Part shown: positions 1-64,000 of the stretch, one piece after another
Layout of the letters: each line of letters opens with the position of its first letter
Position numbering within the stretch: position 1 is the first letter of the stretch
Assembly (NCBI RefSeq): GCF_010119205.1
Contig: NZ_WRXM01000005.1
Location: 1-64,000 of the forward strand
Origin: Haloarcula limicola
GTDB taxonomy: Archaea > Halobacteriota > Halobacteria > Halobacteriales > Haloarculaceae
DNA length: 64,000 nt
Direction: 5' to 3'
Translations under genes and position numbers: made by a program
Notes under the pieces: generated by a model
The model's input: only the letters and a program-made list of their open reading frames with translations
What the model was told of the DNA's origin: nothing
Databases searched by the model: none

Positions 1-101
1 AGGCGCTCGCCGAGATCAGCAAGAACATCGGCTCGGGGATGCGCGGCGACGCCAACGCCGACCTCCCCGAGGAGGAGCAACTGCAGGGCCGCGGCGTCTG
101 A
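1..101 (+). CDS. C-terminal end of an upstream protein (partial)
   Basis: An open frame enters from the left edge (frame of base 3) and ends at TGA 99-101, leaving about 32 residues ending in PEEEQLQGRGV. The acidic tail fits a haloarchaeal protein. Too little remains to name it. The next gene starts 22 bases downstream on the same strand, so it may be in one operon with the aldehyde dehydrogenase. Confidence 0.5.
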   Translation, partial: ALAEISKNIGSGMRGDANADLPEEEQLQGRGV

Positions 102-123
102 GTCGACTATTGAAAGGACATAC

Positions 124-1491
124 ATGATGCAAACGACAAACCCAGCGACGAACGAACCACTCGCGACGTACGAACCGCACAGCCCGGAGACAGTCGAGAA
201 GATACTGAGCCGCGCTGACGAGACCTTTCGAGATTGGCGCGAACGCCCGATAGAGGAGCGGGAGTCCCTTGCCGCCTCGCTCGGCGAGGTCCTGCGATCG
301 AACGCTGGGGAGTACGCGGCGACGATGACCCGCGAGATGGGGAAGCCGATTGACCAGGCCGTCGCCGAAGTAGAGAAGTGCGCCGATCTCTGTAATTACT
401 ACGCCGAGCGGAGCGCGGAGCACCTCCAGGACGAGCGAATCGGTGCCGAGCCGGGGACGAAGACGTACGTCTCCTACGAACCGCTCGGGCCGGTACTTTC
501 GGTCATGCCGTGGAACTACCCGTTCTGGCAGGTGTTCCGCTTCGCCGTGCCCGCGCTCACCGCCGGCAACGTTGGCCTCTTGAAACACGCGCCGAACGTC
601 CTCGGCTGTGCGAACGCCATCGAAGCGTGCTTCGAGGAAGCGGGCTATCCAGCCGGTGTGTTCGCATCGATGCAGATCGAAGCCGACCGGGTCGCTGACG
701 TCATCGCGGACGACCGGATCCGCGCGGTGACGCTCACCGGGAGCACGAGAGCCGGCCGAGCGGTCGCGGCGGCGAGCGGCGAGAACCTGAAGAAAACCGT
801 CTTGGAACTGGGCGGAAGCGACCCGTTCATCGTGCTCGATGACGCACCGCTGGACGAGGTCGTCGACGCCGCCGTGACGGCGCGAAACCAAAACTCCGGG
901 CAGACCTGTATCGCCGCGAAGCGCTTCCTCGTCCACGAGTCCGTCCACGAAGAGTTCGTGGAGCGGTTCGGGCGCGCGGCCGAGCAATTGACCGTCGGCG
1001 ACCCGACCGACGAAACGACCGACGTCGGTCCGCAGGCGCGCGCCGACCTGCTGGAGGAGTTAGATTCACAGGTGCGACGATCTGTCGAGGCGGGTGCGAC
1101 CGTCGAGACCGGCGGCGAACCGCTGGACCGCGGGGGGAACTTCTACCCGCCGACAGTGTTGTCCGACGTGCCCGAGGACTGCCCGGCAGCGACCGAGGAA
1201 CTGTTCGGTCCCGTCGCGGCCGTCTTCCCGGTGAGGAGCGACGATGAGGCTGTCGAGGCGGCCAACGACACGCAGTTCGGACTCGGTGGATGCGTCTGGA
1301 CGGCCGACGCCGATCGGGGCGAAGCGCTCGCAAAGCGCATCACCGCGGGCAACGTCTTCGTCAACCAGGTCGTGAAATCGGACCCTCGCCTCCCCTTCGG
1401 CGGCGTGAAGGAGTCAGGCTACGGGTCGGAACTCGCCGGACACGGCATTCGAGAGTTCACCAACGCAAAGACGATTTGGGTCGAACGCTGA
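124..1491 (+). CDS. NAD(P)-dependent aldehyde dehydrogenase (succinate-semialdehyde dehydrogenase type)
   Basis: A 455-residue aldehyde dehydrogenase that would oxidise an aldehyde to its acid in the cytoplasm. Seen: the PWNYPFW cofactor-binding segment near residues 129-135, general base Glu228 in LELGG, and catalytic Cys262 in NSGQTC; the 34-residue Glu-Cys spacing is normal for the superfamily. The short N-terminus and overall length resemble the compact SSADH (YneI/GabD-like) branch. ATG 124 is preceded by a GAAAGGA purine run; ATG 127 is an alternative. A second aldehyde dehydrogenase follows after 22 bases, and a class III aminotransferase lies nearby, which suits oxidation of an omega-amino-acid-derived semialdehyde such as succinate semialdehyde. 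The substrate is inferred. Confidence 0.88.
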   Translation: MMQTTNPATNEPLATYEPHSPETVEKILSRADETFRDWRERPIEERESLAASLGEVLRSNAGEYAATMTREMGKPIDQAVAEVEKCADLCNYYAERSAEHLQDERIGAEPGTKTYVSYEPLGPVLSVMPWNYPFWQVFRFAVPALTAGNVGLLKHAPNVLGCANAIEACFEEAGYPAGVFASMQIEADRVADVIADDRIRAVTLTGSTRAGRAVAAASGENLKKTVLELGGSDPFIVLDDAPLDEVVDAAVTARNQNSGQTCIAAKRFLVHESVHEEFVERFGRAAEQLTVGDPTDETTDVGPQARADLLEELDSQVRRSVEAGATVETGGEPLDRGGNFYPPTVLSDVPEDCPAATEELFGPVAAVFPVRSDDEAVEAANDTQFGLGGCVWTADADRGEALAKRITAGNVFVNQVVKSDPRLPFGGVKESGYGSELAGHGIREFTNAKTIWVER

Positions 1492-1513
1492 TTCCAACGG
1501 AGAACAATACCAT

Positions 1514-3049
1514 ATGACACAGAGTCAATTCACCGAGACGATGCGAGAGAACCACCAGCGAGCGATCGACGAGGCGACGGCCGACGTGCGGTTCGACGCG
1601 TGGATCGACGGCGAGGCACACACCGCCGCGGGCGGCGAACGCTTCGAGACGCGAGACCCGGCAATCGAGAAACCGATTACGACGGTCTCACGCTGCGGCG
1701 AGGAAGACGTCGATGCCGCCGTCAATGCCGCAAGGGAGACCTTCGAGGGAGAATGGGGCGAACTGACGAAATCCGAGCGGTCCGACGCGATTCTCGACTG
1801 GGCCGGCGTGCTGCGAGACCACAGCGAGGACCTGGCGCTCTTAGAAAGTCTGGACACCGGGAAGCCACTCGCGAACGCCGAGTACGAGGTCGGCAAGGCA
1901 CTCGATTACATCGAGTACTACGCTCATATCGTTCGTGGCGAACAGGGGAACCAGGTCCCTGTCGCCGACGACGTCCACGCCTACGCCACGCAGGAACCGT
2001 ACGGCGTCGCAGGCCTTATCGTCCCGTGGAACTACCCGATGATACTTACCTCGTGGAAGCTCGGCCCGGCGCTCGCGGCGGGCAACACCGTCGTCTTGAA
2101 GCCAGCGGAGAACACGCCACTGACCGCGACGCGCATCGCGCAACTGTCAGAAGGCGTCCTCCCCGATGGGACGCTCAACGTCGTCCACGGGTTTGGTGAC
2201 GAGGTGGGCGCGCCGCTGACAAGACACGAGGGGGTCGACAAGCTCTCTTTCACAGGCGAAGACAGAACCGGCGAAGTCGTGATGAAGGCCGCCGCCGAGC
2301 AGATAACGCCCGTTACGCTGGAACTCGGTGGGAAGTCGCCCTTCATTGTCTTCCCCGACGCCAACTTAGAGCAGGCCGCCGAGATCGCCGCCGACGGCAT
2401 CTTCTACAACACGGGCCAGTCCTGCGACGCCTTCTCCCGGACTGTCGTCCACGAATCCGTCCACGACGAGTTCCTCGACCTGTTCGTCGAGGAGGCGGCG
2501 GCCCGGGAGATCGGCGACCCGCTTCGGGACTCGACGGACTTCGGTCCGCTCGCTTCCGAGCAGCAGTTCGAGAAGGTACGCGAATACGTCGAAGTCGGAA
2601 AGGAAGAGGGCGCGACGCTGGCATACGGCGGCGAGCCGATTGACCCAGCCGGCGACAGCGAGGGCTGGTTCGTCGAGCCGACAATCTTCGACGACGTGGA
2701 CAACGACATGCGAATCGCACAGGAAGAGATATTCGGCCCCGTCGCGTCGGTCATCGGCTTCGAGGATTACGAGGAGGCAATCGAGATAGCCAACAGCATC
2801 GACTTCGGTCTTGCATCCGGCGTCGCGACGCGAGACCTCTCGCTTGCCCATCAAGCCGCCGACGACATCGACGCGGGGACTGTCTGGGTAAACCAGTACG
2901 GACGGTTAGTCCCAGGAACGGCCTTCGGCGGGTTCAAGCGCTCAGGGATCGGCCGGGAATGTGCGAAAGAGACGCTCGAGAAGTATCAGCAGACCAAGAC
3001 TGTCAACGTCGCCCTTGACGACCCGGAACTCCGTCCGCGCGACGAGTAG
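1514..3049 (+). CDS. NAD(P)-dependent aldehyde dehydrogenase (betaine-aldehyde dehydrogenase-like)
   Basis: A 511-residue classical aldehyde dehydrogenase. Seen: PWNYP near residues 171-175, the KPAE cofactor segment near 197, general base Glu270 in TLELGGKSPF, and catalytic Cys304 in NTGQSC. It has the length and N-terminal oligomerisation arm of the betaine aldehyde/gamma-aminobutyraldehyde group and is clearly a different subfamily from its upstream neighbour, so the pair is not a simple recent duplication. Start ATG 1514 lies 22 bases after the previous stop, with a GGAG run in the gap, so the two are probably co-transcribed. Together with the aminotransferase and cyclodeaminase-like gene this suggests amine or amino-acid catabolism; the substrate is not readable from sequence. 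Confidence 0.88.
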   Translation: MTQSQFTETMRENHQRAIDEATADVRFDAWIDGEAHTAAGGERFETRDPAIEKPITTVSRCGEEDVDAAVNAARETFEGEWGELTKSERSDAILDWAGVLRDHSEDLALLESLDTGKPLANAEYEVGKALDYIEYYAHIVRGEQGNQVPVADDVHAYATQEPYGVAGLIVPWNYPMILTSWKLGPALAAGNTVVLKPAENTPLTATRIAQLSEGVLPDGTLNVVHGFGDEVGAPLTRHEGVDKLSFTGEDRTGEVVMKAAAEQITPVTLELGGKSPFIVFPDANLEQAAEIAADGIFYNTGQSCDAFSRTVVHESVHDEFLDLFVEEAAAREIGDPLRDSTDFGPLASEQQFEKVREYVEVGKEEGATLAYGGEPIDPAGDSEGWFVEPTIFDDVDNDMRIAQEEIFGPVASVIGFEDYEEAIEIANSIDFGLASGVATRDLSLAHQAADDIDAGTVWVNQYGRLVPGTAFGGFKRSGIGRECAKETLEKYQQTKTVNVALDDPELRPRDE

Positions 3050-3165
3050 TCTATAAAATCGCACTTCTATCGAACGCAGTTCGGATTTCGCCCGAGATAT
3101 CACTCGGTGCGTAGCGAATCGAAAAATTGAATCGGACGTCGAGAACGGAGAAGAGTGCGTGTGCC

Positions 3166-4158
3166 TCAGCGGTCAGTGCCGAGCAGGTCGAACTCGGCCC
3201 CCTTCTCGGCTTCGCGGGCGGCGCGGTAGGTGACGCGTGCGGCCGCCACATCCTGTATCGCCAGTCCGGTGCTATCGAAGACTGTAATGGAATCGTCTTC
3301 GATGCGGCCGTCTTTGTTCCCTACAACGATCTCGCCGAGGTCACCGTAGATGTCGTCGTCGACAATCGTTCCCTCGGAGTACGGGACATTGATCTCGCCC
3401 GAGTGAGTGGTCTGTGCGTGGTCGTCGATAACGAGTTTCGCTTCAAGCAGAATCTCGTCGGCCAACTCTTGCTTGCCCTCGGCATCCGCACCCATCGCGT
3501 TGACGTGCGTGTGGTCGCCGAGGTCCTCGCGACTCACGATTGGATCTCGAACCGGCGTAACAGTCGAGAGTACGTCACACGATGCCGCTTCTGCGATATC
3601 GCCTTTCCGCACCGAGAACTCGTCTTCGAAGTGGTCGACGAACGCCTGCGCGCGCTTATCATCGGGGTCACTCACGACGATTTCGCTGATTGGTCGAATT
3701 TCGGAGATAGCCTGCACCTGCGTGTACGATTGGACGCCTGCACCGATGATGCCGAGCGAGGTGGCGCCCTCGACGGCGAGGTAGTCGGTTGCTACGGCCG
3801 CCGCGGCCCCCGTCCGCTTCATCGTCAGCTCCGTTCCGTCCATGATCGCGAGCGGAAGCGCGGTGTCGGGGTCCGAGTAGATCATCGTTCCCATGACCGT
3901 CGGCAGGCCGTGGTCGTCCGGGTTATCGGGATGGACATTGACCCACTTGATACCGGCGGCATCCCACTCGCCTGCGTCCATGTACGCCGGCATCGCGCGG
4001 AAGTCGCCGTTGTACTCGATGAGGTCGATATAGGACTTCGCCGGCATCTGTGCGGTTCCGCGTTCGTAGGCGGCGAAGGCATCTTCAACCGCCGGAATGA
4101 CGTCGCTCATCTCCGCGCAGTCTCTGACGTTCTCGCTGCTCAGTAGGAGCACGCTCAT
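3166..4158 (-). CDS. Ornithine cyclodeaminase / mu-crystallin family (possible alanine dehydrogenase)
   Basis: A 330-residue protein of the ornithine cyclodeaminase/mu-crystallin family, with the Rossmann NAD(P) site GIIGAGVQSYTQ near residues 140-150, the KWVNVHPDN substrate-loop region and the FDSTGLAIQDVAAA signature near the C-terminus. Family members reductively aminate keto acids (archaeal alanine dehydrogenase), cyclise ornithine or reduce imines, so the reaction is uncertain. It is convergent with the upstream aldehyde dehydrogenase and divergent from the aminotransferase at 4322. A TATA-like element on its strand lies at about 4180-4187, near 25 bases before the ATG, suggesting a leaderless transcript. 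Confidence 0.85.
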   Translation of the reverse strand: MSVLLLSSENVRDCAEMSDVIPAVEDAFAAYERGTAQMPAKSYIDLIEYNGDFRAMPAYMDAGEWDAAGIKWVNVHPDNPDDHGLPTVMGTMIYSDPDTALPLAIMDGTELTMKRTGAAAAVATDYLAVEGATSLGIIGAGVQSYTQVQAISEIRPISEIVVSDPDDKRAQAFVDHFEDEFSVRKGDIAEAASCDVLSTVTPVRDPIVSREDLGDHTHVNAMGADAEGKQELADEILLEAKLVIDDHAQTTHSGEINVPYSEGTIVDDDIYGDLGEIVVGNKDGRIEDDSITVFDSTGLAIQDVAAARVTYRAAREAEKGAEFDLLGTDR

Positions 4159-4179
4159 AGCCCGACCAACACTATGTAG

Positions 4180-4187
4180 GATAATAG
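4180..4187 (-). promoter_or_regulatory. TATA element for the cyclodeaminase-family gene
   Basis: On the minus strand this reads CTATTATC, about 22-29 bases before the ATG at 4158, the spacing expected for a leaderless archaeal transcript. Assigned by position and AT-content only. Confidence 0.4.
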
Positions 4188-4285
4188 CTGATTTGTTGGT
4201 GCCAATATTGGCCAGTATTCTATATTCTCCCAGTTATTTGGATTTTAGACATATTCGAAGTGACCACGACACTCTGTCGGCGAAA

Positions 4286-4296
4286 GTAATATATGG
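4286..4296 (+). promoter_or_regulatory. TATA element for the class III aminotransferase
   Basis: The sequence GTAATATATGG lies 26-36 bases before ATG 4322, a normal archaeal TATA position for a leaderless or near-leaderless mRNA. Confidence 0.5.
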
Positions 4297-4321
4297 TTCG
4301 AAAATTAAGGCGTAGAATGAG

Positions 4322-5656
4322 ATGGCATACAATAGCAAAACGGAGATTTCGGTGTCAGGTTCATCTCATATCCCCCATTGGCACGACCCGGAGGGCAGCC
4401 GGTTCACAGTGAACGAGGGAGAGGGACCATATCTCTTCGACGAAAACGGCGAGGCGTATCTTGACTTCGTCTCGTCGCTCTACTGTGCTAACGCCGGTCA
4501 CGACAATCAAAACATCATCGACGCAATGACCGAGCAACTACAGCGGATTCCTTACGTCTCCTCAGCCAAAGAGAACGACACTCGAACCGAACTGGCTGAC
4601 AAACTCGCAGACGTCGCTCCCGGTCCTCTTTCCGATGTCGTCTTCTCTGTTTCTGGAAGCGAGGCCAACGAACTAGCAATCCAGTTCGCTCGGAAGCAAC
4701 AGGACGCTTCGAAGATTCTGACGCGCTGGAACTCTTATCATGGAAGTACGTATGGGGCAGGGGCGCTCACGGGCGAGCCGACGACGCGAAACGCCGTGGA
4801 GACCCACGCAGCCACGACCGGTGCGGTGAAGTTCCTTCCTGCGCGGGCATATGACTCGCCTTTCGATGCGGATTCGCCGGAAGAGCTCGCGAAGCAGGCC
4901 GCCGACCACGTCGAATTCGTTATCCGAAACGAGGGCCCGGAGACCGTTGCTGCCGTCCTTATCGAGCCGGTAGCCGGGTCGAGCGGTGGCTATACTGCGC
5001 CGCCAAGCTACTTCGAACGACTGCGAGAAATCTGTGACGAGTACGACGTGCTTCTGATCGCCGACGAAGTCATTACTGGATTCGGTCGCTGTGGTGAGAT
5101 GTTTGGAATGCAGACTGAAGGCGTCATCCCGGATATGCTTACGTTCGCCAAGGGAGTCACCAGTTCCTACGCCCCGCTCGCCGGCGTATTGATGCGCCCG
5201 GAGGTCGGCGAGTCGATTCGGAGTGGGACGGACATAGGGCAGACGTTCGCCGGTCACCCAGTAGGGTGTGCAGCCGCGCTCGCGGCGATCGATGAGTATG
5301 AGGACCATCTCATTGAGAACGTCCAAAACCTCGCACCGACGCTCGAAAACGAATTAAAGACCCTGGCGGCGAACCACGAAGAAATTACAACGGTTCGTGG
5401 CCGCGGATTCCACTGGTCTATTGTCGTCGAAGACCCTGAGACGGGCGAACCGTTCAAAAATAGTTGGGTTAGCGACGAAGATATCGACAATCCACTCAGC
5501 GACGTTACTGAGATAGCCGAAGAACAGGGCCTCTTAGTAGGGATGGGGCGTCCAGATTACCAGCTTATCGTCTGTCCGCCACTCTGTGTGGATGAAACTG
5601 AAATTCGGGAAGCAATCGATATTCTTGACGAGGCCTTCGATCAGGTGTTCAATTAA
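4322..5656 (+). CDS. Class III PLP-dependent aminotransferase
   Basis: A 444-residue class III (omega-amino acid type) aminotransferase. Seen: SGSEANELA in the PLP phosphate-binding region near residue 110, the LIADEVITGFGR segment with the PLP-ring Asp near 240, and FAKGVTSSYAPLAG carrying the Schiff-base Lys near residue 275. Family members transfer amino groups from omega-amino acids, diamines, ornithine or beta-alanine to pyruvate or 2-oxoglutarate. Two aldehyde dehydrogenases at 124-3049 could oxidise the semialdehyde it would form. Codon use is more AT-rich than in the dehydrogenases. It has its own promoter and is divergent from the cyclodeaminase-family gene. The amino donor is unknown. 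Confidence 0.88.
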   Translation: MAYNSKTEISVSGSSHIPHWHDPEGSRFTVNEGEGPYLFDENGEAYLDFVSSLYCANAGHDNQNIIDAMTEQLQRIPYVSSAKENDTRTELADKLADVAPGPLSDVVFSVSGSEANELAIQFARKQQDASKILTRWNSYHGSTYGAGALTGEPTTRNAVETHAATTGAVKFLPARAYDSPFDADSPEELAKQAADHVEFVIRNEGPETVAAVLIEPVAGSSGGYTAPPSYFERLREICDEYDVLLIADEVITGFGRCGEMFGMQTEGVIPDMLTFAKGVTSSYAPLAGVLMRPEVGESIRSGTDIGQTFAGHPVGCAAALAAIDEYEDHLIENVQNLAPTLENELKTLAANHEEITTVRGRGFHWSIVVEDPETGEPFKNSWVSDEDIDNPLSDVTEIAEEQGLLVGMGRPDYQLIVCPPLCVDETEIREAIDILDEAFDQVFN

Positions 5657-5733
5657 TATCGAATTTTAAACCGGTGTTGCGCTGGAAATTAGACCTCAGC
5701 TGTGTGTTCGTGACCGCCAGTGGGGTAGTGGCG

Positions 5734-5946
5734 ATGAATGAGAATGAACTCTTTACTGAGATGTCTGGGACAGGCCCCAACGGTATTTCTGCTTAGACTG
5801 CCGAGGCGACAGCCATCGCGAACGAAATTCACGACTTGCTTCGGGAGGAGTATGGATTGATTGACGTCGAAGGTGTTGCGACTGTCGTCAATCCGGATAT
5901 CCACGAGCAGTTCGCTCTGTCGTCTCTACCCGTCCTTCATCGGTGA
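5734..5946 (+). pseudogene. Short remnant reading frame interrupted by TAG
   Basis: From ATG 5734 one frame reads a protein-like sequence beginning MNENELFTEM, hits TAG after about 20 residues, and continues open with TAEATAIANEIHDLLREEY to the TGA at 5944-5946. The composition after the stop is typical of a soluble haloarchaeal protein, so I read this as a decayed gene fragment. I do not recognise the family. It lies in a gap with other decayed DNA (the orc1 fragment at 6039). Confidence 0.3.
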
Positions 5947-5947
5947 T

Positions 5948-6002
5948 TTACATATCGATGACGGAGGGAGGGGTCAGGGACTTACACATCGACGACGGGG
6001 GG
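5948..6002. repeat. Two direct repeats with G-rich ends (possible decayed origin boxes)
   Basis: Two 21-base units at 5948-5968 and 5982-6002 match at 18 of 21 positions (core TTACAYATCGAYGACGG) and each runs into a G tract. They lie immediately beside the 3' end of the truncated orc1/cdc6 fragment. Haloarchaeal origin recognition boxes often end in a G string, so these may be relic boxes of a family different from those near 30 kb. Confidence 0.4.
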
Positions 6003-6038
6003 TGTGTCTACACTCAGACTCCGCGAAAAGCGCCACCC

Positions 6039-6660
6039 TCAGTCCTGGTGGAAGTCCCTCAGCTGTGCGTTGACAACCGTTCGGAGGAGTTCCTCCTGTT
6101 CGGCAATACTCTCCAATCGGGTGTCCTCCGTGATCCGTTTCATGATTCCCGTGGGGTCACCCGTGAAGGTGAACTTCATGTACATCCCACCACCGCGACC
6201 GCGGCTCTTCCTCGATGCCGAAATCAATCCGTACGTGGGAAGCTCCTTGACATACTTGACGTACGTCTCTCGAGTCATCTGGTCCGCGTCGAGCTCGTCC
6301 GTCACCCACTGATACGCTTTGAATCCGACGGGGCTCGGAACAGAACTTCCCGAGCGCTTCGAGTAATGCGCGACGGAAGCAGTAGCGTACAGCGAGATCT
6401 TTTTCTGCGTCGTGAGTCCCTCGACGAGCTTCAAGGAAGGGTCCTTGTCGGTCTCTTCCTGTGATTCGCGGACGTGATGTTCCTCGACGCTGTTGTCACT
6501 ACGCTCGTCAGCGAGGTCGCCGGCGCCACGGAACAGGTCGATTGCCTTACGAGCATCCCCGTGACTTTGTGCTGCGAAGGCAGCGACGAGTGGAATCACG
6601 TCATCTGAGAGCGCATCCGGTCGGAAGGCGTCGCGACGATTCTGGAGAAACCTGCTTGTA
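6039..6660 (-). pseudogene. Truncated Orc1/Cdc6 replication initiator (C-terminal part)
   Basis: The frame ending at 6039 reads ...NRRDAFRPDALSDDVIPL followed by AAQSHGDARKAIDLFRGAGD, the Orc1/Cdc6 helical-lid signature, then a C-terminal winged-helix region to the end. The intact initiator at 28517-29896 has the equivalent EHGDARRAIDLFRLAGE. Nothing upstream encodes the AAA+ ATPase domain: Walker A and B are missing. Homology begins near 6660, and a different frame is open further upstream (to about 6720), so an insertion, deletion or frameshift has broken the gene. A GTG at 6597-6599 could start an about 186-residue product, but without the ATPase domain a normal initiator function is unlikely. 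Confidence 0.7.
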
Positions 6661-6825
6661 GAACGCGTTGACCACCTTCTTCACTTCGGGAGGCTCGTAG
6701 ACGTTGAAATTCTCGTACCTGTCGATTAATGAGTAGTGTATAGCTAAGAAATCGGTCCGCCTCACTTATCACACCTAACTAAGCACCGCCGTACAGACAT
6801 CACGGATTCTTACAGTGCCAAGAGC

Positions 6826-6834
6826 ACTATATGG
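6826..6834 (+). promoter_or_regulatory. TATA element for the GntP permease
   Basis: ACTATATGG lies about 40 bases before ATG 6872, implying a short leader of roughly 10-15 bases. Confidence 0.4.
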
Positions 6835-6871
6835 TAAAGTCCATGGTCGTTCCTGACTGTAGCCTGAGTGC

Positions 6872-8233
6872 ATGCTTCAAGGATTACCACTGATACTGTT
6901 ACTCGTCGGGGCAGTGGCATTTATCATCATTGCCACGGCGAAGTTGGATCTGCACGCATTCCTTGCACTTCTTATCGCTGCCTACCTGACCGGGCTCATC
7001 GCGGGGCTCGATCCCGCAGAAGCCGCCACGCTGGTGACGGACGGGTTCGGCGGTATCCTCGGCTACATCGGAATCGTCATCATCGCCGGGACAATCATCG
7101 GCACTTGTCTCGAACGGTCCGGCGCAGCGATCGTCATCGCGGAGACGATTCTCGACTACGTCGGCGAAGAACACACCACAGAGGTAATGGCGATCACGGG
7201 GAGTTTCGTCTCCATTCCGGTGTTCTGTGACTCCGGATTCGTCATCCTCTCGGGGCTAAACCGGTCATTGGCCGAGCGCTCCGGCCTCTCGCTGTCGACA
7301 CTCGGTGTGGCACTCGCTGGTGGGCTCTACGTCACGCACGTGTTCGTCCCGCCGACACCGGGCCCAATTGCGGCCGCGGGGATTATCGGTGCAGACATCG
7401 GTCTCGTCATGCTTGCCGGGATCATCGTCAGTGCGCCGATCGTCTTCGTCGCTGCGATATGGGCCGACAGAGTCGCGTCGAACTATCACATCGATCCCAA
7501 TCCGGAGATGACGATCGACGAGATCAAAGACGAGTATGGGTCGATGCCATCGCGCGCCGCGTCGTTCGCGCCGCTACTCATTCCGATCGCACTCATCGCG
7601 ATCGGGTCGATTGCGGCGTATCCTGAAGCGGAGAATCCGGAACTGATCACCGGGACACTCCAACGCTGGCTGCTGTTCCTCGGGGATCCGGCGGTCGCAC
7701 TGCTCATCGGTGCGTTCATCGCCTTCGCGATCGTCCCCGATTTCGACAGCAGCGTCACGGACGAATGGGTCTCTGACGGGATCAAAAATGCCGCCGTCAT
7801 CCTCGCGGTGACCGGCGCTGGCGGCGCATTTGGCGAAGTGCTCGGTGCACTGCCGCTCCAGAGCTTCATCACCGACACGCTGGGTGGCCTCGGCATCGGG
7901 CTGTTGGCAGCGTTCATCATCGCCGCGGCGATGAAGTCGGCGCTGGGCTCCTCGACGGTCGCGATTCTGACCACCGCCAGTCTCGTCGCGCCGCTGCTTG
8001 CGTCGCTCGGATTGAATACGGAGCTCGGCCGAGTGTTTGCCGTCCTCGCGATTGGCGCCGGCAGTATGACTGTTAGTCACGCGAACGACTCCTACTTCTG
8101 GATCATCACGGAGTTCTCCGACATGGAGACGGCGACGGCCTACCAGGCCTGGACGCTCGCGACGCTCGTGCTCGGAGTCTCGAGCATCATCTGGATCGTC
8201 ATCCTCCAGAACGCCGCGGGACTGGTCTTCTAG
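6872..8233 (+). CDS. GntP-family gluconate/organic-acid:H+ symporter
   Basis: A 453-residue hydrophobic protein with roughly 12 membrane segments, of the GntP/gluconate permease family in the cytoplasmic membrane. Recognised by the family region FVPPTPGPIAAAG near residues 160-172, GSFVSIPVFCDSGF near residue 110, and the C-terminal ALGSSTVAI and SHANDSYFW segments. Family members take up gluconate, glycerate, hydroxybutyrate or related hydroxy acids with protons. It stands alone between decayed DNA and a small hypothetical gene, so neighbours do not reveal its substrate. ATG 6872 gives a clean hydrophobic N-terminus; a second open frame overlapping its 5' end has no such features. Confidence 0.88.
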   Translation: MLQGLPLILLLVGAVAFIIIATAKLDLHAFLALLIAAYLTGLIAGLDPAEAATLVTDGFGGILGYIGIVIIAGTIIGTCLERSGAAIVIAETILDYVGEEHTTEVMAITGSFVSIPVFCDSGFVILSGLNRSLAERSGLSLSTLGVALAGGLYVTHVFVPPTPGPIAAAGIIGADIGLVMLAGIIVSAPIVFVAAIWADRVASNYHIDPNPEMTIDEIKDEYGSMPSRAASFAPLLIPIALIAIGSIAAYPEAENPELITGTLQRWLLFLGDPAVALLIGAFIAFAIVPDFDSSVTDEWVSDGIKNAAVILAVTGAGGAFGEVLGALPLQSFITDTLGGLGIGLLAAFIIAAAMKSALGSSTVAILTTASLVAPLLASLGLNTELGRVFAVLAIGAGSMTVSHANDSYFWIITEFSDMETATAYQAWTLATLVLGVSSIIWIVILQNAAGLVF

Positions 8234-8300
8234 ACGACTACCAGTACCCGCAGATCGTTGCCGTTCGTGTCAGTTGGACCCATCAGAGGGATTAGCGGCG

Positions 8301-8345
8301 GACCGGGCCGGTCAGTCAAGCCTGCGGGGGACCGGCCTGGTGGTC
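8301..8345. terminator. GC-rich hairpin after the permease gene
   Basis: GGCCGGTC (8306-8313) pairs perfectly with GACCGGCC (8330-8337), with partial pairing beyond. It lies between the permease stop and the next gene's end, where convergent transcripts would meet. There is no T tract, so a terminator role is only possible. Confidence 0.3.
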
Positions 8346-8402
8346 GGGGAGCGTCTGTCCAGTACTAGTGTAGAGAGTAACAGCTAAGAGTGGACGTCCC
8401 GC

Positions 8403-8693
8403 TCACTTCGCCGGTTCGACCGGCCCGACGTACTGGCTCTTGATCTGGTCGTCCTCACGCCACTGCAGGTAGTAGTAACTCCGCCCGTCGATCAGTTTCG
8501 TCGTCAGCGTTCCGTTGCCCGATGGGAGGTCGGCCTTCTCACGGGCGATCTCGAGTGCCTCGTCCCAATCTTCATGATCGTTCCATCTATCAGGAGTCTC
8601 CATGTCGTTCTCGTCTTCGTGAGACTGCTCGTCGTCGAGACTCGTCAGCAGGGCTTCGACCGCAATGACTGCGTCCTCGTGGACGGCCTCCAC
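8403..8693 (-). CDS. Small acidic protein, DUF6788-like
   Basis: A 96-residue acidic protein. The C-terminal part (GRSYYYLQWREDDQIKSQYVGP) resembles the short basic-aromatic DUF6788-type domain seen in many haloarchaeal and archaeal proteins of unknown function. No catalytic motif is visible. It lies downstream of and on the same strand as the IclR gene, with about 100 AT-rich bases between. Family assignment is from memory of the motif and is tentative. Confidence 0.6.
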   Translation of the reverse strand: MEAVHEDAVIAVEALLTSLDDEQSHEDENDMETPDRWNDHEDWDEALEIAREKADLPSGNGTLTTKLIDGRSYYYLQWREDDQIKSQYVGPVEPAK

Positions 8694-8797
8694 GTGGTCG
8701 TCGTCAGGGATGATATCTTAGCGGATTATAAAAATAAATTGACGATGTATAATCATAACGAGAGTCACATTCGGTTATCCAGACGTGTAACGTGGAC

Positions 8798-9580
8798 CTA
8801 TCCGTCAATAGTCCTATAGTCGTGGTACTGATTCTGGACTTCGATTTCATTCTTGGCGTATCTGAGGACGTCCAACAGATTTGCCATATATTTAGTAGTG
8901 AATCGATCCCGAGGACCGGTAATTCCGAATGAAACCAGAACGTCTTGTTCCTCGTCGAATATCGGGACTGCAATTCCACGAACGCCGCGCAGATGTTCCT
9001 CGTCATCGATGGCGTACCCCTGCTCCCGAATCTGTTCGAGTTCAGTCTCGAGCGCTTGGGGCGAATCCAATGTGTTATCGGTTCCTACGGGGAGACCGGA
9101 GTTCTCGATTATCCTGTCTCGTTTTTCCGGCGGCAGATTTGCGAGAATGGCCTTACCGAGTGACGTCCAGTGCATATGCGTGTGATTACCGATCGGGATT
9201 TCGTCCCCGGCTGCTTTTTGTCCAGAACTCCGGTATACGATAACACGACGCCCGTGCTCTTCGAGTCCGACGCCAGCGATTTCGCCGGTCTTGCGGCTAA
9301 TTTCCTCAACTTTGTTTTGGAGTAGCTGGCTGGCGTCCAGTTGCTGACGAACACTACCGCCGTGTTCGAGAAATCGGAACGACCGTCGATATTCGGTTGC
9401 CTCTTTCACGACGTACCCCCGCTCGATGAGCGTATTGAGGTGAATATAGAGTGTACTGGTCGGCACCTCCACATGAGTGGCGAGTTCGGAGAGGGTGATC
9501 GGTTCAAGTCCGCTCAGCGCGGACAGAATATCTAACGTCGTTTCGACTGAATTGATAGTTTTGTTCGCTTGGTCAGGCAT
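8798..9580 (-). CDS. IclR-family transcriptional regulator
   Basis: A 260-residue regulator: N-terminal winged helix-turn-helix (about residues 10-70, TINSVETTLDILSAL then LATHVEVPTSTLYIHLNTL) and a C-terminal GAF-like effector-binding domain containing HMHWTSLGKAILA and the EEHLRGVRGIAVPIFD signature. IclR proteins sense small catabolic intermediates and control adjacent operons. I choose ATG 9580 because the helix-turn-helix then begins at the usual distance; the frame stays open upstream to 9643 but crosses the probable promoter. It is divergent from the ABC/catabolic operon at 10109, its likely target. A palindrome at 9601-9618 overlaps where its TATA box should be, which suggests autoregulation. 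Confidence 0.9.
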   Translation of the reverse strand: MPDQANKTINSVETTLDILSALSGLEPITLSELATHVEVPTSTLYIHLNTLIERGYVVKEATEYRRSFRFLEHGGSVRQQLDASQLLQNKVEEISRKTGEIAGVGLEEHGRRVIVYRSSGQKAAGDEIPIGNHTHMHWTSLGKAILANLPPEKRDRIIENSGLPVGTDNTLDSPQALETELEQIREQGYAIDDEEHLRGVRGIAVPIFDEEQDVLVSFGITGPRDRFTTKYMANLLDVLRYAKNEIEVQNQYHDYRTIDG

Positions 9581-9600
9581 GTCACACGATAATTCGTCCC

Positions 9601-9618
9601 GGGTAAAAAATTTTACCC
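9601..9618. promoter_or_regulatory. Palindromic operator overlapping the iclR promoter
   Basis: GGGTAAAA-AA-TTTTACCC is an exact inverted repeat with 8-base arms and a 2-base centre. Its AT-rich middle lies 21-38 bases before the regulator's ATG, where the TATA box of a leaderless gene belongs. Binding there would block the promoter. I found no second copy before the divergent operon. Confidence 0.5.
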
Positions 9619-10068
9619 AAGGCTGCAAAATGTTTCCAACCATATTGAAAAGCCGCCTCTTCTCCTCGACTACTTATGGAGTAATATATGTACGTTTGTT
9701 ATTTTTTGGGGCGAGCGTAGCTTCGGTTCGTGATAATCGTCAACACGAATCAACCAATCTGCGTCGTGGGGAGCAATATGCGGATCTCAAGGTCTCTCAG
9801 ACCCGATAATAATCCTCGTTCACTGGGCAGTGAAAACAAATTCTCTTTCAACTGTGTTAAGAGATACTACCGACGCCGTCCCTTTGGACCGCTCCGATTG
9901 TGTCGTCGGTATTCTCGGGCTTAGAGGCCATCTGATGCTATAATTGGCCGTGCTGTTTAGAAGGCGGTCAAATGAATCCCAACACGTCTACTCGACTTGC
10001 GGTAGTTCTAGCGGCATATTACGTCCGTTTCAACGTGAGTGTCTATCCGACCATTGTCAAGACTACCA
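9619..10068. other. Divergent intergenic region, no gene seen
   Basis: Between the IclR regulator and the ABC operon lie about 500 bases of lower-GC DNA. Short frames are present on both strands but none has haloarchaeal protein composition. It probably carries regulatory sequence for both directions. Confidence 0.5.
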
Positions 10069-10071
10069 ACA

Positions 10072-10078
10072 TTTATTA
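10072..10078 (+). promoter_or_regulatory. TATA element for the ABC transporter operon
   Basis: TTTATTA lies 31-37 bases before ATG 10109, placing the transcript start near 10100. This argues against the in-frame ATG at 10085 and the longer frame from 9944, and supports 10109 as the start of the ATPase gene. Confidence 0.5.
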
Positions 10079-10108
10079 TGCGCGATGGCGAGTCTTCCCA
10101 TACTCGAT

Positions 10109-11206
10109 ATGAGTGAAGTTACACTGTCGAACGTGACCAAGGTATACGAGGACGACGTCCTCGCCGTCGAAGAACTCTCCTTAGCCGTGGGAGACGGGGA
10201 GTTCGTCGTCGTAGTCGGTCCGTCAGGCTGTGGAAAATCAACCACGCTTCGGATGGTTGCTGGACTGGAAACGGTTACTGACGGCGAGATCTCCATCGGT
10301 GACGAAGTCGTCAACGACGTTCGTCCCCAGGATAGGGATATCGCGATGGTATTCCAGAACTACGCGTTATACCCGCATATGACTGTGCGTGAGAATATGT
10401 CCTTTGGACTGCGTCTCTCGGAGGAGTTCGAAGACCAGATCGATCAGCGCGTCGAGGAGGCGGCCAAAATGCTGGAGATATCGGACCTCATGGACGATCT
10501 CCCGAAACAGCTGTCCGGTGGCCAGCAACAACGCGTGGCGCTGGGGCGAGCCATCGTCCGCGACCCGGAGGTGTTCCTCATGGACGAGCCGCTGTCGAAC
10601 CTCGATGCGAAACTCAGGACGCAGATGCGGACCGAGATCCAGCGGATCCAAGAGGAACTCGGCATCACGACCGTCTACGTCACCCACGATCAGACAGAGG
10701 CCATGACGATGGCGGACCGAATCGTCATCCTGAACGACGGCAGATTACAACAGGTCGACCCGCCCGAGCAGTGTTACGACGAGCCGAACAACGAGTTCGT
10801 TGCGGGATTCATCGGGTCACCGTCGATGAATTTCTTCGAGGTTACTGCGACGAACACCGCCGATGGCGTCAGATTCGAATCGGCCACTTCTACGTTTACT
10901 CTCGATATCAATGTCCCAGACGGCGAGTACACACTCGGTGTACGGCCGGAAGACTTCGTCGTAGAGGACGAGGGAGGATACATCGAGACGATCGTCGACG
11001 TGGTCGAACCGATGGGGTCGGACAATTTCCTGAACTTGCGGACTGTAGACGAATCACAGGAGGTCGTGGCCCGCGTCGATAGCGAGTATAGCCCGGAACG
11101 GGACGATCGAATCACGCTCGGGTTCGACGAGAGCGATATTCACCTGTTCGATACCGATGGGCAGCGAGTCGCAATCAACGACCTACAGCGGACGGAGTCT
11201 ACGTAA
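10109..11206 (+). CDS. Sugar-type ABC transporter ATP-binding protein (MalK/UgpC-like)
   Basis: A 365-residue ATPase that would power import with the binding protein and two permeases at 12069-15216. Seen: Walker A GPSGCGKST, signature LSGGQQQR, Walker B VFLMDEPLSNLD, the switch His in VYVTHDQTEAMT, and a C-terminal regulatory OB/TOBE domain containing LGVRPEDF, typical of the CUT1 (MalK) subfamily. The start fits both the family N-terminus (SEVTLSNVTKVY) and the TATA position. The creatininase-family gene begins 1 base after its stop, so they are co-transcribed. Confidence 0.93.
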   Translation: MSEVTLSNVTKVYEDDVLAVEELSLAVGDGEFVVVVGPSGCGKSTTLRMVAGLETVTDGEISIGDEVVNDVRPQDRDIAMVFQNYALYPHMTVRENMSFGLRLSEEFEDQIDQRVEEAAKMLEISDLMDDLPKQLSGGQQQRVALGRAIVRDPEVFLMDEPLSNLDAKLRTQMRTEIQRIQEELGITTVYVTHDQTEAMTMADRIVILNDGRLQQVDPPEQCYDEPNNEFVAGFIGSPSMNFFEVTATNTADGVRFESATSTFTLDINVPDGEYTLGVRPEDFVVEDEGGYIETIVDVVEPMGSDNFLNLRTVDESQEVVARVDSEYSPERDDRITLGFDESDIHLFDTDGQRVAINDLQRTEST

Positions 11207-11207
11207 G

Positions 11208-12008
11208 ATGCTATACGACGCTATCGGCCAACGTAGTAACGAGTGGGCTGGCATGTCCGCCAGTCAAATCCAAGCAGTCGGCGCCCGACCGGGGTCTGTA
11301 CTGGTGATTCCAATCGGTAGTGTGGAGCAGCATGGCGACCACTTGCCGGTCATTACTGACACACTTCTCGCAGAAGCGATGGTCGACGCCGCGTTCGACC
11401 ATCTCGACGACGAGCCGGTCGTCGTTACGCCGCCCGTCTGGAGCGGTTACTCTCCACACCACCTTTCGCTTGGAGGGACGCTGTCACTGGAGTTCGCACA
11501 CATGCGCGCTATCCTCGAAGACATCGCGCACACCGGTATCGAAAACGAATTTGACGCCGTTTTGTTCGTCAATGGCCACGGTGGCAATGGCCCCCTCGTC
11601 GATGCCGTCGTCAGTACCGTCGGGGTCGAAACCGACGCGGAGGTGCTCGGAACGACGTACTTTGAACTGGTACCGGAGCTGATCGAAGAGATACGAACGA
11701 CCGAAACCGGGGGAATGGCACACGGTGGTGAGTTCGAAACGTCGCTCATGCTCGCTCTCCGGCCGGATCTCGTGGGCGAACCCGATACGCGAGATGGCGA
11801 ATTACTGGACGAACACTACCCGTGGGGCGGCCAGGATCTCCTTGACGGCGGCTCCGTCTCCGTGTATCGACCGTTCGAAGCCTATTCCGACTCGGGAGCT
11901 ATCGGTGCCCCTGAACAGGCCAGCGCCGAAACCGGGGAGCAGCTCCGCTCGTTCATCGGAGAGGAACTTGCGTCCCTGCTAGTCGCGATTCATGAACACA
12001 ACGTGTGA
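11208..12008 (+). CDS. Creatininase-family amidohydrolase
   Basis: A 266-residue protein of the creatininase superfamily. Metal-site motifs visible: IGSVEQHGDHLPVITDT near residues 30-46 (Glu, His, Asp) and FVNGHGGNGP near residue 120, with a further MAHGGEFETSLM segment. Members hydrolyse cyclic amides or formamides: creatininase, the archaeal ArfB deformylase, MftE. Inserted between the ATPase and the binding-protein genes of a sugar-type ABC operon, it more likely acts on the imported substrate, perhaps a lactam or amide. The substrate is unknown. ATG 11208 lies just after the ATPase stop. Confidence 0.85.
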   Translation: MLYDAIGQRSNEWAGMSASQIQAVGARPGSVLVIPIGSVEQHGDHLPVITDTLLAEAMVDAAFDHLDDEPVVVTPPVWSGYSPHHLSLGGTLSLEFAHMRAILEDIAHTGIENEFDAVLFVNGHGGNGPLVDAVVSTVGVETDAEVLGTTYFELVPELIEEIRTTETGGMAHGGEFETSLMLALRPDLVGEPDTRDGELLDEHYPWGGQDLLDGGSVSVYRPFEAYSDSGAIGAPEQASAETGEQLRSFIGEELASLLVAIHEHNV

Positions 12009-12021
12009 ACCGTGAGTTCAC
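12005..12021. promoter_or_regulatory. Inverted repeat before the binding-protein gene
   Basis: GTGAAC-CGTGA-GTTCAC overlaps the stop codon of the creatininase-family gene and lies just upstream of the TATA-like element at 12038. It could be an operator for the internal promoter or a weak RNA hairpin. Confidence 0.3.
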
Positions 12022-12037
12022 GACACTAACACAAACA

Positions 12038-12048
12038 ATTATGTATAT
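12038..12048 (+). promoter_or_regulatory. Internal TATA element before the binding-protein gene
   Basis: An ATTATGTATAT-like stretch lies 21-31 bases before ATG 12069. An internal promoter would allow the binding protein to be made in excess over the ATPase, as is common for ABC importers. Confidence 0.4.
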
Positions 12049-12068
12049 GGAGCTAAGTCAATCATACG

Positions 12069-13436
12069 ATGCAGCCGAGTGATATGCCCGACTCTGGTCA
12101 GGACAGCATCGACCGTAGACAGCTACTGCAGGCCCTGAGTGCTGGCGGTGCCATCGCTATCGCTGGCTGTAGCGGCGACGGTGGTGGTGATGGCGGTGAC
12201 GGAAACGGTAGCAGTGGTGGCGGCGGCGGTCAGCAGACCATCCAGTTCCTCACGATGGGCGTCGGCGACAACATCAAGAGCTTCTTCCAAGAGAACAATA
12301 AGAAATTCGAAGAGGAACACGACGTCAACGTCGAGTTCACGAGCGTCACTTGGGATAACGCCAAGACAACGGTCAACAACCGAGTCGATGGCAACAAAGC
12401 CCCTGACGTCGCTCGGTGGCCCGCGCGATGGATTCCGCAGTTAGTGGGGAAGGACGCGCTCGTGTCCTTAGACGATCTGATGCAGGGGGAATTCCTCGAC
12501 AAGTTCCCCGAAGGCGTTGCTAACGGGACTCGATATCAAGACCACTTCTACGGCGTCCCGTGGGCGGCCTCGAACAAGTGTCTGTACTACAACAAGGACA
12601 TCTTCGAGCAGGCCGGCCTCGATCCGGAAAACCCCTCGCTTGACTCCTGGCAGGAGATGTTGGCGGCCGCAAAGCAAATCAAGAACTCGGATAGCGTCTC
12701 CAAGCCCGCCCTCGGACTCGCGGGAGCGGACGCCATCGAAACCGGCTCGCAGTACTATCACTACCACTGGTCCTACGGTGCGGACCTGGTCAGCGACCAG
12801 GGGGACAATGCGGTTTCGATGAAACCGGTCGTCAATACGCCCGAAGCCGTGGATGCGTTATCGTTCTACACCGACCTCGCAAACGAGCACCAAGTGACCC
12901 AGTCCTCGCCACTGTCCTCAACCCGTCAAGACATCCGTCAGCTATTCGAGGCCGGTGAACTCGGGATGGTCATCGGACACGTCTATACGGGGCTGAATAT
13001 CGAGAGTGCCAAAGAGAAGGGGGAAGTCGACTTCGATTACGGCATCGTGCAGGTTCCCAAGGGACCCGCCGCTCGATACAGCCTCTACACCATCGACACG
13101 CTGGCCGTGTTCAGCCAGAGCGAAGTGCAGGACTTAGCGTATGACTTCATCGACTTCTATTACGACGAGGAACGTCGCTTCCAGTACTCGAAGCAGAAAG
13201 GCTTCCTCCCGGTGACGAAAGACGTCCTGGAACGCGATTACTTCACGGAGTCGAAAAACTGGGCACCCTTCGTCAAGGCGAGTGAGTACGCCCGCGCTCG
13301 GCCGAAGCTCAAGCAGTTCAATCAGTTCAACAGTCGGATGGTCCAGGCGATCCAAGAGGCGCTGGCCGAACAGAAACAGCCCAAACAGGCACTCGACGAC
13401 GCACAGAGTGACCTGAAAGAGCTCATGAGTAACTAA
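12069..13436 (+). CDS. Extracellular solute-binding lipoprotein of a sugar-type ABC importer
   Basis: A 455-residue family 1 (MalE/UgpB-like) solute-binding protein, exported and anchored outside the membrane. Seen: a Tat motif DRRQLLQ at residues 16-22, a hydrophobic stretch, then lipobox AIAGC near residues 30-34 followed by a Gly/Asp/Ser-rich linker. The mature part has the two-lobe binding-protein pattern (GVPWAASNKCLYYNKDIFEQAG, ELGMVIGHVYTGL). It binds the ligand for the permeases encoded next; the permease gene starts on the last base of its stop codon. An ATG at 12084 is a possible alternative start. The ligand is not deducible, although CUT1-type partners suggest an oligosaccharide, sugar derivative or polyol. 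Confidence 0.92.
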   Translation: MQPSDMPDSGQDSIDRRQLLQALSAGGAIAIAGCSGDGGGDGGDGNGSSGGGGGQQTIQFLTMGVGDNIKSFFQENNKKFEEEHDVNVEFTSVTWDNAKTTVNNRVDGNKAPDVARWPARWIPQLVGKDALVSLDDLMQGEFLDKFPEGVANGTRYQDHFYGVPWAASNKCLYYNKDIFEQAGLDPENPSLDSWQEMLAAAKQIKNSDSVSKPALGLAGADAIETGSQYYHYHWSYGADLVSDQGDNAVSMKPVVNTPEAVDALSFYTDLANEHQVTQSSPLSSTRQDIRQLFEAGELGMVIGHVYTGLNIESAKEKGEVDFDYGIVQVPKGPAARYSLYTIDTLAVFSQSEVQDLAYDFIDFYYDEERRFQYSKQKGFLPVTKDVLERDYFTESKNWAPFVKASEYARARPKLKQFNQFNSRMVQAIQEALAEQKQPKQALDDAQSDLKELMSN

Positions 13437-14374
13437 TGGGAATTGCCGAACAATACACAGAAAATACGCCCGACTCGCGATACGAGCAGACTGTCGGCTA
13501 TCTTCGGCGGAACTACCGAGCGTACTTGCTGATCGCGCCAGCGGCGCTCTTCCTCCTCTCGGTGGTCGGGTATCCGATCTTCGAGACGTTCCGACTATCG
13601 CTGTATCGAGCGCCCGAATCCGCTACGACGGAGACCTTCATCGGGTTCCAGCATTACACCACTATACTCAACAGCCAGATATTCTACCAGCTGGTCTGGC
13701 AAACCGGCCGCTGGGTAGTCGTCTCCGTCTTCCTGAAGACCACCCTCGGGCTACTCATCGCACTCCACCTCAAGGGTGACATTAAAGGTCGGAAGTTCTT
13801 CCGGACGGGGTTCCTCATCCCGTGGGGCATTCCCTATGCTATCTCGGCCGTGGTCTTCCGATGGATGGAACACCCGCAGTACGGTTATATCAACGCGATC
13901 CTCCTGAAACTCGGCGTGATAGAACAGGGGATCGGTATCCTCGGTAATCCCCAGACTGCGTGGCTTGGCGTTGTCGTCGCCGATGCCTGGATCGGGACGC
14001 CGTTTATGGCCATCATCATCCTTGCGGGCCTCCAGTCCATCCCCGACCAGCTCTACGAAGCCGCTGCCGTCGACGGTGCCGAAAAGTGGCATCAGTTCCG
14101 GTATGTCACGCTCCCCCAGCTGAAGAGCGTGCTGCTCATCGCGACGCTGCTGTCGACTATCTGGACGTTCGTCAGCTTCGACGTCATCTGGACGATGACC
14201 GGCGGCGGCCCGATAAACAGCACGGCGACGCTGGTCATCTGGATCTTCGAGACAGCCTTCGCTCAAGGCAATCTCGGTCTCGGTGCGGCCTACAGCGTCA
14301 TCGGCTTCGCCATCCTGGGAGTGTTTGCAGTCGTCTACCTGCGCGTCTACACAAGCGGAGGTGAAGAGCTATGA
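13436..14374 (+). CDS. Sugar-type ABC transporter permease (MalF-like)
   Basis: A 312-residue membrane protein with about six helices. The EAA loop reads YEAAAVDGAEKWHQFRYVTLP near residues 205-225, the site that docks on the ATPase. It pairs with the second permease, which starts 4 bases before its stop (ATGA overlap). The N-terminus up to residue 25 is cytoplasmic; the first helix is AYLLIAPAALFLLSVVGY. Confidence 0.92.
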   Translation: MGIAEQYTENTPDSRYEQTVGYLRRNYRAYLLIAPAALFLLSVVGYPIFETFRLSLYRAPESATTETFIGFQHYTTILNSQIFYQLVWQTGRWVVVSVFLKTTLGLLIALHLKGDIKGRKFFRTGFLIPWGIPYAISAVVFRWMEHPQYGYINAILLKLGVIEQGIGILGNPQTAWLGVVVADAWIGTPFMAIIILAGLQSIPDQLYEAAAVDGAEKWHQFRYVTLPQLKSVLLIATLLSTIWTFVSFDVIWTMTGGGPINSTATLVIWIFETAFAQGNLGLGAAYSVIGFAILGVFAVVYLRVYTSGGEEL

Positions 14375-15216
14375 CGATGGCTGGACACGACCGGAGCGGC
14401 CTCCGCAAGGTTCGCATCTACGGGGTCCTCATAGCGTTGCTGGGGATCATGATGTTCCCGTTCTATACGATGTTCACCAGCACGATCAAGCCCTCGCAGG
14501 AGATGTTCAACTCGCCGGCGACGCTGTTCCCGCAAAATCCGACCTTCGAGGCGTACTTCCAGGTCTGGACGCAGACGGACGTCTTGCTCTGGATCGGGAA
14601 CAGCTTCCTCATCTCCCTGGGAACAGTAGCGCTGACGCTGCTGCTCGCTATCCCCGCCGGCTACTCGTGTGCCCGTAACGACTTCGTCGGGAAGCGGACG
14701 TTCCTCTTGGCGGTCCTGGTCGTTCAGATGTTCGCCCCGGTCGTCCTCATCGTCGGTCTGTTCGACGTTATCGTCCAACTGAACTTCTACAACACCTATT
14801 TCGCCGTCATCATCCCGGCCGCGGCGTTTACGCTACCGTTCAACGTCTGGATGCTGTATGGCTACTTCAAGACGATCCCGATCGAACTGGAGGAGTCGGC
14901 CCGCATCGACGGCGCCAGCCAGTTCCAGATCCTCACGAAGATCGTCCTGCCGCTGACCAAACCCGCGCTCGTCGCTAGCATCACGTACACGTTCCTCTAT
15001 GCGTGGAATCGGCTGCTGTTCGTCCTTACGTTCCTGACCGATAGCAGCAAATACAACGTCCCGCGCGGCGTCTTCTCGATGGTCGGCGCGCTCCAAACAG
15101 ACTGGCGGATGATGCTGACGGTGTCGGTGATCGGCATCATTCCGCTCCTGATCCTATTCGCCTTCCTCGAGGAGTACATCGTCTCCGGGATGACGGCTGG
15201 CGCGGTCAAGGAGTAG
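14371..15216 (+). CDS. Sugar-type ABC transporter permease (MalG-like)
   Basis: A 281-residue permease with about six helices and the EAA loop LEESARIDGASQFQILTKIVLP near residues 170-191. Translationally coupled to the MalF-like gene by an ATGA overlap. It completes an importer consisting of the ATPase at 10109, the binding protein at 12069 and two permeases. A new promoter follows, so the downstream enzymes may be separately transcribed. Confidence 0.92.
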   Translation: MTMAGHDRSGLRKVRIYGVLIALLGIMMFPFYTMFTSTIKPSQEMFNSPATLFPQNPTFEAYFQVWTQTDVLLWIGNSFLISLGTVALTLLLAIPAGYSCARNDFVGKRTFLLAVLVVQMFAPVVLIVGLFDVIVQLNFYNTYFAVIIPAAAFTLPFNVWMLYGYFKTIPIELEESARIDGASQFQILTKIVLPLTKPALVASITYTFLYAWNRLLFVLTFLTDSSKYNVPRGVFSMVGALQTDWRMMLTVSVIGIIPLLILFAFLEEYIVSGMTAGAVKE

Positions 15217-15225
15217 CCGCCTTCA

Positions 15226-15236
15226 CTTTTATTATC
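15226..15236 (+). promoter_or_regulatory. TATA element for the enzyme gene set at 15257
   Basis: CTTTTATTATC lies 21-31 bases before ATG 15257, a standard leaderless arrangement. It marks a second transcription unit inside the catabolic cluster. Confidence 0.55.
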
Positions 15237-15256
15237 GCTCCGGTGGAGGCCTATGC

Positions 15257-16405
15257 ATGGAGTTCGCTACGTGGATCTATCCATGGGACGTCCTCGAAGA
15301 GGGACCGGAAACGGTCGAAACACGCTTACAGGCGCTCGGCATCGGTGAAGTGAACCTGGCGACGAACTATCATACGGTTCAGGCGTTCACACCACATAAT
15401 CCTGAACGACGGACGATTTTCGCCCGCGCGAGTTCGTATTTCGATCCCGGGGAAGCGTACGGAGCGCTCGAACCGATTCCATACGAGGGAATGAACGGCG
15501 ACTGGGTAACGGAGATCGCCGAGGGGCTGTCGGAACTCGACTTGACGTCTTGGACCGTTGGCTGCCATAATTCCCGACTGGGGCTGAACAACCGGCAGTA
15601 CACGCTCGAATCAGCGTACGGCGACGACCTGGTGTTTGGCCTCTGTCCATCACGCCCGGCGGTCAGAACGTACCTCGCTGCTCTCGTCGAAGATATCGCT
15701 TCCCGAGAGGGGATCGGGCGGGTCGAACTGGAGACGTTCGATTACTTCTACGGGACCGGATTCGGCTGGCACCACCAGAAGATACACGCTCAGTTGGGCA
15801 CTCTGGGAGAGTTCCTCTTCGGCCTGTGTTTCTGTCCGCACTGTCAGTCGAATGCCTCGGACGCCGGTGTCGATGTCGATCAGGTTCGAGAGGCGGTCGT
15901 CGAGACACTCGACGAGATCATCAACGGGACTATTCCATACGATCGCTCGCCGGAGGAGTGGCTCGACAGTCACCCGGCTGTCGGTGCGTACGTGGACGTG
16001 CGTGAACAAACTCTCACATCGCTCTACGCTGAGCTGGCCACCGCCGCAAGTGAGACGCCACTTGGCTACTACGTGGGTGTCCCGGACCCGGGTCGAGAGT
16101 GGATGGTCGGTGCGGATCTCGACGAGCTATCGCGGTATGTCGACTACTACTGTCTCCCGGCCTACGAGTCCACCGCCGAAGACGTGATGGAACAGTACGG
16201 AATCGTCGACGATATCGCGGACGATGTCCCACTTCACGTCGGTCTCTTGCCCGGTCATCCGGCGGTCTCCGACGAAGCGACTGTCGTCGACATGGTCCAG
16301 CGACTCAGCGACGAAGACGTCCCGCGCGTGTCCTTCTACAATTACGGACTCTTGCCCGAATCCTCGCTGGAGTGGGTCGGCAACGCGATCGATGCAGTGG
16401 GGTAA
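15257..16405 (+). CDS. Putative TIM-barrel glycoside-hydrolase-like protein
   Basis: A 382-residue soluble protein of unknown function. The pattern of beta strands followed by acidic residues (RVELETFDYFYG near residue 160, TPLGYYVGVPDP near 270, VSFYNYGLLP near 355) is that of a TIM barrel, and FCFCPHCQSN near residues 193-202 is a Cys cluster that resembles those found in some uncharacterised hydrolase-like barrels, possibly binding metal. No signal peptide is visible, so it would act in the cytoplasm on an imported compound. A 47-base gap separates it from the enolase-superfamily gene. I infer hydrolysis or isomerisation of a sugar-like substrate; the family is not firmly recognised. Confidence 0.6.
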   Translation: MEFATWIYPWDVLEEGPETVETRLQALGIGEVNLATNYHTVQAFTPHNPERRTIFARASSYFDPGEAYGALEPIPYEGMNGDWVTEIAEGLSELDLTSWTVGCHNSRLGLNNRQYTLESAYGDDLVFGLCPSRPAVRTYLAALVEDIASREGIGRVELETFDYFYGTGFGWHHQKIHAQLGTLGEFLFGLCFCPHCQSNASDAGVDVDQVREAVVETLDEIINGTIPYDRSPEEWLDSHPAVGAYVDVREQTLTSLYAELATAASETPLGYYVGVPDPGREWMVGADLDELSRYVDYYCLPAYESTAEDVMEQYGIVDDIADDVPLHVGLLPGHPAVSDEATVVDMVQRLSDEDVPRVSFYNYGLLPESSLEWVGNAIDAVG

Positions 16406-16452
16406 TAACCGGAAGCGGTACTTTGATACTACTTCCCAGTTGAAGAAACTGT

Positions 16453-17622
16453 ATGGAGATAACTGACGTGACAGCGGTGACTGTAGATATGCCGCTGGTC
16501 GACTTAGATGAACGCCTCGGGATCGGCCCATATGTGACGAATCACGGTCGTCTGGAATCGATGGAACGTGTCCTCGTTCGCGTCGATACGGACGAGGGCG
16601 TCAGCGGCTGGGGCGAGATGCGCGTCTTCCTGTCACCGGCCGCAACCGAATCCATACTCGAGGACGGCGTCGGGCCGATGATCCAGGGCCAGTCTCCGTT
16701 CGAGATCGAGCGGCTCCGGCGACAGGTGTTCGTCGAGTACACGAACGTCGATATGTTCTTCTCGGCCGTCGAGACGGCCTGCTGGGATATCGTCGGTAAA
16801 ACGCTCGACCGACCGGTGTACGAGCTCCTCGGCGGGTGGACGGCACCGTCACAGGGCTCTCAGCAGCATCGGCAAGCGATCGACGGCGATAATCTGACAC
16901 CGGATCCCGTTCCAGTCGCGTTCTGTCTCGGCATCCTTCCGCTAGACGAATCACGTGTCAAGGCCAGAGAAGCCCTCGAAGCGGGCTTTGACGTCCTCAA
17001 AACCAAAGCGGGAGAGGACTGGCGAGAGGACGTCAAACGAATCAGCGCGATGCACGACGAAGTGGACGGACAGCTCGAGTTCCGGCTCGATCCGAACCAG
17101 GGCTGGACGCTCGACCAAGCGGTCCGTGTCGGTGCGATGCTCGAAGACGAGGGGATTTACCTCCAGTACATGGAACAGCCGATTCGGGTTGATGCACACC
17201 GGTCACTATCTCGGCTCCGGCAGCGGTTGCGACAGCCGATCGCACCCAACGAGGACACCTATATCTCGCACAATATCCAATCGCTCGTCGAAGCCGGTGC
17301 GATGGACGTCGGCGTCATCGATCTAACGCCGGCAGGCGGTATCAGCGGGCTCCGTCAGCAGGCGGCCGTCCTCGAAGATGCCGGTGTTCCGTTCACGCAT
17401 CACTGTGCGTTTGACCTCGGTATCCGAACGGCTGCGATCCTCCACGCGTTCACTGGGATTCCCGGATTCTCTCTGCCACCGGACTCGACGTACTACGGGT
17501 GGGAGGACGACATCATCGAGGCACCCTTCGAAGTCAGTGACGGGTGTCTCCCCGCCCCGCGTGGCCCCGGCCTCGGTATCTCAGTCGACGAAGATGCAGT
17601 CGAGGAGTATCGAATCTCGTGA
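16453..17622 (+). CDS. Enolase-superfamily (mandelate racemase/muconate-lactonising type) enzyme
   Basis: A 389-residue enolase-superfamily enzyme that abstracts a proton alpha to a carboxylate, with dehydration or racemisation the likely outcome. Seen: K183-x-K185 base motif in VLKTKAGEDW, metal ligands Asp213 (RLDPNQGW), Glu241 (YMEQPI) and Glu267/Asp268 (APNEDTY), and a His at 316-317 (PFTHHCAFD). These match the mandelate racemase layout, where sugar acid dehydratases are common. Beside a sugar-type importer, SDR and RidA, it probably dehydrates a sugar acid or amino-sugar acid. Confidence 0.87.
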   Translation: MEITDVTAVTVDMPLVDLDERLGIGPYVTNHGRLESMERVLVRVDTDEGVSGWGEMRVFLSPAATESILEDGVGPMIQGQSPFEIERLRRQVFVEYTNVDMFFSAVETACWDIVGKTLDRPVYELLGGWTAPSQGSQQHRQAIDGDNLTPDPVPVAFCLGILPLDESRVKAREALEAGFDVLKTKAGEDWREDVKRISAMHDEVDGQLEFRLDPNQGWTLDQAVRVGAMLEDEGIYLQYMEQPIRVDAHRSLSRLRQRLRQPIAPNEDTYISHNIQSLVEAGAMDVGVIDLTPAGGISGLRQQAAVLEDAGVPFTHHCAFDLGIRTAAILHAFTGIPGFSLPPDSTYYGWEDDIIEAPFEVSDGCLPAPRGPGLGISVDEDAVEEYRIS

Positions 17623-17671
17623 CCCGACAAGAAAAAAGTTCAAGGGGGACGACTCCGTGGGTGAAACCGAC

Positions 17672-18508
17672 ATGGTAGAGTTATCCCTACGGGACCGTCC
17701 GGCGATCGTAACCGGCGCGTCTCGCGGCATCGGTCGAGAAATTGCGGCACGGTTTGCCGAGTCAGGCGGCGACGTAGCGATCTGCTCGCGGTCGTACGAC
17801 GACGTCGAGACCGTCGCGACGGAACTAACCGACGAATACGATGGCCGAGTCGTTCCGTTCGAGTGCGACGTGACCGACTCGGACGCGGTCCGAGACCTCG
17901 TCGATCAGACTATCGAGGAGTTCGGTGGTATCCGAGCACTCGTGAACAACGCAGGCGGGTCCGACGAATCCGCGAACCTGTTGCACCGCTGTGACGAGGA
18001 GACGTTCGAGCGCATGCTCGATCTGAATCTCAAGAGTCAGTTCCTGCTGAGCAAGGAGGTGTTACCAGCCATGGTAGCAAGCGGCGGCGGTTCAATGATT
18101 CATATGGGTTCGGTCAATGGGCTATTCGGAATCGGTCTCTCGGGCTATTCGGAGGCCAAGAGCGGTCTCTTGGCTCTTTCGAGAAACATTGCCGCACACT
18201 ATGGCCAGCACGGTGTTCGATCGAACGTCCTCTCGGCCGGGACCATCGAAACCGAAAATAGACGCAGAGAGATGGAGAACACCGAGGAGCGGACTAACGA
18301 AGGGAGTGCCCGAGACCAATGGCTCGATCAGTACCCCCTGGGCCGCTTTGGAACACCCGAGGAGGTCGCCGACACGGCGCTGTTTCTCGCGTCGGAGCGA
18401 TCGAGTTTCATAACGGGGGAAAACGTCGTCCTAGACGGGGGACTGACGACCGGGCTCGCCACGCCGTTCCTCAACGAGATGTACGATGCCGACGAACGAC
18501 CGCAGTAA
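17672..18508 (+). CDS. Short-chain dehydrogenase/reductase
   Basis: A 278-residue SDR oxidoreductase. Seen: cofactor motif TGASRGIG at residues 14-21, NNAGG near 93-97, catalytic Ser in MGSVNG and YxxxK in YSEAK near residue 160. It would oxidise or reduce a hydroxyl group on the pathway intermediate using NAD(P). I choose ATG 17672, 49 bases after the previous stop; the same frame is open upstream but overlaps the enolase-family gene without SDR-like sequence. RidA follows after 10 bases. Confidence 0.9.
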   Translation: MVELSLRDRPAIVTGASRGIGREIAARFAESGGDVAICSRSYDDVETVATELTDEYDGRVVPFECDVTDSDAVRDLVDQTIEEFGGIRALVNNAGGSDESANLLHRCDEETFERMLDLNLKSQFLLSKEVLPAMVASGGGSMIHMGSVNGLFGIGLSGYSEAKSGLLALSRNIAAHYGQHGVRSNVLSAGTIETENRRREMENTEERTNEGSARDQWLDQYPLGRFGTPEEVADTALFLASERSSFITGENVVLDGGLTTGLATPFLNEMYDADERPQ

Positions 18509-18518
18509 GAGACAATCC

Positions 18519-18893
18519 ATGCAAGAGATCACCACCGACGACGCGCCGGACAGTATCGGGCCGTACTCGCAGGGCATCGCTAGCGGCGACCGCATCTACG
18601 TTTCCGGTCAGGGGCCGGTCGACCCCGAGACTGGTGATGTCGTCTCTGGCTCTCCCGCGGAACAGACGAGACGCACGTTACAGAATATCGATGCCGTCCT
18701 CCAAGCGGGTGACGCGTCCCTTGACGACGTCGTGAAGTCGACAGTCTTCGTCAAAGATATGCGGTACTATGACGAAGTCAACGACGTCTACGGCGAACTC
18801 ATGTCTGCACCGTATCCGGCCCGAAGCGCCGTCGAAGTCGTGAAGCTGCCGGTCGATATCGACGTCGAAATCGAAGTCATCGCAGAACGGTAA
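18519..18893 (+). CDS. RidA/YjgF/UK114-family enamine/imine deaminase
   Basis: A 124-residue RidA-family protein. Seen: SIGPYSQGI near residues 12-20, VSGQGP near 30, and the substrate-binding Arg in YPARSAVEVVKLP near residue 104. RidA hydrolyses reactive enamine/imine intermediates to keto acids and ammonia. Its presence right after a dehydratase-type enzyme suggests that the pathway passes through an amino-bearing intermediate. ATG 18519 gives the normal family length; an upstream in-frame ATG at 18486 overlaps the SDR stop. The HAD gene begins at the base after its stop. Confidence 0.9.
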   Translation: MQEITTDDAPDSIGPYSQGIASGDRIYVSGQGPVDPETGDVVSGSPAEQTRRTLQNIDAVLQAGDASLDDVVKSTVFVKDMRYYDEVNDVYGELMSAPYPARSAVEVVKLPVDIDVEIEVIAER

Positions 18894-19532
18894 ATGAGTC
18901 GGCTCGTCGTCTTCGATCTCGACGGAACACTGACACGACAGCGGGGCGGATTCAAGCTATTGCACACGCTCTATGGGACTGCCGAGGCCGGCGAGGAGCT
19001 TACGGCTAAGTACGAGTCGGGCGAGGTTACATTCGAAGAGTGGTGTCGGATGACGGTCGATACGTGGCGCAATGCGGGAGTTACGGCCGCCGATATCGAT
19101 CGCGCCACTCGCGCGGTTAAGCCCAAGAGAGGTGCCACGGAAGTTCTCGATTCACTCGAGGCGGAGAGTATTCCGTTCGGGATACTCAGTGCCGGCGTGG
19201 GAAATTTGGCACACCGATTCGAACAGCAGGATCTCGAGTTCATCCGAGGAAACTTTCTCCGCTTTAGCGACGGACACCTGTCGAATATCGACGTCGGCGT
19301 CGGTCCCTCGAAAAAAGGAGAGTTACTGCGAGAGTTTCGCGGCGAACTGCCCGAGACTGAGATACGATATATCGGTGACTCACATACCGATACGGAAGCA
19401 TTCGAAGAGGCCGACACCGCAATATTGTTTGATCCGGACGAACGCGTTCCGGACGCAGCGATAGATGCGGCAGATACCATCGTTGAATCTGACGACCTGC
19501 GCGATACATCCGAATTTCTCCTCGGTAACTGA
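18894..19532 (+). CDS. HAD-superfamily phosphatase (phosphoserine phosphatase-like)
   Basis: A 212-residue HAD subclass IB-type hydrolase. Seen: nucleophile motif FDLDGTLT at residues 7-14, the second motif Ser in GILSAGVG near residue 100, a Lys in PSKKGELL near residue 140, and GDSHTDTEAFEEAD with the metal-binding Asp near 160. Such enzymes remove phosphate from phosphoserine, sugar phosphates or nucleotides. The start codon directly abuts the RidA stop, so it belongs to the same transcript; dephosphorylation of a pathway intermediate is the inferred role. Confidence 0.85.
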   Translation: MSRLVVFDLDGTLTRQRGGFKLLHTLYGTAEAGEELTAKYESGEVTFEEWCRMTVDTWRNAGVTAADIDRATRAVKPKRGATEVLDSLEAESIPFGILSAGVGNLAHRFEQQDLEFIRGNFLRFSDGHLSNIDVGVGPSKKGELLREFRGELPETEIRYIGDSHTDTEAFEEADTAILFDPDERVPDAAIDAADTIVESDDLRDTSEFLLGN

Positions 19533-19553
19533 ATCAGCCGACGATTCTGCATT

Positions 19554-19569
19554 GAATATCATTATATTC
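19554..19569. terminator. AT-rich hairpin after the HAD gene
   Basis: GAATAT-CATT-ATATTC forms a 6-base stem 21 bases after the stop codon, followed by T-rich sequence. It lies between convergent genes and may end the operon. The stem is weak. Confidence 0.35.
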
Positions 19570-19814
19570 GTTCCATTCAGTAATATTCTCGTATAATCTC
19601 CTGTGTTTTAGTCGAAGTTCGTATAAGCAGATGATGAACGCGAATCCCGAAACGAGAAACGGTCGGAATCACATATAATCCGCAGTATCTGAGTTCATGA
19701 CCCGTGTCTGTGAGACGCGTTCGGAAACTGCCGTGCTGTGGTTCCGAAGCGTCGGTTACTGGAATGGCACTCCGGTGAAGCGCTACCGCCAATGAAGCGA
19801 TGCCTACAAGCAGT

Positions 19815-21425
19815 TCACTCCCCCGGCCAGGGGACCTGTGGAGACTGATAGTAGTTCACACCCTGGACGTTCCAGCGTGGAGCTTGTGCCGCCAGTCGAT
19901 GCTTGAATTCGTCCCAATCGTCGGTCTTCGCCTCGGGCGACCAGCCGAGCTCGGCGACGCCGGGGAACCGGGGGAACAGCATGAATTCGATGTCGGAGAG
20001 TGTCCTGATATTCTCGGACCACAGCGCCGTCTCGGGACCCATAATCGAAGACTCGTCGACCCCGTCGATATAACCGGCCGGGTCCCAGTCGTAAGCGTCA
20101 GGCACGGGCGTGTATCCGGCCCAGTCGAGTCCCAATTCGGTGTCTTCGTTGTACTTCATATCGAGATAAGCATCGGTCGCGGGCGACATAATCAATTCGT
20201 GGCCCTCTTCGGCAGCCGCGGCCACTTCGGGCGCGTCGCTGCTCGTCCCCCAGAACTGGCCGATCGTCTGTTCCGGCGGATCGGCACCGAGAATCTGGTG
20301 CCAGCCGATCGGGCGCTTGCCCTGTTCGATGACCATCGGAATGGCGCAGCTCATGAAGTCGTTGTAATCTTCGTCGGAGAGCGTATGCGCCTCGTCGCCG
20401 CCGATATGGAGATAGGGACCGGGAGTCATTTCGGCGACTTCGCTGATGACGTCCTCGATGAACTCGTACGTCACCTCTTTATCAAGGCACAGCGAGGTGT
20501 CGCCGACGTTCGTGCCGGTATCCTCCTGTCGCTTCTCGCCGTCGCAGTTGAGTTCGGCATACGACTCCAGCGCCGCACCGGTATGGCCCGGCATATCTAT
20601 CTCCGGGATCACCGTGACGAACCGGCTTTGCGCGTACTGGACGATTTCTGCATATTCCTCTTTGGTATAGTACCCGCCGGAACCGCCGCCGACCTCCGAG
20701 TCAGCACCTTCGTCGGTGAGATTCGGCCAGCCGTCGATCTCGATGCGCCAGCCCTGGTCGTCGGTGAGATGGAGGTGAAGGTGATTCACCTTGTACTGTG
20801 CGAGATAATCGATGTACTGCTTGACCGTCTCGACGCCGAAGAAGTGACGGGCGACGTCCAGATGGGCCCCGCGGTACGTGAATCGTGGATAGTCGCGAAT
20901 ACGCCCACCGGAGACGGTCCATTCGGCGGATTGCTCGGTATCTGCCTCGATAGCTGGCGGGAGTAGTTGCCGAAGCGTCTGGACGCCGGCGAACAGCCCT
21001 GCCGGTTCGCTAGCGCGTATCTGTACGCCGTCCGAGTTAACCTGTAATCGATACCCCTGCGACTGGATAGCCGACGAGTCAGAAGCGAGTCGGAGCGAGA
21101 TACTCCCGTCTGGCCCCGTTGACGGCCCCTCGACGATCGGGAGTTCGTAGCCCGTCGATGGACGGAGAAGTCCCGCGAGGTACTCTGCGACCTCGGTCGC
21201 CTCCCCGTCGCGGACTTCGATGACCGTATTCTCCGTGAGAGTGTAGTCCGCCTTTGACGATTTGACATCGACTGGGGTGGGAACGAGGTTCTCCATCTCC
21301 GAACTGTCGGCTGTTCCATTTGAACTTTGCTTCGCCATCCCGACACCGAGTCCCGTCGACAGTGCTCCGAAACCGGCTAACGATTGCAGTACGCGACGAC
21401 GCTTGAACGTGGTACTATCTGGCAT
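19815..21425 (-). CDS. Tat-exported beta-N-acetylhexosaminidase, GH20 family
   Basis: A 536-residue exported glycosidase that would release terminal GlcNAc or GalNAc from glycans outside the cell. Seen: twin-arginine leader FKRRRVLQSLAGFGAL at residues 8-23, GH20 N-terminal domain, then the catalytic barrel beginning YRGAHLDVARHFF near residue 185, HLHLHLTDDQGWRIEI near 215, and the catalytic Asp-Glu pair in HIGGDEAH near residue 340. Length is normal. The ATG at 21425 is followed directly by the Tat signal. The next gene on the same strand encodes a GH109-type enzyme, a pairing that points to amino-sugar glycan turnover; the imported product could feed the ABC operon at 10-19 kb. Confidence 0.93.
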   Translation of the reverse strand: MPDSTTFKRRRVLQSLAGFGALSTGLGVGMAKQSSNGTADSSEMENLVPTPVDVKSSKADYTLTENTVIEVRDGEATEVAEYLAGLLRPSTGYELPIVEGPSTGPDGSISLRLASDSSAIQSQGYRLQVNSDGVQIRASEPAGLFAGVQTLRQLLPPAIEADTEQSAEWTVSGGRIRDYPRFTYRGAHLDVARHFFGVETVKQYIDYLAQYKVNHLHLHLTDDQGWRIEIDGWPNLTDEGADSEVGGGSGGYYTKEEYAEIVQYAQSRFVTVIPEIDMPGHTGAALESYAELNCDGEKRQEDTGTNVGDTSLCLDKEVTYEFIEDVISEVAEMTPGPYLHIGGDEAHTLSDEDYNDFMSCAIPMVIEQGKRPIGWHQILGADPPEQTIGQFWGTSSDAPEVAAAAEEGHELIMSPATDAYLDMKYNEDTELGLDWAGYTPVPDAYDWDPAGYIDGVDESSIMGPETALWSENIRTLSDIEFMLFPRFPGVAELGWSPEAKTDDWDEFKHRLAAQAPRWNVQGVNYYQSPQVPWPGE

Positions 21426-21441
21426 GCACTGCCCGTTTTGG

Positions 21442-21450
21442 TAGTATATG
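21442..21450 (-). promoter_or_regulatory. TATA element for the GH20 gene
   Basis: On the minus strand a CATATACT-like stretch lies about 18-25 bases before the ATG at 21425, in a strongly AT-rich zone. Confidence 0.35.
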
Positions 21451-21632
21451 ACTAATATCTTGTGGTTATTTAGATGCTACTGCTATGCTACCCGCGTTAT
21501 TTCGAGCGAGAGAATAGACGCCCGAAACGGCCCTATTCCGGGTTTAGTGCAGAGATATAGCGATATTGCCGATCAGATAATGGGAAACGAGAAAGTTGCT
21601 CGCTCTACAGGTATGTGAGCGACGCAACCGTT

Positions 21633-23030
21633 CTATATCGTGTCGAAATCCATGACCTGCAGTTCGCGGTCCTCTTCCCAGCGCCCTCGGGTGAAATCGG
21701 GAAACTTCACCGGCATTCCTTCGTGCTCGAGCGAGATAGCCGATAGCGGCCGAACAGCGCTCCAAGCGGCACCGTCGTAGACGTTCATGTCGAGTGGCCG
21801 CCCCTGGTTGAACGCGTCGAACAGACGGTAGATTTCGAGGAAGTCACCGCCGCCGTGACCGCCGTACTCTTCGGCGATCTCTTCCATCTGAACCCATAGC
21901 GGGTGACGATGTTCCTCATAGTACTGTTCGTAGGTGCTCTCGTCGACGAACCCGTGACCTTCACTGTCGACAGCGAGTTTACTCGGGAAGCCTTCGTGGT
22001 ACGCATCCGAACCGGCAAGTTCGTTCTTCCGGCTGTACCCGCGATTGGTTTTCACGTCGAACTGGAGGTGAATCTGACGGTCCTGCGCTGTCAGAATCTC
22101 CGAGCGGGTCGTGTCTCCGTTCTCCCAGTCGTCGATATCGTGGGCCCAGTGGTCTTCGGGGAGTTCCGCAGCCCGTTGTGTCAGCCGGCTCTCGGGGCTC
22201 TCTTGACTGGAGATGAACTGGAGTCTATCGCCGCGGTTAATCCCCATGTAGAAGGCGATCGGTCCCAGCCCGTGGGTGGGGTAGAGGTCGCCCTTGTACT
22301 TCAGGTGGTTCCGTGAACGCCAGTCGTTCCAGTAGGCTTGGAAGAAGTACTCCGCCACCAGATTGTGGATATACCCGCCGGAGGCGTAGTTCAACTGGTC
22401 GCCGAAGACGCCGTTACGGACCATATTCAGGACCCACATCTCAGTATCGAAGTAGCAGACGTTCTCCAACATCATACAGTTCTTCTGGGTCCTCTCTGCG
22501 GTGTCCACCAGCGTCCAGAGCTCTTCGATGGTGGTCGCCATGGGGACCTCGACTGCCACGTGTTTCCCCTCTTTCATGGCGTACTCCGCCATCGGTGCAT
22601 GGTTCTGATGATTAGTGAAGACGAACACCAGGTCCAAATCGTCTCGCTGAGCGAGCGCCTTCCAGCAGCTTTCGGATCCAGTGTACGTTGCGGGCGTGTC
22701 GTTATTCCCTTCCTCTTCGATCCACTGTTCCATCTCGCGTACCGGTTCCTCTCGGATGTCACAGATCGCGTTGATGACGCCTTTGTTCGGAGCCATCGCA
22801 TCGATGAGCTGTGTCATCCCGAAACCGCGGTTTCCGAGTCCGATGATCCCAACGCGAACCGGCTCGATATGTTCGGCAAGTCCAAACACTGTGTCGCCTT
22901 TCGCGGGCGGAGCTTCGGATGGCGGTCCGCGACCCTCGAAGTCGTCGACCTCGCGTGCTTTGCCCGTCGCCGAGACGGTAACGATTCCAGCTGCACTGGC
23001 TAACCCTTGCATGTACTCGCGTCGTTGCAT
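21633..23030 (-). CDS. Gfo/Idh/MocA-family protein, GH109-like (alpha-N-acetylgalactosaminidase type)
   Basis: A 465-residue NAD-binding glycosidase-like protein. Seen: an N-terminal MQRREYMQGLASAAG that resembles a weak Tat leader, Rossmann motif VGIIGLGNRGFG near residues 72-83, EVPMAT, and the segment GDLYPTHGLGPIAFYMGINRGDRL, which matches GH109 enzymes that cleave alpha-GalNAc through a transient NAD oxidation. ATG 23030 is preferred because the leader then starts at once; a longer frame reaches 23075. It lies upstream of the GH20 gene on the same strand, with about 200 bases and a separate promoter between them. Some relatives are plain dehydrogenases, so glycosidase activity is likely but not certain. 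Confidence 0.83.
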   Translation of the reverse strand: MQRREYMQGLASAAGIVTVSATGKAREVDDFEGRGPPSEAPPAKGDTVFGLAEHIEPVRVGIIGLGNRGFGMTQLIDAMAPNKGVINAICDIREEPVREMEQWIEEEGNNDTPATYTGSESCWKALAQRDDLDLVFVFTNHQNHAPMAEYAMKEGKHVAVEVPMATTIEELWTLVDTAERTQKNCMMLENVCYFDTEMWVLNMVRNGVFGDQLNYASGGYIHNLVAEYFFQAYWNDWRSRNHLKYKGDLYPTHGLGPIAFYMGINRGDRLQFISSQESPESRLTQRAAELPEDHWAHDIDDWENGDTTRSEILTAQDRQIHLQFDVKTNRGYSRKNELAGSDAYHEGFPSKLAVDSEGHGFVDESTYEQYYEEHRHPLWVQMEEIAEEYGGHGGGDFLEIYRLFDAFNQGRPLDMNVYDGAAWSAVRPLSAISLEHEGMPVKFPDFTRGRWEEDRELQVMDFDTI

Positions 23031-23058
23031 GCTGCGTGCTAGATATAGCCAACCAATG

Positions 23059-23068
23059 GTATAAGTAT
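23059..23068 (-). promoter_or_regulatory. TATA element for the GH109-like gene
   Basis: On the minus strand the stretch reads ATACTTATAC, 29-38 bases before ATG 23030. Confidence 0.4.
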
Positions 23069-23075
23069 TATTCAA

Positions 23076-23937
23076 AATAAACGTTCACTCTCTTGTGAGC
23101 TAGTTCTGACGATCACTGTGGCTGTCCCATCGGTTTAACACAGCGGGATGTTTCTCAAGCGTATAACTGGGTTCTCCAGCATCGTTATTAGTCGTTAAAC
23201 CTCCTATTCTATTCCCTCTATGAATTCAATAGAAATGTAGCCGCGGGCTCAGTAGCCTTCGGAAACCGAATTGGTTCAACCTGGTTGTTACTGTCTATCA
23301 CATGACGATCCCTCTTACTCCATAACAAGGGTACTAACGTTATTAAGCGGCCAGACTAAGCCTGTGTCAGCGTATACCATATTTTAGTGATACTATCTAT
23401 CCGCTAAGATTCGTGGACGTCAGGTGTGTTCCGGGGCTCTATATTATCATCTGACAATTCAACCGATAGTAGCACGAAAATCCAACTGTGCCAAAAATTA
23501 GCTAATAGCATAGTGGCTAGTTTCATGATATAGGAATAATGCTATTGGTTCTACAATTCTGTTGAAGACAGCGTTAATACCAATAGGAGCCATACCGCTA
23601 CTGAACTCGGATCGTCGCTTCATACCGGTAGATCTCGTATGCAATATAGATTTTGACTCCATATCTCGTTAGTTACATAGATTCATATATACAATGGTCA
23701 AATATATAAGTAAATAGACCGTTTCCTTGTCTACTATTTCTCTTATAGAATCAAAATACTATATGCATATTTAAATCTCGATGGTATAACGGTATGTTTC
23801 TGACAACGATTACAGAGCAACGCCAGCAGCGGCAGGACACGTGCTACCGCATGCATCAACGCCCGCTCTGTGCCAATTTATTCGTTACGACGTGGTGGTT
23901 CAGAGTCAGAGCGAGGACTCTACCGCGAAGGCTGCTG
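23076..23937. other. Long AT-rich region without a gene
   Basis: About 860 bases of markedly AT-rich DNA with many TA-rich runs. No frame longer than about 80 codons with protein-like composition is present, and no RNA gene was recognised. It may be decayed foreign DNA or hold promoters and small RNAs. Confidence 0.5.
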
Positions 23938-25287
23938 TCACGTGTCGTTCGTCGTTGCTGCTTCGAGCATTGTAAGGAGGGATTCGGAGTGTCGGACCGA
24001 CGTAGCGAAGAGGCGGTCTTCGGCCACGATGACAGGTGAGGACGCAACTTCTGTCGAGGTCCACCGAACTTCGAACGTCTCTCTATCGATGGCGACTAGA
24101 CCTGATCGGGCGCTATTGAAGCCCGAACCGCCGTTAATCGAACCGTATTGCGGAACGAATATCGTGTCCGAACTCACAGCTGGGCGCCCCCACCCGTAGC
24201 GGACGTACGGGGATTCATTGTAGAAGTCGAGATCGTCCGGGATGGCGGGCCGCAGCACAGCGTCTTGGATTTCCTGGCGCTCGCCGGTTATCAAGTCCCG
24301 TTTGTAAAGCGTCGCCCCGCCCTCCTGTCTGACGCTCGCAAAGACAGAAGAGCGCGTTCCGATAATAACCGACCCGTCAGCGAGCGCAGGCTGGCCGAAG
24401 CTGTTTGATCCCTCAAACCCGGGTTCGCCGACTGACCCGAGTTCGGTGTGCCAGCGTTCGGTCCCGTCTTCGGTAGCCAGCGCGGTGATGCTGTTATCAG
24501 ACACCACGACGACTGTCCCGGAAGCGGCTGCGAGCCCCCGAATAGGTGGACTGTTGACGGCCCACTGCGCTGTGTCGCCGGTGATGGAGATGGCGCGAAC
24601 CTGTTCCTCGACTGCGTAGATTAGCGTCCCGTCCGTGACCGCGAATTCGTCGACCGACTCCGCTACCGTGTGCCGCCACTCGACCGCTCGAGAGTCGAAC
24701 GAGACCGCGTAGAAGAAGCGTTCTTGCTCGGCTCGGACCAGACCGAATATCGTCCCGTCGACGAGGACGGGAGCCGAGGCCGCTACGGACTCCCCCGTGA
24801 CGAGCGGTTCAGTAGCCCAGCGCCGCACGCCATCCGTGGCATCGAGGGCCTGAATCGTCACGGTTTGCTCGTCGTCGTTCCGATGGGCCACGGCCGAATA
24901 GACGGTCTCAGGGCCGATGGCGGGCGTCGTATACCGGCAGTTTGGTGGACTACGCGCCCAGATTTGGCTCCCGTCGTCCACGTCGAGCGCGCGGAGCGAT
25001 GAGCCGCCGACGTAGGCCTTGCCCCCGGCGATGGTTGGGAGTTCACGAGTGGGGAGTGCCGTCGTCCAGCGCTCGCTGACTTCCGTTTGCGGGCCGCTAG
25101 TTCCGGGATTGTAGTACGTCCGACCGGCGTCGTGACCAATCGTTGGCCACGCGTCGGCGGGGGGTGTTGCAGTCGCGTTGCGGCACGTTGGCTGAGCGGC
25201 CGTAACCTCACCCGACAGCAGTGAGAAAGTGGCACCTGCGCCCGCGATATGCTTCAGGATAGATCGGCGGCTCGTCTCTCTCGACAT
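23938..25287 (-). CDS. Exported PQQ-like beta-propeller repeat protein
   Basis: A 449-residue exported protein. Seen: twin-arginine leader SRETSRRSILKHIAGAGATF at residues 2-21, ending near AAQP, then a series of 40-50-residue propeller blades with the recurrent pattern of ALD..DG...W and DGT.I (for example LRALDVDDGSQIWARSP, ITALATEDGTERWHTEL, GLVAIDRETFEVRWTS). These form a PQQ-type beta propeller, commonly a binding or scaffold protein rather than an enzyme in haloarchaea. The start at 25287 is set by the Tat motif and a TATA-like ATAAAATATC at 25310-25319. No neighbour explains its role. Confidence 0.85.
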   Translation of the reverse strand: MSRETSRRSILKHIAGAGATFSLLSGEVTAAQPTCRNATATPPADAWPTIGHDAGRTYYNPGTSGPQTEVSERWTTALPTRELPTIAGGKAYVGGSSLRALDVDDGSQIWARSPPNCRYTTPAIGPETVYSAVAHRNDDEQTVTIQALDATDGVRRWATEPLVTGESVAASAPVLVDGTIFGLVRAEQERFFYAVSFDSRAVEWRHTVAESVDEFAVTDGTLIYAVEEQVRAISITGDTAQWAVNSPPIRGLAAASGTVVVVSDNSITALATEDGTERWHTELGSVGEPGFEGSNSFGQPALADGSVIIGTRSSVFASVRQEGGATLYKRDLITGERQEIQDAVLRPAIPDDLDFYNESPYVRYGWGRPAVSSDTIFVPQYGSINGGSGFNSARSGLVAIDRETFEVRWTSTEVASSPVIVAEDRLFATSVRHSESLLTMLEAATTNDT

Positions 25288-25309
25288 CGTACCGCCTGCT
25301 ACTGATAGT

Positions 25310-25319
25310 AGATATTTTA
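25310..25319 (-). promoter_or_regulatory. TATA element for the beta-propeller gene
   Basis: The minus strand reads ATAAAATATC 23-32 bases before the ATG at 25287, fitting a leaderless transcript. Confidence 0.45.
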
Positions 25320-25730
25320 TTATCGCTGTAGTAAGGGACTGTTCCACTGCGTTTCTGGTGTCACTGATACGTTTCTTTGCTTCGAGACTGTGTCTGCCCG
25401 GCCGACCTGTCGAGTCTTCTCGATAAGGCCGTCGACGCCGATCTCGACCAGTTCCTCCCAGACGCGCTTGATCGTTTGCCGGTGTGGCTCTTCTCCGAAT
25501 TCGGCAGTCAGAGCAGTCTCTATGTCTTCCTCCGTGCGACGTTCGATGACGACGTTCTCCTCGTAGTCGCCGTCCCGGTACTGCACGGCGAGCGCCTCGA
25601 CGGCGGCGAACTCCTCAGTCCACTTGGTGTAGCGGACGAGGTCTCCGATCTGATAGCACAGTCACCACTCCGTCCGCCGTGCGGGCGTTGTGTCGCTTGC
25701 AGTCGTCTGTGAAGGGGCTGCCTGGACCAT
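25320..25730 (-). pseudogene. Hypothetical helix-rich protein gene with an in-frame stop
   Basis: From ATG 25730 the frame reads 22 residues to TGA at 25664-25662, then continues open in the same frame with CYQIGDLVRYTKWTEEF, EEDIETALTAEFGEE and TIKRVWEELVEIGVDGLIEKT to the stop at 25320. The downstream part looks like a conserved acidic soluble protein, perhaps a DNA-binding fold, and the upstream and downstream parts fit together. Either the stop has inactivated it, or a GTG at 25586 starts an 88-residue product. I do not recognise the family. Its 3' end runs into the promoter of the beta-propeller gene. Confidence 0.4.
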
Positions 25731-26074
25731 CTCGATCACCGCCCGTCTTCGAGTTGAGAGTAGCACGGCGTCGCTGGTGACGTCGACCCGATCGAGTGGG
25801 CTGGCGGGGGACCCGAATCTATCTAGCGAGAAGGTTTTTCCAGCTACCTGCGCAACCGAATGACTGCGGTCAGCGGTCCAGCCGTGAATCCTCGGTTCTC
25901 TCGTCCGGTGGTCGGGTACTCCCGCCGGACACTTCAGCGGAGGACAGGAACGTGGACGCGTTGCCCAGCGGCAGCCGTGTTGGTTCTAGCCCGAACCGTC
26001 ACACTCTGTTAAGCGCCACACAACAGCGCTTTTGTGACCGGACATACTTGTACCACAGAACAGAAACAACCACC
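25731..26074. other. Intergenic region, no gene seen
   Basis: About 340 bases. The frame of the downstream gene is open through it, but the sequence is Arg/Ser-rich and unlike a haloarchaeal protein. Nothing else was recognised. Confidence 0.4.
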
Positions 26075-26362
26075 ATGACTGCCGACGAGATGCCAATGCA
26101 GCACTGCACACTTCCCGAACCAATAGATATCAAAGACACACTCGAACGAGTTGGCATCGAACACCTCGACGTCGACGAGGAGCGGACGGTCGTCATCTAC
26201 CAACAGGCGATTCTCAAGGTGATCGCGACAGACGGGCGAATAACGGCGACACAGGAACTCGACGTCGAACTCTGGGAAGCTGCGCCAGGCTCGACGCCGG
26301 ACCCTGATGCAGTCCTCACAGCGTTCACCGACGAACTGGTCACCGCAACTAACATTCCGTAG
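26075..26362 (+). CDS. Small acidic halophilic protein (hypothetical)
   Basis: A 95-residue acidic protein from ATG 26075 (MTADEMPMQH). One compact domain with alternating beta segments (RTVVIYQQAILKVIATDGRI) is visible; no catalytic or metal motif. The frame is open further upstream but composition changes at 26075. Conserved-looking but unrecognised. Confidence 0.55.
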   Translation: MTADEMPMQHCTLPEPIDIKDTLERVGIEHLDVDEERTVVIYQQAILKVIATDGRITATQELDVELWEAAPGSTPDPDAVLTAFTDELVTATNIP

Positions 26363-26583
26363 TAACAGCTGTGTCTAGTCGCCAGTAGCGAACTCGGTTT
26401 CCGCGACTAACCAACGCAGCGGTGTAAATCGTCTGCCTGTTGGTTAGTAAATTCGACCCCATCGTCTAAATTCGATTATCGTCTGATTATGGGTAGTACA
26501 GCCATTCAGTAGGGAAACGAAGCCAGATATTCGTACCCAGCATTTACCCGCGTGGGAAACCGAAACGGCTCACACTCCACAAT

Positions 26584-26994
26584 ATGTGTCCAGTAGAGTC
26601 CTCCCCTCAGTCGGCCGACGTCCCGAGCCATCCGCCGGTTCAGTGCCCTGCGTGTGAGTCTGCACTCCAGTCGAACGACACACCATCCTTCCTGCTCCTC
26701 GATCAGCTCACGGTTCCGCTGGTGGGCTGTGACGATCATCTCAGTAAGTTCGCCGACATCTGTGAATATACGACCACGGACACAGCAGATCTCCTCGATC
26801 ATCACCCCGCTGGGGGTGTAAACTGCCCCAGCTGCCACCTCGCCGCCCACAATCCACGTCATCCGGTGGTTCCAGTTCAGGATGGCGCAGTTGCTGTGCT
26901 TGCCTGTCAGAACCACCAGTCACGGATCGTCGACCGCTTCCGGACAGGACTCAGCACACAGCAACAGCTCACAGCCTCGCTCAATACGACATAG
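26584..26994 (+). CDS. Small zinc-binding protein (hypothetical)
   Basis: A 136-residue protein with two Cys pairs, CPACES near residue 22 and CPSC near residue 80, followed by His residues ([15 protein letters not shown]). This suggests two treble-clef or ribbon-like zinc sites. No signal peptide. An antisense frame at 26506-26916 is rejected because it lacks such structure. Function unknown. Confidence 0.55.
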
Positions 26995-27060
26995 ACTCGA
27001 TAGTAGCTAGTAGCGCGAGCAGGGCGGATCCGGCCCCACATCTATCGGAGGCCCAGAAAA

Positions 27061-27318
27061 TCAGTCCTGATCGGTTTTGAGCGAGTAGACGTGTCGTCGA
27101 GCGTCCATCGTCGAGATACGAGCGGTGACGATGCCGTTCTCTTCGAGCGTTCTCAGCGCGGATCGAACAGTCCGAACAGGGAGCAGCGTTGACTCCGAGA
27201 GTTGCGGTTGTGTGAGTTTGCCCTCGTATTCGAGGGTCTTGGCAACCAGTTTTGCACTCGGTGGCAGCTCTTGCAGCTCGGCGGCGTCCGAAACTGAACA
27301 AGAGCTTTCAGTAGGCAT
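27061..27318 (-). CDS. Small MarR-like winged-helix transcription factor
   Basis: An 85-residue winged helix protein. The segment LVAKTLEYEGKLTQPQLSESTLLPVRTVRSALRTLEENGIV is a full helix-turn-helix plus wing, with a short C-terminal strand (RHVYSLK), as in many one-domain haloarchaeal regulators. ATG 27318 is chosen because the N-terminus then starts with acidic linker sequence; the upstream part of the frame overlaps the promoter. A TATA-like AGAATATTATG at about 27344-27353 and an inverted repeat at 27361-27379 lie upstream. Target unknown; the divergent nuclease-like lipoprotein gene is a candidate. Confidence 0.75.
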   Translation of the reverse strand: MPTESSCSVSDAAELQELPPSAKLVAKTLEYEGKLTQPQLSESTLLPVRTVRSALRTLEENGIVTARISTMDARRHVYSLKTDQD

Positions 27319-27360
27319 TGGTCGCAGTAGGATCCTCTCTCGGCATAATATTCTATCGAG

Positions 27361-27379
27361 TGTGTACAGTATATACACA
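27361..27379. promoter_or_regulatory. Inverted repeat upstream of the MarR-like gene
   Basis: TGTGTA and TACACA flank a 7-base centre. It lies just upstream of the TATA box of the MarR-like gene and between two divergent genes, which fits an operator for this regulator. Confidence 0.4.
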
Positions 27380-27414
27380 ACCGACTTTAGTTCTGATACA
27401 GACTGATAGCGCAT

Positions 27415-27436
27415 ACCTCCGTCTTTAGACGGAGGT
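27415..27436. repeat. Perfect 10-base-stem hairpin resembling an IS200/IS605-type end
   Basis: Arms ACCTCCGTCT and AGACGGAGGT flank a TT centre. This shape (CCTCCGTCT/AGACGGAGG) resembles the subterminal hairpins of IS200/IS605-group elements in haloarchaea, but no tnpA or tnpB lies next to it. It could be a remnant or a non-autonomous element end, or simply a terminator. Confidence 0.4.
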
Positions 27437-27471
27437 CAATCTCTACCAAATATGATAGGGGGAGAGACATG

Positions 27472-27480
27472 CTTATATAT
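27472..27480 (+). promoter_or_regulatory. TATA element for the nuclease-like lipoprotein
   Basis: CTTATATAT lies 27-35 bases before ATG 27507, indicating a leaderless mRNA. Confidence 0.55.
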
Positions 27481-27506
27481 TCAATTTATCCTCGTATTGG
27501 AAGACT

Positions 27507-28277
27507 ATGCGCCAATTGGTTACGGCTATTGCTACTGCGTTGCTCCTCGTGAGCGCGGGATGTTCCGGACCGACATCCGGTAGTCAGTCAGCTGCTGAAA
27601 CGACTGACGAGATACCCCAATCCAGTACCGCGGATGTGGTTAAAACCGACCAAGAGACACCTACTGCAAGTTCGGGTGAAGATATACAGAAGACCGACCG
27701 AGAGGTCTCTACTCCGACTCCAGTCGGAGAGCAGTCATTCCAGACTGGGAATCAGACAGGCTATCTCCTGAAGGCGATCTCCGGAGATACCTTTGAGATG
27801 TACTATGAAGAACACGATAAGCGGGGTATCGTGAAACTGGCGGCCGTCCGCATTCCCGAATACCGAGAGGATAGCGGTCCCTATGGCAAGCCAAATGGGT
27901 CACACATCGATCCCACGATGTACGACTACCACAAGGCATCCACAGACGCTGAGCTCGCCGCCCATCAGTCAGCACTTGTTAGCATCGGTGCCGATGCTAT
28001 CCAAGCCGCTCGAGACAATCTCGGCACAGATAATAATGTGATCATCAGTCACACGGGCGAAACAACCGATGATGGGACTCCGTTGGTCTATATCTACTTT
28101 GACTGGAGTGGACGCACAACACTACATAACGAGTACGTTGCTGGATACGGCCTCGGGATACTGACTGAGCCAGACTCACGATATGCCGATAACATCGCGA
28201 AGGCACAGGATTTCGCCCGCGAGAAGGATAAGGGTCTCTATGCGGCGAACGGCGAAGACGATCACCCACACGAATAA
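27507..28277 (+). CDS. Lipoprotein with a degenerate staphylococcal-nuclease-like domain
   Basis: A 256-residue exported protein. Seen: Sec-type leader with lipobox LVSAGC at residues 15-20, a Ser/Thr/Asp-rich linker to about residue 75, then a domain resembling thermonuclease: GYLLKAISGDTFEMYYE, VKLAAVRIPEY, and TDNNVIISHTGETTDDGTPLVYIYFD followed by LHNEYVAGYGLGIL. The ISGDTFE core and RIPE segment match SNase folds, but usual catalytic Arg/Glu residues are not all evident, so activity is uncertain. AT-richer codon use than the folate region suggests a different history. Confidence 0.68.
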   Translation: MRQLVTAIATALLLVSAGCSGPTSGSQSAAETTDEIPQSSTADVVKTDQETPTASSGEDIQKTDREVSTPTPVGEQSFQTGNQTGYLLKAISGDTFEMYYEEHDKRGIVKLAAVRIPEYREDSGPYGKPNGSHIDPTMYDYHKASTDAELAAHQSALVSIGADAIQAARDNLGTDNNVIISHTGETTDDGTPLVYIYFDWSGRTTLHNEYVAGYGLGILTEPDSRYADNIAKAQDFAREKDKGLYAANGEDDHPHE

Positions 28278-28516
28278 TAGGAGGCGGGAAGTACGCGGTT
28301 CGGAACCGAAGATGACATCGAGTTGTCTAAGTTCGAGTGTGGCCGGACCTAAATGAGCATCTCACTGGCTAACTCAGCCACAACTGGATTTGCCCGCTGT
28401 GGTGATCCCCAGTTAACTAACCTTAGCGCTCTCTACAGGGTTCCCTTCGAACACCTCACCCGCCAGAGGCGTACAAAATTAGGATGCAGTTCGTGGTTCC
28501 TTGGGAAACCAAGAGA

Positions 28517-29896
28517 TTAGCGACCGACAATATCGACGATCCGCTGGCGCATCCGTGGATCGATCGGAATCTCCGAACAGCGGTCATCAAGGCCGACCGA
28601 TTGCAGTAAGAGACTTGCCTCGTCCAGAAGCGAGATCTGTAGATACGTACCCTCTCGGTACCCATCACTCGTTCTAACCATATCGATGATTTTCAGCGTC
28701 TCGTACTCTCGAAGCTGATCGGTGATTCGCTTCTGTCCGAGGACATCCGCATCGATCGACTGCGCGAATTCACGGTAGATCTGATACATCTCAGTGGCTT
28801 TGAAATGCGACTGGTTCGTGAACTCGTCCATCGCGGCAAGCGCGGCAATTGCGATCTTTGCCTGGGTCGGACACCCTCGAATGAGATCCTGAATTCGCGT
28901 CACTTCAGCGTCGTCGTTGGCAGCGCGGACGTGCTCTTCGCGAACCAAGTCGGCATCATCGTTACGTGCGATTTCCCCAGCGAGTCGGAAGAGATCGATA
29001 GCACGCCGTGCGTCGCCGTGTTCCTGCGCAGAAAACGCTGAACACAGCGGGATGACGTCCCCGGAAAGGATATCGCCGTGGTAGGCGTCCCGACGTCGGT
29101 CTAGAATATCGCCGAGCTGGTTTGCATCGTACGCGGGGAACACGATCTCGTCCGGGGCGAACGAGCTTTCGACACGAGTATCTAATCGATCACCGTATTT
29201 GAGGTCGTTACTGATGCCGGTAACCGTAATGCCGGCTTCGATGTCATTCTCCTCACCGGCTCGGGACAGCTGCATGAGGAGTTTACTATCGTCTGCTTCC
29301 TCTGGGAGAATGTTTTGGACGTCGTCAGACGGTGCGAGACGGTCGATCTCGTCGAGGACGACAATAACCGCATCGTAGAGCTCGTCGATAATCGTCCATA
29401 ATCGGTCGTAGTACGCCCCCGTCGCAATGCCCGACTGCGGAATCGTCACACCTGTTTTGTCGGAATCATTGAGGCTCTTCGCGAGATGAATGATGGTTTG
29501 GACCTCTGACCGACGCTGCGCGCAGTCAATAATAGCACGGCCGATACGAACATCGTTATCCGCACCGCGTTCCGCCACCTCCCGACAGACATACCGAGTG
29601 ACGAGTGTTTTCCCGGAACCGGATTTTCCGAGTAGAAGTGTCCCTTTTCCGGAACCGCCAGTGATTGCCGGTTTGAATCGACGAGCAACCGTTTCGATCT
29701 GGTTATTCCGCCCGACGATTTTGTCGTGGTCCGGGATATGGTCAATACGGAGTAGGTCTTCATCGGCGAAGATCGGGTCTTCCTCGTCCAGAACAGAAAG
29801 TGGATCATCGCGAGACTTGGAGCGAGAGTGGGCGACTGCTCCGTGCTCGGCAGCGTAATCGCCGAGCGTACTCATCTGCTCCTCACTTGAGGCCAT
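28517..29896 (-). CDS. Orc1/Cdc6 replication initiator
   Basis: A 459-residue origin recognition protein. Seen: a 40-residue acidic N-terminus, initiator signature IPDHDKIVGRNNQIE near residue 53, Walker A GKSGSGKT at residues 90-97, Walker B VVLDEID near 179-185, sensor 1 region GITVTGISND near 210, the lid motif QEHGDARRAIDLFRLAGE near 295, and a C-terminal winged helix (YQIYREFAQSIDADVLGQKRITDQLREYETLKIIDMV) that binds origin boxes. ATG 29896 is followed by ATG 29875. Immediately upstream lie repeats that fit origin boxes, so the gene and origin probably form one unit, as is usual in haloarchaea. Confidence 0.95.
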   Translation of the reverse strand: MASSEEQMSTLGDYAAEHGAVAHSRSKSRDDPLSVLDEEDPIFADEDLLRIDHIPDHDKIVGRNNQIETVARRFKPAITGGSGKGTLLLGKSGSGKTLVTRYVCREVAERGADNDVRIGRAIIDCAQRRSEVQTIIHLAKSLNDSDKTGVTIPQSGIATGAYYDRLWTIIDELYDAVIVVLDEIDRLAPSDDVQNILPEEADDSKLLMQLSRAGEENDIEAGITVTGISNDLKYGDRLDTRVESSFAPDEIVFPAYDANQLGDILDRRRDAYHGDILSGDVIPLCSAFSAQEHGDARRAIDLFRLAGEIARNDDADLVREEHVRAANDDAEVTRIQDLIRGCPTQAKIAIAALAAMDEFTNQSHFKATEMYQIYREFAQSIDADVLGQKRITDQLREYETLKIIDMVRTSDGYREGTYLQISLLDEASLLLQSVGLDDRCSEIPIDPRMRQRIVDIVGR

Positions 29897-29897
29897 A

Positions 29898-30610
29898 CAC
29901 CGGATTTCAAATGAAATTGACTTAGTTCTTTCCCTCGAATCGACCCGTCACTTGGAGCCGCCTGTATAACAGACGAGCAGATCCACAGAGGACACCAGGT
30001 TTCAGATGATTCGTGCGGATGGACACCTAAGATACCCCTCACACCCACACCAGATTTCAAATGAAATTTCCGAACGAACGACCTGGATGCAGCCATCGTT
30101 ACACACCCACCCCGGATTTCAAATGAATTCCCGCAAGAGTAAACCCCATCGTCGAGCGAGATGCTATGGAGAGGGCGTTCGTGAATCTCGACTAACTGCA
30201 TAGAAGAAGCGTTGTCTACCGGAAATCAATTGAAATTCGGTGTCAGATTGGTATGTACTGTGAGAGAACGTTGAGCGAATAGCTAACGGATTTCTAGCCG
30301 GGTTTCTCTAGAACGATAATATAAATGCAGCTATAGCAGATCTGGGCCTCGATCCAATATTTGCTCTACCTCCAGAGAATCCAACTTTCACAGCTTTACT
30401 ACTACTACTACTTTACCGTTACAATAAAATATATAATAACGCGAAGAGACAGCCAGTTTCCACCTGAAGTCTAAAACGACATCTTATCGGGTTAGAAACC
30501 TTTTACCGTGCAAACAACCATCAGAAGACTCTCAAGTGGATTCCCCCTCGGCTGACCCCCTCCTTCCGTTGGAACCGATTTCATTTGAAATCCGGGGTGG
30601 GGGTGTCGCC
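29898..30610. other. Candidate replication origin beside orc1/cdc6
   Basis: Four box-like repeats lie on one side (about 29898-29917, 29991-30010, 30047-30070, 30101-30130), a weaker one at about 30219-30240, and one in the opposite orientation at about 30575-30610. All share CGGATTTCAAATGAAAT or a near variant, preceded by C-rich sequence (CACACCCACC) that in the last copy reads as a G string on the + strand. Between the oppositely oriented boxes lies very AT-rich DNA (30350-30450), suited to unwinding. This matches the general layout of haloarchaeal origins. Confidence 0.78.
30398..30445. other. AT-rich probable unwinding element
   Basis: A run of TACTAC repeats followed by an AATAAAATATATAATAA-like stretch lies between the two sets of oppositely oriented origin boxes. 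This is the least GC-rich part of the candidate origin. Confidence 0.5.
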
Positions 30611-30672
30611 AATAGATGAGGACAACTGAACGAAAGCGCGGGACGTTAAATGACAGGGAAAATCAGAGGCCG

Positions 30673-30840
30673 CTACTTGTTATAGCTTTCCGGGATCAGT
30701 ACGACGCCGTGAAAGTCAAAGGCTTCCTCAACGAAGCTCTCGATGCAATCGAAAGTCGGCGTAAACGCGACTGCAGGGAGATAGAATTTCTCAGTCGGTG
30801 TCTCATCACGTATCTCGTCTGTGAGTTCTCTTTCACTCAT
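30673..30840 (-). CDS. Possible small acidic protein
   Basis: A 55-residue frame from ATG 30840 begins MSERELTDEIRDETPTEKFY and is acidic with haloarchaeal character (AFTPTFDCIESFVEEAFDFHG). It may be a real small protein or a truncated end of a larger gene. No family recognised. An antisense frame covers the same bases and is less protein-like. Confidence 0.35.
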   Translation of the reverse strand: MSERELTDEIRDETPTEKFYLPAVAFTPTFDCIESFVEEAFDFHGVVLIPESYNK

Positions 30841-31421
30841 TGTACCTATACCTTGTATCCACGTACGCATTAGTCCTATCGCGTATAATTACACCTCTTT
30901 ATGTAGGGTAAACATGAATGATATTTTGTTATACTTGCCAAGCGTGTCGGAGCATTCCTTCTCCCGTTTTGGCGACCATCCCATAGCAATCTCACTCCCC
31001 AACTATCGAGATCTGGCAGCGTCGGCAACTCTCAGGATGGACGCTTCAGCGAGTCTAGTGAACCCGACGCGTACCGCAAAGCAAGTCTGAAATCGCTTAT
31101 CGAGATATATCCCTCGCCGATGCAGCCGAAAATCTCAGAGAAAGGCAAATACTGTGGCTACAATACGGCATATAGTGTTATAAAATCTATATTTGTACTA
31201 TTTTCGCCGTATTTGGCCATGTTATGGGTCCATGTATGAGCCGATTTACGCACAAATGGCTAGTCGCGTTGGAGGCGATCGTTCGAGCGTCCTCGCCGAA
31301 CAGGTACGGCCGCGTCGTGGGGAGGATAAACACTAATATATACCCGGTATAAGAGTCCAGACGACGAATTGGTTCCATCGCCTTTCGGACGTGACTCTCC
31401 AAACGAAACGACCCACTCTAT
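30841..31421. other. Intergenic region, no gene seen
   Basis: About 580 bases of low-GC to medium-GC DNA. No convincing coding frame. A TATA-like ACTAATATATACC at about 31332-31343 lies about 80 bases before the HTH regulator gene and may be its promoter. Confidence 0.45.
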
Positions 31422-32078
31422 ATGTCAGTTACAGCGAAGATACACATCGAACACGAACGACTCGCGCTCATCCCCACGTTGCAGAGCCTCGGTGAGGTAG
31501 AAATCAGGGTCGTCACGCAGGGAACAACCGCTCCCGGCGCGACCAATTTCCCTTTTCTCATCAAATACGACGACCGGGCAGAACTCGAAACGATGCTCGA
31601 CGACGACCCGACGGTCGAAAGCTACGAACTGGTCGACTGGACCGACGACACCGGCATCTACTACATCGAACACACGCCCGAGACGGTCCTCATCAGCAAC
31701 GTCGTGACCGAGGTGAATGGATTTCTCGTCCACACCGAAACGAAGGGCAGCGGATGGCTCGTTCGCCTACTCCTCCCCGATAAAGAGGCTCTCAACACGA
31801 TCTGGGAGTTCGCTACCGATCAGGGTATGACGTTCACGATTATCGAGATATACGGGACAGACGACGCGGGAACCGACACTTCCTACGGTCTGACCGACGA
31901 GCAGACCGCCGCGCTGAAAACTGCCTACGAGAAGGGGTACTTCGGTGAACCGCGCGACATCTCGCTCGACGAAGTCGCCAGCGAGCTGGGACTCTCCTCG
32001 ACGGCGATGAGCGGGCGACTTCGCCGCGGGATGCGCAACCTCGTCGCCGCGACTATCGCGGACGTCGACGAGGAGTGA
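31422..32078 (+). CDS. Bat-type helix-turn-helix transcription regulator
   Basis: A 218-residue regulator of the haloarchaeal bacterio-opsin-activator-like group. The N-terminal 150 residues form an alpha/beta sensing region; the C-terminus (LTDEQTAALKTAYEKGYFGEPRDISLDEVASELGLSSTAMSGRLRRGMRNLV) is the typical HTH_10 DNA-binding domain. The signal and targets are unknown. ATG 31422 gives the common MSVTAKIHIEHERLAL N-terminus. It ends 2 bases before the convergent membrane protein gene. Confidence 0.9.
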   Translation: MSVTAKIHIEHERLALIPTLQSLGEVEIRVVTQGTTAPGATNFPFLIKYDDRAELETMLDDDPTVESYELVDWTDDTGIYYIEHTPETVLISNVVTEVNGFLVHTETKGSGWLVRLLLPDKEALNTIWEFATDQGMTFTIIEIYGTDDAGTDTSYGLTDEQTAALKTAYEKGYFGEPRDISLDEVASELGLSSTAMSGRLRRGMRNLVAATIADVDEE

Positions 32079-32080
32079 TG

Positions 32081-32335
32081 CTACTTCTCCCGAACCACGG
32101 GTCGGAGCGCCGTCGCGTCCTTGTCGTACCCCAGCCAAACGCTCAACGCGGCCGCGACGAAGACGAGATATACGGGAAACAGGCAGACGAGCGCGTACGC
32201 AACGAACGCTAGAGTGAGGCCACCGACCCAGTAGAGGAGTCCGATACCGACGAGACCGACGAGAGCACCAGCGCCTACGCCGAGGCGGAACGCGTGGGCT
32301 GCGGCCGGGCCGGGGGAGATTCGTACCGTCTTCAT
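32081..32335 (-). CDS. Small two-helix membrane protein (hypothetical)
   Basis: An 84-residue protein with two clear membrane segments (about residues 18-38 and 42-68) and a basic C-terminal tail. ATG 32335 is preferred over an upstream start because the first helix then lies near the N-terminus. Function unknown; divergent from the DHFR gene. Confidence 0.6.
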
Positions 32336-32494
32336 GCGAGAATTTGGATCCAGGGACCGATAAACACCTCGAAATCCGACAATTCTAATTATAAATACTA
32401 CACTCACGTCTATCTACTGCATTGCTCTCTTCGTACGTGTCGACGATACACGGGGCGAAAGATTATGTCCGCTTCAGTCTCACCGACAGACAGA

Positions 32495-32983
32495 ATGGCA
32501 CTTTCGCTCGTCGCCGCGGTCGCCGCGAACGGCGTCATCGGGGCCGACGGTTCGGTTCCGTGGCACTACCCCGAGGACCTCGAACACTTCAAGCGGACGA
32601 CAGTGGGCCACCCCGTTATCGTGGGTCGCCGGACGTTCGAAACTATCGCCCAAGAGTTGGGTGGTCCGCTCCCGGAACGACACAACGTCGTCCTGACCCA
32701 TCGACCTGAGAGCCTCCCCGACTCAGTCGCCGTCGTCGAGTCGCGGTCGGACGCACTCGCAGCGGCGCAGTCTACCGGCGCGGCGACGGCCTACGTCATC
32801 GGCGGCGGGTCGGTATATCGGCAGTTCCTCCCTGACGCCGACGAACTGGTATTGACCGAATTAGACGCCGCTTACGAGGGTGATACGACCTTCCCGTCGG
32901 TCGATTGGAGCCAGTGGCGCGTAGTCGACCGGGACAGGCGCGATGCCTTCGAAATAGTCACCTACGCTCGCCGGACGCGGTGA
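32495..32983 (+). CDS. folA: Dihydrofolate reductase
   Basis: A 162-residue type I DHFR that reduces dihydrofolate to THF with NADPH in the cytoplasm. Seen: [12 protein letters not shown] at the N-terminus, [16 protein letters not shown] with the active-site acid near residue 27, the GRRTFETI motif near residue 45, and the cofactor segment [13 protein letters not shown] near 105. An in-frame ATG at 32465 would add 10 residues; 32495 matches family N-termini. It opens the folate-rich section of the window, about 110 bases before the methyltransferase gene, and would keep the THF pool reduced. Confidence 0.92.
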
Positions 32984-33060
32984 GTCACCCCGTCTCGGGC
33001 CGGTCGACGACGGCGGCGTGCTACAGCCACACAAAAAGGGTGGGTGTTATCCGGGCTATC

Positions 33061-33068
33061 TTTTATTA
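33061..33068 (+). promoter_or_regulatory. TATA element for the GcvT/DmdA-like gene
   Basis: TTTTATTA lies 26-33 bases before ATG 33094, indicating a leaderless mRNA and supporting that start over the upstream in-frame TTG at 33073. Confidence 0.55.
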
Positions 33069-33093
33069 GCGATTGCGGACATGCTCTACAAGC

Positions 33094-34473
33094 ATGAGCG
33101 GGAACGAGGAACACCCAAACCACCCGAGTATCGACCAATCTGATCGAACAGTCCCACGAAACCTCCGTCAGACCGGTGACCCCGACATCGAGATGCTCGT
33201 CTCGACTCGCGTTCGGAAATCACCCTTCTTCCACAAGTCCTTCAACGAGGAGGGCGCCTGGCGGGCCACCGTCTACAACCGTCTCTACCACCCGCGCGGC
33301 CTCATCGAGCCCGAGGACGGCGGCGTGATGAAGGAGTACGACGCCCTGACCAACGACGTGACGCTCTGGGACGTGGCCGTCGAGCGCCAGATCCGCGTCA
33401 AGGGTCCGGACGCCGAGGAACTCACGAACTACGTCGTCACCCGCGACGTGACGGGGATGGACGCGATGGACGGGAAGTACGTCATCCTCTGTAACGAGGA
33501 CGGCGGCGTCCTCAACGACCCGGTTCTGCTCCGCCCCGAAGAGGACGAGTTCTGGTTCTCCATCTCCGACTCGACGCTGATGCAGTGGCTCCAGGGCGTC
33601 AACGTCGACAACGACTTCGACGTCGAGATCGACGAGATCGACGTCGCGCCGATGCAGATCCAGGGTCCCAAGTCCGAGGACGTGATGATCGACGTCGTCG
33701 GCGAGAAGGTCAGCGACATCCCGTACTACGGCCTGATGGAGGCCGAGATCGACGGCGTCGACGTGCTGATCAGCCAGACCGGCTTCTCCGGCGAGAAGGG
33801 CTTCGAGATATACGTCAAAGACGCTCAGAAGTACGCCGAGCGGGTCTGGGACCCGGTCATGGCGAGCGTCAAGGACCACGGCGGCCGCCAGATCGCGCCG
33901 GGCCACCACCGACGCATCGCCGCCGGCATCATGTCGTGGGGACAGGACATGGACCACGAGACCTCCCCGTTCCAGGTCAACCTCGGCTATCAGGTGCCCG
34001 ACGACAAGGAGGCCGACTACATCGGCAAGGAGGAACTCGAAAAGCAGAAAGAGCAGATCGAGAACGGCGACTACCCGTTCGAACACAAGCTCATCGGCCT
34101 GAAGATGGCCGGCGAACCCATCCGCGACTACGCGCCGGACTTCTGGATCATCTCCGATCCGGACACCGGCGAGGAGTGCGGCTACCTCACGTCGCCGTGG
34201 TGGAACCCGGACCTGGAAACCAACATCGGCATGGGCTTCGTCCCCGCCGACAAGATACAGGAGGTCACGGACACGCCGCTCAACGACGACATCTACGACG
34301 AGACACTCGACTTGGAGTTCGAAGTCCACCTCCCCGACGAGTACGCCGAAGAGGAGGGCGAACCGGTGTTCGCCACGGTCGCGAAGGTGCCGTTCAAGGA
34401 GTCGGTCAACCCGAGCGCCCGCGAACAGGCGAAGCTCAACGCCCGCAAGGAAGCCGAAAGCAGTAGCGACTGA
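33094..34473 (+). CDS. Stand-alone GcvT/DmdA/LigM-family THF-dependent methyltransferase
   Basis: A 459-residue aminomethyltransferase-family protein without the FAD domain. Seen: WRATVYNRLYHPRG near residue 50, WDVAVERQIRVKGPDAEEL near 90, IQGPKSEDVM near 190, SQTGFSGEKGFEIYVKD near 228-244, and a C-terminal GcvT barrel (KLIGLKMAGEPI). The family includes DMSP demethylase (DmdA) and the O-demethylases LigM/DesA, which pass a methyl group to THF. It is too long for simple GcvT and no GcvH or GcvP is visible in the window. DHFR is upstream, and a cupin gene follows after 114 bases. Donor could be DMSP, betaine or a methoxy compound; unknown. Confidence 0.82.
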   Translation: MSGNEEHPNHPSIDQSDRTVPRNLRQTGDPDIEMLVSTRVRKSPFFHKSFNEEGAWRATVYNRLYHPRGLIEPEDGGVMKEYDALTNDVTLWDVAVERQIRVKGPDAEELTNYVVTRDVTGMDAMDGKYVILCNEDGGVLNDPVLLRPEEDEFWFSISDSTLMQWLQGVNVDNDFDVEIDEIDVAPMQIQGPKSEDVMIDVVGEKVSDIPYYGLMEAEIDGVDVLISQTGFSGEKGFEIYVKDAQKYAERVWDPVMASVKDHGGRQIAPGHHRRIAAGIMSWGQDMDHETSPFQVNLGYQVPDDKEADYIGKEELEKQKEQIENGDYPFEHKLIGLKMAGEPIRDYAPDFWIISDPDTGEECGYLTSPWWNPDLETNIGMGFVPADKIQEVTDTPLNDDIYDETLDLEFEVHLPDEYAEEEGEPVFATVAKVPFKESVNPSAREQAKLNARKEAESSSD

Positions 34474-34587
34474 TCGGCGCGACTCACTGACGGCATCGCG
34501 TCCGGCCGCCCGGCGGCCGTGACGATTCCTCTCTGCCATCTGCTTTCCGCCTCCAGATTCAAGTCGCTCGGCCCGGGACTGTCGCAC

Positions 34588-34968
34588 ATGTCCGACGACT
34601 TCGTCATCGTCGACCCGGAGGCGGTGCCGCCGGAATCGTTCCAGACCTGCGAGACGGCCGTCCGGAAACTGACCGAGCCGCTCGGCTGTACCGAACTGCG
34701 CGTGAACCAGGTGCTGGTCGAACCCGGCGAAGTGACGACGCCGCACACCCACGACGGCCAGGAAGAAGTGTTCTCCGCCGTGACGGACGGCCAGATCGCT
34801 ATCGACGGGGACGTCCACGATGTCCCGGCCGGCGCCCTCGTCCGCGTCCACCCCGACACGATACGGAACCTCTGTAACCACACCGAGGAGCGCCACGTCT
34901 GGCTGGCGTTCGGTGCCCCGCCCGTCGGCTCCGTCGAGAACTTCGGGGAATACGTCGTCGAGGAGTGA
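34588..34968 (+). CDS. Cupin-domain protein
   Basis: A 126-residue single-domain cupin. The metal motif is seen in TPHTHDGQEEVFSAVTDGQ (two His, Glu) near residues 51-70, and the second part in VHPDTIRNLCNHTEERHVWLAF near residue 90. ATG 34588 gives the normal family start; the open frame upstream is not cupin-like. Cupins bind metals and may act as DMSP lyases, isomerases or regulators. Next to a DmdA-like gene this invites the idea of a linked sulfur or methyl-compound pathway, but its substrate is unknown. Confidence 0.85.
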   Translation: MSDDFVIVDPEAVPPESFQTCETAVRKLTEPLGCTELRVNQVLVEPGEVTTPHTHDGQEEVFSAVTDGQIAIDGDVHDVPAGALVRVHPDTIRNLCNHTEERHVWLAFGAPPVGSVENFGEYVVEE

Positions 34969-35005
34969 CTATCGGGGTCCCGATGTCAGCCCGATCGCAT
35001 CCCGT

Positions 35006-36253
35006 TCACTCGTAGAGCGCGTACTCGTCGGTCAGCTCGTCGACGTGCTCGCTCACCGCCGCGATGATTCCCTCGTCGTGTGGGGCCTCGACGACGTCGT
35101 AGATGAGGTCGGCCACTTCGCGACAGGCGTCCTCGTCGAAGCCCCGCGTCGTCAGCGCCGGCGTGCCTGCGCGGATGCCCGAGGGGTTGAACGCCGACCG
35201 GGTCTCGCCCGGTACCGTGTTCGCGTTCAGCACGAGACCCGCTTCTTCGAGCGCTTCCTCGACTTCCTTGCCCGTCGTGTCGGGATGAGACGGGCGCAAA
35301 TCGACGAGGACGAGGTGGTTGTCCGTGCCATCGGAGACGAGGTCCAGGCCGTGCTCTTGGAGACGGTCGCCCAGCGCCTTCGCGTTGGCGACGGTCTGTT
35401 CGGCGTACGCCTCGAACTCGGGGTCGAGCGCCTCGCCGAAGCCGACCGCTTTGCCCGCGACGTTGTGCATGAGCGGGCCGCCCTGCGAGCCGGGGAACAC
35501 CGCCGCGTCGACGTCGTCGGCGTGCTCCTCGCCGCACATGATTATCCCGCCGCGGCCGGCGCGAATGGTCTTGTGCGTCGAGCCGGTGACGAAGTCGGCG
35601 ACGCCGACGGGCGACTCGTGGACACCGGCGGCGACCAGTCCCGTGATGTGGGCGATGTCGGCGAGGTGGTAGGCGTCGGCGGCGTCGGCGGTCTCCTGGA
35701 TCCGCTGGAAGTCGACCTCTCGGGGGTACGCCGAGTAGCCCGAGACGATGACGTCGGGGTCGAACTCCTCGGCGTGGTCGGCGAGGCCCTCGTAGTCGAT
35801 GTACCCGGTTTCGGCGTCGACCTCGTACTGTTCGACGTCGTAGACCTGCCCGGCGAAGTTCGCGGGGTGGCCGTGCGAAAGGTGGCCGCCGTGGGTCAGG
35901 TCAAGTGAGAGGATCTTGTCGCCCGGGTCGAGGACGGCGAGGTAGACGCCCATGTTGGCCTGCGAACCCGAGTGCGGCTGGACGTTGACGTGCTCCGCGC
36001 CCCATAGTTCCTGGGCGCGTTCGATGGCCAGTTCCTCGATCTCGTCGGCGTACTCACAGCCGCCGTAGTAGCGCTCGCCGGGGTAGCCCTCGGCGTACTT
36101 GTTGGTGAGTTCGGAACTCTGGGCCTCCATGACGGCCTCGGAGACGTGGTTTTCGCTGGCGATCATCGCGAGCGTGTCGTTCTGGCGTGCGCGCTCGCCC
36201 TCGAGCGCGTCGGCTATCGCCTGGTCGACCTCGCGGACGGTGTCGTACGTCAT
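35006..36253 (-). CDS. glyA: Serine hydroxymethyltransferase
   Basis: A 415-residue PLP enzyme interconverting serine plus THF with glycine plus methylene-THF. Seen: IASENHVSEAVMEA near residue 31, SGSQANMGVY near 95-104, and the PLP Lys in TGSTHKTIRAGRGG near residue 225. ATG 36253 is preceded by a TATA-like element at about 36275-36284. It is convergent with the cupin gene. In this cluster it can take glycine and methylene-THF released by the dehydrogenase-type proteins and form serine, which the dehydratase at 46191 may convert to pyruvate. Confidence 0.95.
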   Translation of the reverse strand: MTYDTVREVDQAIADALEGERARQNDTLAMIASENHVSEAVMEAQSSELTNKYAEGYPGERYYGGCEYADEIEELAIERAQELWGAEHVNVQPHSGSQANMGVYLAVLDPGDKILSLDLTHGGHLSHGHPANFAGQVYDVEQYEVDAETGYIDYEGLADHAEEFDPDVIVSGYSAYPREVDFQRIQETADAADAYHLADIAHITGLVAAGVHESPVGVADFVTGSTHKTIRAGRGGIIMCGEEHADDVDAAVFPGSQGGPLMHNVAGKAVGFGEALDPEFEAYAEQTVANAKALGDRLQEHGLDLVSDGTDNHLVLVDLRPSHPDTTGKEVEEALEEAGLVLNANTVPGETRSAFNPSGIRAGTPALTTRGFDEDACREVADLIYDVVEAPHDEGIIAAVSEHVDELTDEYALYE

Positions 36254-36336
36254 ATTCGCTACAGGGGCCGGCAACGGAATAATCTAGCCTCGACAGAACC
36301 TACAGCGAGATTGACTGGTTGTGGTCGATGCTCGAC

Positions 36337-37212
36337 TCAGGTCGAGAGCCGACCGTTCCGCCACGACTCGGTGTCGGGCGTCTGGTTGAACGTGTAGATG
36401 TGGAGGCCGCGGATGTTGTAGGACTCGTCGTCCGCGTGCGGCCCGAGGCCGTCGACGAGGGAATCCGGTTTGTAGGTCCCCCGCGAGCCGATGAGTTGCC
36501 GGACGAAGCCGAGGATGCCGGTCGTCTTCTTGAGGAACTTGATGGAGTCGCCGACGCCGACCTTCTGTGAGATCTGCGTCAGGCGCTTGTAGTTCATCAC
36601 GCCGGGGATACCGATCTCGACGGGTAAGTCGACGCCGCGGTCACGGACGTCGCGGATCCACTCGAGGACGGCTTCGGGGTCGTAACAGAGCTGCGTGACG
36701 ATGTACGTCGCGTACGGCTCCTTCTTCTGCATCGCCTCCGCCAGCGTCTCCTCGTCTAGGAACTCGTGGCCCTCCGGGTAGCCGGTGATGCCGACCTCCT
36801 CGAAGGAGTACTCGGTCTCCGAGAGGGTCGTGAGGAGGTCGTACGCCGACTCGAACTCGCCGGCCGGTTCCTCTCGGTCGCCGCCGGGGACGAAGATGTC
36901 CGTGACCCCGGCCTCGGTGAGCCGGCGAGCGATCTCTTCGAGGTGCTCGCGGTCCTCGACGTACCGTGCCGCTACGTGAGGAACCACGTCGAACCCCTTC
37001 TCGGCTGCCATCTCGCTCTTCTCGATGGTTCTGTCGATGCCTAACTGGGGCGAGGTGGTGATCGCAATCGTCGCGCCCTCGGGGAGGTGCTGTATTTCGT
37101 CGTCGAAACTGTCGAACGGCATCAGTTCGAACCGGACGTTTTCGAGGAGCGTCTCGGCGCCCGGGGCGTCCGAGGCGGCGAGCGAGTTCAGTGACATCTC
37201 TTGGCGAGACAT
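36337..37212 (-). CDS. metF: Methylenetetrahydrofolate reductase
   Basis: A 291-residue single-domain TIM-barrel MetF. Seen: the N-terminal FELMPFDSFDDEIQHLPEGATIAITTSP strand, IFVPGGDREEPAGEF near residue 105, ITGYPEGHEF near 135, and TQLCYDPEAVLEWI near 165. It links methylene-THF and methyl-THF. In a catabolic setting it could oxidise methyl-THF from the DmdA-like protein; in biosynthesis it serves methionine formation. ATG 37212 is favoured by its conserved MSRQEMSL start and a TATA box near 37251-37259. A separate promoter lies between it and GlyA. Confidence 0.92.
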   Translation of the reverse strand: MSRQEMSLNSLAASDAPGAETLLENVRFELMPFDSFDDEIQHLPEGATIAITTSPQLGIDRTIEKSEMAAEKGFDVVPHVAARYVEDREHLEEIARRLTEAGVTDIFVPGGDREEPAGEFESAYDLLTTLSETEYSFEEVGITGYPEGHEFLDEETLAEAMQKKEPYATYIVTQLCYDPEAVLEWIRDVRDRGVDLPVEIGIPGVMNYKRLTQISQKVGVGDSIKFLKKTTGILGFVRQLIGSRGTYKPDSLVDGLGPHADDESYNIRGLHIYTFNQTPDTESWRNGRLST

Positions 37213-37256
37213 AGGGGCGGTCCCCCTTTTCTCTGTGGGTGCTGTTACCAACCCAT

Positions 37257-38318
37257 TTAAGTGGCACCGGACACCTCAGTGGTCGTACACTGCCGAATCC
37301 GCCGGACGACGTCGTCCCGAGAAGCCGTCCGGTCTCCGTGGTCGAGTCGGCACAACACGAGGTCGAGAACGTTGAGCTGACCCAAAAGTTCGCGCGTGCG
37401 TTGCTGGTCGAGACCGAGTCGGCGTTCGACCTCGTAGACGGCCCCCGACTCCACGACGGCATCGACGACGTCCTCGACCTGGACGTCTTCGGGAAGTCCG
37501 AGACCGTCCGTGACGAGCTGCTCTTCCGGGATGGTATCGAGTGGGGCAGCGGCCTGGTTTGGATGCTGGGTGGTGGGTTCGGACGATGGCTCCTCCTCCT
37601 CTTCCGCTTCGACGGACTCGGCGTCGCCGGCAGTGTCGTAGGAGGTCGGGTCGTGGACGCCCGCCTCGATCATGTATCGTCGAACCGTCTCGGCCGCTAC
37701 GTCCATCGGGATGTGTTCGCTCATCTCGGTGAAGGTGTCACAGGCCTCGTAGAGGGCAGTGAGGTACTCGGTGTCCTCGTAGGCGGGAACGGACTCGTTT
37801 CGGACCGCCGCGAGCCGATTCGACAGGTCGTCCGACTCAGCGGGGTCTTCCGACTCCGATGGGTCTCTGGACTTGGTGGGGTCTTCCGACTCGGCGAGTT
37901 CGGCGGCTTCGTCTCCATCCGGATGCGACGCTTCGGCCGACACCGGCCCCTGTGCCCCCTCGCACGTGGACTCGATCGTGAGTTCGGCTGTCACGACGAG
38001 GATGCCGTCGACGACCCGTACGGCGTGCTCGTCGGTCGAGATGGTCACGCCGTCCACCGACGGGACGTCGAACAGTTCCGACACTGAGAACTCGGCCGTG
38101 AGGCCGCCGTCGGAGAGCGACGCCGACTCCAGACTGATCCCCGAGTCCAGCCCGCTCTCGGATTCCGCACATAGCGACACCGGGGCGTCCACGCTGACGT
38201 GGAGCGTCTCCGCGTCGCCGGAATCCGTCCTCGCTTCGACGTCCCGAATCGACCGACCGCGTGATTCGTACCGTTCGACTATCCGCGAGAGGACGTCGAA
38301 CGAACGTTGGAGTCCCAT
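37257..38318 (-). CDS. Hypothetical acidic protein with a repeated linker
   Basis: A 353-residue acidic protein of unknown function. N-terminal residues 1-120 form a beta-rich domain (VSVSELFDVPSVDGVTISTDEHAVRVVDGILVV). A low-complexity linker at about 135-160 repeats SEDP/SRDP-like units. The C-terminal half holds a helix-turn-helix-like segment (TVRRYMIEAGVHDP) and another possible one (LLGQLNVLDLVLC). It may be a gene regulator. A perfect palindrome at 38324-38338 lies just before its start. It is upstream of metF on the same strand; a long antisense frame is not coding. Confidence 0.65.
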   Translation of the reverse strand: MGLQRSFDVLSRIVERYESRGRSIRDVEARTDSGDAETLHVSVDAPVSLCAESESGLDSGISLESASLSDGGLTAEFSVSELFDVPSVDGVTISTDEHAVRVVDGILVVTAELTIESTCEGAQGPVSAEASHPDGDEAAELAESEDPTKSRDPSESEDPAESDDLSNRLAAVRNESVPAYEDTEYLTALYEACDTFTEMSEHIPMDVAAETVRRYMIEAGVHDPTSYDTAGDAESVEAEEEEEPSSEPTTQHPNQAAAPLDTIPEEQLVTDGLGLPEDVQVEDVVDAVVESGAVYEVERRLGLDQQRTRELLGQLNVLDLVLCRLDHGDRTASRDDVVRRIRQCTTTEVSGAT

Positions 38319-38323
38319 GGTAT

Positions 38324-38338
38324 TGTCATACTATGACA
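38324..38338. promoter_or_regulatory. Perfect palindrome at the promoter of the hypothetical gene
   Basis: TGTCATA-C-TATGACA is an exact inverted repeat with 7-base arms, 6 bases before the ATG at 38318, near the expected transcript start. It is a candidate operator, possibly for the gene's own product. Confidence 0.5.
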
Positions 38339-38429
38339 CGTTATGGAGCATAATCGTACGTGAGGAATACACAACCCATTCAAATGGCGAGTTCCCGTGG
38401 CCGAGCGACGAGGACGGCGGCCAGCGGGC

Positions 38430-39383
38430 TCAGACCGGCGTCCCGATACCGGCGAGTCGCTCGCCCGCGACGACGACCGCTTCCCGAGTCAGTGAATACG
38501 CGACGCCGCTGTCCTCGGCGGTTACGGTCTGGAGTCGGTCGAACGACGACGGGCAGTAGACGGTCCCCAACTCGTCGCCAGCGTCGACTCGGTCCCCGAC
38601 CGCCACGTCCGGCCGCGCCTCGAACAGTCCCGATTCGGCGGCGACCGCGGCGGTCGCGTCGTCTCGGAGTAGACGCTGTTCGGGCGGCTCGGCGACCACC
38701 GGTTCGAGGGCGTCGACCGCTCTGAGGACGTTCAGGACGCCCTCGACGCCCGATTCGATCGCCGAACGGGTCACCTGTCGGCTGTTGCGGAGTTCGGCGG
38801 TGATGGCCGGGATGTCCTCGCGGGCGGCCGCCGTTCGGAACTTCCCGCTGAAGTCGTCGTCGGATGCGTCGTCCTCGTCGCTCAGTAGGTGCTTCGTGCC
38901 GAACGCCGTCGCGAGCGTCCGGGCGGCCGGTCGGCCGGCCTGAAACCGGACGTGTTCCAGCATGTCGGCGGTTCCGGTGTGCAAGTCGATGGCCGCGTCC
39001 GCGTCGCTCACGAGGTCCCAGAGCCGGTCGGCGAGGCGCTCCTGCAACGTTCCGTCGCTGTCGCCCGGCCAGACGCGGTTCATGTTCGGATTCATCACGT
39101 CGTACGCCGAGGGAGTCGCGTACGAGCGATGGTCGAACGCGAGCGAGTTCGCCACCGGCACGACGATGACGGTGCCGGCGACCTCGGTCGCTAACAGCCG
39201 GTCGTGTAAGCGCCGCAGCGCCGCCGGCCCGTTCAGTTCGATGCCGTGCTGTGCGGCCTGGACGTACACCGTCGGCCCCGCGCCGCCGTCGTACCGATGG
39301 ACGGTGGCGGTGACGTCGGCACCCGACGGGAGGCGTCCGAGGCGGCGCTGGGTCGCCGCGTGCGAGACCGGTTCGTACTCCAT
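38430..39383 (-). CDS. Succinylglutamate desuccinylase/aspartoacylase-family deacylase
   Basis: A 317-residue zinc deacylase (M14-like fold). Seen: QAAQHGIELNG near residues 42-52 giving zinc His and Glu, IDLHTG near 140 with the second zinc His, and a catalytic region ITAELRNS near 195 with Glu. The C-terminal domain (DVAVGDRVDAGDELGTVY) resembles lipoyl-like or barrel folds of the family. It would cleave an N-acyl amino acid or related amide. ATG 39383 is chosen; the frame further upstream overlaps the divergent creatininase-family gene and is not protein-like. Possible role in freeing amino acids or osmolytes such as N-acyl compounds. Confidence 0.82.
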   Translation of the reverse strand: MEYEPVSHAATQRRLGRLPSGADVTATVHRYDGGAGPTVYVQAAQHGIELNGPAALRRLHDRLLATEVAGTVIVVPVANSLAFDHRSYATPSAYDVMNPNMNRVWPGDSDGTLQERLADRLWDLVSDADAAIDLHTGTADMLEHVRFQAGRPAARTLATAFGTKHLLSDEDDASDDDFSGKFRTAAAREDIPAITAELRNSRQVTRSAIESGVEGVLNVLRAVDALEPVVAEPPEQRLLRDDATAAVAAESGLFEARPDVAVGDRVDAGDELGTVYCPSSFDRLQTVTAEDSGVAYSLTREAVVVAGERLAGIGTPV

Positions 39384-39428
39384 ACGGAGTGGCCGTCCGC
39401 TGGATGCAAAAAGCACCGGGCGGCGGAG

Positions 39429-39435
39429 TTTTATC
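39429..39435 (+). promoter_or_regulatory. TATA element for the creatininase-family gene
   Basis: TTTTATC lies about 25-31 bases before ATG 39460, typical of a leaderless transcript. Confidence 0.45.
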
Positions 39436-39459
39436 GGTGTCCCCGGCGAGCGAACGCGT

Positions 39460-40194
39460 ATGGACCTGACAACCGCGACGTGGACGGAGATGGACGACGC
39501 CGAGACGGACCTCGCGCTGTTGCCCGTCGGTAGCACGGAGCAGCACGGTCCGCACGCGCCGCTCTCGACGGACACGCTCAACGCCGAGACGCTCGCCGAG
39601 CGGGCGGCCGAGCGGCACCCTGACCCGGTCGTCGTCGCGCCCCCGGTTCCAGTCGCCATCGCCGAGGAACACAGGCGCTTCGCCGGGACCCTGTGGACGT
39701 CCGAGTCGACGTTCCGGTCGTACGTCCGGGACATCGTCGGCAGCCTCGCGTCCCACGGCTGGGACCGCGTCGTCCTCGTCAACGGTCACGGCGGTAACGT
39801 TCCGGCGCTCCGGGAGGTCGCCGGACGGATAGTTCGCCACGACGACGCGTACGCGGTCCCGTTCACGTGGTTCGAGGAGGTCGGCGACCACAGTTCGGAC
39901 ATGGGTCACGGCGGACCGCTGGAGACGGCGCTCCTCCGGCACGCCAACCCCGAGACGGTCCGCGAAGAGCGATTGGACGAGGCCGCCGAGGGCGGCAGCG
40001 ACCGCTGGGGCGACTGGCAGGGCCGGGTCAACCTCGCGTTCGACTCCGACGAGTTCACCGACAACGGCGTCGTCGGCGACCCGCGGGAGGGGAGCGCCGA
40101 ACTGGGCGAGGAGCTGTTGGAGACGGCCAGTCGGGCGCTCGTCGACCTGCTCGACGCCGTGGCCGAACGGGACCCCGGCCCCACCGCCGAATAA
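39460..40194 (+). CDS. Creatininase-family amidohydrolase (ArfB or creatininase-like)
   Basis: A 244-residue metal hydrolase. Seen: PVGSTEQHGPHAPLSTDT near residues 22-39 and VLVNGHGGNVP near 106-116, plus MGHGGPLETALL near 147. In archaea close relatives include ArfB, which removes formate from a GTP-derived pyrimidine in riboflavin and F420 synthesis; others open creatinine. Here either role could fit: folate/GTP chemistry nearby, or creatinine entering the sarcosine route. The sequence is clearly distinct from the family member at 11208. ATG 39460 with a TATA box gives a leaderless start. It converges with the GlcG-like gene, whose stop abuts its own. Confidence 0.83.
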   Translation: MDLTTATWTEMDDAETDLALLPVGSTEQHGPHAPLSTDTLNAETLAERAAERHPDPVVVAPPVPVAIAEEHRRFAGTLWTSESTFRSYVRDIVGSLASHGWDRVVLVNGHGGNVPALREVAGRIVRHDDAYAVPFTWFEEVGDHSSDMGHGGPLETALLRHANPETVREERLDEAAEGGSDRWGDWQGRVNLAFDSDEFTDNGVVGDPREGSAELGEELLETASRALVDLLDAVAERDPGPTAE

Positions 40195-40614
40195 CTACTC
40201 CGAGAGTTCCTGCCAGCGCTCCACGCCCGCCTCCGCGACCTCGCGGTCCTGCGAGACGGCCCCCCCGGAGACGCCGATCGTGCCGACTATCTCGCCGTCC
40301 CGTTCGAGCGGGTAGCCGCCGCCGAAGATGACGATGCGGCCCTCGTCGGTGGTCTGCAACCCGTACAGCGAGTTGCCCGGCTCCGACGGTTCGGCGAGTT
40401 CGTGGGTCGGCGTTTCGAGGGCGGCCGCGGTGTAGGCCTTGTTCCGCGAGATGCTGACGGAGGCCAACCACGCGCCGTCCATGCGGTGCTGCGCGACGAG
40501 GTTCCCCTCGCTGTTGGCGACGGTGACGACCATCGGGTTGTCGATGTCCTCGGCTTTCGCCTCGGCCGCTTCGATGAGTTCTGTCGCGGTCTCGAGTGGG
40601 ATGGACTGAACCAT
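40195..40614 (-). CDS. GlcG/HbpS-family protein
   Basis: A 139-residue GlcG/HbpS-family (DUF336) protein. Seen: VVTVANSEGNLVAQHRMDGAWLASVSISRNKAYTAAAL near residues 28-65, and a Gly-rich FGGGYPLERDGEIVGTIGVSGG near 97-118. Relatives bind haem or cobalamin or accompany oxidation pathways. ATG 40614 was chosen; longer frames cross the divergent promoter for the dehydrogenase-type gene. Role beside the FAD dehydrogenases is unclear. Confidence 0.85.
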   Translation of the reverse strand: MVQSIPLETATELIEAAEAKAEDIDNPMVVTVANSEGNLVAQHRMDGAWLASVSISRNKAYTAAALETPTHELAEPSEPGNSLYGLQTTDEGRIVIFGGGYPLERDGEIVGTIGVSGGAVSQDREVAEAGVERWQELSE

Positions 40615-40798
40615 GCGTGTCACCCGACTCGCGTCCGTCGTAAATGTCTTTGTGCCGACGCGCTCGGAGCGACCCGTGAGCCCGTCGCAGCGCCCGGAAC
40701 GCGCCCGTGTCAGTTGTCTCACAGGGGTATCTCTGTTATTCTCAACCTCGAAGTAACAGCTCAGGTACCTTTTGAAAAAGGGAGGGGCACCGGCGACA

Positions 40799-40808
40799 GC
40801 TATATCTG
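40799..40808 (+). promoter_or_regulatory. TATA element for the first FAD-GcvT fusion gene
   Basis: AGCTATATCT lies 26-35 bases before ATG 40834, pointing to a leaderless mRNA and to the start used here. Confidence 0.5.
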
Positions 40809-40833
40809 CCCGCCAGCGGCACGTTCGAAACAG

Positions 40834-43413
40834 ATGATGGATACGACCGACAGCGTGCCGAACCGGGCCGACACGGTCATCGTCGGGGCCGGCATCGTCG
40901 GCTGCAATCTGGCGTACCAGTTGACGGAACTCGGGCGCGACGACGTCGTCGTCGTGGATCAGGGCCCGATGCCGACCACGGGCGGGTCGTCGACGCACGC
41001 ACCGGGCATCATGTTCCAGACGGCCGAACCGAAGGAACTCAGCCAGTTCGCGAACTACAGCCGGAAGCTCTATTCGGAGCTGGAGGGGGCCGACGGCCAG
41101 CAGGCGTACAACGAGGTCGGGGGCATCGAGGTGGCCCGCAGCGAGGAGCGGATGGCGTTCCTCCAGCGCCGCGTCGAGCACGCGAAGGCCTGGGGTATCG
41201 AGGACCCGCAGCTACTCTCCCCGTCGGAGGTCACCGACCATCTCCCCCTGGTCGACGAGAGCCAAATCCTCGGCGGCTACTATTCGCCGACGGACGGTCA
41301 GGTCTCGGGAGTCGTCGCCTGCGACGCCCTGGCCCGAGAGGCGATGGACCGGGGTGCGGAGTTCGTCCCGCACACGCGCACGGAAGACATCGAGATCGAG
41401 GGCGACTCGGTCGAGCGCGTCGTCACCGAAGACGGCGCCATCGAGTGCGAGGAGGTGGTGGTGGCGACGAACATCTGGGCCCGGCAGCTGGGCGAGAAGA
41501 TCGACGTACACCTGCCGGTGACGCCGGTCGAGCACCAGTACACGATGACCGAATCCCTCTCGGAGATGGAAGAGAGCGCGGTCGACATCACCGACCACCC
41601 GCTGTTCGAGAACTACGAGAACGTCTCCGGCGAGAAGGCGAAGCGGCTGCTCGTCGGTCCCGACCGTCCGATCCTCCGGGATCAGGACAACGCGATGTAC
41701 TACCGGACGCACGGGGATTCCTACGGCATCGGCTCGTACAATCACGAATCCATCGTCCCGGACCCGGAGGAACTCGGCGGCAACGACCCCGACGGCGAGC
41801 AGGGGTCGGTCCACGAGTTCACCGACGTCCACATGGACACCGCGACCCACCCGGACCGCCCGCACAAGGCCCCCCGACAGGCCAGCGACGAACTGCTGCC
41901 GGCGACCGAGGGCGCGGAACTGGAACACAAGTACAACGGGATGTTCTCGGAGTCGCCCAACGGCCTCCCGATCATGGGACCGGTCCAGTCGTGCGAGGGA
42001 CTGTGGACCGCGGCGGCTATCTGGGTCACCCACGCCGGCGGTGCGATGAAGGCGATGGCCGAGTGGATGGAGAACGGCGTCCCGCAGCTGGACGACGGTC
42101 CTATCGACCTCTCGCAGTGTAACGTCAACCGCTTCGACGAGCACGAGGGGAGCTGGGACTTCGCCCGCGACATCGGCGCGGAGGAGTACCGCATCGTCTA
42201 CAACATCATGCATCCCAAGTGGGTGTGGACGGACAATCAGCGGGACATCCGCCGGACGCCGATGTACCACACCCACGAGGAGTACGGCGCGGAACTGTGG
42301 GCCGAAGCCGGGTGGGAGGAGCCGCAGTGGTTCGAGTCCAACGCCGACCTCGTAGAGGAGTACGGCGACCGGATCCCCGACCGCGACGGCTGGGAGGGCG
42401 TCTACTGGTCGCCCATCGAGGGGGCCGAGGCCCTGCACGTCCGCGAGAAGGTCGGACTCCACGACATGACCTCGTTCAACAAGATGGAGGTCATCGGTCA
42501 GGACGCGGGCGAGTTCCTCCAGTACCTCTGTACGAACGACATCGACCTCGACGTGGGCGGCATCCGCTACACGCTGCTGTGCAACGAGGGCGGCGGCGTC
42601 CGCGCGGACGTCACCGTCACGCGGACCGACGAGGACCGCTACCTCCTGCTGACGACCGGCCGCGAGGTCGGGAACAACCACGTCGCGTGGGTGCGCGAGC
42701 AGTCGCCCGAGGGCGTCGTGGTCAACGACGTGACCTCCAGTATGGCGGCGATGGTCTGTACCGGCCCCGACTCCCGAAAGGTGCTCTCGAAGGTGCTGGA
42801 CGCGGACCTCTCGGACGACGCCTTCCCGTTCTACACGAGCCAGGAGTGCTTCGCGGAGAACGTCCCCGTCCGGGCGATGCGGCTCTCCTACGCCGGCGAA
42901 CTCGGGTGGGAGCTGTACACGCCCTCCGAGTACGGCGAGCGGCTCTGGGAGATCGTCCTCGAGGCCGGCGAGGAGTACGACATCCGGCCCTACGGCAACG
43001 GCGCGCTGGACGCCCTCCGCATCGAGAAGGGATTCCGGCTGTGGGGCGAAGACCTCCACACGGAGCACAACCCCTACGAGAGCGGCCTCGGCTGGGCCGT
43101 CGATCTCGACACGGAGTTCATCGGCAAGGAGGCCGTCGCGGCCGCCGCGGAGGGCGACAACGTCGCTCACGAGGTCGCCTGTCTCACGTTGGACGACGAG
43201 GACGCGGCCATCCTCGACGACCGGCCGGTCTTCGCTCCGGGCTCGGACGAGGCGCTGGGCTACGTCCACAGCGCCGAGTACGGCTACGCCACCGGTGCCT
43301 GCGTCGCCTACACCTATCTCCCGCCGGAGTACGCCGACCCCGGGACCGACCTGGAAGTCCTCTTCGAGGGCGATCGGTACGCCGCGACGGTCCGCGAGGA
43401 ACCGCTCGTCTGA
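40834..43413 (+). CDS. FAD-dependent dimethylglycine/sarcosine dehydrogenase-type protein fused to GcvT
   Basis: An 859-residue two-part enzyme. Residues 12-430 form a DAO-type FAD oxidoreductase: VIVGAGIVGCN at 15-25, GGSSTHAPGIMFQT near 50-63 (the His lies where relatives attach FAD), and a C-terminal FAD segment. After a linker, residues about 520-855 are GcvT-like (HDMTSFNKMEV, SYAGELGWELYTPSEYG) and would receive the oxidised methyl group on THF as methylene-THF. Substrate could be dimethylglycine, sarcosine or similar N-methyl amines. ATG 40834/40837 is supported by a TATA box. A paralogue follows 191 bases downstream. Long antisense and alternative frames over this GC-rich gene are not coding. 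Confidence 0.92.
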   Translation: MMDTTDSVPNRADTVIVGAGIVGCNLAYQLTELGRDDVVVVDQGPMPTTGGSSTHAPGIMFQTAEPKELSQFANYSRKLYSELEGADGQQAYNEVGGIEVARSEERMAFLQRRVEHAKAWGIEDPQLLSPSEVTDHLPLVDESQILGGYYSPTDGQVSGVVACDALAREAMDRGAEFVPHTRTEDIEIEGDSVERVVTEDGAIECEEVVVATNIWARQLGEKIDVHLPVTPVEHQYTMTESLSEMEESAVDITDHPLFENYENVSGEKAKRLLVGPDRPILRDQDNAMYYRTHGDSYGIGSYNHESIVPDPEELGGNDPDGEQGSVHEFTDVHMDTATHPDRPHKAPRQASDELLPATEGAELEHKYNGMFSESPNGLPIMGPVQSCEGLWTAAAIWVTHAGGAMKAMAEWMENGVPQLDDGPIDLSQCNVNRFDEHEGSWDFARDIGAEEYRIVYNIMHPKWVWTDNQRDIRRTPMYHTHEEYGAELWAEAGWEEPQWFESNADLVEEYGDRIPDRDGWEGVYWSPIEGAEALHVREKVGLHDMTSFNKMEVIGQDAGEFLQYLCTNDIDLDVGGIRYTLLCNEGGGVRADVTVTRTDEDRYLLLTTGREVGNNHVAWVREQSPEGVVVNDVTSSMAAMVCTGPDSRKVLSKVLDADLSDDAFPFYTSQECFAENVPVRAMRLSYAGELGWELYTPSEYGERLWEIVLEAGEEYDIRPYGNGALDALRIEKGFRLWGEDLHTEHNPYESGLGWAVDLDTEFIGKEAVAAAAEGDNVAHEVACLTLDDEDAAILDDRPVFAPGSDEALGYVHSAEYGYATGACVAYTYLPPEYADPGTDLEVLFEGDRYAATVREEPLV

Positions 43414-43563
43414 GTCGAACGGGCGTTCGTATCTCTCCCCTGTCACTCTGAGGTTCGCTGTGACGGCGGCGACGTCGCGCCGAGGACTGACCCATTTTCC
43501 CAATTTATTGCCGATGCCGGCCGTGTACGGCCGATTCTTCGTTCCGCTCGCTCACCTCACCGG

Positions 43564-43572
43564 TGTATTTAA
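43564..43572 (+). promoter_or_regulatory. TATA element for the second FAD-GcvT fusion gene
   Basis: GTATTTAAG lies 33-41 bases before ATG 43605, suggesting its own promoter and a very short leader. Confidence 0.5.
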
Positions 43573-43604
43573 GATTGTGACAGAAGCAGTTCGGAGTGAG
43601 AGAT

Positions 43605-46157
43605 ATGAGTGCGAACGAGCCACCAGCACGGACCGACACCGTCGTCATCGGCGCGGGGGCCGTCGGCTGTAGCGTCGCCTACCATCTAACCGAACTCGGA
43701 GCCGAGGACGTGACCGTCATCGACCAGGGCCCCCTCCCGGTGACCGGCGGGTCGTCGGTCCACGCGCCGGGCATCATGTTCCAGACGTCGCCGTCGAAGA
43801 TACAGACGAAGGCGGCCCACTACACGAGCCGACTCCTGTCGGACGCCGGCGTCTACGACGAAGTGGGCGGCATCGAACTCGCCCGCAGCGAGGAGCGGAT
43901 GGACTTCCTCCGACGCCGTAAGGAGTGGGCGACCTCCTACGGCCTCCCCGACCCGCAGTTACTCACGCCCGAGGAGGTGACCGACCACCTCCCGATGGTC
44001 GACGAAGACGAGATACTCGGTGGGTACTACTCGCCGACCGACGGCCGCGTCGACGGCATCGGTGCCCTCCAGTGGTACATGGACAACTCTACCGCGGATT
44101 TCTACGGCGACACCGAAGTGACCGACCTCGACGTCGAGGGCGGAGAGATACGCGCTGTCGTCACCGACCAGGGTCGCATCGAGTGCGACCGCTGCGTGCT
44201 GGCGACGAACAACTGGGGGTACAAGACCGGCCAGCTGGCGGGACTGGATCTCCCCATCGCGCCCGTCGAGCACCAGTACGTCGTCACCGAACCGATGGAC
44301 GAACTCGCCGGCGAGGAGAGTGCCGTCGGCGACAACACGACGGGTCTGGACGTGCCCGGCGACAGAGATATCCCGGAGTACATGAGCGAGGGCCCGAACC
44401 GAGCGGTCGGCCGCGACCAGGACCACTCGCTGTACTTCCGGACCCACGGGAACGCCCTCGGGATGGGATCGTACAACCACGAGACGCTCTCGGTCGACCC
44501 CGACGCGATGGGCACGAACAGCGAGGAGCGGCAGGCGTCGGTGCGGGGGTTCACCGAAGAACACTGGGAGACGCCGACGCACCGCAACCGCGACAAGTCG
44601 GCGAAACAGGCCTTCGACGAACTGTTACCGGCCACCGAGGATCAGGAGTACGCCGTCACCGAGAACGGCATCTTCGTGTTCACGCCCGACGGGATGCCTG
44701 CCGTCGGACCGACCGCGGCGGTCGACGGCCTCTGGACCGGGCTCGCGATCTGGTGGACCCACTCCGGCGGCTACGGCCGCATCCTCGCGGAGTGGATGGA
44801 GAACGGCGTCCCGCGACTCCCCTCGGGACCGGTCGATACCGGCGGCATCCACGTCCGGCGGTTCGAGCCCCACGCCGGCGAGAAGGAGTTCTTCGTCGAC
44901 CGCGGGGCCAAGCGCTACGAGCAGGTGTACAGCATCGTCGAACCGCGCTGGCAACCGGACGACCACCGCAAACTCCGGACGAGTCCGTTCTATCACCAGC
45001 AGAAGGAACTGGGCGCGGAGTTCTACCAGAGCGGTGGCTGGGAATCCCCGCAGTACTACGAGTCCAACGCCGACCTCGTCGAGCGCTACGAGGACCAGAT
45101 ACCCGAACAGGACGGCTGGCAGAACATCAACCGCTCGCCGATCGAAGCCGCCGAACACCTGCACACCCGCGAGAAGGTGTCGATGTTCGACATGACCACC
45201 TTCAGCTCCATCATGGTCGAGGGGAGCGACGCCGAGTCGTTCCTCCAGCGGGTCTGTAGTAACGACGTGGAGATCGACGTCGGGCAGGTGCGGTACTCGC
45301 TCCTGCTGAACGAGGGCGGCGGCATCCTCGCGGACGTGACCGTCGTCCGGCTGGACGACGACGAGTACATGGTCACCACCGGCGGCGGCAACTCGCCGCA
45401 GATTCACGGCAACTGGCTGAAGGAACACGCCCCCGAGACCGTCTCGGTCACCGTCGAGGAGGGCGGCAAGACGACCATCGGGCTCTGGGGGCCGAAATCG
45501 CGGCTCCTGCTCCAGCGCTGTACCGACGCCGACGTCACCAACAGCGGCTTCCCGTACTTCCGGGCCAAGCAGATCTACGTCGGTGAAGTGCCGGTCATCG
45601 CCCTACGGGTGTCCTACGTCGGCGAACTCGGCTGGGAGCTGTGGGCACCGGCGGAGTACGGCCAGAAGCTCTGGGAGACGCTCTGGGAGGAAGGCCAGGA
45701 CCTCGACGTGCGGCCGATGGGCGGCGGCGCGCTGAGTTCGATGCGCTTGGAGAAGGGGTATCGGCTCTGGGGGACCGACATCGACACGGACTCGAACCCG
45801 CTCGAGGCCGGCCTGCCGTTCGCTCTGGACATGGAGACCGACTTCGTCGGGAAGGAGGCGCTCGAAGACGCCAAAGCGGACGGCATCGACAACCGGATTA
45901 CGCCCCTGACGCTCGACGACTCGACGGACATCCTGCTGAGCGGCCGCCCGGTCCTCAAAGACGGGGAGGCCATCGGCTACGTGCAGGCCGCCGACTTCGG
46001 CTATACCATCGGGGAGTCTATCGCTTACACGTACGTCCCGGACGAGTACGCAGAAGCCGGGACGTCGGTCCAGGTCCAGTGCGAGGGCGAGACGTACGAC
46101 GCGACGATTCGGGACGAGCCGCTGTTCGACCCGGGCCGAGACAAGATCATCCGCTGA
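43605..46157 (+). CDS. Second FAD dehydrogenase-GcvT fusion (dimethylglycine/sarcosine type)
   Basis: An 850-residue paralogue of the preceding gene with the same domain order: VVIGAGAVGCS near residue 13-23, GGSSVHAPGIMFQT near 46-60, and from about residue 505 the GcvT barrel (FDMTTFSSIMVEG, SYVGELGWELWAPAEYG). Divergence between the two copies is spread along the length, so it is an old duplication and they may act in sequence (dimethylglycine to sarcosine, sarcosine to glycine). ATG 43605 is preferred; GTG 43596 is also in frame. The dehydratase gene begins 33 bases after its stop, so they are probably co-transcribed. Confidence 0.92.
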   Translation: MSANEPPARTDTVVIGAGAVGCSVAYHLTELGAEDVTVIDQGPLPVTGGSSVHAPGIMFQTSPSKIQTKAAHYTSRLLSDAGVYDEVGGIELARSEERMDFLRRRKEWATSYGLPDPQLLTPEEVTDHLPMVDEDEILGGYYSPTDGRVDGIGALQWYMDNSTADFYGDTEVTDLDVEGGEIRAVVTDQGRIECDRCVLATNNWGYKTGQLAGLDLPIAPVEHQYVVTEPMDELAGEESAVGDNTTGLDVPGDRDIPEYMSEGPNRAVGRDQDHSLYFRTHGNALGMGSYNHETLSVDPDAMGTNSEERQASVRGFTEEHWETPTHRNRDKSAKQAFDELLPATEDQEYAVTENGIFVFTPDGMPAVGPTAAVDGLWTGLAIWWTHSGGYGRILAEWMENGVPRLPSGPVDTGGIHVRRFEPHAGEKEFFVDRGAKRYEQVYSIVEPRWQPDDHRKLRTSPFYHQQKELGAEFYQSGGWESPQYYESNADLVERYEDQIPEQDGWQNINRSPIEAAEHLHTREKVSMFDMTTFSSIMVEGSDAESFLQRVCSNDVEIDVGQVRYSLLLNEGGGILADVTVVRLDDDEYMVTTGGGNSPQIHGNWLKEHAPETVSVTVEEGGKTTIGLWGPKSRLLLQRCTDADVTNSGFPYFRAKQIYVGEVPVIALRVSYVGELGWELWAPAEYGQKLWETLWEEGQDLDVRPMGGGALSSMRLEKGYRLWGTDIDTDSNPLEAGLPFALDMETDFVGKEALEDAKADGIDNRITPLTLDDSTDILLSGRPVLKDGEAIGYVQAADFGYTIGESIAYTYVPDEYAEAGTSVQVQCEGETYDATIRDEPLFDPGRDKIIR

Positions 46158-46190
46158 CCGTCGTCATCGAACCACGATCACCACCAACCA

Positions 46191-47438
46191 ATGACAACGA
46201 CTGAATCAGACGAACTCCCGGTCACCTACGCCGCCATCGAACGCGCCCGCGAACGCCTCGACGACGACACCGTCGTCAAGCAGACGCCGGTCGAGCGGAG
46301 CTCGTCGCTCGATACGTTTGTCGGCGGCGAGGTGTACCTCAAGATGGAACACCTCCAGTGGACCGGGTCGTTCAAGACCAGAGGCGCGTACAACAAGATT
46401 TCACAGGACGTGGCCGACGGCGTCGAGGAGTTCGTCGCCGCCAGCGCGGGCAACCACGCCCAGGGCGTCGCGCTGGCCGCCACGAAATGCGGGGCCGACT
46501 CGACGATCTTCATGCCGGAGAACGCCCCGCAGACGAAGGTCGACGCGACCCGAGGCTACGGCGCGACCGTCGAGCTCGTCGGCCGGGACTTCCAGGAGAC
46601 GATGGCCCGCGCACAGGAGGCCGTCGAGGGCACCGACGCCGAGTTCGTCCACGCCTACGACGACGTCGATATCATCGCCGGACAGGGGACGCTGGGCACG
46701 GAGATGTATCACGACCTCCCGGATATGGACACGGTGATCGTCCCCATCGGCGGCGGCGGCCTCATCAGCGGTATCTCGACGGCCATCAAACACCTCTCGC
46801 CGGAGACCCGCATTATCGGCGTGCAGGCGACCGGTGCCGAGACCGTTCACGAGAGCCTCGATAAAGGAATGCCAGTGACGCTGGACGAAGTCGAGACCAT
46901 CGCCGACGGTATCGCCACCGGCGGCATCTCCGAGACTACCCTCCGGATCATCGAAGCGAACGTCGACGAAGTGGTGACCGTTACGGACACCGAAATCGCA
47001 CAGGCGATTCTCGTCCTGATGGAGCGAGCGAAACAGGTCGTCGAGGGGGCCGGTGCCGCCTCTGTCGCCGCCGTCCTCAGCGACGACGTGGACGTCAGCG
47101 GCGAGACGGTGATGCCGCTGCTCTGTGGCGGCAACCTCGACATGACCCAGTTACAGGAGGTGCTCATCCACGCGATGACCGAGCGCCAACAGCTCCTTCG
47201 GCTACGGGTCCGTATCGACGACCGCGTCGGCGTGATGAAGGAGATCTCCGGAATCATCGCGGATTTGGGAGCGAATATTCACGACGTACGCCACGAGCGC
47301 TCCGTCGACGACCTAGATATCGGCGAGGCGTATCTCGTGTTCAACGTCGAGACCAGCGGGGCCGAACACGCCGAAGCCATCGTCGCCGCGATCCGAGACG
47401 CCGACTACCCGGTCGACAATATCGCTCGGAAGGTCTGA
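46191..47438 (+). CDS. ilvA: Threonine/serine ammonia-lyase with ACT domain
   Basis: A 415-residue fold-type II PLP enzyme deaminating threonine to 2-oxobutyrate or serine to pyruvate. Seen: PLP Lys62 in GSFKTRGA, SAGNHAQGVA near residue 84, PIGGGGLISG near 184, and a C-terminal ACT regulatory domain (LRVRIDDRVGVMKEISGIIADLGANIHDV) from about residue 342. Co-transcription with the sarcosine/dimethylglycine-type enzymes suggests deamination of serine made by GlyA, though biosynthetic isoleucine use is also possible. The symbol rests on family; the catabolic form would be tdcB-like. Confidence 0.9.
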   Translation: MTTTESDELPVTYAAIERARERLDDDTVVKQTPVERSSSLDTFVGGEVYLKMEHLQWTGSFKTRGAYNKISQDVADGVEEFVAASAGNHAQGVALAATKCGADSTIFMPENAPQTKVDATRGYGATVELVGRDFQETMARAQEAVEGTDAEFVHAYDDVDIIAGQGTLGTEMYHDLPDMDTVIVPIGGGGLISGISTAIKHLSPETRIIGVQATGAETVHESLDKGMPVTLDEVETIADGIATGGISETTLRIIEANVDEVVTVTDTEIAQAILVLMERAKQVVEGAGAASVAAVLSDDVDVSGETVMPLLCGGNLDMTQLQEVLIHAMTERQQLLRLRVRIDDRVGVMKEISGIIADLGANIHDVRHERSVDDLDIGEAYLVFNVETSGAEHAEAIVAAIRDADYPVDNIARKV

Positions 47439-47484
47439 TACGGTCCGGTCGCAAACGGCCGATTCGTCTGTACGCTCCGAGGGA

Positions 47485-47493
47485 AAATTATTT
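47485..47493 (+). promoter_or_regulatory. TATA element for the universal stress protein gene
   Basis: AAATTATTT lies 37-45 bases before ATG 47530, implying a leader of about 10 bases. Confidence 0.4.
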
Positions 47494-47529
47494 GACAGAA
47501 GTCGCCGAAATCAGTGTTGGGTGTTCACA

Positions 47530-47973
47530 ATGTACGAGCATATCCTGATACCCTTCGACGGGAGCGACGAGGCACGGAAGGGGGCACGACACGCTATCGA
47601 ACTGGCGGCCGAACTCGGTTCGACGGCCCACGGCCTCTACGTCATCGATCTCCCCGGAGTCCCTCGGGCCATGTCACTTCGGGACGACGAAGAGGACCTC
47701 CGGGAGGAGTACCAGGCCTACGGCGAGGAGGTGCTGTCGGAACTGGGCGACATCGCGGCGGACCACGGCGTGGAGTACGAGTGGACGATACGGAGCGGGA
47801 CGCCAAGCGAGGAGATCGTCGACTACGCCGACGAGGACGGGATGGACGTGATCGTACTGGGGTCGGCCTACCGCGGCAAACTCGGGAACCTGCTGGGCGG
47901 GACTACGGATAAAGTCGTCCGGAGCGCAACCGTCCCTGTTATCACCGAGCGAATGGCAATGGACGAAGTGTAA
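47530..47973 (+). CDS. UspA-family universal stress protein
   Basis: A 147-residue UspA-fold protein. Seen: ILIPFDGSDEARKGARHAIELA at the N-terminus and the nucleotide-binding tail GSAYRGKLGNLLGGTTDKVVRSATVPVI near residues 113-140, of the ATP-binding type (G-x2-G-x9-G-T/S pattern). USP proteins often sit beside transporters in haloarchaea, and a BCCT transporter follows. ATG 47530 is preferred over the upstream in-frame GTG. Role: likely sensing or modulation of transport under stress, inferred from context. Confidence 0.88.
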   Translation: MYEHILIPFDGSDEARKGARHAIELAAELGSTAHGLYVIDLPGVPRAMSLRDDEEDLREEYQAYGEEVLSELGDIAADHGVEYEWTIRSGTPSEEIVDYADEDGMDVIVLGSAYRGKLGNLLGGTTDKVVRSATVPVITERMAMDEV

Positions 47974-48330
47974 TCGTGGTACGAGCATCCGAACGATCTG
48001 TTCTGGAACCACAACGTATCAGCAGATTTTCAGAATCGCTATCGAGACGGGCCGATTCGGCTCTGACGTGACTATAGAGTGAAGTTTTATTATAGTCCAA
48101 TCAAATCATGTGTATGAGGTTGTGTAACACGCAATATTCGATTCATCACTCATCCGCGGCGACGAGAACGCTGACCCGCCAGACGGGGTGTACGGGCCAC
48201 CAAGTAGGGTTCAACCGAACACGAACGACGGACACACGCTCCGATGCATCGGACGAATCACGAGCTGCCAACAACGACCATATGATACAACGCGGCCACT
48301 CAGCGGACGTTCGAACGAAGGGGGTACCGT
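47974..48330. other. Leader/intergenic region before the BCCT transporter
   Basis: A 357-base gap. It holds the inverted repeat and two TATA candidates noted nearby. A frame reads through most of it into the transporter's first codons in another phase but has no protein-like composition. Confidence 0.4.
48070..48097. promoter_or_regulatory. Inverted repeat around a TATA element upstream of the BCCT gene
   Basis: GACTATA (48070-48076) and TATAGTC (48091-48097) flank a 14-base centre that contains TTTTATTATA. A TATA box within an inverted repeat suggests operator control. It would give a leader of about 210 bases before ATG 48331; a second TATA-like CATATGATA near 48280 would give a short leader instead. 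Confidence 0.45.
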
Positions 48331-50109
48331 ATGTCAAGAAGTGATGATACCACCGGCGAGATGTCGGACGGGCTGCAGGTGGAGCTGTTCCACCCCGAGT
48401 CCGACCGGGAGCCGGGCGATACGAACATCCAGAGATTGGGATTCGACGTGCATCCGGTCGTGTTCCCGGTGGCGCTGCTCCTCATCGCGGCGTTCATCGC
48501 CCTGACGCTGTTGGGACCGGTGGTCGGTCTCGACGTCTCGGGGGCGTACACCTGGTTGTTCAACGCGATCGGGAACACCTTCGGGTGGTTCTACCTGCTG
48601 GCAGTGAACATCTTCATCGTCGTCCTACTGTTCTTCGCGTTCAGCAAGTACGGCAAGATCAAGATCGGCGGCGTCAAAGCCGAGAAGGAGTTCAGCGACT
48701 TCTCGTGGATGGCGATGCTGTTCAGCGCCGGTATGGGCATCGGTCTCATGTTCTTCAGCGTCACCGAGCCGATGTTCTACTTCAACACGCCGCCGGATTA
48801 CTTCGGCGTCGAAGCCGGGACGGGGTCGGCAGCCGCCGCCGCGATGGCGCAGACGTTCTTCCACTGGGGGTTCCACCCGTGGGCCATCTACGGCCTCGTC
48901 GGTCTCGGTCTCGCGTTCTTCTCGTTCAACCGCGGCCTGCCGCTCACGTTCCGATCGATATTCTGGCCCCTGCTGGGCGATCGGATATACGGCTGGCCGG
49001 GCCACGTGATCGACCTCGTAACCGTGTTCGCGACGCTGTTCGGCCTATCGACGTCGCTGGGACTGGGCGTCGCACAGGTCAACAGCGGCCTCAACTACGT
49101 GTTCGGCAGCGAGATGCTCGGCGTTGCAGCCATTCCGAACACCCAGTTCTCGCGAGTACTACTCATCGCCGGTATCACCCTCATCGCCACGGCGTCGGTG
49201 GCGGCCGGCCTCCAGGGCGGAATCAAGCGTCTGAGCACGCTCAATCTGTACCTGATGTTCGCGCTGCTCGGGTTCCTCATGTTGGTGGGCCCAACTGTGT
49301 TCATCCTCGGGACGTGGGTCGAGGGACTCGGCCTCTACTTCCAGAATATCCTCGGTCTTAGCCTCTTCACGGGCACGCTCGCTCCGGCGTCGAACGGGAC
49401 GCCGACGGCGTGGACGGTGTTCTACTGGGGTTGGTGGATCGCGTGGTCACCGTTCGTCGGGATGTTCATCGCGCGCATCTCGAAGGGGCGGTCCATCCGG
49501 GAGTTCGTGCTGGGCGTGCTGTTCCTCCCGTCGCTGTTCTCGACCATCTGGCTGTCCACCTTCGGCGGCAGTGCGCTGAACAGCGCCTTAGGTGGCGGTG
49601 CCGTCCAGGCGCAGTACACCGAGCTGAGCTACGCCGCCTTCGAGACCCTCGGGATGTTCATCATGCTGAATCAGTACCCGCTCGCAGCCGTGTCGGGGCT
49701 GCTCGCGACGCTGCTCGTCGTCACCTTCTTCGTCACGTCCTCCGACTCCGGGTCGCTGGTCGTCGACCACTTGACCTCGGGTGGCAAGCACGACGTGCCG
49801 AAGGTCCAGCGCATCTTCTGGGCGCTCGTAGAGGGGCTCGTCGCCGCGCTGCTGCTCATCGGCGGCGGACTGACCGCGCTCCAGACGGCCGCCATCACCA
49901 CCGGACTTCCGTTCGCGGCGATCCTGTGTCTGATGTGTTACACGACCTATCTGGGACTCAGCAACGAGTACCAGATTCTCGAATCCGAGGAGTTCGCGGA
50001 GACCATCCAGGACCTCTCGGACAGGGGAGACGTCGACGTCGTCACGTCCGGTGACGAGATGGTGACGAACATCAACGAGCGGGACGAATCGGCAAGCGGG
50101 ACCGATTGA
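48331..50109 (+). CDS. BCCT-family transporter (betaine/choline/carnitine type)
   Basis: A 592-residue membrane transporter with about 12 helices and a 45-residue acidic N-terminal extension. Seen: FSAGMGIGLMFFSVTEPMFYF near residues 131-151, FHWGFHPWAIYGLVGL near 178, and the family core GWWIAWSPFVGMFIARISKGRSIREF near residue 370, all typical of BCCT carriers that import glycine betaine and relatives with Na+ or H+. The acidic N- and C-termini may serve osmosensing. Its position beside dimethylglycine/sarcosine-type enzymes suggests supply of methylated substrates for catabolism as well as osmoprotection. Confidence 0.94.
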   Translation: MSRSDDTTGEMSDGLQVELFHPESDREPGDTNIQRLGFDVHPVVFPVALLLIAAFIALTLLGPVVGLDVSGAYTWLFNAIGNTFGWFYLLAVNIFIVVLLFFAFSKYGKIKIGGVKAEKEFSDFSWMAMLFSAGMGIGLMFFSVTEPMFYFNTPPDYFGVEAGTGSAAAAAMAQTFFHWGFHPWAIYGLVGLGLAFFSFNRGLPLTFRSIFWPLLGDRIYGWPGHVIDLVTVFATLFGLSTSLGLGVAQVNSGLNYVFGSEMLGVAAIPNTQFSRVLLIAGITLIATASVAAGLQGGIKRLSTLNLYLMFALLGFLMLVGPTVFILGTWVEGLGLYFQNILGLSLFTGTLAPASNGTPTAWTVFYWGWWIAWSPFVGMFIARISKGRSIREFVLGVLFLPSLFSTIWLSTFGGSALNSALGGGAVQAQYTELSYAAFETLGMFIMLNQYPLAAVSGLLATLLVVTFFVTSSDSGSLVVDHLTSGGKHDVPKVQRIFWALVEGLVAALLLIGGGLTALQTAAITTGLPFAAILCLMCYTTYLGLSNEYQILESEEFAETIQDLSDRGDVDVVTSGDEMVTNINERDESASGTD

Positions 50110-50160
50110 CTGACGCGGGAGCACGGTCTTTTTCTCCGGTCGCCCGCCGACCGGCGACGG

Positions 50161-50760
50161 CTACCGCTCGACGTCGACCGAGCGCTCGGCGTGGTACCAG
50201 AGGCGCGTCGCCCCGCCGATGCCGAACGCCGCGAGGACGACCCAGACGGCGAGCCCACCGATCACCGGGAGGACCAGCCAGCCGATAGCGCTGAGCCCCG
50301 CCCCGACGACGAGCCCGTAAACCGGTCTGTGGTGGCCCCAGAGGTCGGTGACGAGCGTGCCGACCACGAGGAACCCGAAGCCGGTCAACAGCATGATCGC
50401 GGCGAGTATGCAGACGACAGCGAGCCGGCCGAGCAGCGTGTCCGCGACGCCGACGCGACCCAGTTGGCTGATCCCGTAGAGCCCGACGGCGAGCACGATG
50501 AGATACGCCATCAGCCCGTAGAAGACGGCTACTCCCGGGCGGTCCACGAGGGCGTCCAGGGAGCGGTCGACGAACCCCTCGTGTCGATAGAGGACGGCCC
50601 CGCCGAACAGTAACACGAGCGCGAACGAACCGACTGCCCGAACCGCCCCCGACGTGCCGGTGACGACTGGGAGCCCTGACGACTGTCCGGCGACCACCCC
50701 CGGGACGATGGCCAGCAGCGACAGTCCCGCGGTCAGACGACGGCTGACACTAGATATCAC
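50161..50760 (-). CDS. Multi-pass membrane protein (hypothetical)
   Basis: A 199-residue protein with about six hydrophobic segments from GTG 50760 (SSVSRRLTAGLSLLAIVPGVVAG). The frame stays open to 50973 but that part is not membrane- or haloarchaeon-like. No family recognised. Convergent with the BCCT gene, with 51 bases between. Confidence 0.6.
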   Translation of the reverse strand: MISSVSRRLTAGLSLLAIVPGVVAGQSSGLPVVTGTSGAVRAVGSFALVLLFGGAVLYRHEGFVDRSLDALVDRPGVAVFYGLMAYLIVLAVGLYGISQLGRVGVADTLLGRLAVVCILAAIMLLTGFGFLVVGTLVTDLWGHHRPVYGLVVGAGLSAIGWLVLPVIGGLAVWVVLAAFGIGGATRLWYHAERSVDVER

Positions 50761-51012
50761 GTCTCGGTGTTTCGGTCGATACGGGGAAAAGCTATCGCCG
50801 GCGTTGTGGCGTCTGTGCGCCGCAGACGGCTCGTATATGACCGTTCCCGTCCCCGGAACCGGATGACGCAGGACTAGCGACGCCCCGCGTCTACCGCCTC
50901 TCAGGGGCGGTCCGCACGCGATGTCGATACCATCGGGAGCCCGCGCAGTTCTACCGGAGCCGGTGAAATCCACAAACTATTCACCGTAGGACTCGTTTAT
51001 CAGGCCGAGACG

Positions 51013-51183
51013 ATGGTCGAACTGATTCCGACGGGGCTGGCGCTGCTGGCCGCCGGACTGATGCTCGCCGGGCTCGTCGCCATGACCGTCGGGAACCTGC
51101 GGGCGGCCGGGTTCAGCTTCCTGAGCGCCAGTCTGGTCATCTACCTCCGGGAGACCCGCTACCGCCAGCCGGCCGCGAAATAG
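51013..51183 (+). CDS. Very small membrane protein
   Basis: A 56-residue frame, MVELIPTGLALLAAGLMLAG at the start, with two membrane segments (about 5-25 and 32-46) and a basic tail ending RQPAAK. Start ATG 51013 and stop TAG 51181-51183 are seen in the sequence; the next gene begins 57 bases later on the same strand. Function unknown. Confidence 0.5.
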   Translation: MVELIPTGLALLAAGLMLAGLVAMTVGNLRAAGFSFLSASLVIYLRETRYRQPAAK

Positions 51184-51240
51184 GGTGCTCGCGTCGGCGG
51201 TGGCGAAAAGGCTTACTCGGCGGCGCGACCAGCCACGGAC

Positions 51241-51834
51241 ATGTCCGACGACCGCATCGCCGACCGAACCATCGACTCGTTCCTCTCGGGAGTCGCCGCT
51301 TCGGCGGTCGCTCCGAGCGCGGGCGCTGTCGCCGCCGTGACCGGCTCGATGGGCGCCGCCCTCTGTGAGATGGTCGCCATCCACACGAGCGAGCCCACGG
51401 CGTCGCTGACCGACGCTCGGCACGACCTCGCGGCCGACCGGGAGCAGTTACTCGAGCTGGCTGACGCGGACGCCGCCGCCGTCGATACCGTTCAGACGGC
51501 CTTCGAGGACGGGTCCGAAACGGACTACCCGCAGGCGGCGCTCCAGCGAGCCACGACGGTACCGTTACGAATCGCGGAAGCCTGTGCGACCGTCGCCGAA
51601 CACGCCGTCGCCGTCGCCGAGGAGGGGACTCGGAACGCGGTGGTCGACGTGGCCGTGGGGGCGCGGATCGCGCGGACCGCGCTGGCGTCGGCCGCGACTA
51701 TCGTCCGGGAGAACCTCGACCTCATCGACGACGAATCGTTCGTTGCGGACGCGCGGCGGCGGCTCGACGACGCCGAAGAAGCGGCCGATACGGCGCTCAC
51801 GGCGGTCGCGGCGGGTACCGGAATCGAGGGATAG
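51241..51834 (+). CDS. Cyclodeaminase/cyclohydrolase-family protein (FTCD C-domain/FchA-like)
   Basis: A 197-residue, all-helical protein of the formiminotransferase-cyclodeaminase family. Seen: TIDSFLSGVAASAVAPSAGAVAAVTGSMGAAL near residues 10-41, the family's N-terminal segment, and long Ala-rich helices with a conserved VPLRIAEACATVAEHA near 98. Relatives convert formimino-THF to methenyl-THF or act as methenyl-THF cyclohydrolase (FchA), both THF steps. It is encoded back-to-back with folate synthesis genes, convergent with the FolC-FolP gene, and may aid carbon flow between methenyl- and formyl-THF beside FolD. Confidence 0.85.
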   Translation: MSDDRIADRTIDSFLSGVAASAVAPSAGAVAAVTGSMGAALCEMVAIHTSEPTASLTDARHDLAADREQLLELADADAAAVDTVQTAFEDGSETDYPQAALQRATTVPLRIAEACATVAEHAVAVAEEGTRNAVVDVAVGARIARTALASAATIVRENLDLIDDESFVADARRRLDDAEEAADTALTAVAAGTGIEG

Positions 51835-51883
51835 CGGGTACGCATGCGGCCGTCCCCGTGGGGAACACGAACTGTCGGTTCTC

Positions 51884-54271
51884 CTACGTATCGGTGGTCG
51901 CACCGACGGTCCGGACCGCCGCCGCGTTCTCCGCTACGTCGTGGACGCGAACCACGTCGGCCCCGCGCTCGGCCGCCATCGCGGTTACCGCGAGCGTCGG
52001 CGAGAGTCGGTCGTCGCCCGCGCGGTCGATGCGCTCGAACATCGACTTTCTGGAGTGGCCGACCATCACGTGACAGCCAAGCGCGGCGAACTCCGGGAGC
52101 CGGTCGACCAGCTCGAACGATTCGGCGGCGTCCTTTCCGAACCCACAACCGGGGTCGACGATTATCTGTTCCCGGTCGATGCCGGCCCGCTGGGCCAGCA
52201 GGACCTGCTCGCAGAGGTCCCGCATCACGTCGTCTACCACGTCGTCGTAGGTCCGCGAGCAGTCGGGGTCGACTGGCGCGGAGAGGCTGTGCATCAACAC
52301 GAGGGAGGCGTCGTGGTCGGCGACGACGAACCGCATCTCCGGGTCCGAGAGCCCGGACACGTCGTTGACGATGTCCGCGCCGGCCGCCAACGCCGCGTCC
52401 GCGACGACGGCCTTCCGCGTATCGACGGAGATCGGCACGTCGAGCTCGGCGAGCGCTTCGACGACGGGGACGACGCGCTCGATCTCCCGCTCCGCCGACA
52501 CCGGTTCGGCGCCCGGGCGGGTGCTCTCGCCCCCTACGTCGACGATGTCGGCCCCGTTCGCGACCATCTCCTCCGCCCGTCGGACGGCCGCGTCGAAGCC
52601 GTCGTGCTCGCCGCCGTCGTGGAAGCTGTCGGGCGTGACGTTCAGGATGCCCATCACCGCCGTCTCATCGGCGTCGAAGGGACCCGTCGACTCGTCGAGC
52701 GCGTCCCGGAGACGGCCGGCGACGTGTGCCAGGCCGAGGCCGTCCGCTTCGATCGCGTCGGCGAGTCCCCGCAACTGCGACACCGTCCCCGAGAGGACCG
52801 TCGCCACGAACTTCCCGGGCGCGCCCGTCGCCGACCGATGGCAGTCGCCGCCGAGAGCCGTCAGGCGTTCGGCGACCCGCTCGGCTTGCTCGGGTCGGAG
52901 GTACGTCGTCAGGACGTGGTGGTCCACGTCGCCGGCGGTCGTCTCGGCGAACGTCGCGCCGCCGAGCGCGCCCCGTTCGCTTGGCGGTCGACCGTGGTCT
53001 CTCGGGACGAGAAGGCGCGTCCACCGGTCCCGCGCCTCGGCGACGGCGTACAGCGATCCGGCGACGAGGACCGCGTCGCTCTCGCTGGCGTCCGAGAGCG
53101 CGCGCTGGACGGCTTCCGAGACGGATTCGATCCGTTCGGTGGTCGTCGCGTGACCGTCGAAGGCGGCGGCGAGCGTCTCGACGTCCGCTGCCCGGTCGAC
53201 TCCGGGCCGAGCGAGATAGGCGGTCTCGACCGCCGGCAGCGCGGCGGCCATCTCGTCGTGGTCCTTGTCCGACATCGCCCCGAACACCAGCCGCAGGTCG
53301 TCGTACTCGAAGCGGTCGAGCACGTCGCGGAGCGTCGCCATCGCACCGGGGTTGTGGGAGCCATCGAGCACGGTCAGCGGGTCGGTGTCGACGATCTCGA
53401 ACCGGCCGGGAATCGTCGCCTTCCGGAGCCCCGCCGCGATCCGTCCGACGTCGACGTCGGCGACCTGTCGGGCGAGCGCCGCGGCGACGCCGGCGTTGGT
53501 CGCCTGGTGTTCGCCGAGCAGCTGCAGGTGCGTCTCCAACGCCCAGTCGGGGCCGGTGATGGAGACGTCGCTCTCGACGTCCGAGCGCATCCCGTTCTCG
53601 ACCGCCACTACGTCCGCCTCGCTCGGTCCGGCGGTGATCACGTCCGTCTGTGTGCGGATCGCATCGAGCGCGTCACCGGTCGCGCCGGTCACCAGCGGCG
53701 CGTCGGTCGGCGCGACCTGTGCCTTGTCGCGGGCGATCTCCTCGACGGTGTCCCCGAGGAGGTCCGTGTGCTCTAAGCTGACGCTCGTGACGGCGCTGGC
53801 GACCGGGTCGACGGCGCTGGTCGCGTCGTATCGCCCGCCGATGCCCACTTCCAGAATCGCGACGTCGACGCCCTCGCGGCCGAAATGGTCGAGCGCCAGC
53901 GCCGTCACCACCTCGAAGTGGGTGGGCGCGTCATCGTCGGCCCGGAGGCGGTCGAGACACGGGTCGATGCGGTCGACGAACGAGACGACGCGGGATTTCG
54001 GCACCGGATCGCCGTTGACGCGGACCTGTTCGCGGAAGCCGTTGAGGGCGGGAGAGGTGAACACGCCGACGTCGAGGCCCGCCGTCCGGAGCACCGACTC
54101 GAGCATCCGACACGTGCTTCCCTTCCCGTTCGAGCCGGCTACCTGCACGCAGTCCATTCCCGCTTGCGGCTCCCCGAGGTGAGAGAGCATCCGCGCCGTC
54201 GTCTCGGTTCCCAGCTTCGGCCGACGGCGCTGTAGGGACTGGAGCCGGTCGGCTGCCTCGTGGTACTGCAT
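51884..54271 (-). CDS. folCP: Bifunctional folylpolyglutamate synthase/dihydropteroate synthase fusion
   Basis: A 795-residue fusion. Residues 1-420 are the Mur-ligase-like FolC part: CVQVAGSNGKGSTCRML near residues 41-57 (ATP loop), FTSPALNGFREQVRVNG near 70, and ILEVGIGGRYDATSAVD near 135. From about residue 530 follows FolP: VMGILNVTPDSFHDGG, DIVDVGGESTRPGA, then ISVDTRKAVV, DIVNDVSGL and the C-terminal VGHSRKSMFERI. It would join pteridine with pABA and then add glutamates. The fused arrangement is a known haloarchaeal trait. ATG 54271 has a TATA-like element at about 54294-54301 and is divergent from the AlaX-like gene. Confidence 0.93.
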   Translation of the reverse strand: MQYHEAADRLQSLQRRRPKLGTETTARMLSHLGEPQAGMDCVQVAGSNGKGSTCRMLESVLRTAGLDVGVFTSPALNGFREQVRVNGDPVPKSRVVSFVDRIDPCLDRLRADDDAPTHFEVVTALALDHFGREGVDVAILEVGIGGRYDATSAVDPVASAVTSVSLEHTDLLGDTVEEIARDKAQVAPTDAPLVTGATGDALDAIRTQTDVITAGPSEADVVAVENGMRSDVESDVSITGPDWALETHLQLLGEHQATNAGVAAALARQVADVDVGRIAAGLRKATIPGRFEIVDTDPLTVLDGSHNPGAMATLRDVLDRFEYDDLRLVFGAMSDKDHDEMAAALPAVETAYLARPGVDRAADVETLAAAFDGHATTTERIESVSEAVQRALSDASESDAVLVAGSLYAVAEARDRWTRLLVPRDHGRPPSERGALGGATFAETTAGDVDHHVLTTYLRPEQAERVAERLTALGGDCHRSATGAPGKFVATVLSGTVSQLRGLADAIEADGLGLAHVAGRLRDALDESTGPFDADETAVMGILNVTPDSFHDGGEHDGFDAAVRRAEEMVANGADIVDVGGESTRPGAEPVSAEREIERVVPVVEALAELDVPISVDTRKAVVADAALAAGADIVNDVSGLSDPEMRFVVADHDASLVLMHSLSAPVDPDCSRTYDDVVDDVMRDLCEQVLLAQRAGIDREQIIVDPGCGFGKDAAESFELVDRLPEFAALGCHVMVGHSRKSMFERIDRAGDDRLSPTLAVTAMAAERGADVVRVHDVAENAAAVRTVGATTDT

Positions 54272-54317
54272 ACCACATATCGGTGGTCGGACCTTGATTA
54301 AGCTGTTGCCAGCGGAC

Positions 54318-54326
54318 CATTTATGC
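54318..54326 (+). promoter_or_regulatory. TATA element for the AlaX-like gene in the divergent promoter region
   Basis: CCATTTATG lies 24-32 bases before ATG 54350. The TATA-like element for the divergent FolC-FolP gene lies at 54294-54301 on the other strand, so two promoters share about 80 bases. Confidence 0.45.
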
Positions 54327-54349
54327 CGGGGCGCGCCGAGCGGTCTCAC

Positions 54350-55552
54350 ATGACCGACGACACGGGGACCCTCGCGGCCGAGCGGCCGTACGTGACGGCG
54401 TTCGAGGCGGCGGTCGCAGGCGTCGACGGGCGAGACGTGACGCTCGATCAGACGTACTTCTACCCCGAGGGCGGCGGCCAACCGGCCGACCGCGGCGCCC
54501 TCGGCGGCGTGGAAGTCGTCGACGTACAGAAGCGAGACGACGTAGTCGTCCACACGCTCGCGGCCGACCCGTCGTTCGGGGTCGGCGACACCGTCGAGGG
54601 GGAACTCGACGAGGCGTTCCGGACGTACGCCATGCGGGCGCACACGGCGAGCCACGTCGTCTACGGTGTCGGTCGGCGGCTGCTGGACGGCCACGGGTAC
54701 GGCGGGTTCGACATCGGCGAGGACACCGTGCGACTGGACTTCGACGTCGAGGGCGACGCCGACGACGTGGACGCGCTCGACTTCCAACGGCGAGCCAACG
54801 AGATAGTCTGGGACGATCGACCGGTCGACTGGTACGAGATGGACGCCGACGAAGCCAGGGCCGACGACGATATCGTCTTCAACCTCCGCGACGGTGCCGA
54901 CGCGGCAGAGACGGTCCGTATCGTCGAGATCGACGGTTGGGACGTCTCCGCCTGTGGCGGGACGCACGTTAGGACGACGAGCGAGCTCGGTCCGGTATCG
55001 GTGCTCGGGATCTCGAATCCGGGCGCCGACCTCCTGCGGGTCGAGTTCGCCGTCGGCCCCGCGGCCATCCGCCAGGGGGTCGAGACGCGCCGAAACGCGG
55101 CCCGCGCCGCCGAGACGCTGGACACGAGCGTCGGGGACCTCCCGGAGTGCGCCGAGAGCCTGCTGTCGGAGAACGAGGCGCTACGAGACGAACGGGACGA
55201 CCTGCGGGAACGAGTACTCGACGCGCGGATAGCGAGCCTCGCGGCGGACTCGGTGGCCCGCGACGGCGAGGAGTGGGTCGTCGGCACCGTCGAGAGCGTC
55301 GGGCCGAACGCGGTGTCGGACCGCCTGCGAGCGCGTGACCTGCCCGCCGACGTGGTCGCCCTCGTCGGCCGCGACGGGGCCACGTTCGTCGTTGTCGGGA
55401 CGAGCGGCGAGACGAGCGCCGACGAAGTGGTCGACGAGGTGACCGGGGAGTTCGGCGGCGGTGGCGGCGGCCAGCCGACGCTCGCACAGGGCGGCGGTCT
55501 CGACGCCGAACCGCGGGCTATCGTCGACTTCCTTCGCTCGGCCGCGGAGTGA
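54350..55552 (+). CDS. Alanyl-tRNA-editing protein (AlaX-type with DHHA1)
   Basis: A 400-residue protein made of an alanyl-tRNA synthetase editing domain and a C-terminal DHHA1 domain. Seen: FYPEGGGQPADRG near residue 38-50, zinc ligands in RAHTASHVVYG (H-x3-H) near 92-102 and ACGGTHV (C-x3-H) near 200-206, and C-terminal GGGGGGQPTLAQGGG near 370. It would hydrolyse mischarged tRNA-Ala (Ser or Gly attached). No aminoacylation domain is present. It is divergent from folCP and is not part of the C1 pathway in an obvious way, although a high serine/glycine flux would make such editing useful. Confidence 0.9.
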   Translation: MTDDTGTLAAERPYVTAFEAAVAGVDGRDVTLDQTYFYPEGGGQPADRGALGGVEVVDVQKRDDVVVHTLAADPSFGVGDTVEGELDEAFRTYAMRAHTASHVVYGVGRRLLDGHGYGGFDIGEDTVRLDFDVEGDADDVDALDFQRRANEIVWDDRPVDWYEMDADEARADDDIVFNLRDGADAAETVRIVEIDGWDVSACGGTHVRTTSELGPVSVLGISNPGADLLRVEFAVGPAAIRQGVETRRNAARAAETLDTSVGDLPECAESLLSENEALRDERDDLRERVLDARIASLAADSVARDGEEWVVGTVESVGPNAVSDRLRARDLPADVVALVGRDGATFVVVGTSGETSADEVVDEVTGEFGGGGGGQPTLAQGGGLDAEPRAIVDFLRSAAE

Positions 55553-55696
55553 GGACCGACTCACCGAAGCTCTTCGCATTTCGAATCCGACACGACGAGG
55601 GCCGCTCTCGGCGGCGGCTTCGGGGAAACTTATCGTATACCGCGACTGTCACCTACGCGAACATTCTTTGGGTGGGACGGGGAATCACCGTGTGAA

Positions 55697-57424
55697 ATGT
55701 CTTCACCCGATGAGAGCCACGAGCCGATTCCGACGGACTACGACATCGCCCAGTCGACGGACATGGAACCGATATGGGAACTCGTCGAACCGTGGGGACT
55801 CGGCCTCGACGACCTCCAGTACCACGGCGAATACACGGCGAAAGTCAAGCACCACGCCATCGACCGACTCCGGGAGCAGGCCACCGACAACGAGGGGAAT
55901 CTCGTCCTCGTGACCGGGATGACCCCGACGCCGAAGGGCGAGGGGAAAACCGTCACGACGGTCGGCCTCGGGCAGACCCTCAACCACCTCGGCGAGGACG
56001 CGATGATAGCCATCCGCGAACCGTCGCTCGGGCCGGTGTTCGGCGTGAAGGGCGGCGCGGCCGGCGGCGGCCGCTCGCAGGTACTGCCGATGGAGGAGAT
56101 CAACCTCCACTTCACCGGCGACCTGCACGCGCTCACGTCGGCGCACAACCTCATCGCGGCGATGCTCGACGCGCGGCTCTCGCAGGGCAACGACCTCGAT
56201 ATCAACGTCAACGACGTCGCCTGGAAGCGCTCGCTGGACATGAACGACCGAGCGCTGCGCGAGACGGTCGTGGGGCTGGGCGGTGAGTCCGGCGGGACGC
56301 CGCGAGAAGACGGCTTCAAACTGACCGCGGCCTCGGAGCTGATGGCCGTCCTCTGTCTCGCGGAGGACCTCGGCGACCTGAAAGAGCGCATCGCACGCAT
56401 CATCGTCGCCTACGGCACCGACGGCGAGCCGATAACCGTCGACGACATCGAGGCCACCGGGCCCGCGACGATGCTGCTGAAGGACGCCCTGAAGCCGAAC
56501 ATCGTCCAGACCGTGGAGGGGACGCCCGCGTTCGTCCACGGCGGTCCCTTCGCGAACATCGCCCACGGGACGAACTCGCTCATCGCCGACAAGGCCGCGT
56601 TCGGCATGGGCGACTACCTCGTCACTGAGGCCGGGTTCGGGTCGGACCTGGGAGCCGAGAAGTTCATGAATATCGTCTGCCGGCTGGGAGACATGACGCC
56701 CAACGCGGTCGTGCTGGTCTCCTCGGTCCGGGCGCTGCAGTACCACGGCCTCGACCAGTGGCCGGTCGACTTCGACGAGATCGAGGAATCCGGCGTCGAC
56801 GCCGTCGAGGCCGGCTTCGAGAACCTCGACCGGCACGTCTCGAACCTCCAGCAGTTCGGCGTCCCGGTCGTCGTGGCGCTCAACCGCTTCCCGGACGACA
56901 CCGACGACGAGGTCCAGGCGGTACTCGACCACTGTCGGGACGACCTCGGCGTGCGCGTGGCCGAGTCCGAGGTCTTCGAGAAGGGCAGCGAGGGCGGCGA
57001 AGCCCTCGGCGAGCACGTCATCAGCGCCGTCGACGAGAGCGACGAGGACGACTTCGAGTACCTCTACGACGACGAGGCCCCCATCAAGGAGAAGATAGAG
57101 ACCGTCGCCACCGAGATCTACGGTGCGGACGGCGTGAAGTTCACCGGGAGCGCGCTGGACGACATCGAACGCATGGAAGATCTGGGCTTCGGTGACTACC
57201 CGGTCTGCATGTCCAAGACGTTCCACTCGTTCAGCGACGACGCGAGCAAGAAGGGCGCGCCCGAGGGCTGGGAACTGGAGATCAGCGAGGTGTACCCCTC
57301 GGCGGGTGCCGGCTTCATCGTCGCGCTCACCGCGGACGCGCTGACCATGCCCGGCCTGCCGGCTCGCCCGGCGGCCGCCGACATGGACATCGACGAGGAC
57401 GGAGACATCTCCGGCCTGTTCTGA
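55697..57424 (+). CDS. fhs: Formate-tetrahydrofolate ligase
   Basis: A 575-residue formyl-THF synthetase that interconverts formate, ATP and THF with formyl-THF. Seen: the ATP loop TPTPKGEGKTVTTVGLGQTL near residues 76-95, REPSLGPVFGVKGGAAGGG near 107-125, DINVNDVAWKRSLDMNDR near 172-189, and EAGFGSDLGAEKF near 310. Length is normal. A TATA-like AACTTATCG lies near 55628. In a catabolic setting it would run towards formate plus ATP, removing one-carbon units formed by demethylation; in biosynthesis it feeds formyl-THF to purines. Confidence 0.95.
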   Translation: MSSPDESHEPIPTDYDIAQSTDMEPIWELVEPWGLGLDDLQYHGEYTAKVKHHAIDRLREQATDNEGNLVLVTGMTPTPKGEGKTVTTVGLGQTLNHLGEDAMIAIREPSLGPVFGVKGGAAGGGRSQVLPMEEINLHFTGDLHALTSAHNLIAAMLDARLSQGNDLDINVNDVAWKRSLDMNDRALRETVVGLGGESGGTPREDGFKLTAASELMAVLCLAEDLGDLKERIARIIVAYGTDGEPITVDDIEATGPATMLLKDALKPNIVQTVEGTPAFVHGGPFANIAHGTNSLIADKAAFGMGDYLVTEAGFGSDLGAEKFMNIVCRLGDMTPNAVVLVSSVRALQYHGLDQWPVDFDEIEESGVDAVEAGFENLDRHVSNLQQFGVPVVVALNRFPDDTDDEVQAVLDHCRDDLGVRVAESEVFEKGSEGGEALGEHVISAVDESDEDDFEYLYDDEAPIKEKIETVATEIYGADGVKFTGSALDDIERMEDLGFGDYPVCMSKTFHSFSDDASKKGAPEGWELEISEVYPSAGAGFIVALTADALTMPGLPARPAAADMDIDEDGDISGLF

Positions 57425-57519
57425 CGCCGACGGCGAATCGTACGGACTACTGTCGCTATTTTTCGGACTGCCGCACGATGTCGCGGAGTCGATACGGTAC
57501 CGAAATAGAGAAGTCCGTC

Positions 57520-58161
57520 TCAGTACCCGCCGTCGGTCGCGGCGCTCCGGCGTCGCATTGCCTGACGGAACTGTTCGCGGTCGCGGTCGGTGACGTCGCC
57601 GACCCGTTTGGTCGTCGTCGTCTCCGTCGACGCTTCGACGCCGCGCATCTGCTCGCACATGTGCGTCGCGGTCACTTCGACGAGGACGGCGCTGGCTCCC
57701 AGCTCGTCGGCCAGTCCCGTCGCGATGTCGGTGGTCAGCTCCTCCTGGGTCGTCAGCCGACGGCTCTGCCAGCGGACGTAACGGATGAGCTTCGAGAGAC
57801 CGACCATCGACTCGCCGGGTCGGTACGCGACGTGAGCGACCCCGTGGAACGGCAGCAGGTGGTGCTCGCACGTGCTGTACAGCGGAATGTCCTGTTTCAC
57901 GACGAGGCTGTCGGTTTCGGCCTCGAACGTCCGCATAGTCGGTTTCTCCTCGGGCCGCATCCCCTCGGTGAGCGTCTCCAACATCGCCGGCACGCGTCGG
58001 TGCCACGTGTCGTAGACCCCCGTCTCGTCGGGGTCGCGCCCCACGGCTTCGAGGAGGAGGCGAGCGCCTCGCTGTGCTTTCTGTTCGTCGAACCCGGCCA
58101 TCGGACCGGTCGTCTCGCCGCTACTGTTCGAGTAGTCGGCCCGCTGTTCCTGCGAATCCAT
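57520..58161 (-). CDS. folE: GTP cyclohydrolase I
   Basis: A 213-residue FolE-type GTP cyclohydrolase I, producing dihydroneopterin triphosphate for folate. Seen: the zinc/catalytic segment YSTCEHHLLPFHGVAHVAYRP near residues 95-115 (Cys, two His), KLIRYVRWQSRRLTTQEELT near 126-145, and the second Cys in TATHMCEQMRGV near 165-176. The N-terminal 30 residues are a loose acidic extension. Many archaea use the unrelated MptA for this step, so a bacterial-type FolE here stands out. ATG 58161 gives the usual start; RidA lies upstream on the same strand. Confidence 0.92.
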   Translation of the reverse strand: MDSQEQRADYSNSSGETTGPMAGFDEQKAQRGARLLLEAVGRDPDETGVYDTWHRRVPAMLETLTEGMRPEEKPTMRTFEAETDSLVVKQDIPLYSTCEHHLLPFHGVAHVAYRPGESMVGLSKLIRYVRWQSRRLTTQEELTTDIATGLADELGASAVLVEVTATHMCEQMRGVEASTETTTTKRVGDVTDRDREQFRQAMRRRSAATDGGY

Positions 58162-58222
58162 CACGTCAACCAAGCGGGACGGAGAGCATAAAACTGCTGT
58201 CGGCGCGTCCCGATCGACGGCC

Positions 58223-58603
58223 TCACTCCGTCGTCGCGATGGCTTCGATCTCGACCGCCGCGCCCTTGGGGACGGCCCCGGCACCGACGGCGCTGCGAGC
58301 CGGCGGGTCCTCGTCGAAGAACTCGCTGTAGGCCTCGTTGAACGCGTCGAAGTCGTCGATGTCGTCGAGATATACCGTCGTCTTCAGGACGTCGTCCAGC
58401 GAGAGGCCTTCCGACTGGAGGATCGCCTCGACGTTGCGCATGCACTGTCGGGTCTGGTCGGCCACGGACTCGTCGTCGAGCAGGTCGCCGTCCGCCGTCA
58501 GCGGCAACTGGCCGGCCGTGATGAGGAGACTACCGTCGACTGTCGCCTGACTGTACGCGCCGACCGCCGCCGGCGCATCGTCGGTACTGATGGTTCGCTT
58601 CAC
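58223..58603 (-). CDS. RidA/YjgF-family enamine/imine deaminase
   Basis: A 126-residue RidA family protein. Seen: AAVGAYSQAT near residue 11, LITAGQLPL near 28, and the substrate-binding Arg in PPARSAVGAGAVPKGA near residue 105. The GTG at 58603 gives the usual family length; an in-frame ATG at 58630 would add 9 residues. This is a second RidA, more GC-rich than that at 18519. Its neighbours (serine/threonine dehydratase in the cluster) produce 2-aminoacrylate, the classic RidA substrate. Confidence 0.88.
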   Translation of the reverse strand: MKRTISTDDAPAAVGAYSQATVDGSLLITAGQLPLTADGDLLDDESVADQTRQCMRNVEAILQSEGLSLDDVLKTTVYLDDIDDFDAFNEAYSEFFDEDPPARSAVGAGAVPKGAAVEIEAIATTE

Positions 58604-58697
58604 GGTCGTCCGTTCTCCGTGATGCGGCATAAATCCCGGGAGGGGGGTCGACTAACCCCGTCCCATCAGGCCGCTTATCAATTGTGGACGCGAGCGG

Positions 58698-59111
58698 TCA
58701 CTGGTTGATGACGACGATCGCGGCGACGGCCAGCCCGATTCCGGCCACTTTGTTCGCCGAGAGCGGTTCGCCGAACGCGACGGTGCTGATGAGCGCCGCC
58801 GTGACGAAGTACATCCCGCCGATGGTCGAGACGACGGCCGTCGGCCCGACGGTCACGCCGATAAACGTGGACACGACGCCGACGGCGGCCGCGATACCGG
58901 CGACACCGGCGAACATGAGACCGCGGTTGGTAGTCGCCAGCGAGGCGTCGGAGACGAGGACGAACAGGCCGGTGGCGACGGCGGCCGTGGCGTAAGAGAC
59001 GAACGCCACCGTCTTCGGGTCCATGCTGTTCGAGGCCACGTCGCCGGAGATTATCCAGAACCCCCACGCGATCATCGTTCCGAGGCCGAATAGGACGGCT
59101 GAAGTGTTCAT
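58698..59111 (-). CDS. EamA/DMT-type small membrane transporter
   Basis: A 137-residue protein with about four or five membrane segments (LFGLGTMIAWGFWIISGDVA; GVVSTFIGVTVGPTAVVSTIGGMYFVTAALISTVAFGEPL), one half-unit of a DMT transporter. GEPLSANKVAGIGL at the C-terminus is the typical EamA end. Such half-size proteins work as dimers. Substrate unknown. ATG 59111 chosen. Confidence 0.82.
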   Translation of the reverse strand: MNTSAVLFGLGTMIAWGFWIISGDVASNSMDPKTVAFVSYATAAVATGLFVLVSDASLATTNRGLMFAGVAGIAAAVGVVSTFIGVTVGPTAVVSTIGGMYFVTAALISTVAFGEPLSANKVAGIGLAVAAIVVINQ

Positions 59112-59235
59112 CGTCGATTCATCGCAGCCGTCGTTCTTATTGTCGTCGGTACGCCCTGTCGTCGCTGTCGCGCTCGCAGTCAAGCCACGAGTCCGGCAGG
59201 ACGACGGTGTCCGCGTCGAGTGTCACGCCGCGACT

Positions 59236-59808
59236 CTACGCGCCGGCGATGTCACGGCAGAAGTTCTCGACGATGCGCTTCCCGGCGTCCGTGAGGATGC
59301 TCTCCGGATGGAACTGCACGCCGAAGTGGGGTCGGTCGAGGTGGCGGACCCCCATCACGATACCCCGGTCGTCGTTCGTGTGGGCGGTCTCGGTCAACAC
59401 CTCGGGTAGATCCGCGCGTTCGACCGCGAGCGAGTGGTACCGGCCCACTTCGAACGGGTCGTCGACGCCGTCGTACAGCTCGGTACCGTCGTGACGTACC
59501 GCCGAGGGCTTCCCGTGGACGACTTCGGGGGCGTGACCGACGGACGCTCCGTGGGCCGCACAGAGCGCCTGGTGGCCGAGACAGACGCCGAGCGTCGGAT
59601 ACTCCGTCTCGGCGAAGACGTCGATGGAGACGCCGGCGTCGGCCGGCGTCCCCGGGCCGGGCGAGACGACGATGCCGTCCGGGTCGAGGTCGCGGATGTC
59701 CGACACGTCGACGGCGTCGTTGCGCCGGACGGTCACCTCGTCGAAGGTCCCGACGTACTGGACGAGATTGTACGCGAAGGAGTCGTAGTTGTCGACGATG
59801 AGTATCAT
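59236..59808 (-). CDS. pabA: Glutamine amidotransferase subunit of aminodeoxychorismate/anthranilate synthase
   Basis: A 190-residue class I glutamine amidotransferase. Seen: [12 protein letters not shown] near residue 7, catalytic Cys in GVCLGHQAL near residue 75, and [10 protein letters not shown] near 165-174 with the catalytic His/Glu. It supplies ammonia to the partner encoded at 59805. The two overlap by 4 bases, so they are translationally coupled. TrpG and PabA cannot be told apart by sequence alone; the folate context favours PabA. Confidence 0.88.
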
Positions 59809-61313
59809 CGCACTTCCCCCACCGGGTCGCCGGGGCGCTCGACGGCGAAGGAACCCTGCTCGCCGAGCGCCTCGTCGACGGCCGTCACCAGCGCTCGGGC
59901 CTTGTCCAGCGTCTCCTGATACTCCCGCTCGGGCACGGAGTCGTGGACCACGCCGCCGCCGACCCGGAGCCGATACTCCCCCTCGTGGCGGACCAGCGTC
60001 CGAATAGTCATGTTCAGCGTCGCCCGGCCGTCGAAACCGAAGACGCCGATGCTCCCGGTGTAGGGACCGCGCCGGGTCCGCTCGACCTCGTCGATGATCT
60101 CCATCGTTCGGGGCTTCGGAGCACCGGTGACGGTGCCGCCGGGGAAGACCGCCGCCACGGCGTCGGCGACGCTCGCGTCGTCTCGCAACCGCCCCTCGAC
60201 GAGCGAGACGAGGTGCATCACCTCCGAGTAGCGGTCGACGCGGCGGTACTCGGCCACGTCGACGGTGCCGTACTCGCTGACCTTCCCGAGGTCGTTGCGC
60301 TCGAGGTCGACCAGCATCGCGTGTTCGGCCCGCTCCTTCTCGTCAGTCGTCAGATCGCGTTCGAGGTCGGCGTCTTCGGCCGAGGTGTCACCGCGAGGAC
60401 GGGTACCGGCGATGGGTTCGGTGAGCAGGCGGTCGCCATCGACGTCCAACAGGAGTTCCGGGCTGGCGCTGACGAGGTCGACGCCCGGGAACTCCAACAG
60501 CGCCGAGTACGGTGCCGGATTGACCCGTCGGAGCGCGGCGAACGTCTCGACGGGATGGACCGACGCGGGCGCTACCAGCCGGTGGGAGACGTTCGTCTGA
60601 AAGGTGTCGCCGTCGCGGACGTACCGCTGTATCTGCTCGACCCGATCGGCGTAGGCCGCCTCGCCGCACTCGCTCTCGAAGGTGGCCTGTCTCGTGGACG
60701 ACGGCTGCGCCCGAACGCCGCGTTCGCCGCCGAGGGCCGACTCCGCGAGCGCCGTCGCCCGCTCGACGCCCGCCTCGTACGCCGCGACCGGCGACTCCTC
60801 GACGACGGGGCAAGCCGTGACGCGGAGTTCGGTCTCGTCCCCGCGGGGTTCCTCCCACGCGGCGACGCAGTCGAAGACGCCCAACTGGAGCCGCGGGAGC
60901 CCGTCCGAAGCCGTTGTGTCGGGTAGGTCTTCCAGCTCCCGCGCGATGTCGTACGAGAGCCAGCCGAACGCACCGCAGGGGTAGGGCACCTCGCAGTCGC
61001 CGCGAACGAGGTCCTCGCGGTCGAGCAGGGCGTCGATGGCGGCGATACTGGGGCCCGTGTCGCCACGCGGCGACGCCCGTGGTCCGACCTCCAATCGTTC
61101 GACCGGGTCGACGCCGAAGTACCCCCAGCCGGACTGCCCGCCCGTCGTCTCGAAGTAAAACCCGTCGGCGCGGTGTTCCCGAGCGCGGCGGTACGCCTCG
61201 AACGGGTCGGAGACGGTGACCCTGACTTCGACGGGGACGCGCGCCCCGACCGGGGCTGACCGCGCCGTTTCCGTGAACGATGCTTCGTCGGTGACGACCG
61301 CGATGTCCGTCAT
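59805..61313 (-). CDS. pabB: Chorismate-binding synthase subunit (PabB/TrpE type)
   Basis: A 502-residue chorismate-utilising enzyme. Seen: [10 protein letters not shown] near residue 300, [22 protein letters not shown] near 330, and [17 protein letters not shown] near 405. Context among folate genes suggests aminodeoxychorismate synthase for pABA. However the PIAGTRPRG form (Ala where classical PabB has Lys) is the anthranilate synthase form, while the N-terminal tryptophan-binding LLES motif appears absent (GFYFETTG instead). Either enzyme is possible. No PabC gene is visible in the window. ATG 61313 is chosen from the [10 protein letters not shown] start. Confidence 0.8.
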
Positions 61314-61614
61314 TGGATACGTTCCTCCGCGGGGACCGCTCGATCCCGCGTTTGTGGTGTGAATACACCGCAGACACGGACAAAAATCTTGTGCGACCCT
61401 CACACACGCCCGGAGACGGCGTCGATCTCGGGGCGAATCATCGGATATCCGAAGCGAACACGCTCCGGGATTTCAACGGGTGGACTATTCCCCGTCGGAG
61501 CCTATGCTCCTCGGCCCGGTGGCGGACACCAGAGCGCTCGGTATCGCGCTGACGTCCGCAGCCAGCGGGAGCGACGCGAACGGGGCGCGACACCGAGACG
61601 GCGACTACAAAACA
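61314..61614. other. Divergent region between pabB and folD
   Basis: A 301-base gap with a frame open into folD but no haloarchaeal composition. It should hold promoters for both genes. Nothing else was recognised. Confidence 0.4.
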
Positions 61615-62508
<894 letters not shown>

Positions 62509-62583
62509 GCACTCCGCTCGTCGAAGTTTTCGCAGCGGTTTCCCGATGTCCGCAGAATCGTCTTGACGAACTATCGAAATAAT

Positions 62584-62799
62584 TTACGATAGCCCCGTTC
62601 GGTACACCTCGACCGCCCCGCACTCGGGGCACAGTACCTCGACTTCGCCGGCCGTCTCGCTCGATTCCTCCACGACGTTGTGTCCCACCGCACACTGGCG
62701 GTGCATGTATACCTCGTGATCCGCGTGCTCGTCGAGCAGTAAGTCGTCCGGTTCCCCGCTGAACACGAGTCCGTGGCAGAAGTAGCATTCTCCGTTCAT
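62584..62799 (-). CDS. Small zinc-ribbon protein
   Basis: A 71-residue protein with two Cys pairs: CYFCHG near residues 5-10 and CPECGA near residue 56, plus HRQCAVGHN between them. It should bind one or two zinc ions. No function recognised. ATG 62799 chosen. It is convergent with folD. Confidence 0.6.
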   Translation of the reverse strand: MNGECYFCHGLVFSGEPDDLLLDEHADHEVYMHRQCAVGHNVVEESSETAGEVEVLCPECGAVEVYRTGLS

Positions 62800-63122
62800 A
62801 CACGCGGTATCGTGACCCACGATAAAATAAGTACGCCCGGGAGACCTCCGACGCGATCGGCGGGCACGACGAGGTGAGTGGTTATCGGAGAGCGTCGGTC
62901 GACCGTCGTCTATGCCGACGACTGTCGAGGGGGTTGAGGACCGAACACATCGTGTCAGATACTACATATTTAGTGTTTCGGGCGCGACGGTAATCGATCG
63001 CGGGTCGTCACTCGTCGTACGGAGATGGTACCTGATGGCTCTCGCTCTCCAGCGCCCCGCGAGACGGTGACTCGACCGGTGCTGCGACAGTCGCCGTCCG
63101 CCTCGAGATCACCGGCGTCGTG
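62800..63122. other. Intergenic region, no gene seen
   Basis: About 320 bases between two same-strand small genes. No coding frame or RNA gene recognised. Confidence 0.4.
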
Positions 63123-63512
63123 TCACAACGAGCGCTCTCCGGAGAGGTGAGCAGTGACGTCTGTGGAAGAAACCATGCCCACGTAGTCGTCCTTGACGAC
63201 CGGGAGATGGTCGATGCGAAACGTCTCCATCATCGCTGCCGTCTCGTTCAGACTGAGGCCGGGCGGCACCGTCTCGACGGATTCGGTCATGACATCGGCG
63301 ACGTCGAGCCGGGAGGTGTCTCTCTCCCGAGCGACGGCGTCGAGGACGTCGGTGCTCGTGACGATCGACGGCGGTGCGGTCGTCACGAGCAGCGCACCGA
63401 TCTCCTTCGCTCGCATCGCTTTCGCGGCGTCGACGAGGTCAGTATCCGGTTTGATCGTCTCTAGCGGCGTCGTCATAACGTCGGCGACGACGGTTTGTTC
63501 GTGCGTCTCCAT
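63123..63512 (-). CDS. CBS-domain-pair protein
   Basis: A 129-residue protein of two CBS domains: VMTTPLETIKPDTDLVDAAKAMRAKEIGALLV (about 13-44) and VMTESVETVPPGLSLNETAAMMETFRIDHLPVV (about 74-106). Such pairs bind adenosyl nucleotides and regulate enzymes or transporters. ATG 63512 is chosen; upstream residues are not conserved. No partner is evident. Confidence 0.88.
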   Translation of the reverse strand: METHEQTVVADVMTTPLETIKPDTDLVDAAKAMRAKEIGALLVTTAPPSIVTSTDVLDAVARERDTSRLDVADVMTESVETVPPGLSLNETAAMMETFRIDHLPVVKDDYVGMVSSTDVTAHLSGERSL

Positions 63513-63932
63513 ACTTCCGATGTGCGATCGCAACTGTGTTGAAACTTCTCCCGAGCGGCAGTAACAGCGATACGGGTGACGTGAAACACGCGGAGTCGTC
63601 GCTCACCGTCGACGGATCGGAGAGTGTGGTACTGTAATAGACCCAGAATGGTGCGTGGTGGAGACACGGCACCATAGTATGCCAGATGGGACCCGTTAGA
63701 TTCGTTATGGACTACGACACTCACTGGGCCGCGGGTCCGGATAGACGGAAGCGCGAAGGCCATATAAAACCAGGTCGGGAAATCTGAACGGGTTTATATC
63801 GGTCGAGCGAACCGCGCGCGCCGGTTGTAATACCCCGCCGACGCGTCGTTCTCCGTCGTTTCATCACCACTTAATACCGCGTACAAATCGGTGTGAGAAT
63901 TTAACCGCGAGGGGGCGGAAGCGGTCGATACG
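63513..63932. other. Intergenic region with TATA-like elements
   Basis: About 420 bases. TATA-like ATATAAAA near 63761-63768 and GTTTATATC near 63791-63799 lie on the + strand. They might drive a small RNA or the possible gene at 63933. No RNA structure was recognised by eye. Confidence 0.35.
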
Positions 63933-64000
63933 ATGGAGCGTTCCACGCGTCCGGCTACCGGCCAAGCAGCATCGAGCGTCACACGGTCGACGAGTTGTCC
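63933..64000 (+). CDS. Possible start of a downstream gene (partial)
   Basis: ATG 63933 opens a frame (MERSTRPATGQAAS) that runs off the right edge after 22 complete codons. A TATA-like AATTTAACC at about 63898-63906 sits about 30 bases upstream, fitting a leaderless gene. The residues shown are too few to judge. Confidence 0.3.
   Translation, partial: MERSTRPATGQAASSVTRSTSC

Follow-up and report, generated by a model that had tools for sequence, protein, structure and literature searches.

Haloarchaeal replication origins adjacent to orc1/cdc6 (Wu et al. 2012, PMC3528665), such as oriP-cdc6K of pHH400 in Haloarcula hispanica, combine the initiator gene with inverted, G-string-bearing boxes around an AT-rich stretch, and each initiator family has its own box. 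One active ori–cdc6 pair is required per replicon in H. hispanica (PMC3936714), and some haloarchaeal origins are dormant, two of the seven predicted in H. hispanica having no ARS activity (PMC3528665). We analyzed a window of 64,000 nucleotides from the Haloarcula limicola genome (3.9 Mb in seven contigs), comprising bases 1–64000 of the 201,921-bp contig C5, and found an arrangement of the same kind, again with a box belonging to its own initiator family. Judged by its sequence, the region at 28517–30604 has all the defining features, at that level, of haloarchaeal orc1/cdc6-linked origins (PMC3528665, PMC4010727), and it is very probably a self-contained initiator–replicator module serving as the replication origin of the C5 replicon. 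The gene, the boxes, their orientation and uniqueness, their conservation, and the fixed spacing of the elements can be read directly from the DNA. The preliminary description had recognized the layout of haloarchaeal origins here, a view supported by the intact initiator, the facing boxes, the AT element, the uniqueness of the boxes, and the roughly 30 loci conserving them.

The initiator gene occupies 28517–29896 on the minus strand and encodes a 459-aa Orc1/Cdc6 with AAA+ and winged-helix domains, the adjacent intact gene seen in haloarchaeal ORB-type origins. Both Pfam Cdc6_lid (1.9e-22) and Cdc6_C (1.1e-13) scored above cut-off, in agreement with the earlier claim of an intact initiator gene, and the closest PDB relatives by sequence were 2v1u (8e-52) and two chains of 2qby (3e-45), with which the Walker A (GKSGSGKT) and Walker B (VLDEID) motifs align. 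This is the sole intact orc1 on C5. A second orc1/cdc6 sequence on the minus strand at 6039–6650, 33% identical, comprises the C-terminal part only (lid and winged helix) and looks like a pseudogene or relic.

The repeats reported earlier lie in the intergenic region upstream of orc1 (29897–30604). Allowing up to three mismatches, the 17-mer CGGATTTCAAATGAAAT matched six times in the window, with 0.07 matches expected by chance and none of 100 shuffles reaching six; two of these matches (30575 on the plus and 30578 on the minus strand) form one near-palindromic site. For a finer search, we used a 30-bp box matrix (consensus GAATTTCATYTGAAATCCGGTGTGGGGGTG) built from approximately 130 boxes of orthologous loci. 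Its training set included the window's own boxes, although the uniqueness was also seen with plain patterns, and as the matrix was trained on its own family, the bit scores indicate consistency rather than proof of binding. Scanning the whole of C5, we found six ORB-like boxes at 20–45 bits, the next best site scoring 10.9. Four are on the minus strand: box 1 (29891–29920, 35 bits), whose G-side overlaps the orc1 start codon at 29894–29896; box 2 (29986–30015, 20 bits), which is degenerate and by its sequence poor; box 3 (30041–30070, 45 bits); and, 62 bp from the latter, box 4 (30103–30132, 45 bits), the inner of the strong gene-side boxes. On the plus strand, these are faced by box 5 (30220–30249, 33 bits) and by box 6 (30575–30604, 44 bits), the last largely invariant across the aligned orthologues and with a long G-string pointing outward. 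The preliminary description, which listed four boxes near the gene and one some 450 bases beyond, was thus right about the strong outer pair but had missed box 5. The G-strings characteristic of halophiles are present at the ends of box 6 (GGGGTGGGGGTG), box 4 (GGGGTGGGTGTG), and box 3 (GGTGTGGGTGTG), are short in boxes 1, 2, and 5, and face outward on both sides of the array.

The array shares with H. hispanica oriC1-cdc6A (PMC3936714) the facing boxes with C- or G-strings on their outer ends. It also has a C/G-rich tract just inside a box, CCCCCTCCCC in H. hispanica oriC1 (PMC3936714) and here a G-rich tract on the minus strand at 30556–30563, inside box 6 (CCCCCTCC on the plus strand). The position is G-rich in most orthologues, with a mean of 7.2 G per best 10-mer versus 4.7 further in, but unlike in H. 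hispanica oriC1-cdc6A, the tract is clear on one side only. The number of boxes also differs, six compared with two in the minimal H. hispanica oriC1, as does the box core: no oriC1-type box (TTCCANNCGAAACNAAGGGG) occurs at the C5 origin, and the genome has its oriC1-like box, TTCCACCCGAAACGAAGGGG, on contig C2, where the C5-family matrix scores −9.6 at best. In the main texts consulted on haloarchaeal origins, the box ATTTCATYTGAAATCCGGTGTGGGG and its family were not found; both may have been listed before.

Between the facing boxes, at the place of the TACTAC repeats and AT run described earlier, we identified a conserved AT-rich melting element (DUE) of low duplex stability, TTATTATATATTTTATTGTAACGGTAAAGTAGTAGTAGTAGT, at 30398–30439 on the minus strand. 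At least two inverted ORB-like repeats thus surround an AT-rich element, as in ORB-type origins. At the 30- or 50-bp scale, only six loci on C5 are less stable. The element matches the family consensus at 40 of 42 positions, and 165 bp separate it from the outward end of box 6. Its gene-side end is a TAG-type trinucleotide run, TAGTAGTAGTAG, at 30398–30412 on the minus strand, a sequence occurring only twice in the whole genome. In the orthologue alignment, TTATTATATATTTTACTATAACGGTAAAG(TAG)n was the only long conserved block between the facing boxes.

Drawing on studied haloarchaeal origins and on Orc1 structures, we infer Orc1 binding, DNA melting, MCM loading, and autorepression at this locus. 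The Orc1/Cdc6 encoded at 28517–29896 would bind the six boxes, its winged helix reading the sequence dyad and its AAA+ part the G-string. With boxes 3 and 4 on one side, box 6 on the other, and box 5 in between, the complex would be held around the AT-rich 30398–30439, whose melting would allow MCM loading and bidirectional replication. Directly upstream of box 1, at 29921–29933 on the minus strand, is a conserved promoter-like element, GGAAAGAACTAAG, kept in most orthologues; its role as a promoter is presumed. An overlap between the first box and the orc1 start codon is seen at every one of the 30 loci listed, and in most of these GGAAAGAACTAAG, or something close to it, comes immediately before the box. 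Since box 1 lies between the promoter-like element and the start codon, Orc1 bound there should silence its own gene, and such autorepression would probably limit reinitiation. Without the cdc6 promoter, a related H. hispanica origin no longer showed ARS activity (PMC4441112), and the stretch with GGAAAGAACTAAG and box 1 is therefore probably part of the functional origin unit.

The overlap of box 1 with the start codon would also suit a set of Orc1 sites serving autoregulation or titration alone, without any origin function, and an ORB-rich region downstream of cdc6E does titrate the initiator in H. hispanica (PMC3936714). A pure operator, however, has no need for facing boxes about 700 bp off, an AT element at a fixed distance, or outward G-strings, and the matrix scan of C5 revealed neither single boxes nor an oriC2-type titration cluster downstream of orc1; we consider this explanation very improbable. 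Two Halobaculum plasmids (L155 and L161) carrying homologues do have two extra boxes of a derived type right after orc1, resembling the titration cluster of H. hispanica oriC2.

The origin reading gains from the conservation of the array. Orthologues of the initiator with 79–91% identity were first taken from 26 genomes, all 26 with the box array upstream; the array recurs in additional plasmids, and approximately 30 orthologous loci, many of them on plasmids, keep the array and the AT element, those within one genus being non-independent. Complete plasmids bearing the orthologue come from Haloarcula halophila, Haladaptatus, Haloferax gibbonsii (pHG3), Haloferax mediterranei (pHME132), Halalkalicoccus, and Halorussus; the complete replicons are plasmids of 114–616 kb plus one "chromosome 2". 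No viral relatives were found in the viral contigs searched. The two strong gene-side boxes are 61–63 bp apart in 21 of 27 loci, and many orthologues have a counterpart of box 5 at about −390 to −440. In Haloarchaeobius sp. FL176 (L029), a 63-bp box-bearing unit is repeated in tandem approximately 220–480 bases before orc1, giving five box copies at 63-bp steps, an amplification that may alter copy number. On a Halorussus caseinilyticus plasmid (L159), an IS6 transposase gene (1785–2501) lies just upstream of the orthologous orc1; this origin looks broken, as only box 1 remains.

Across orthologues, the TAG run lies anywhere from about −290 to −980 relative to the gene, a more than threefold range, while in 28 of 34 loci the DUE keeps a distance of 154–156 or 163–168 bp from the outward end of the AT-side box. 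The six exceptions are L053 and L160, at 179 and 182 bp and with extended TA repeats; two homologues from Halobaculum, both with 139 bp; and L041 and L159, in which the DUE was not recognized. The two common distances differ by about one helical turn, but with Halobaculum at 139 bp, we do not claim helical phasing as a strict rule. Compared with Halobellus rufus, Haloarcula halophila has the box-to-box segment (~500 bp, with 69% identity to the opposite strand) inverted between collinear flanks, and the DUE is also reversed in Halorussus ruber and in both Halobaculum homologues (protein identity, 62%). Such core inversion has occurred in at least three lineages, and the AT-side distance in the inverted cores is 164 bp in Haloarcula halophila, 167 bp in Halorussus ruber, and 139 bp in Halobaculum. 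Recombination between the inverted boxes is the simplest cause, and the natural inversions suggest that the core may take either orientation relative to the gene, provided that the inverted-core origins are active. The (TAG)n melting element at a fixed distance and the invertible core are new details.

The DnaA-trio of the bacterial basal unwinding system (BUS) consists of 3'-GAT-5' repeats (PMC10721633). The C5 origin resembles it in that a TAG-type trinucleotide run adjoins the DNA to be melted and keeps a set distance to one initiator box. The differences are that the initiator is Orc1/Cdc6 and not DnaA, that the run is about 190 bp from the box instead of beside it, and that TAG runs are no general feature of haloarchaeal origins. 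Among 56 loci of other Orc families, we counted 17 TAG-type runs of at least 11 nt near orc1 versus 3 farther away, but most of the near ones represent a single conserved motif, CCACTGCCAGTAGTAGTAGCG, apparently inside a neighboring coding sequence (NDNRYYYWQW), and the idea of a general haloarchaeal origin element was dropped. Only L096, L097, and L135 of the 56 have a TAG run beside AT-rich DNA. The conserved sequence with CCACTGCCAGTAGTAGTAGCG is found close to orc1 of several families (L098, L103–L105, L109–L130, and others) and, from its sequence, appears to encode the NDNRYYYWQW motif within an unnamed small protein. For the C5 family, a speculative and rather doubtful proposal is that the (TAG)n run and the adjacent TTACTATAACGGTAA form a strand-specific docking site at a fixed box distance, where Orc1/Cdc6 or MCM would grip single-stranded DNA. 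This would give archaea a counterpart of the DnaA-trio, within a plasmid origin family whose core could be inverted through the inverted boxes and still work.

The preliminary description regarded the box type as specific to this initiator and proposed searching the genome for it. No scatter was observed: allowing one mismatch, the core 13-mer GATTTCAAATGAA occurs at four places in the 3.9-Mb genome, all at the 28517–30610 locus, with none in the control. The other five large contigs each carry an orc1 with different repeats of its own, the linked boxes being GTAACAGCGGAAGCGGTGGGGT on C1, TTCCACCCGAAACGAAGGGGTGGGGGGG (oriC1-like) on C2, AACACATCGATAGAGGGGTGT on C3, GAACACTCGACACGGTGGGGTGGG on C4, and ACGACGGAAACGTGGGGTGT on C6. 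A search of 145 related genomes for the pattern CACMCCGGATTTCARATGA gave 11 matches, ten of them beside the orthologous orc1 in the five genomes that have it. The eleventh lies next to an Orc of Halorientalis sp. IM1011 that is 35% identical. The box is thus tied to its cognate initiator family with one exception, and the claim of specificity holds inside the genome but is breached elsewhere by the Halorientalis Orc. The latter locus (L156, NZ_CP019069) has one strong and one weaker box downstream of the gene, at approximately 14281–14405 of the contig, and upstream ORFs resembling an IS200/IS605-type transposon; we rejected the possibility of a second Orc family with the same box, as two homologues at 54–61% identity lack it. 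In the Halobaculum homologues, the box is of a derived form, ATTTCATTTGAACAGTGGTGTG, and box and initiator thus seem to change together. As another reading, the repeats could be centromere-like partition sites for a ParB-type protein. Boxes occurring repeatedly on a plasmid would fit such sites, and parA is near orc1 in some orthologous plasmids; yet the boxes track the orc1 orthologue and have ORB anatomy with a G-string, and the ParA-type ATPase of C5 is at 66.3 kb, 36 kb from the array. We give partition repeats hardly any credence.

The 202 kb of C5 contain no tRNA and the orthologues are on plasmids, and C5 therefore looks like a separate replicon needing an origin, probably a megaplasmid. 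Circularity was sought by end overlap, but the ends do not overlap and the contig is unclosed. Treating C5 as a closed circle, we found the minimum of the detrended GC skew at 35.3 kb, 4.9 kb from the array, and the maximum at 127.7 kb, the antipode of the origin being at 131.4 kb. A minimum and maximum this near the origin and antipode were seen in 0.2–0.5% of block shuffles, with closeness limits set after seeing the data. The amplitude alone was weak, with P values of 0.02–0.24 depending on block size and non-significant at larger blocks. The skew check proposed earlier thus revealed a turn within about 5 kb and a maximum near the antipode but a weak amplitude, and it agrees weakly with an origin near 30 kb, as support and not proof. 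To the right of the array, at 32294–43413, is a folate one-carbon and sarcosine/dimethylglycine-type cluster with DHFR, GcvT-like proteins, SHMT, an MTHFR-like protein, and an FAD oxidoreductase–GcvT fusion; the G+C content is 63–69% right of ~32 kb versus ~50% in the origin region.

The unclosed contig leaves room for a competent but dormant origin: the module would be intact, but C5 would belong to a larger replicon or rely on another origin for its copying. Dormant look-alikes linked to orc1 are known from H. hispanica (PMC3528665) as well as Haloferax mediterranei (PMC4595724). C5, however, has no second intact orc1 beyond the C-terminal fragment at 6039–6650, its lack of tRNA and the plasmid location of the orthologues speak for a separate replicon that would need an origin, and the skew turns near the locus. 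Dormancy is in our view unlikely, and an active origin of the C5 replicon is the preferred reading.

The C5 module adds a clear and widely spread type of plasmid origin to the haloarchaeal set. Its orthologues are numerous enough to tell which parts are fixed, namely the box spacing, the box at the start codon, and how far the melting element lies from the box, and these fixed parts allow direct and cheap tests of DNA opening by an archaeal Orc1/Cdc6. The module could also serve as a vector origin.
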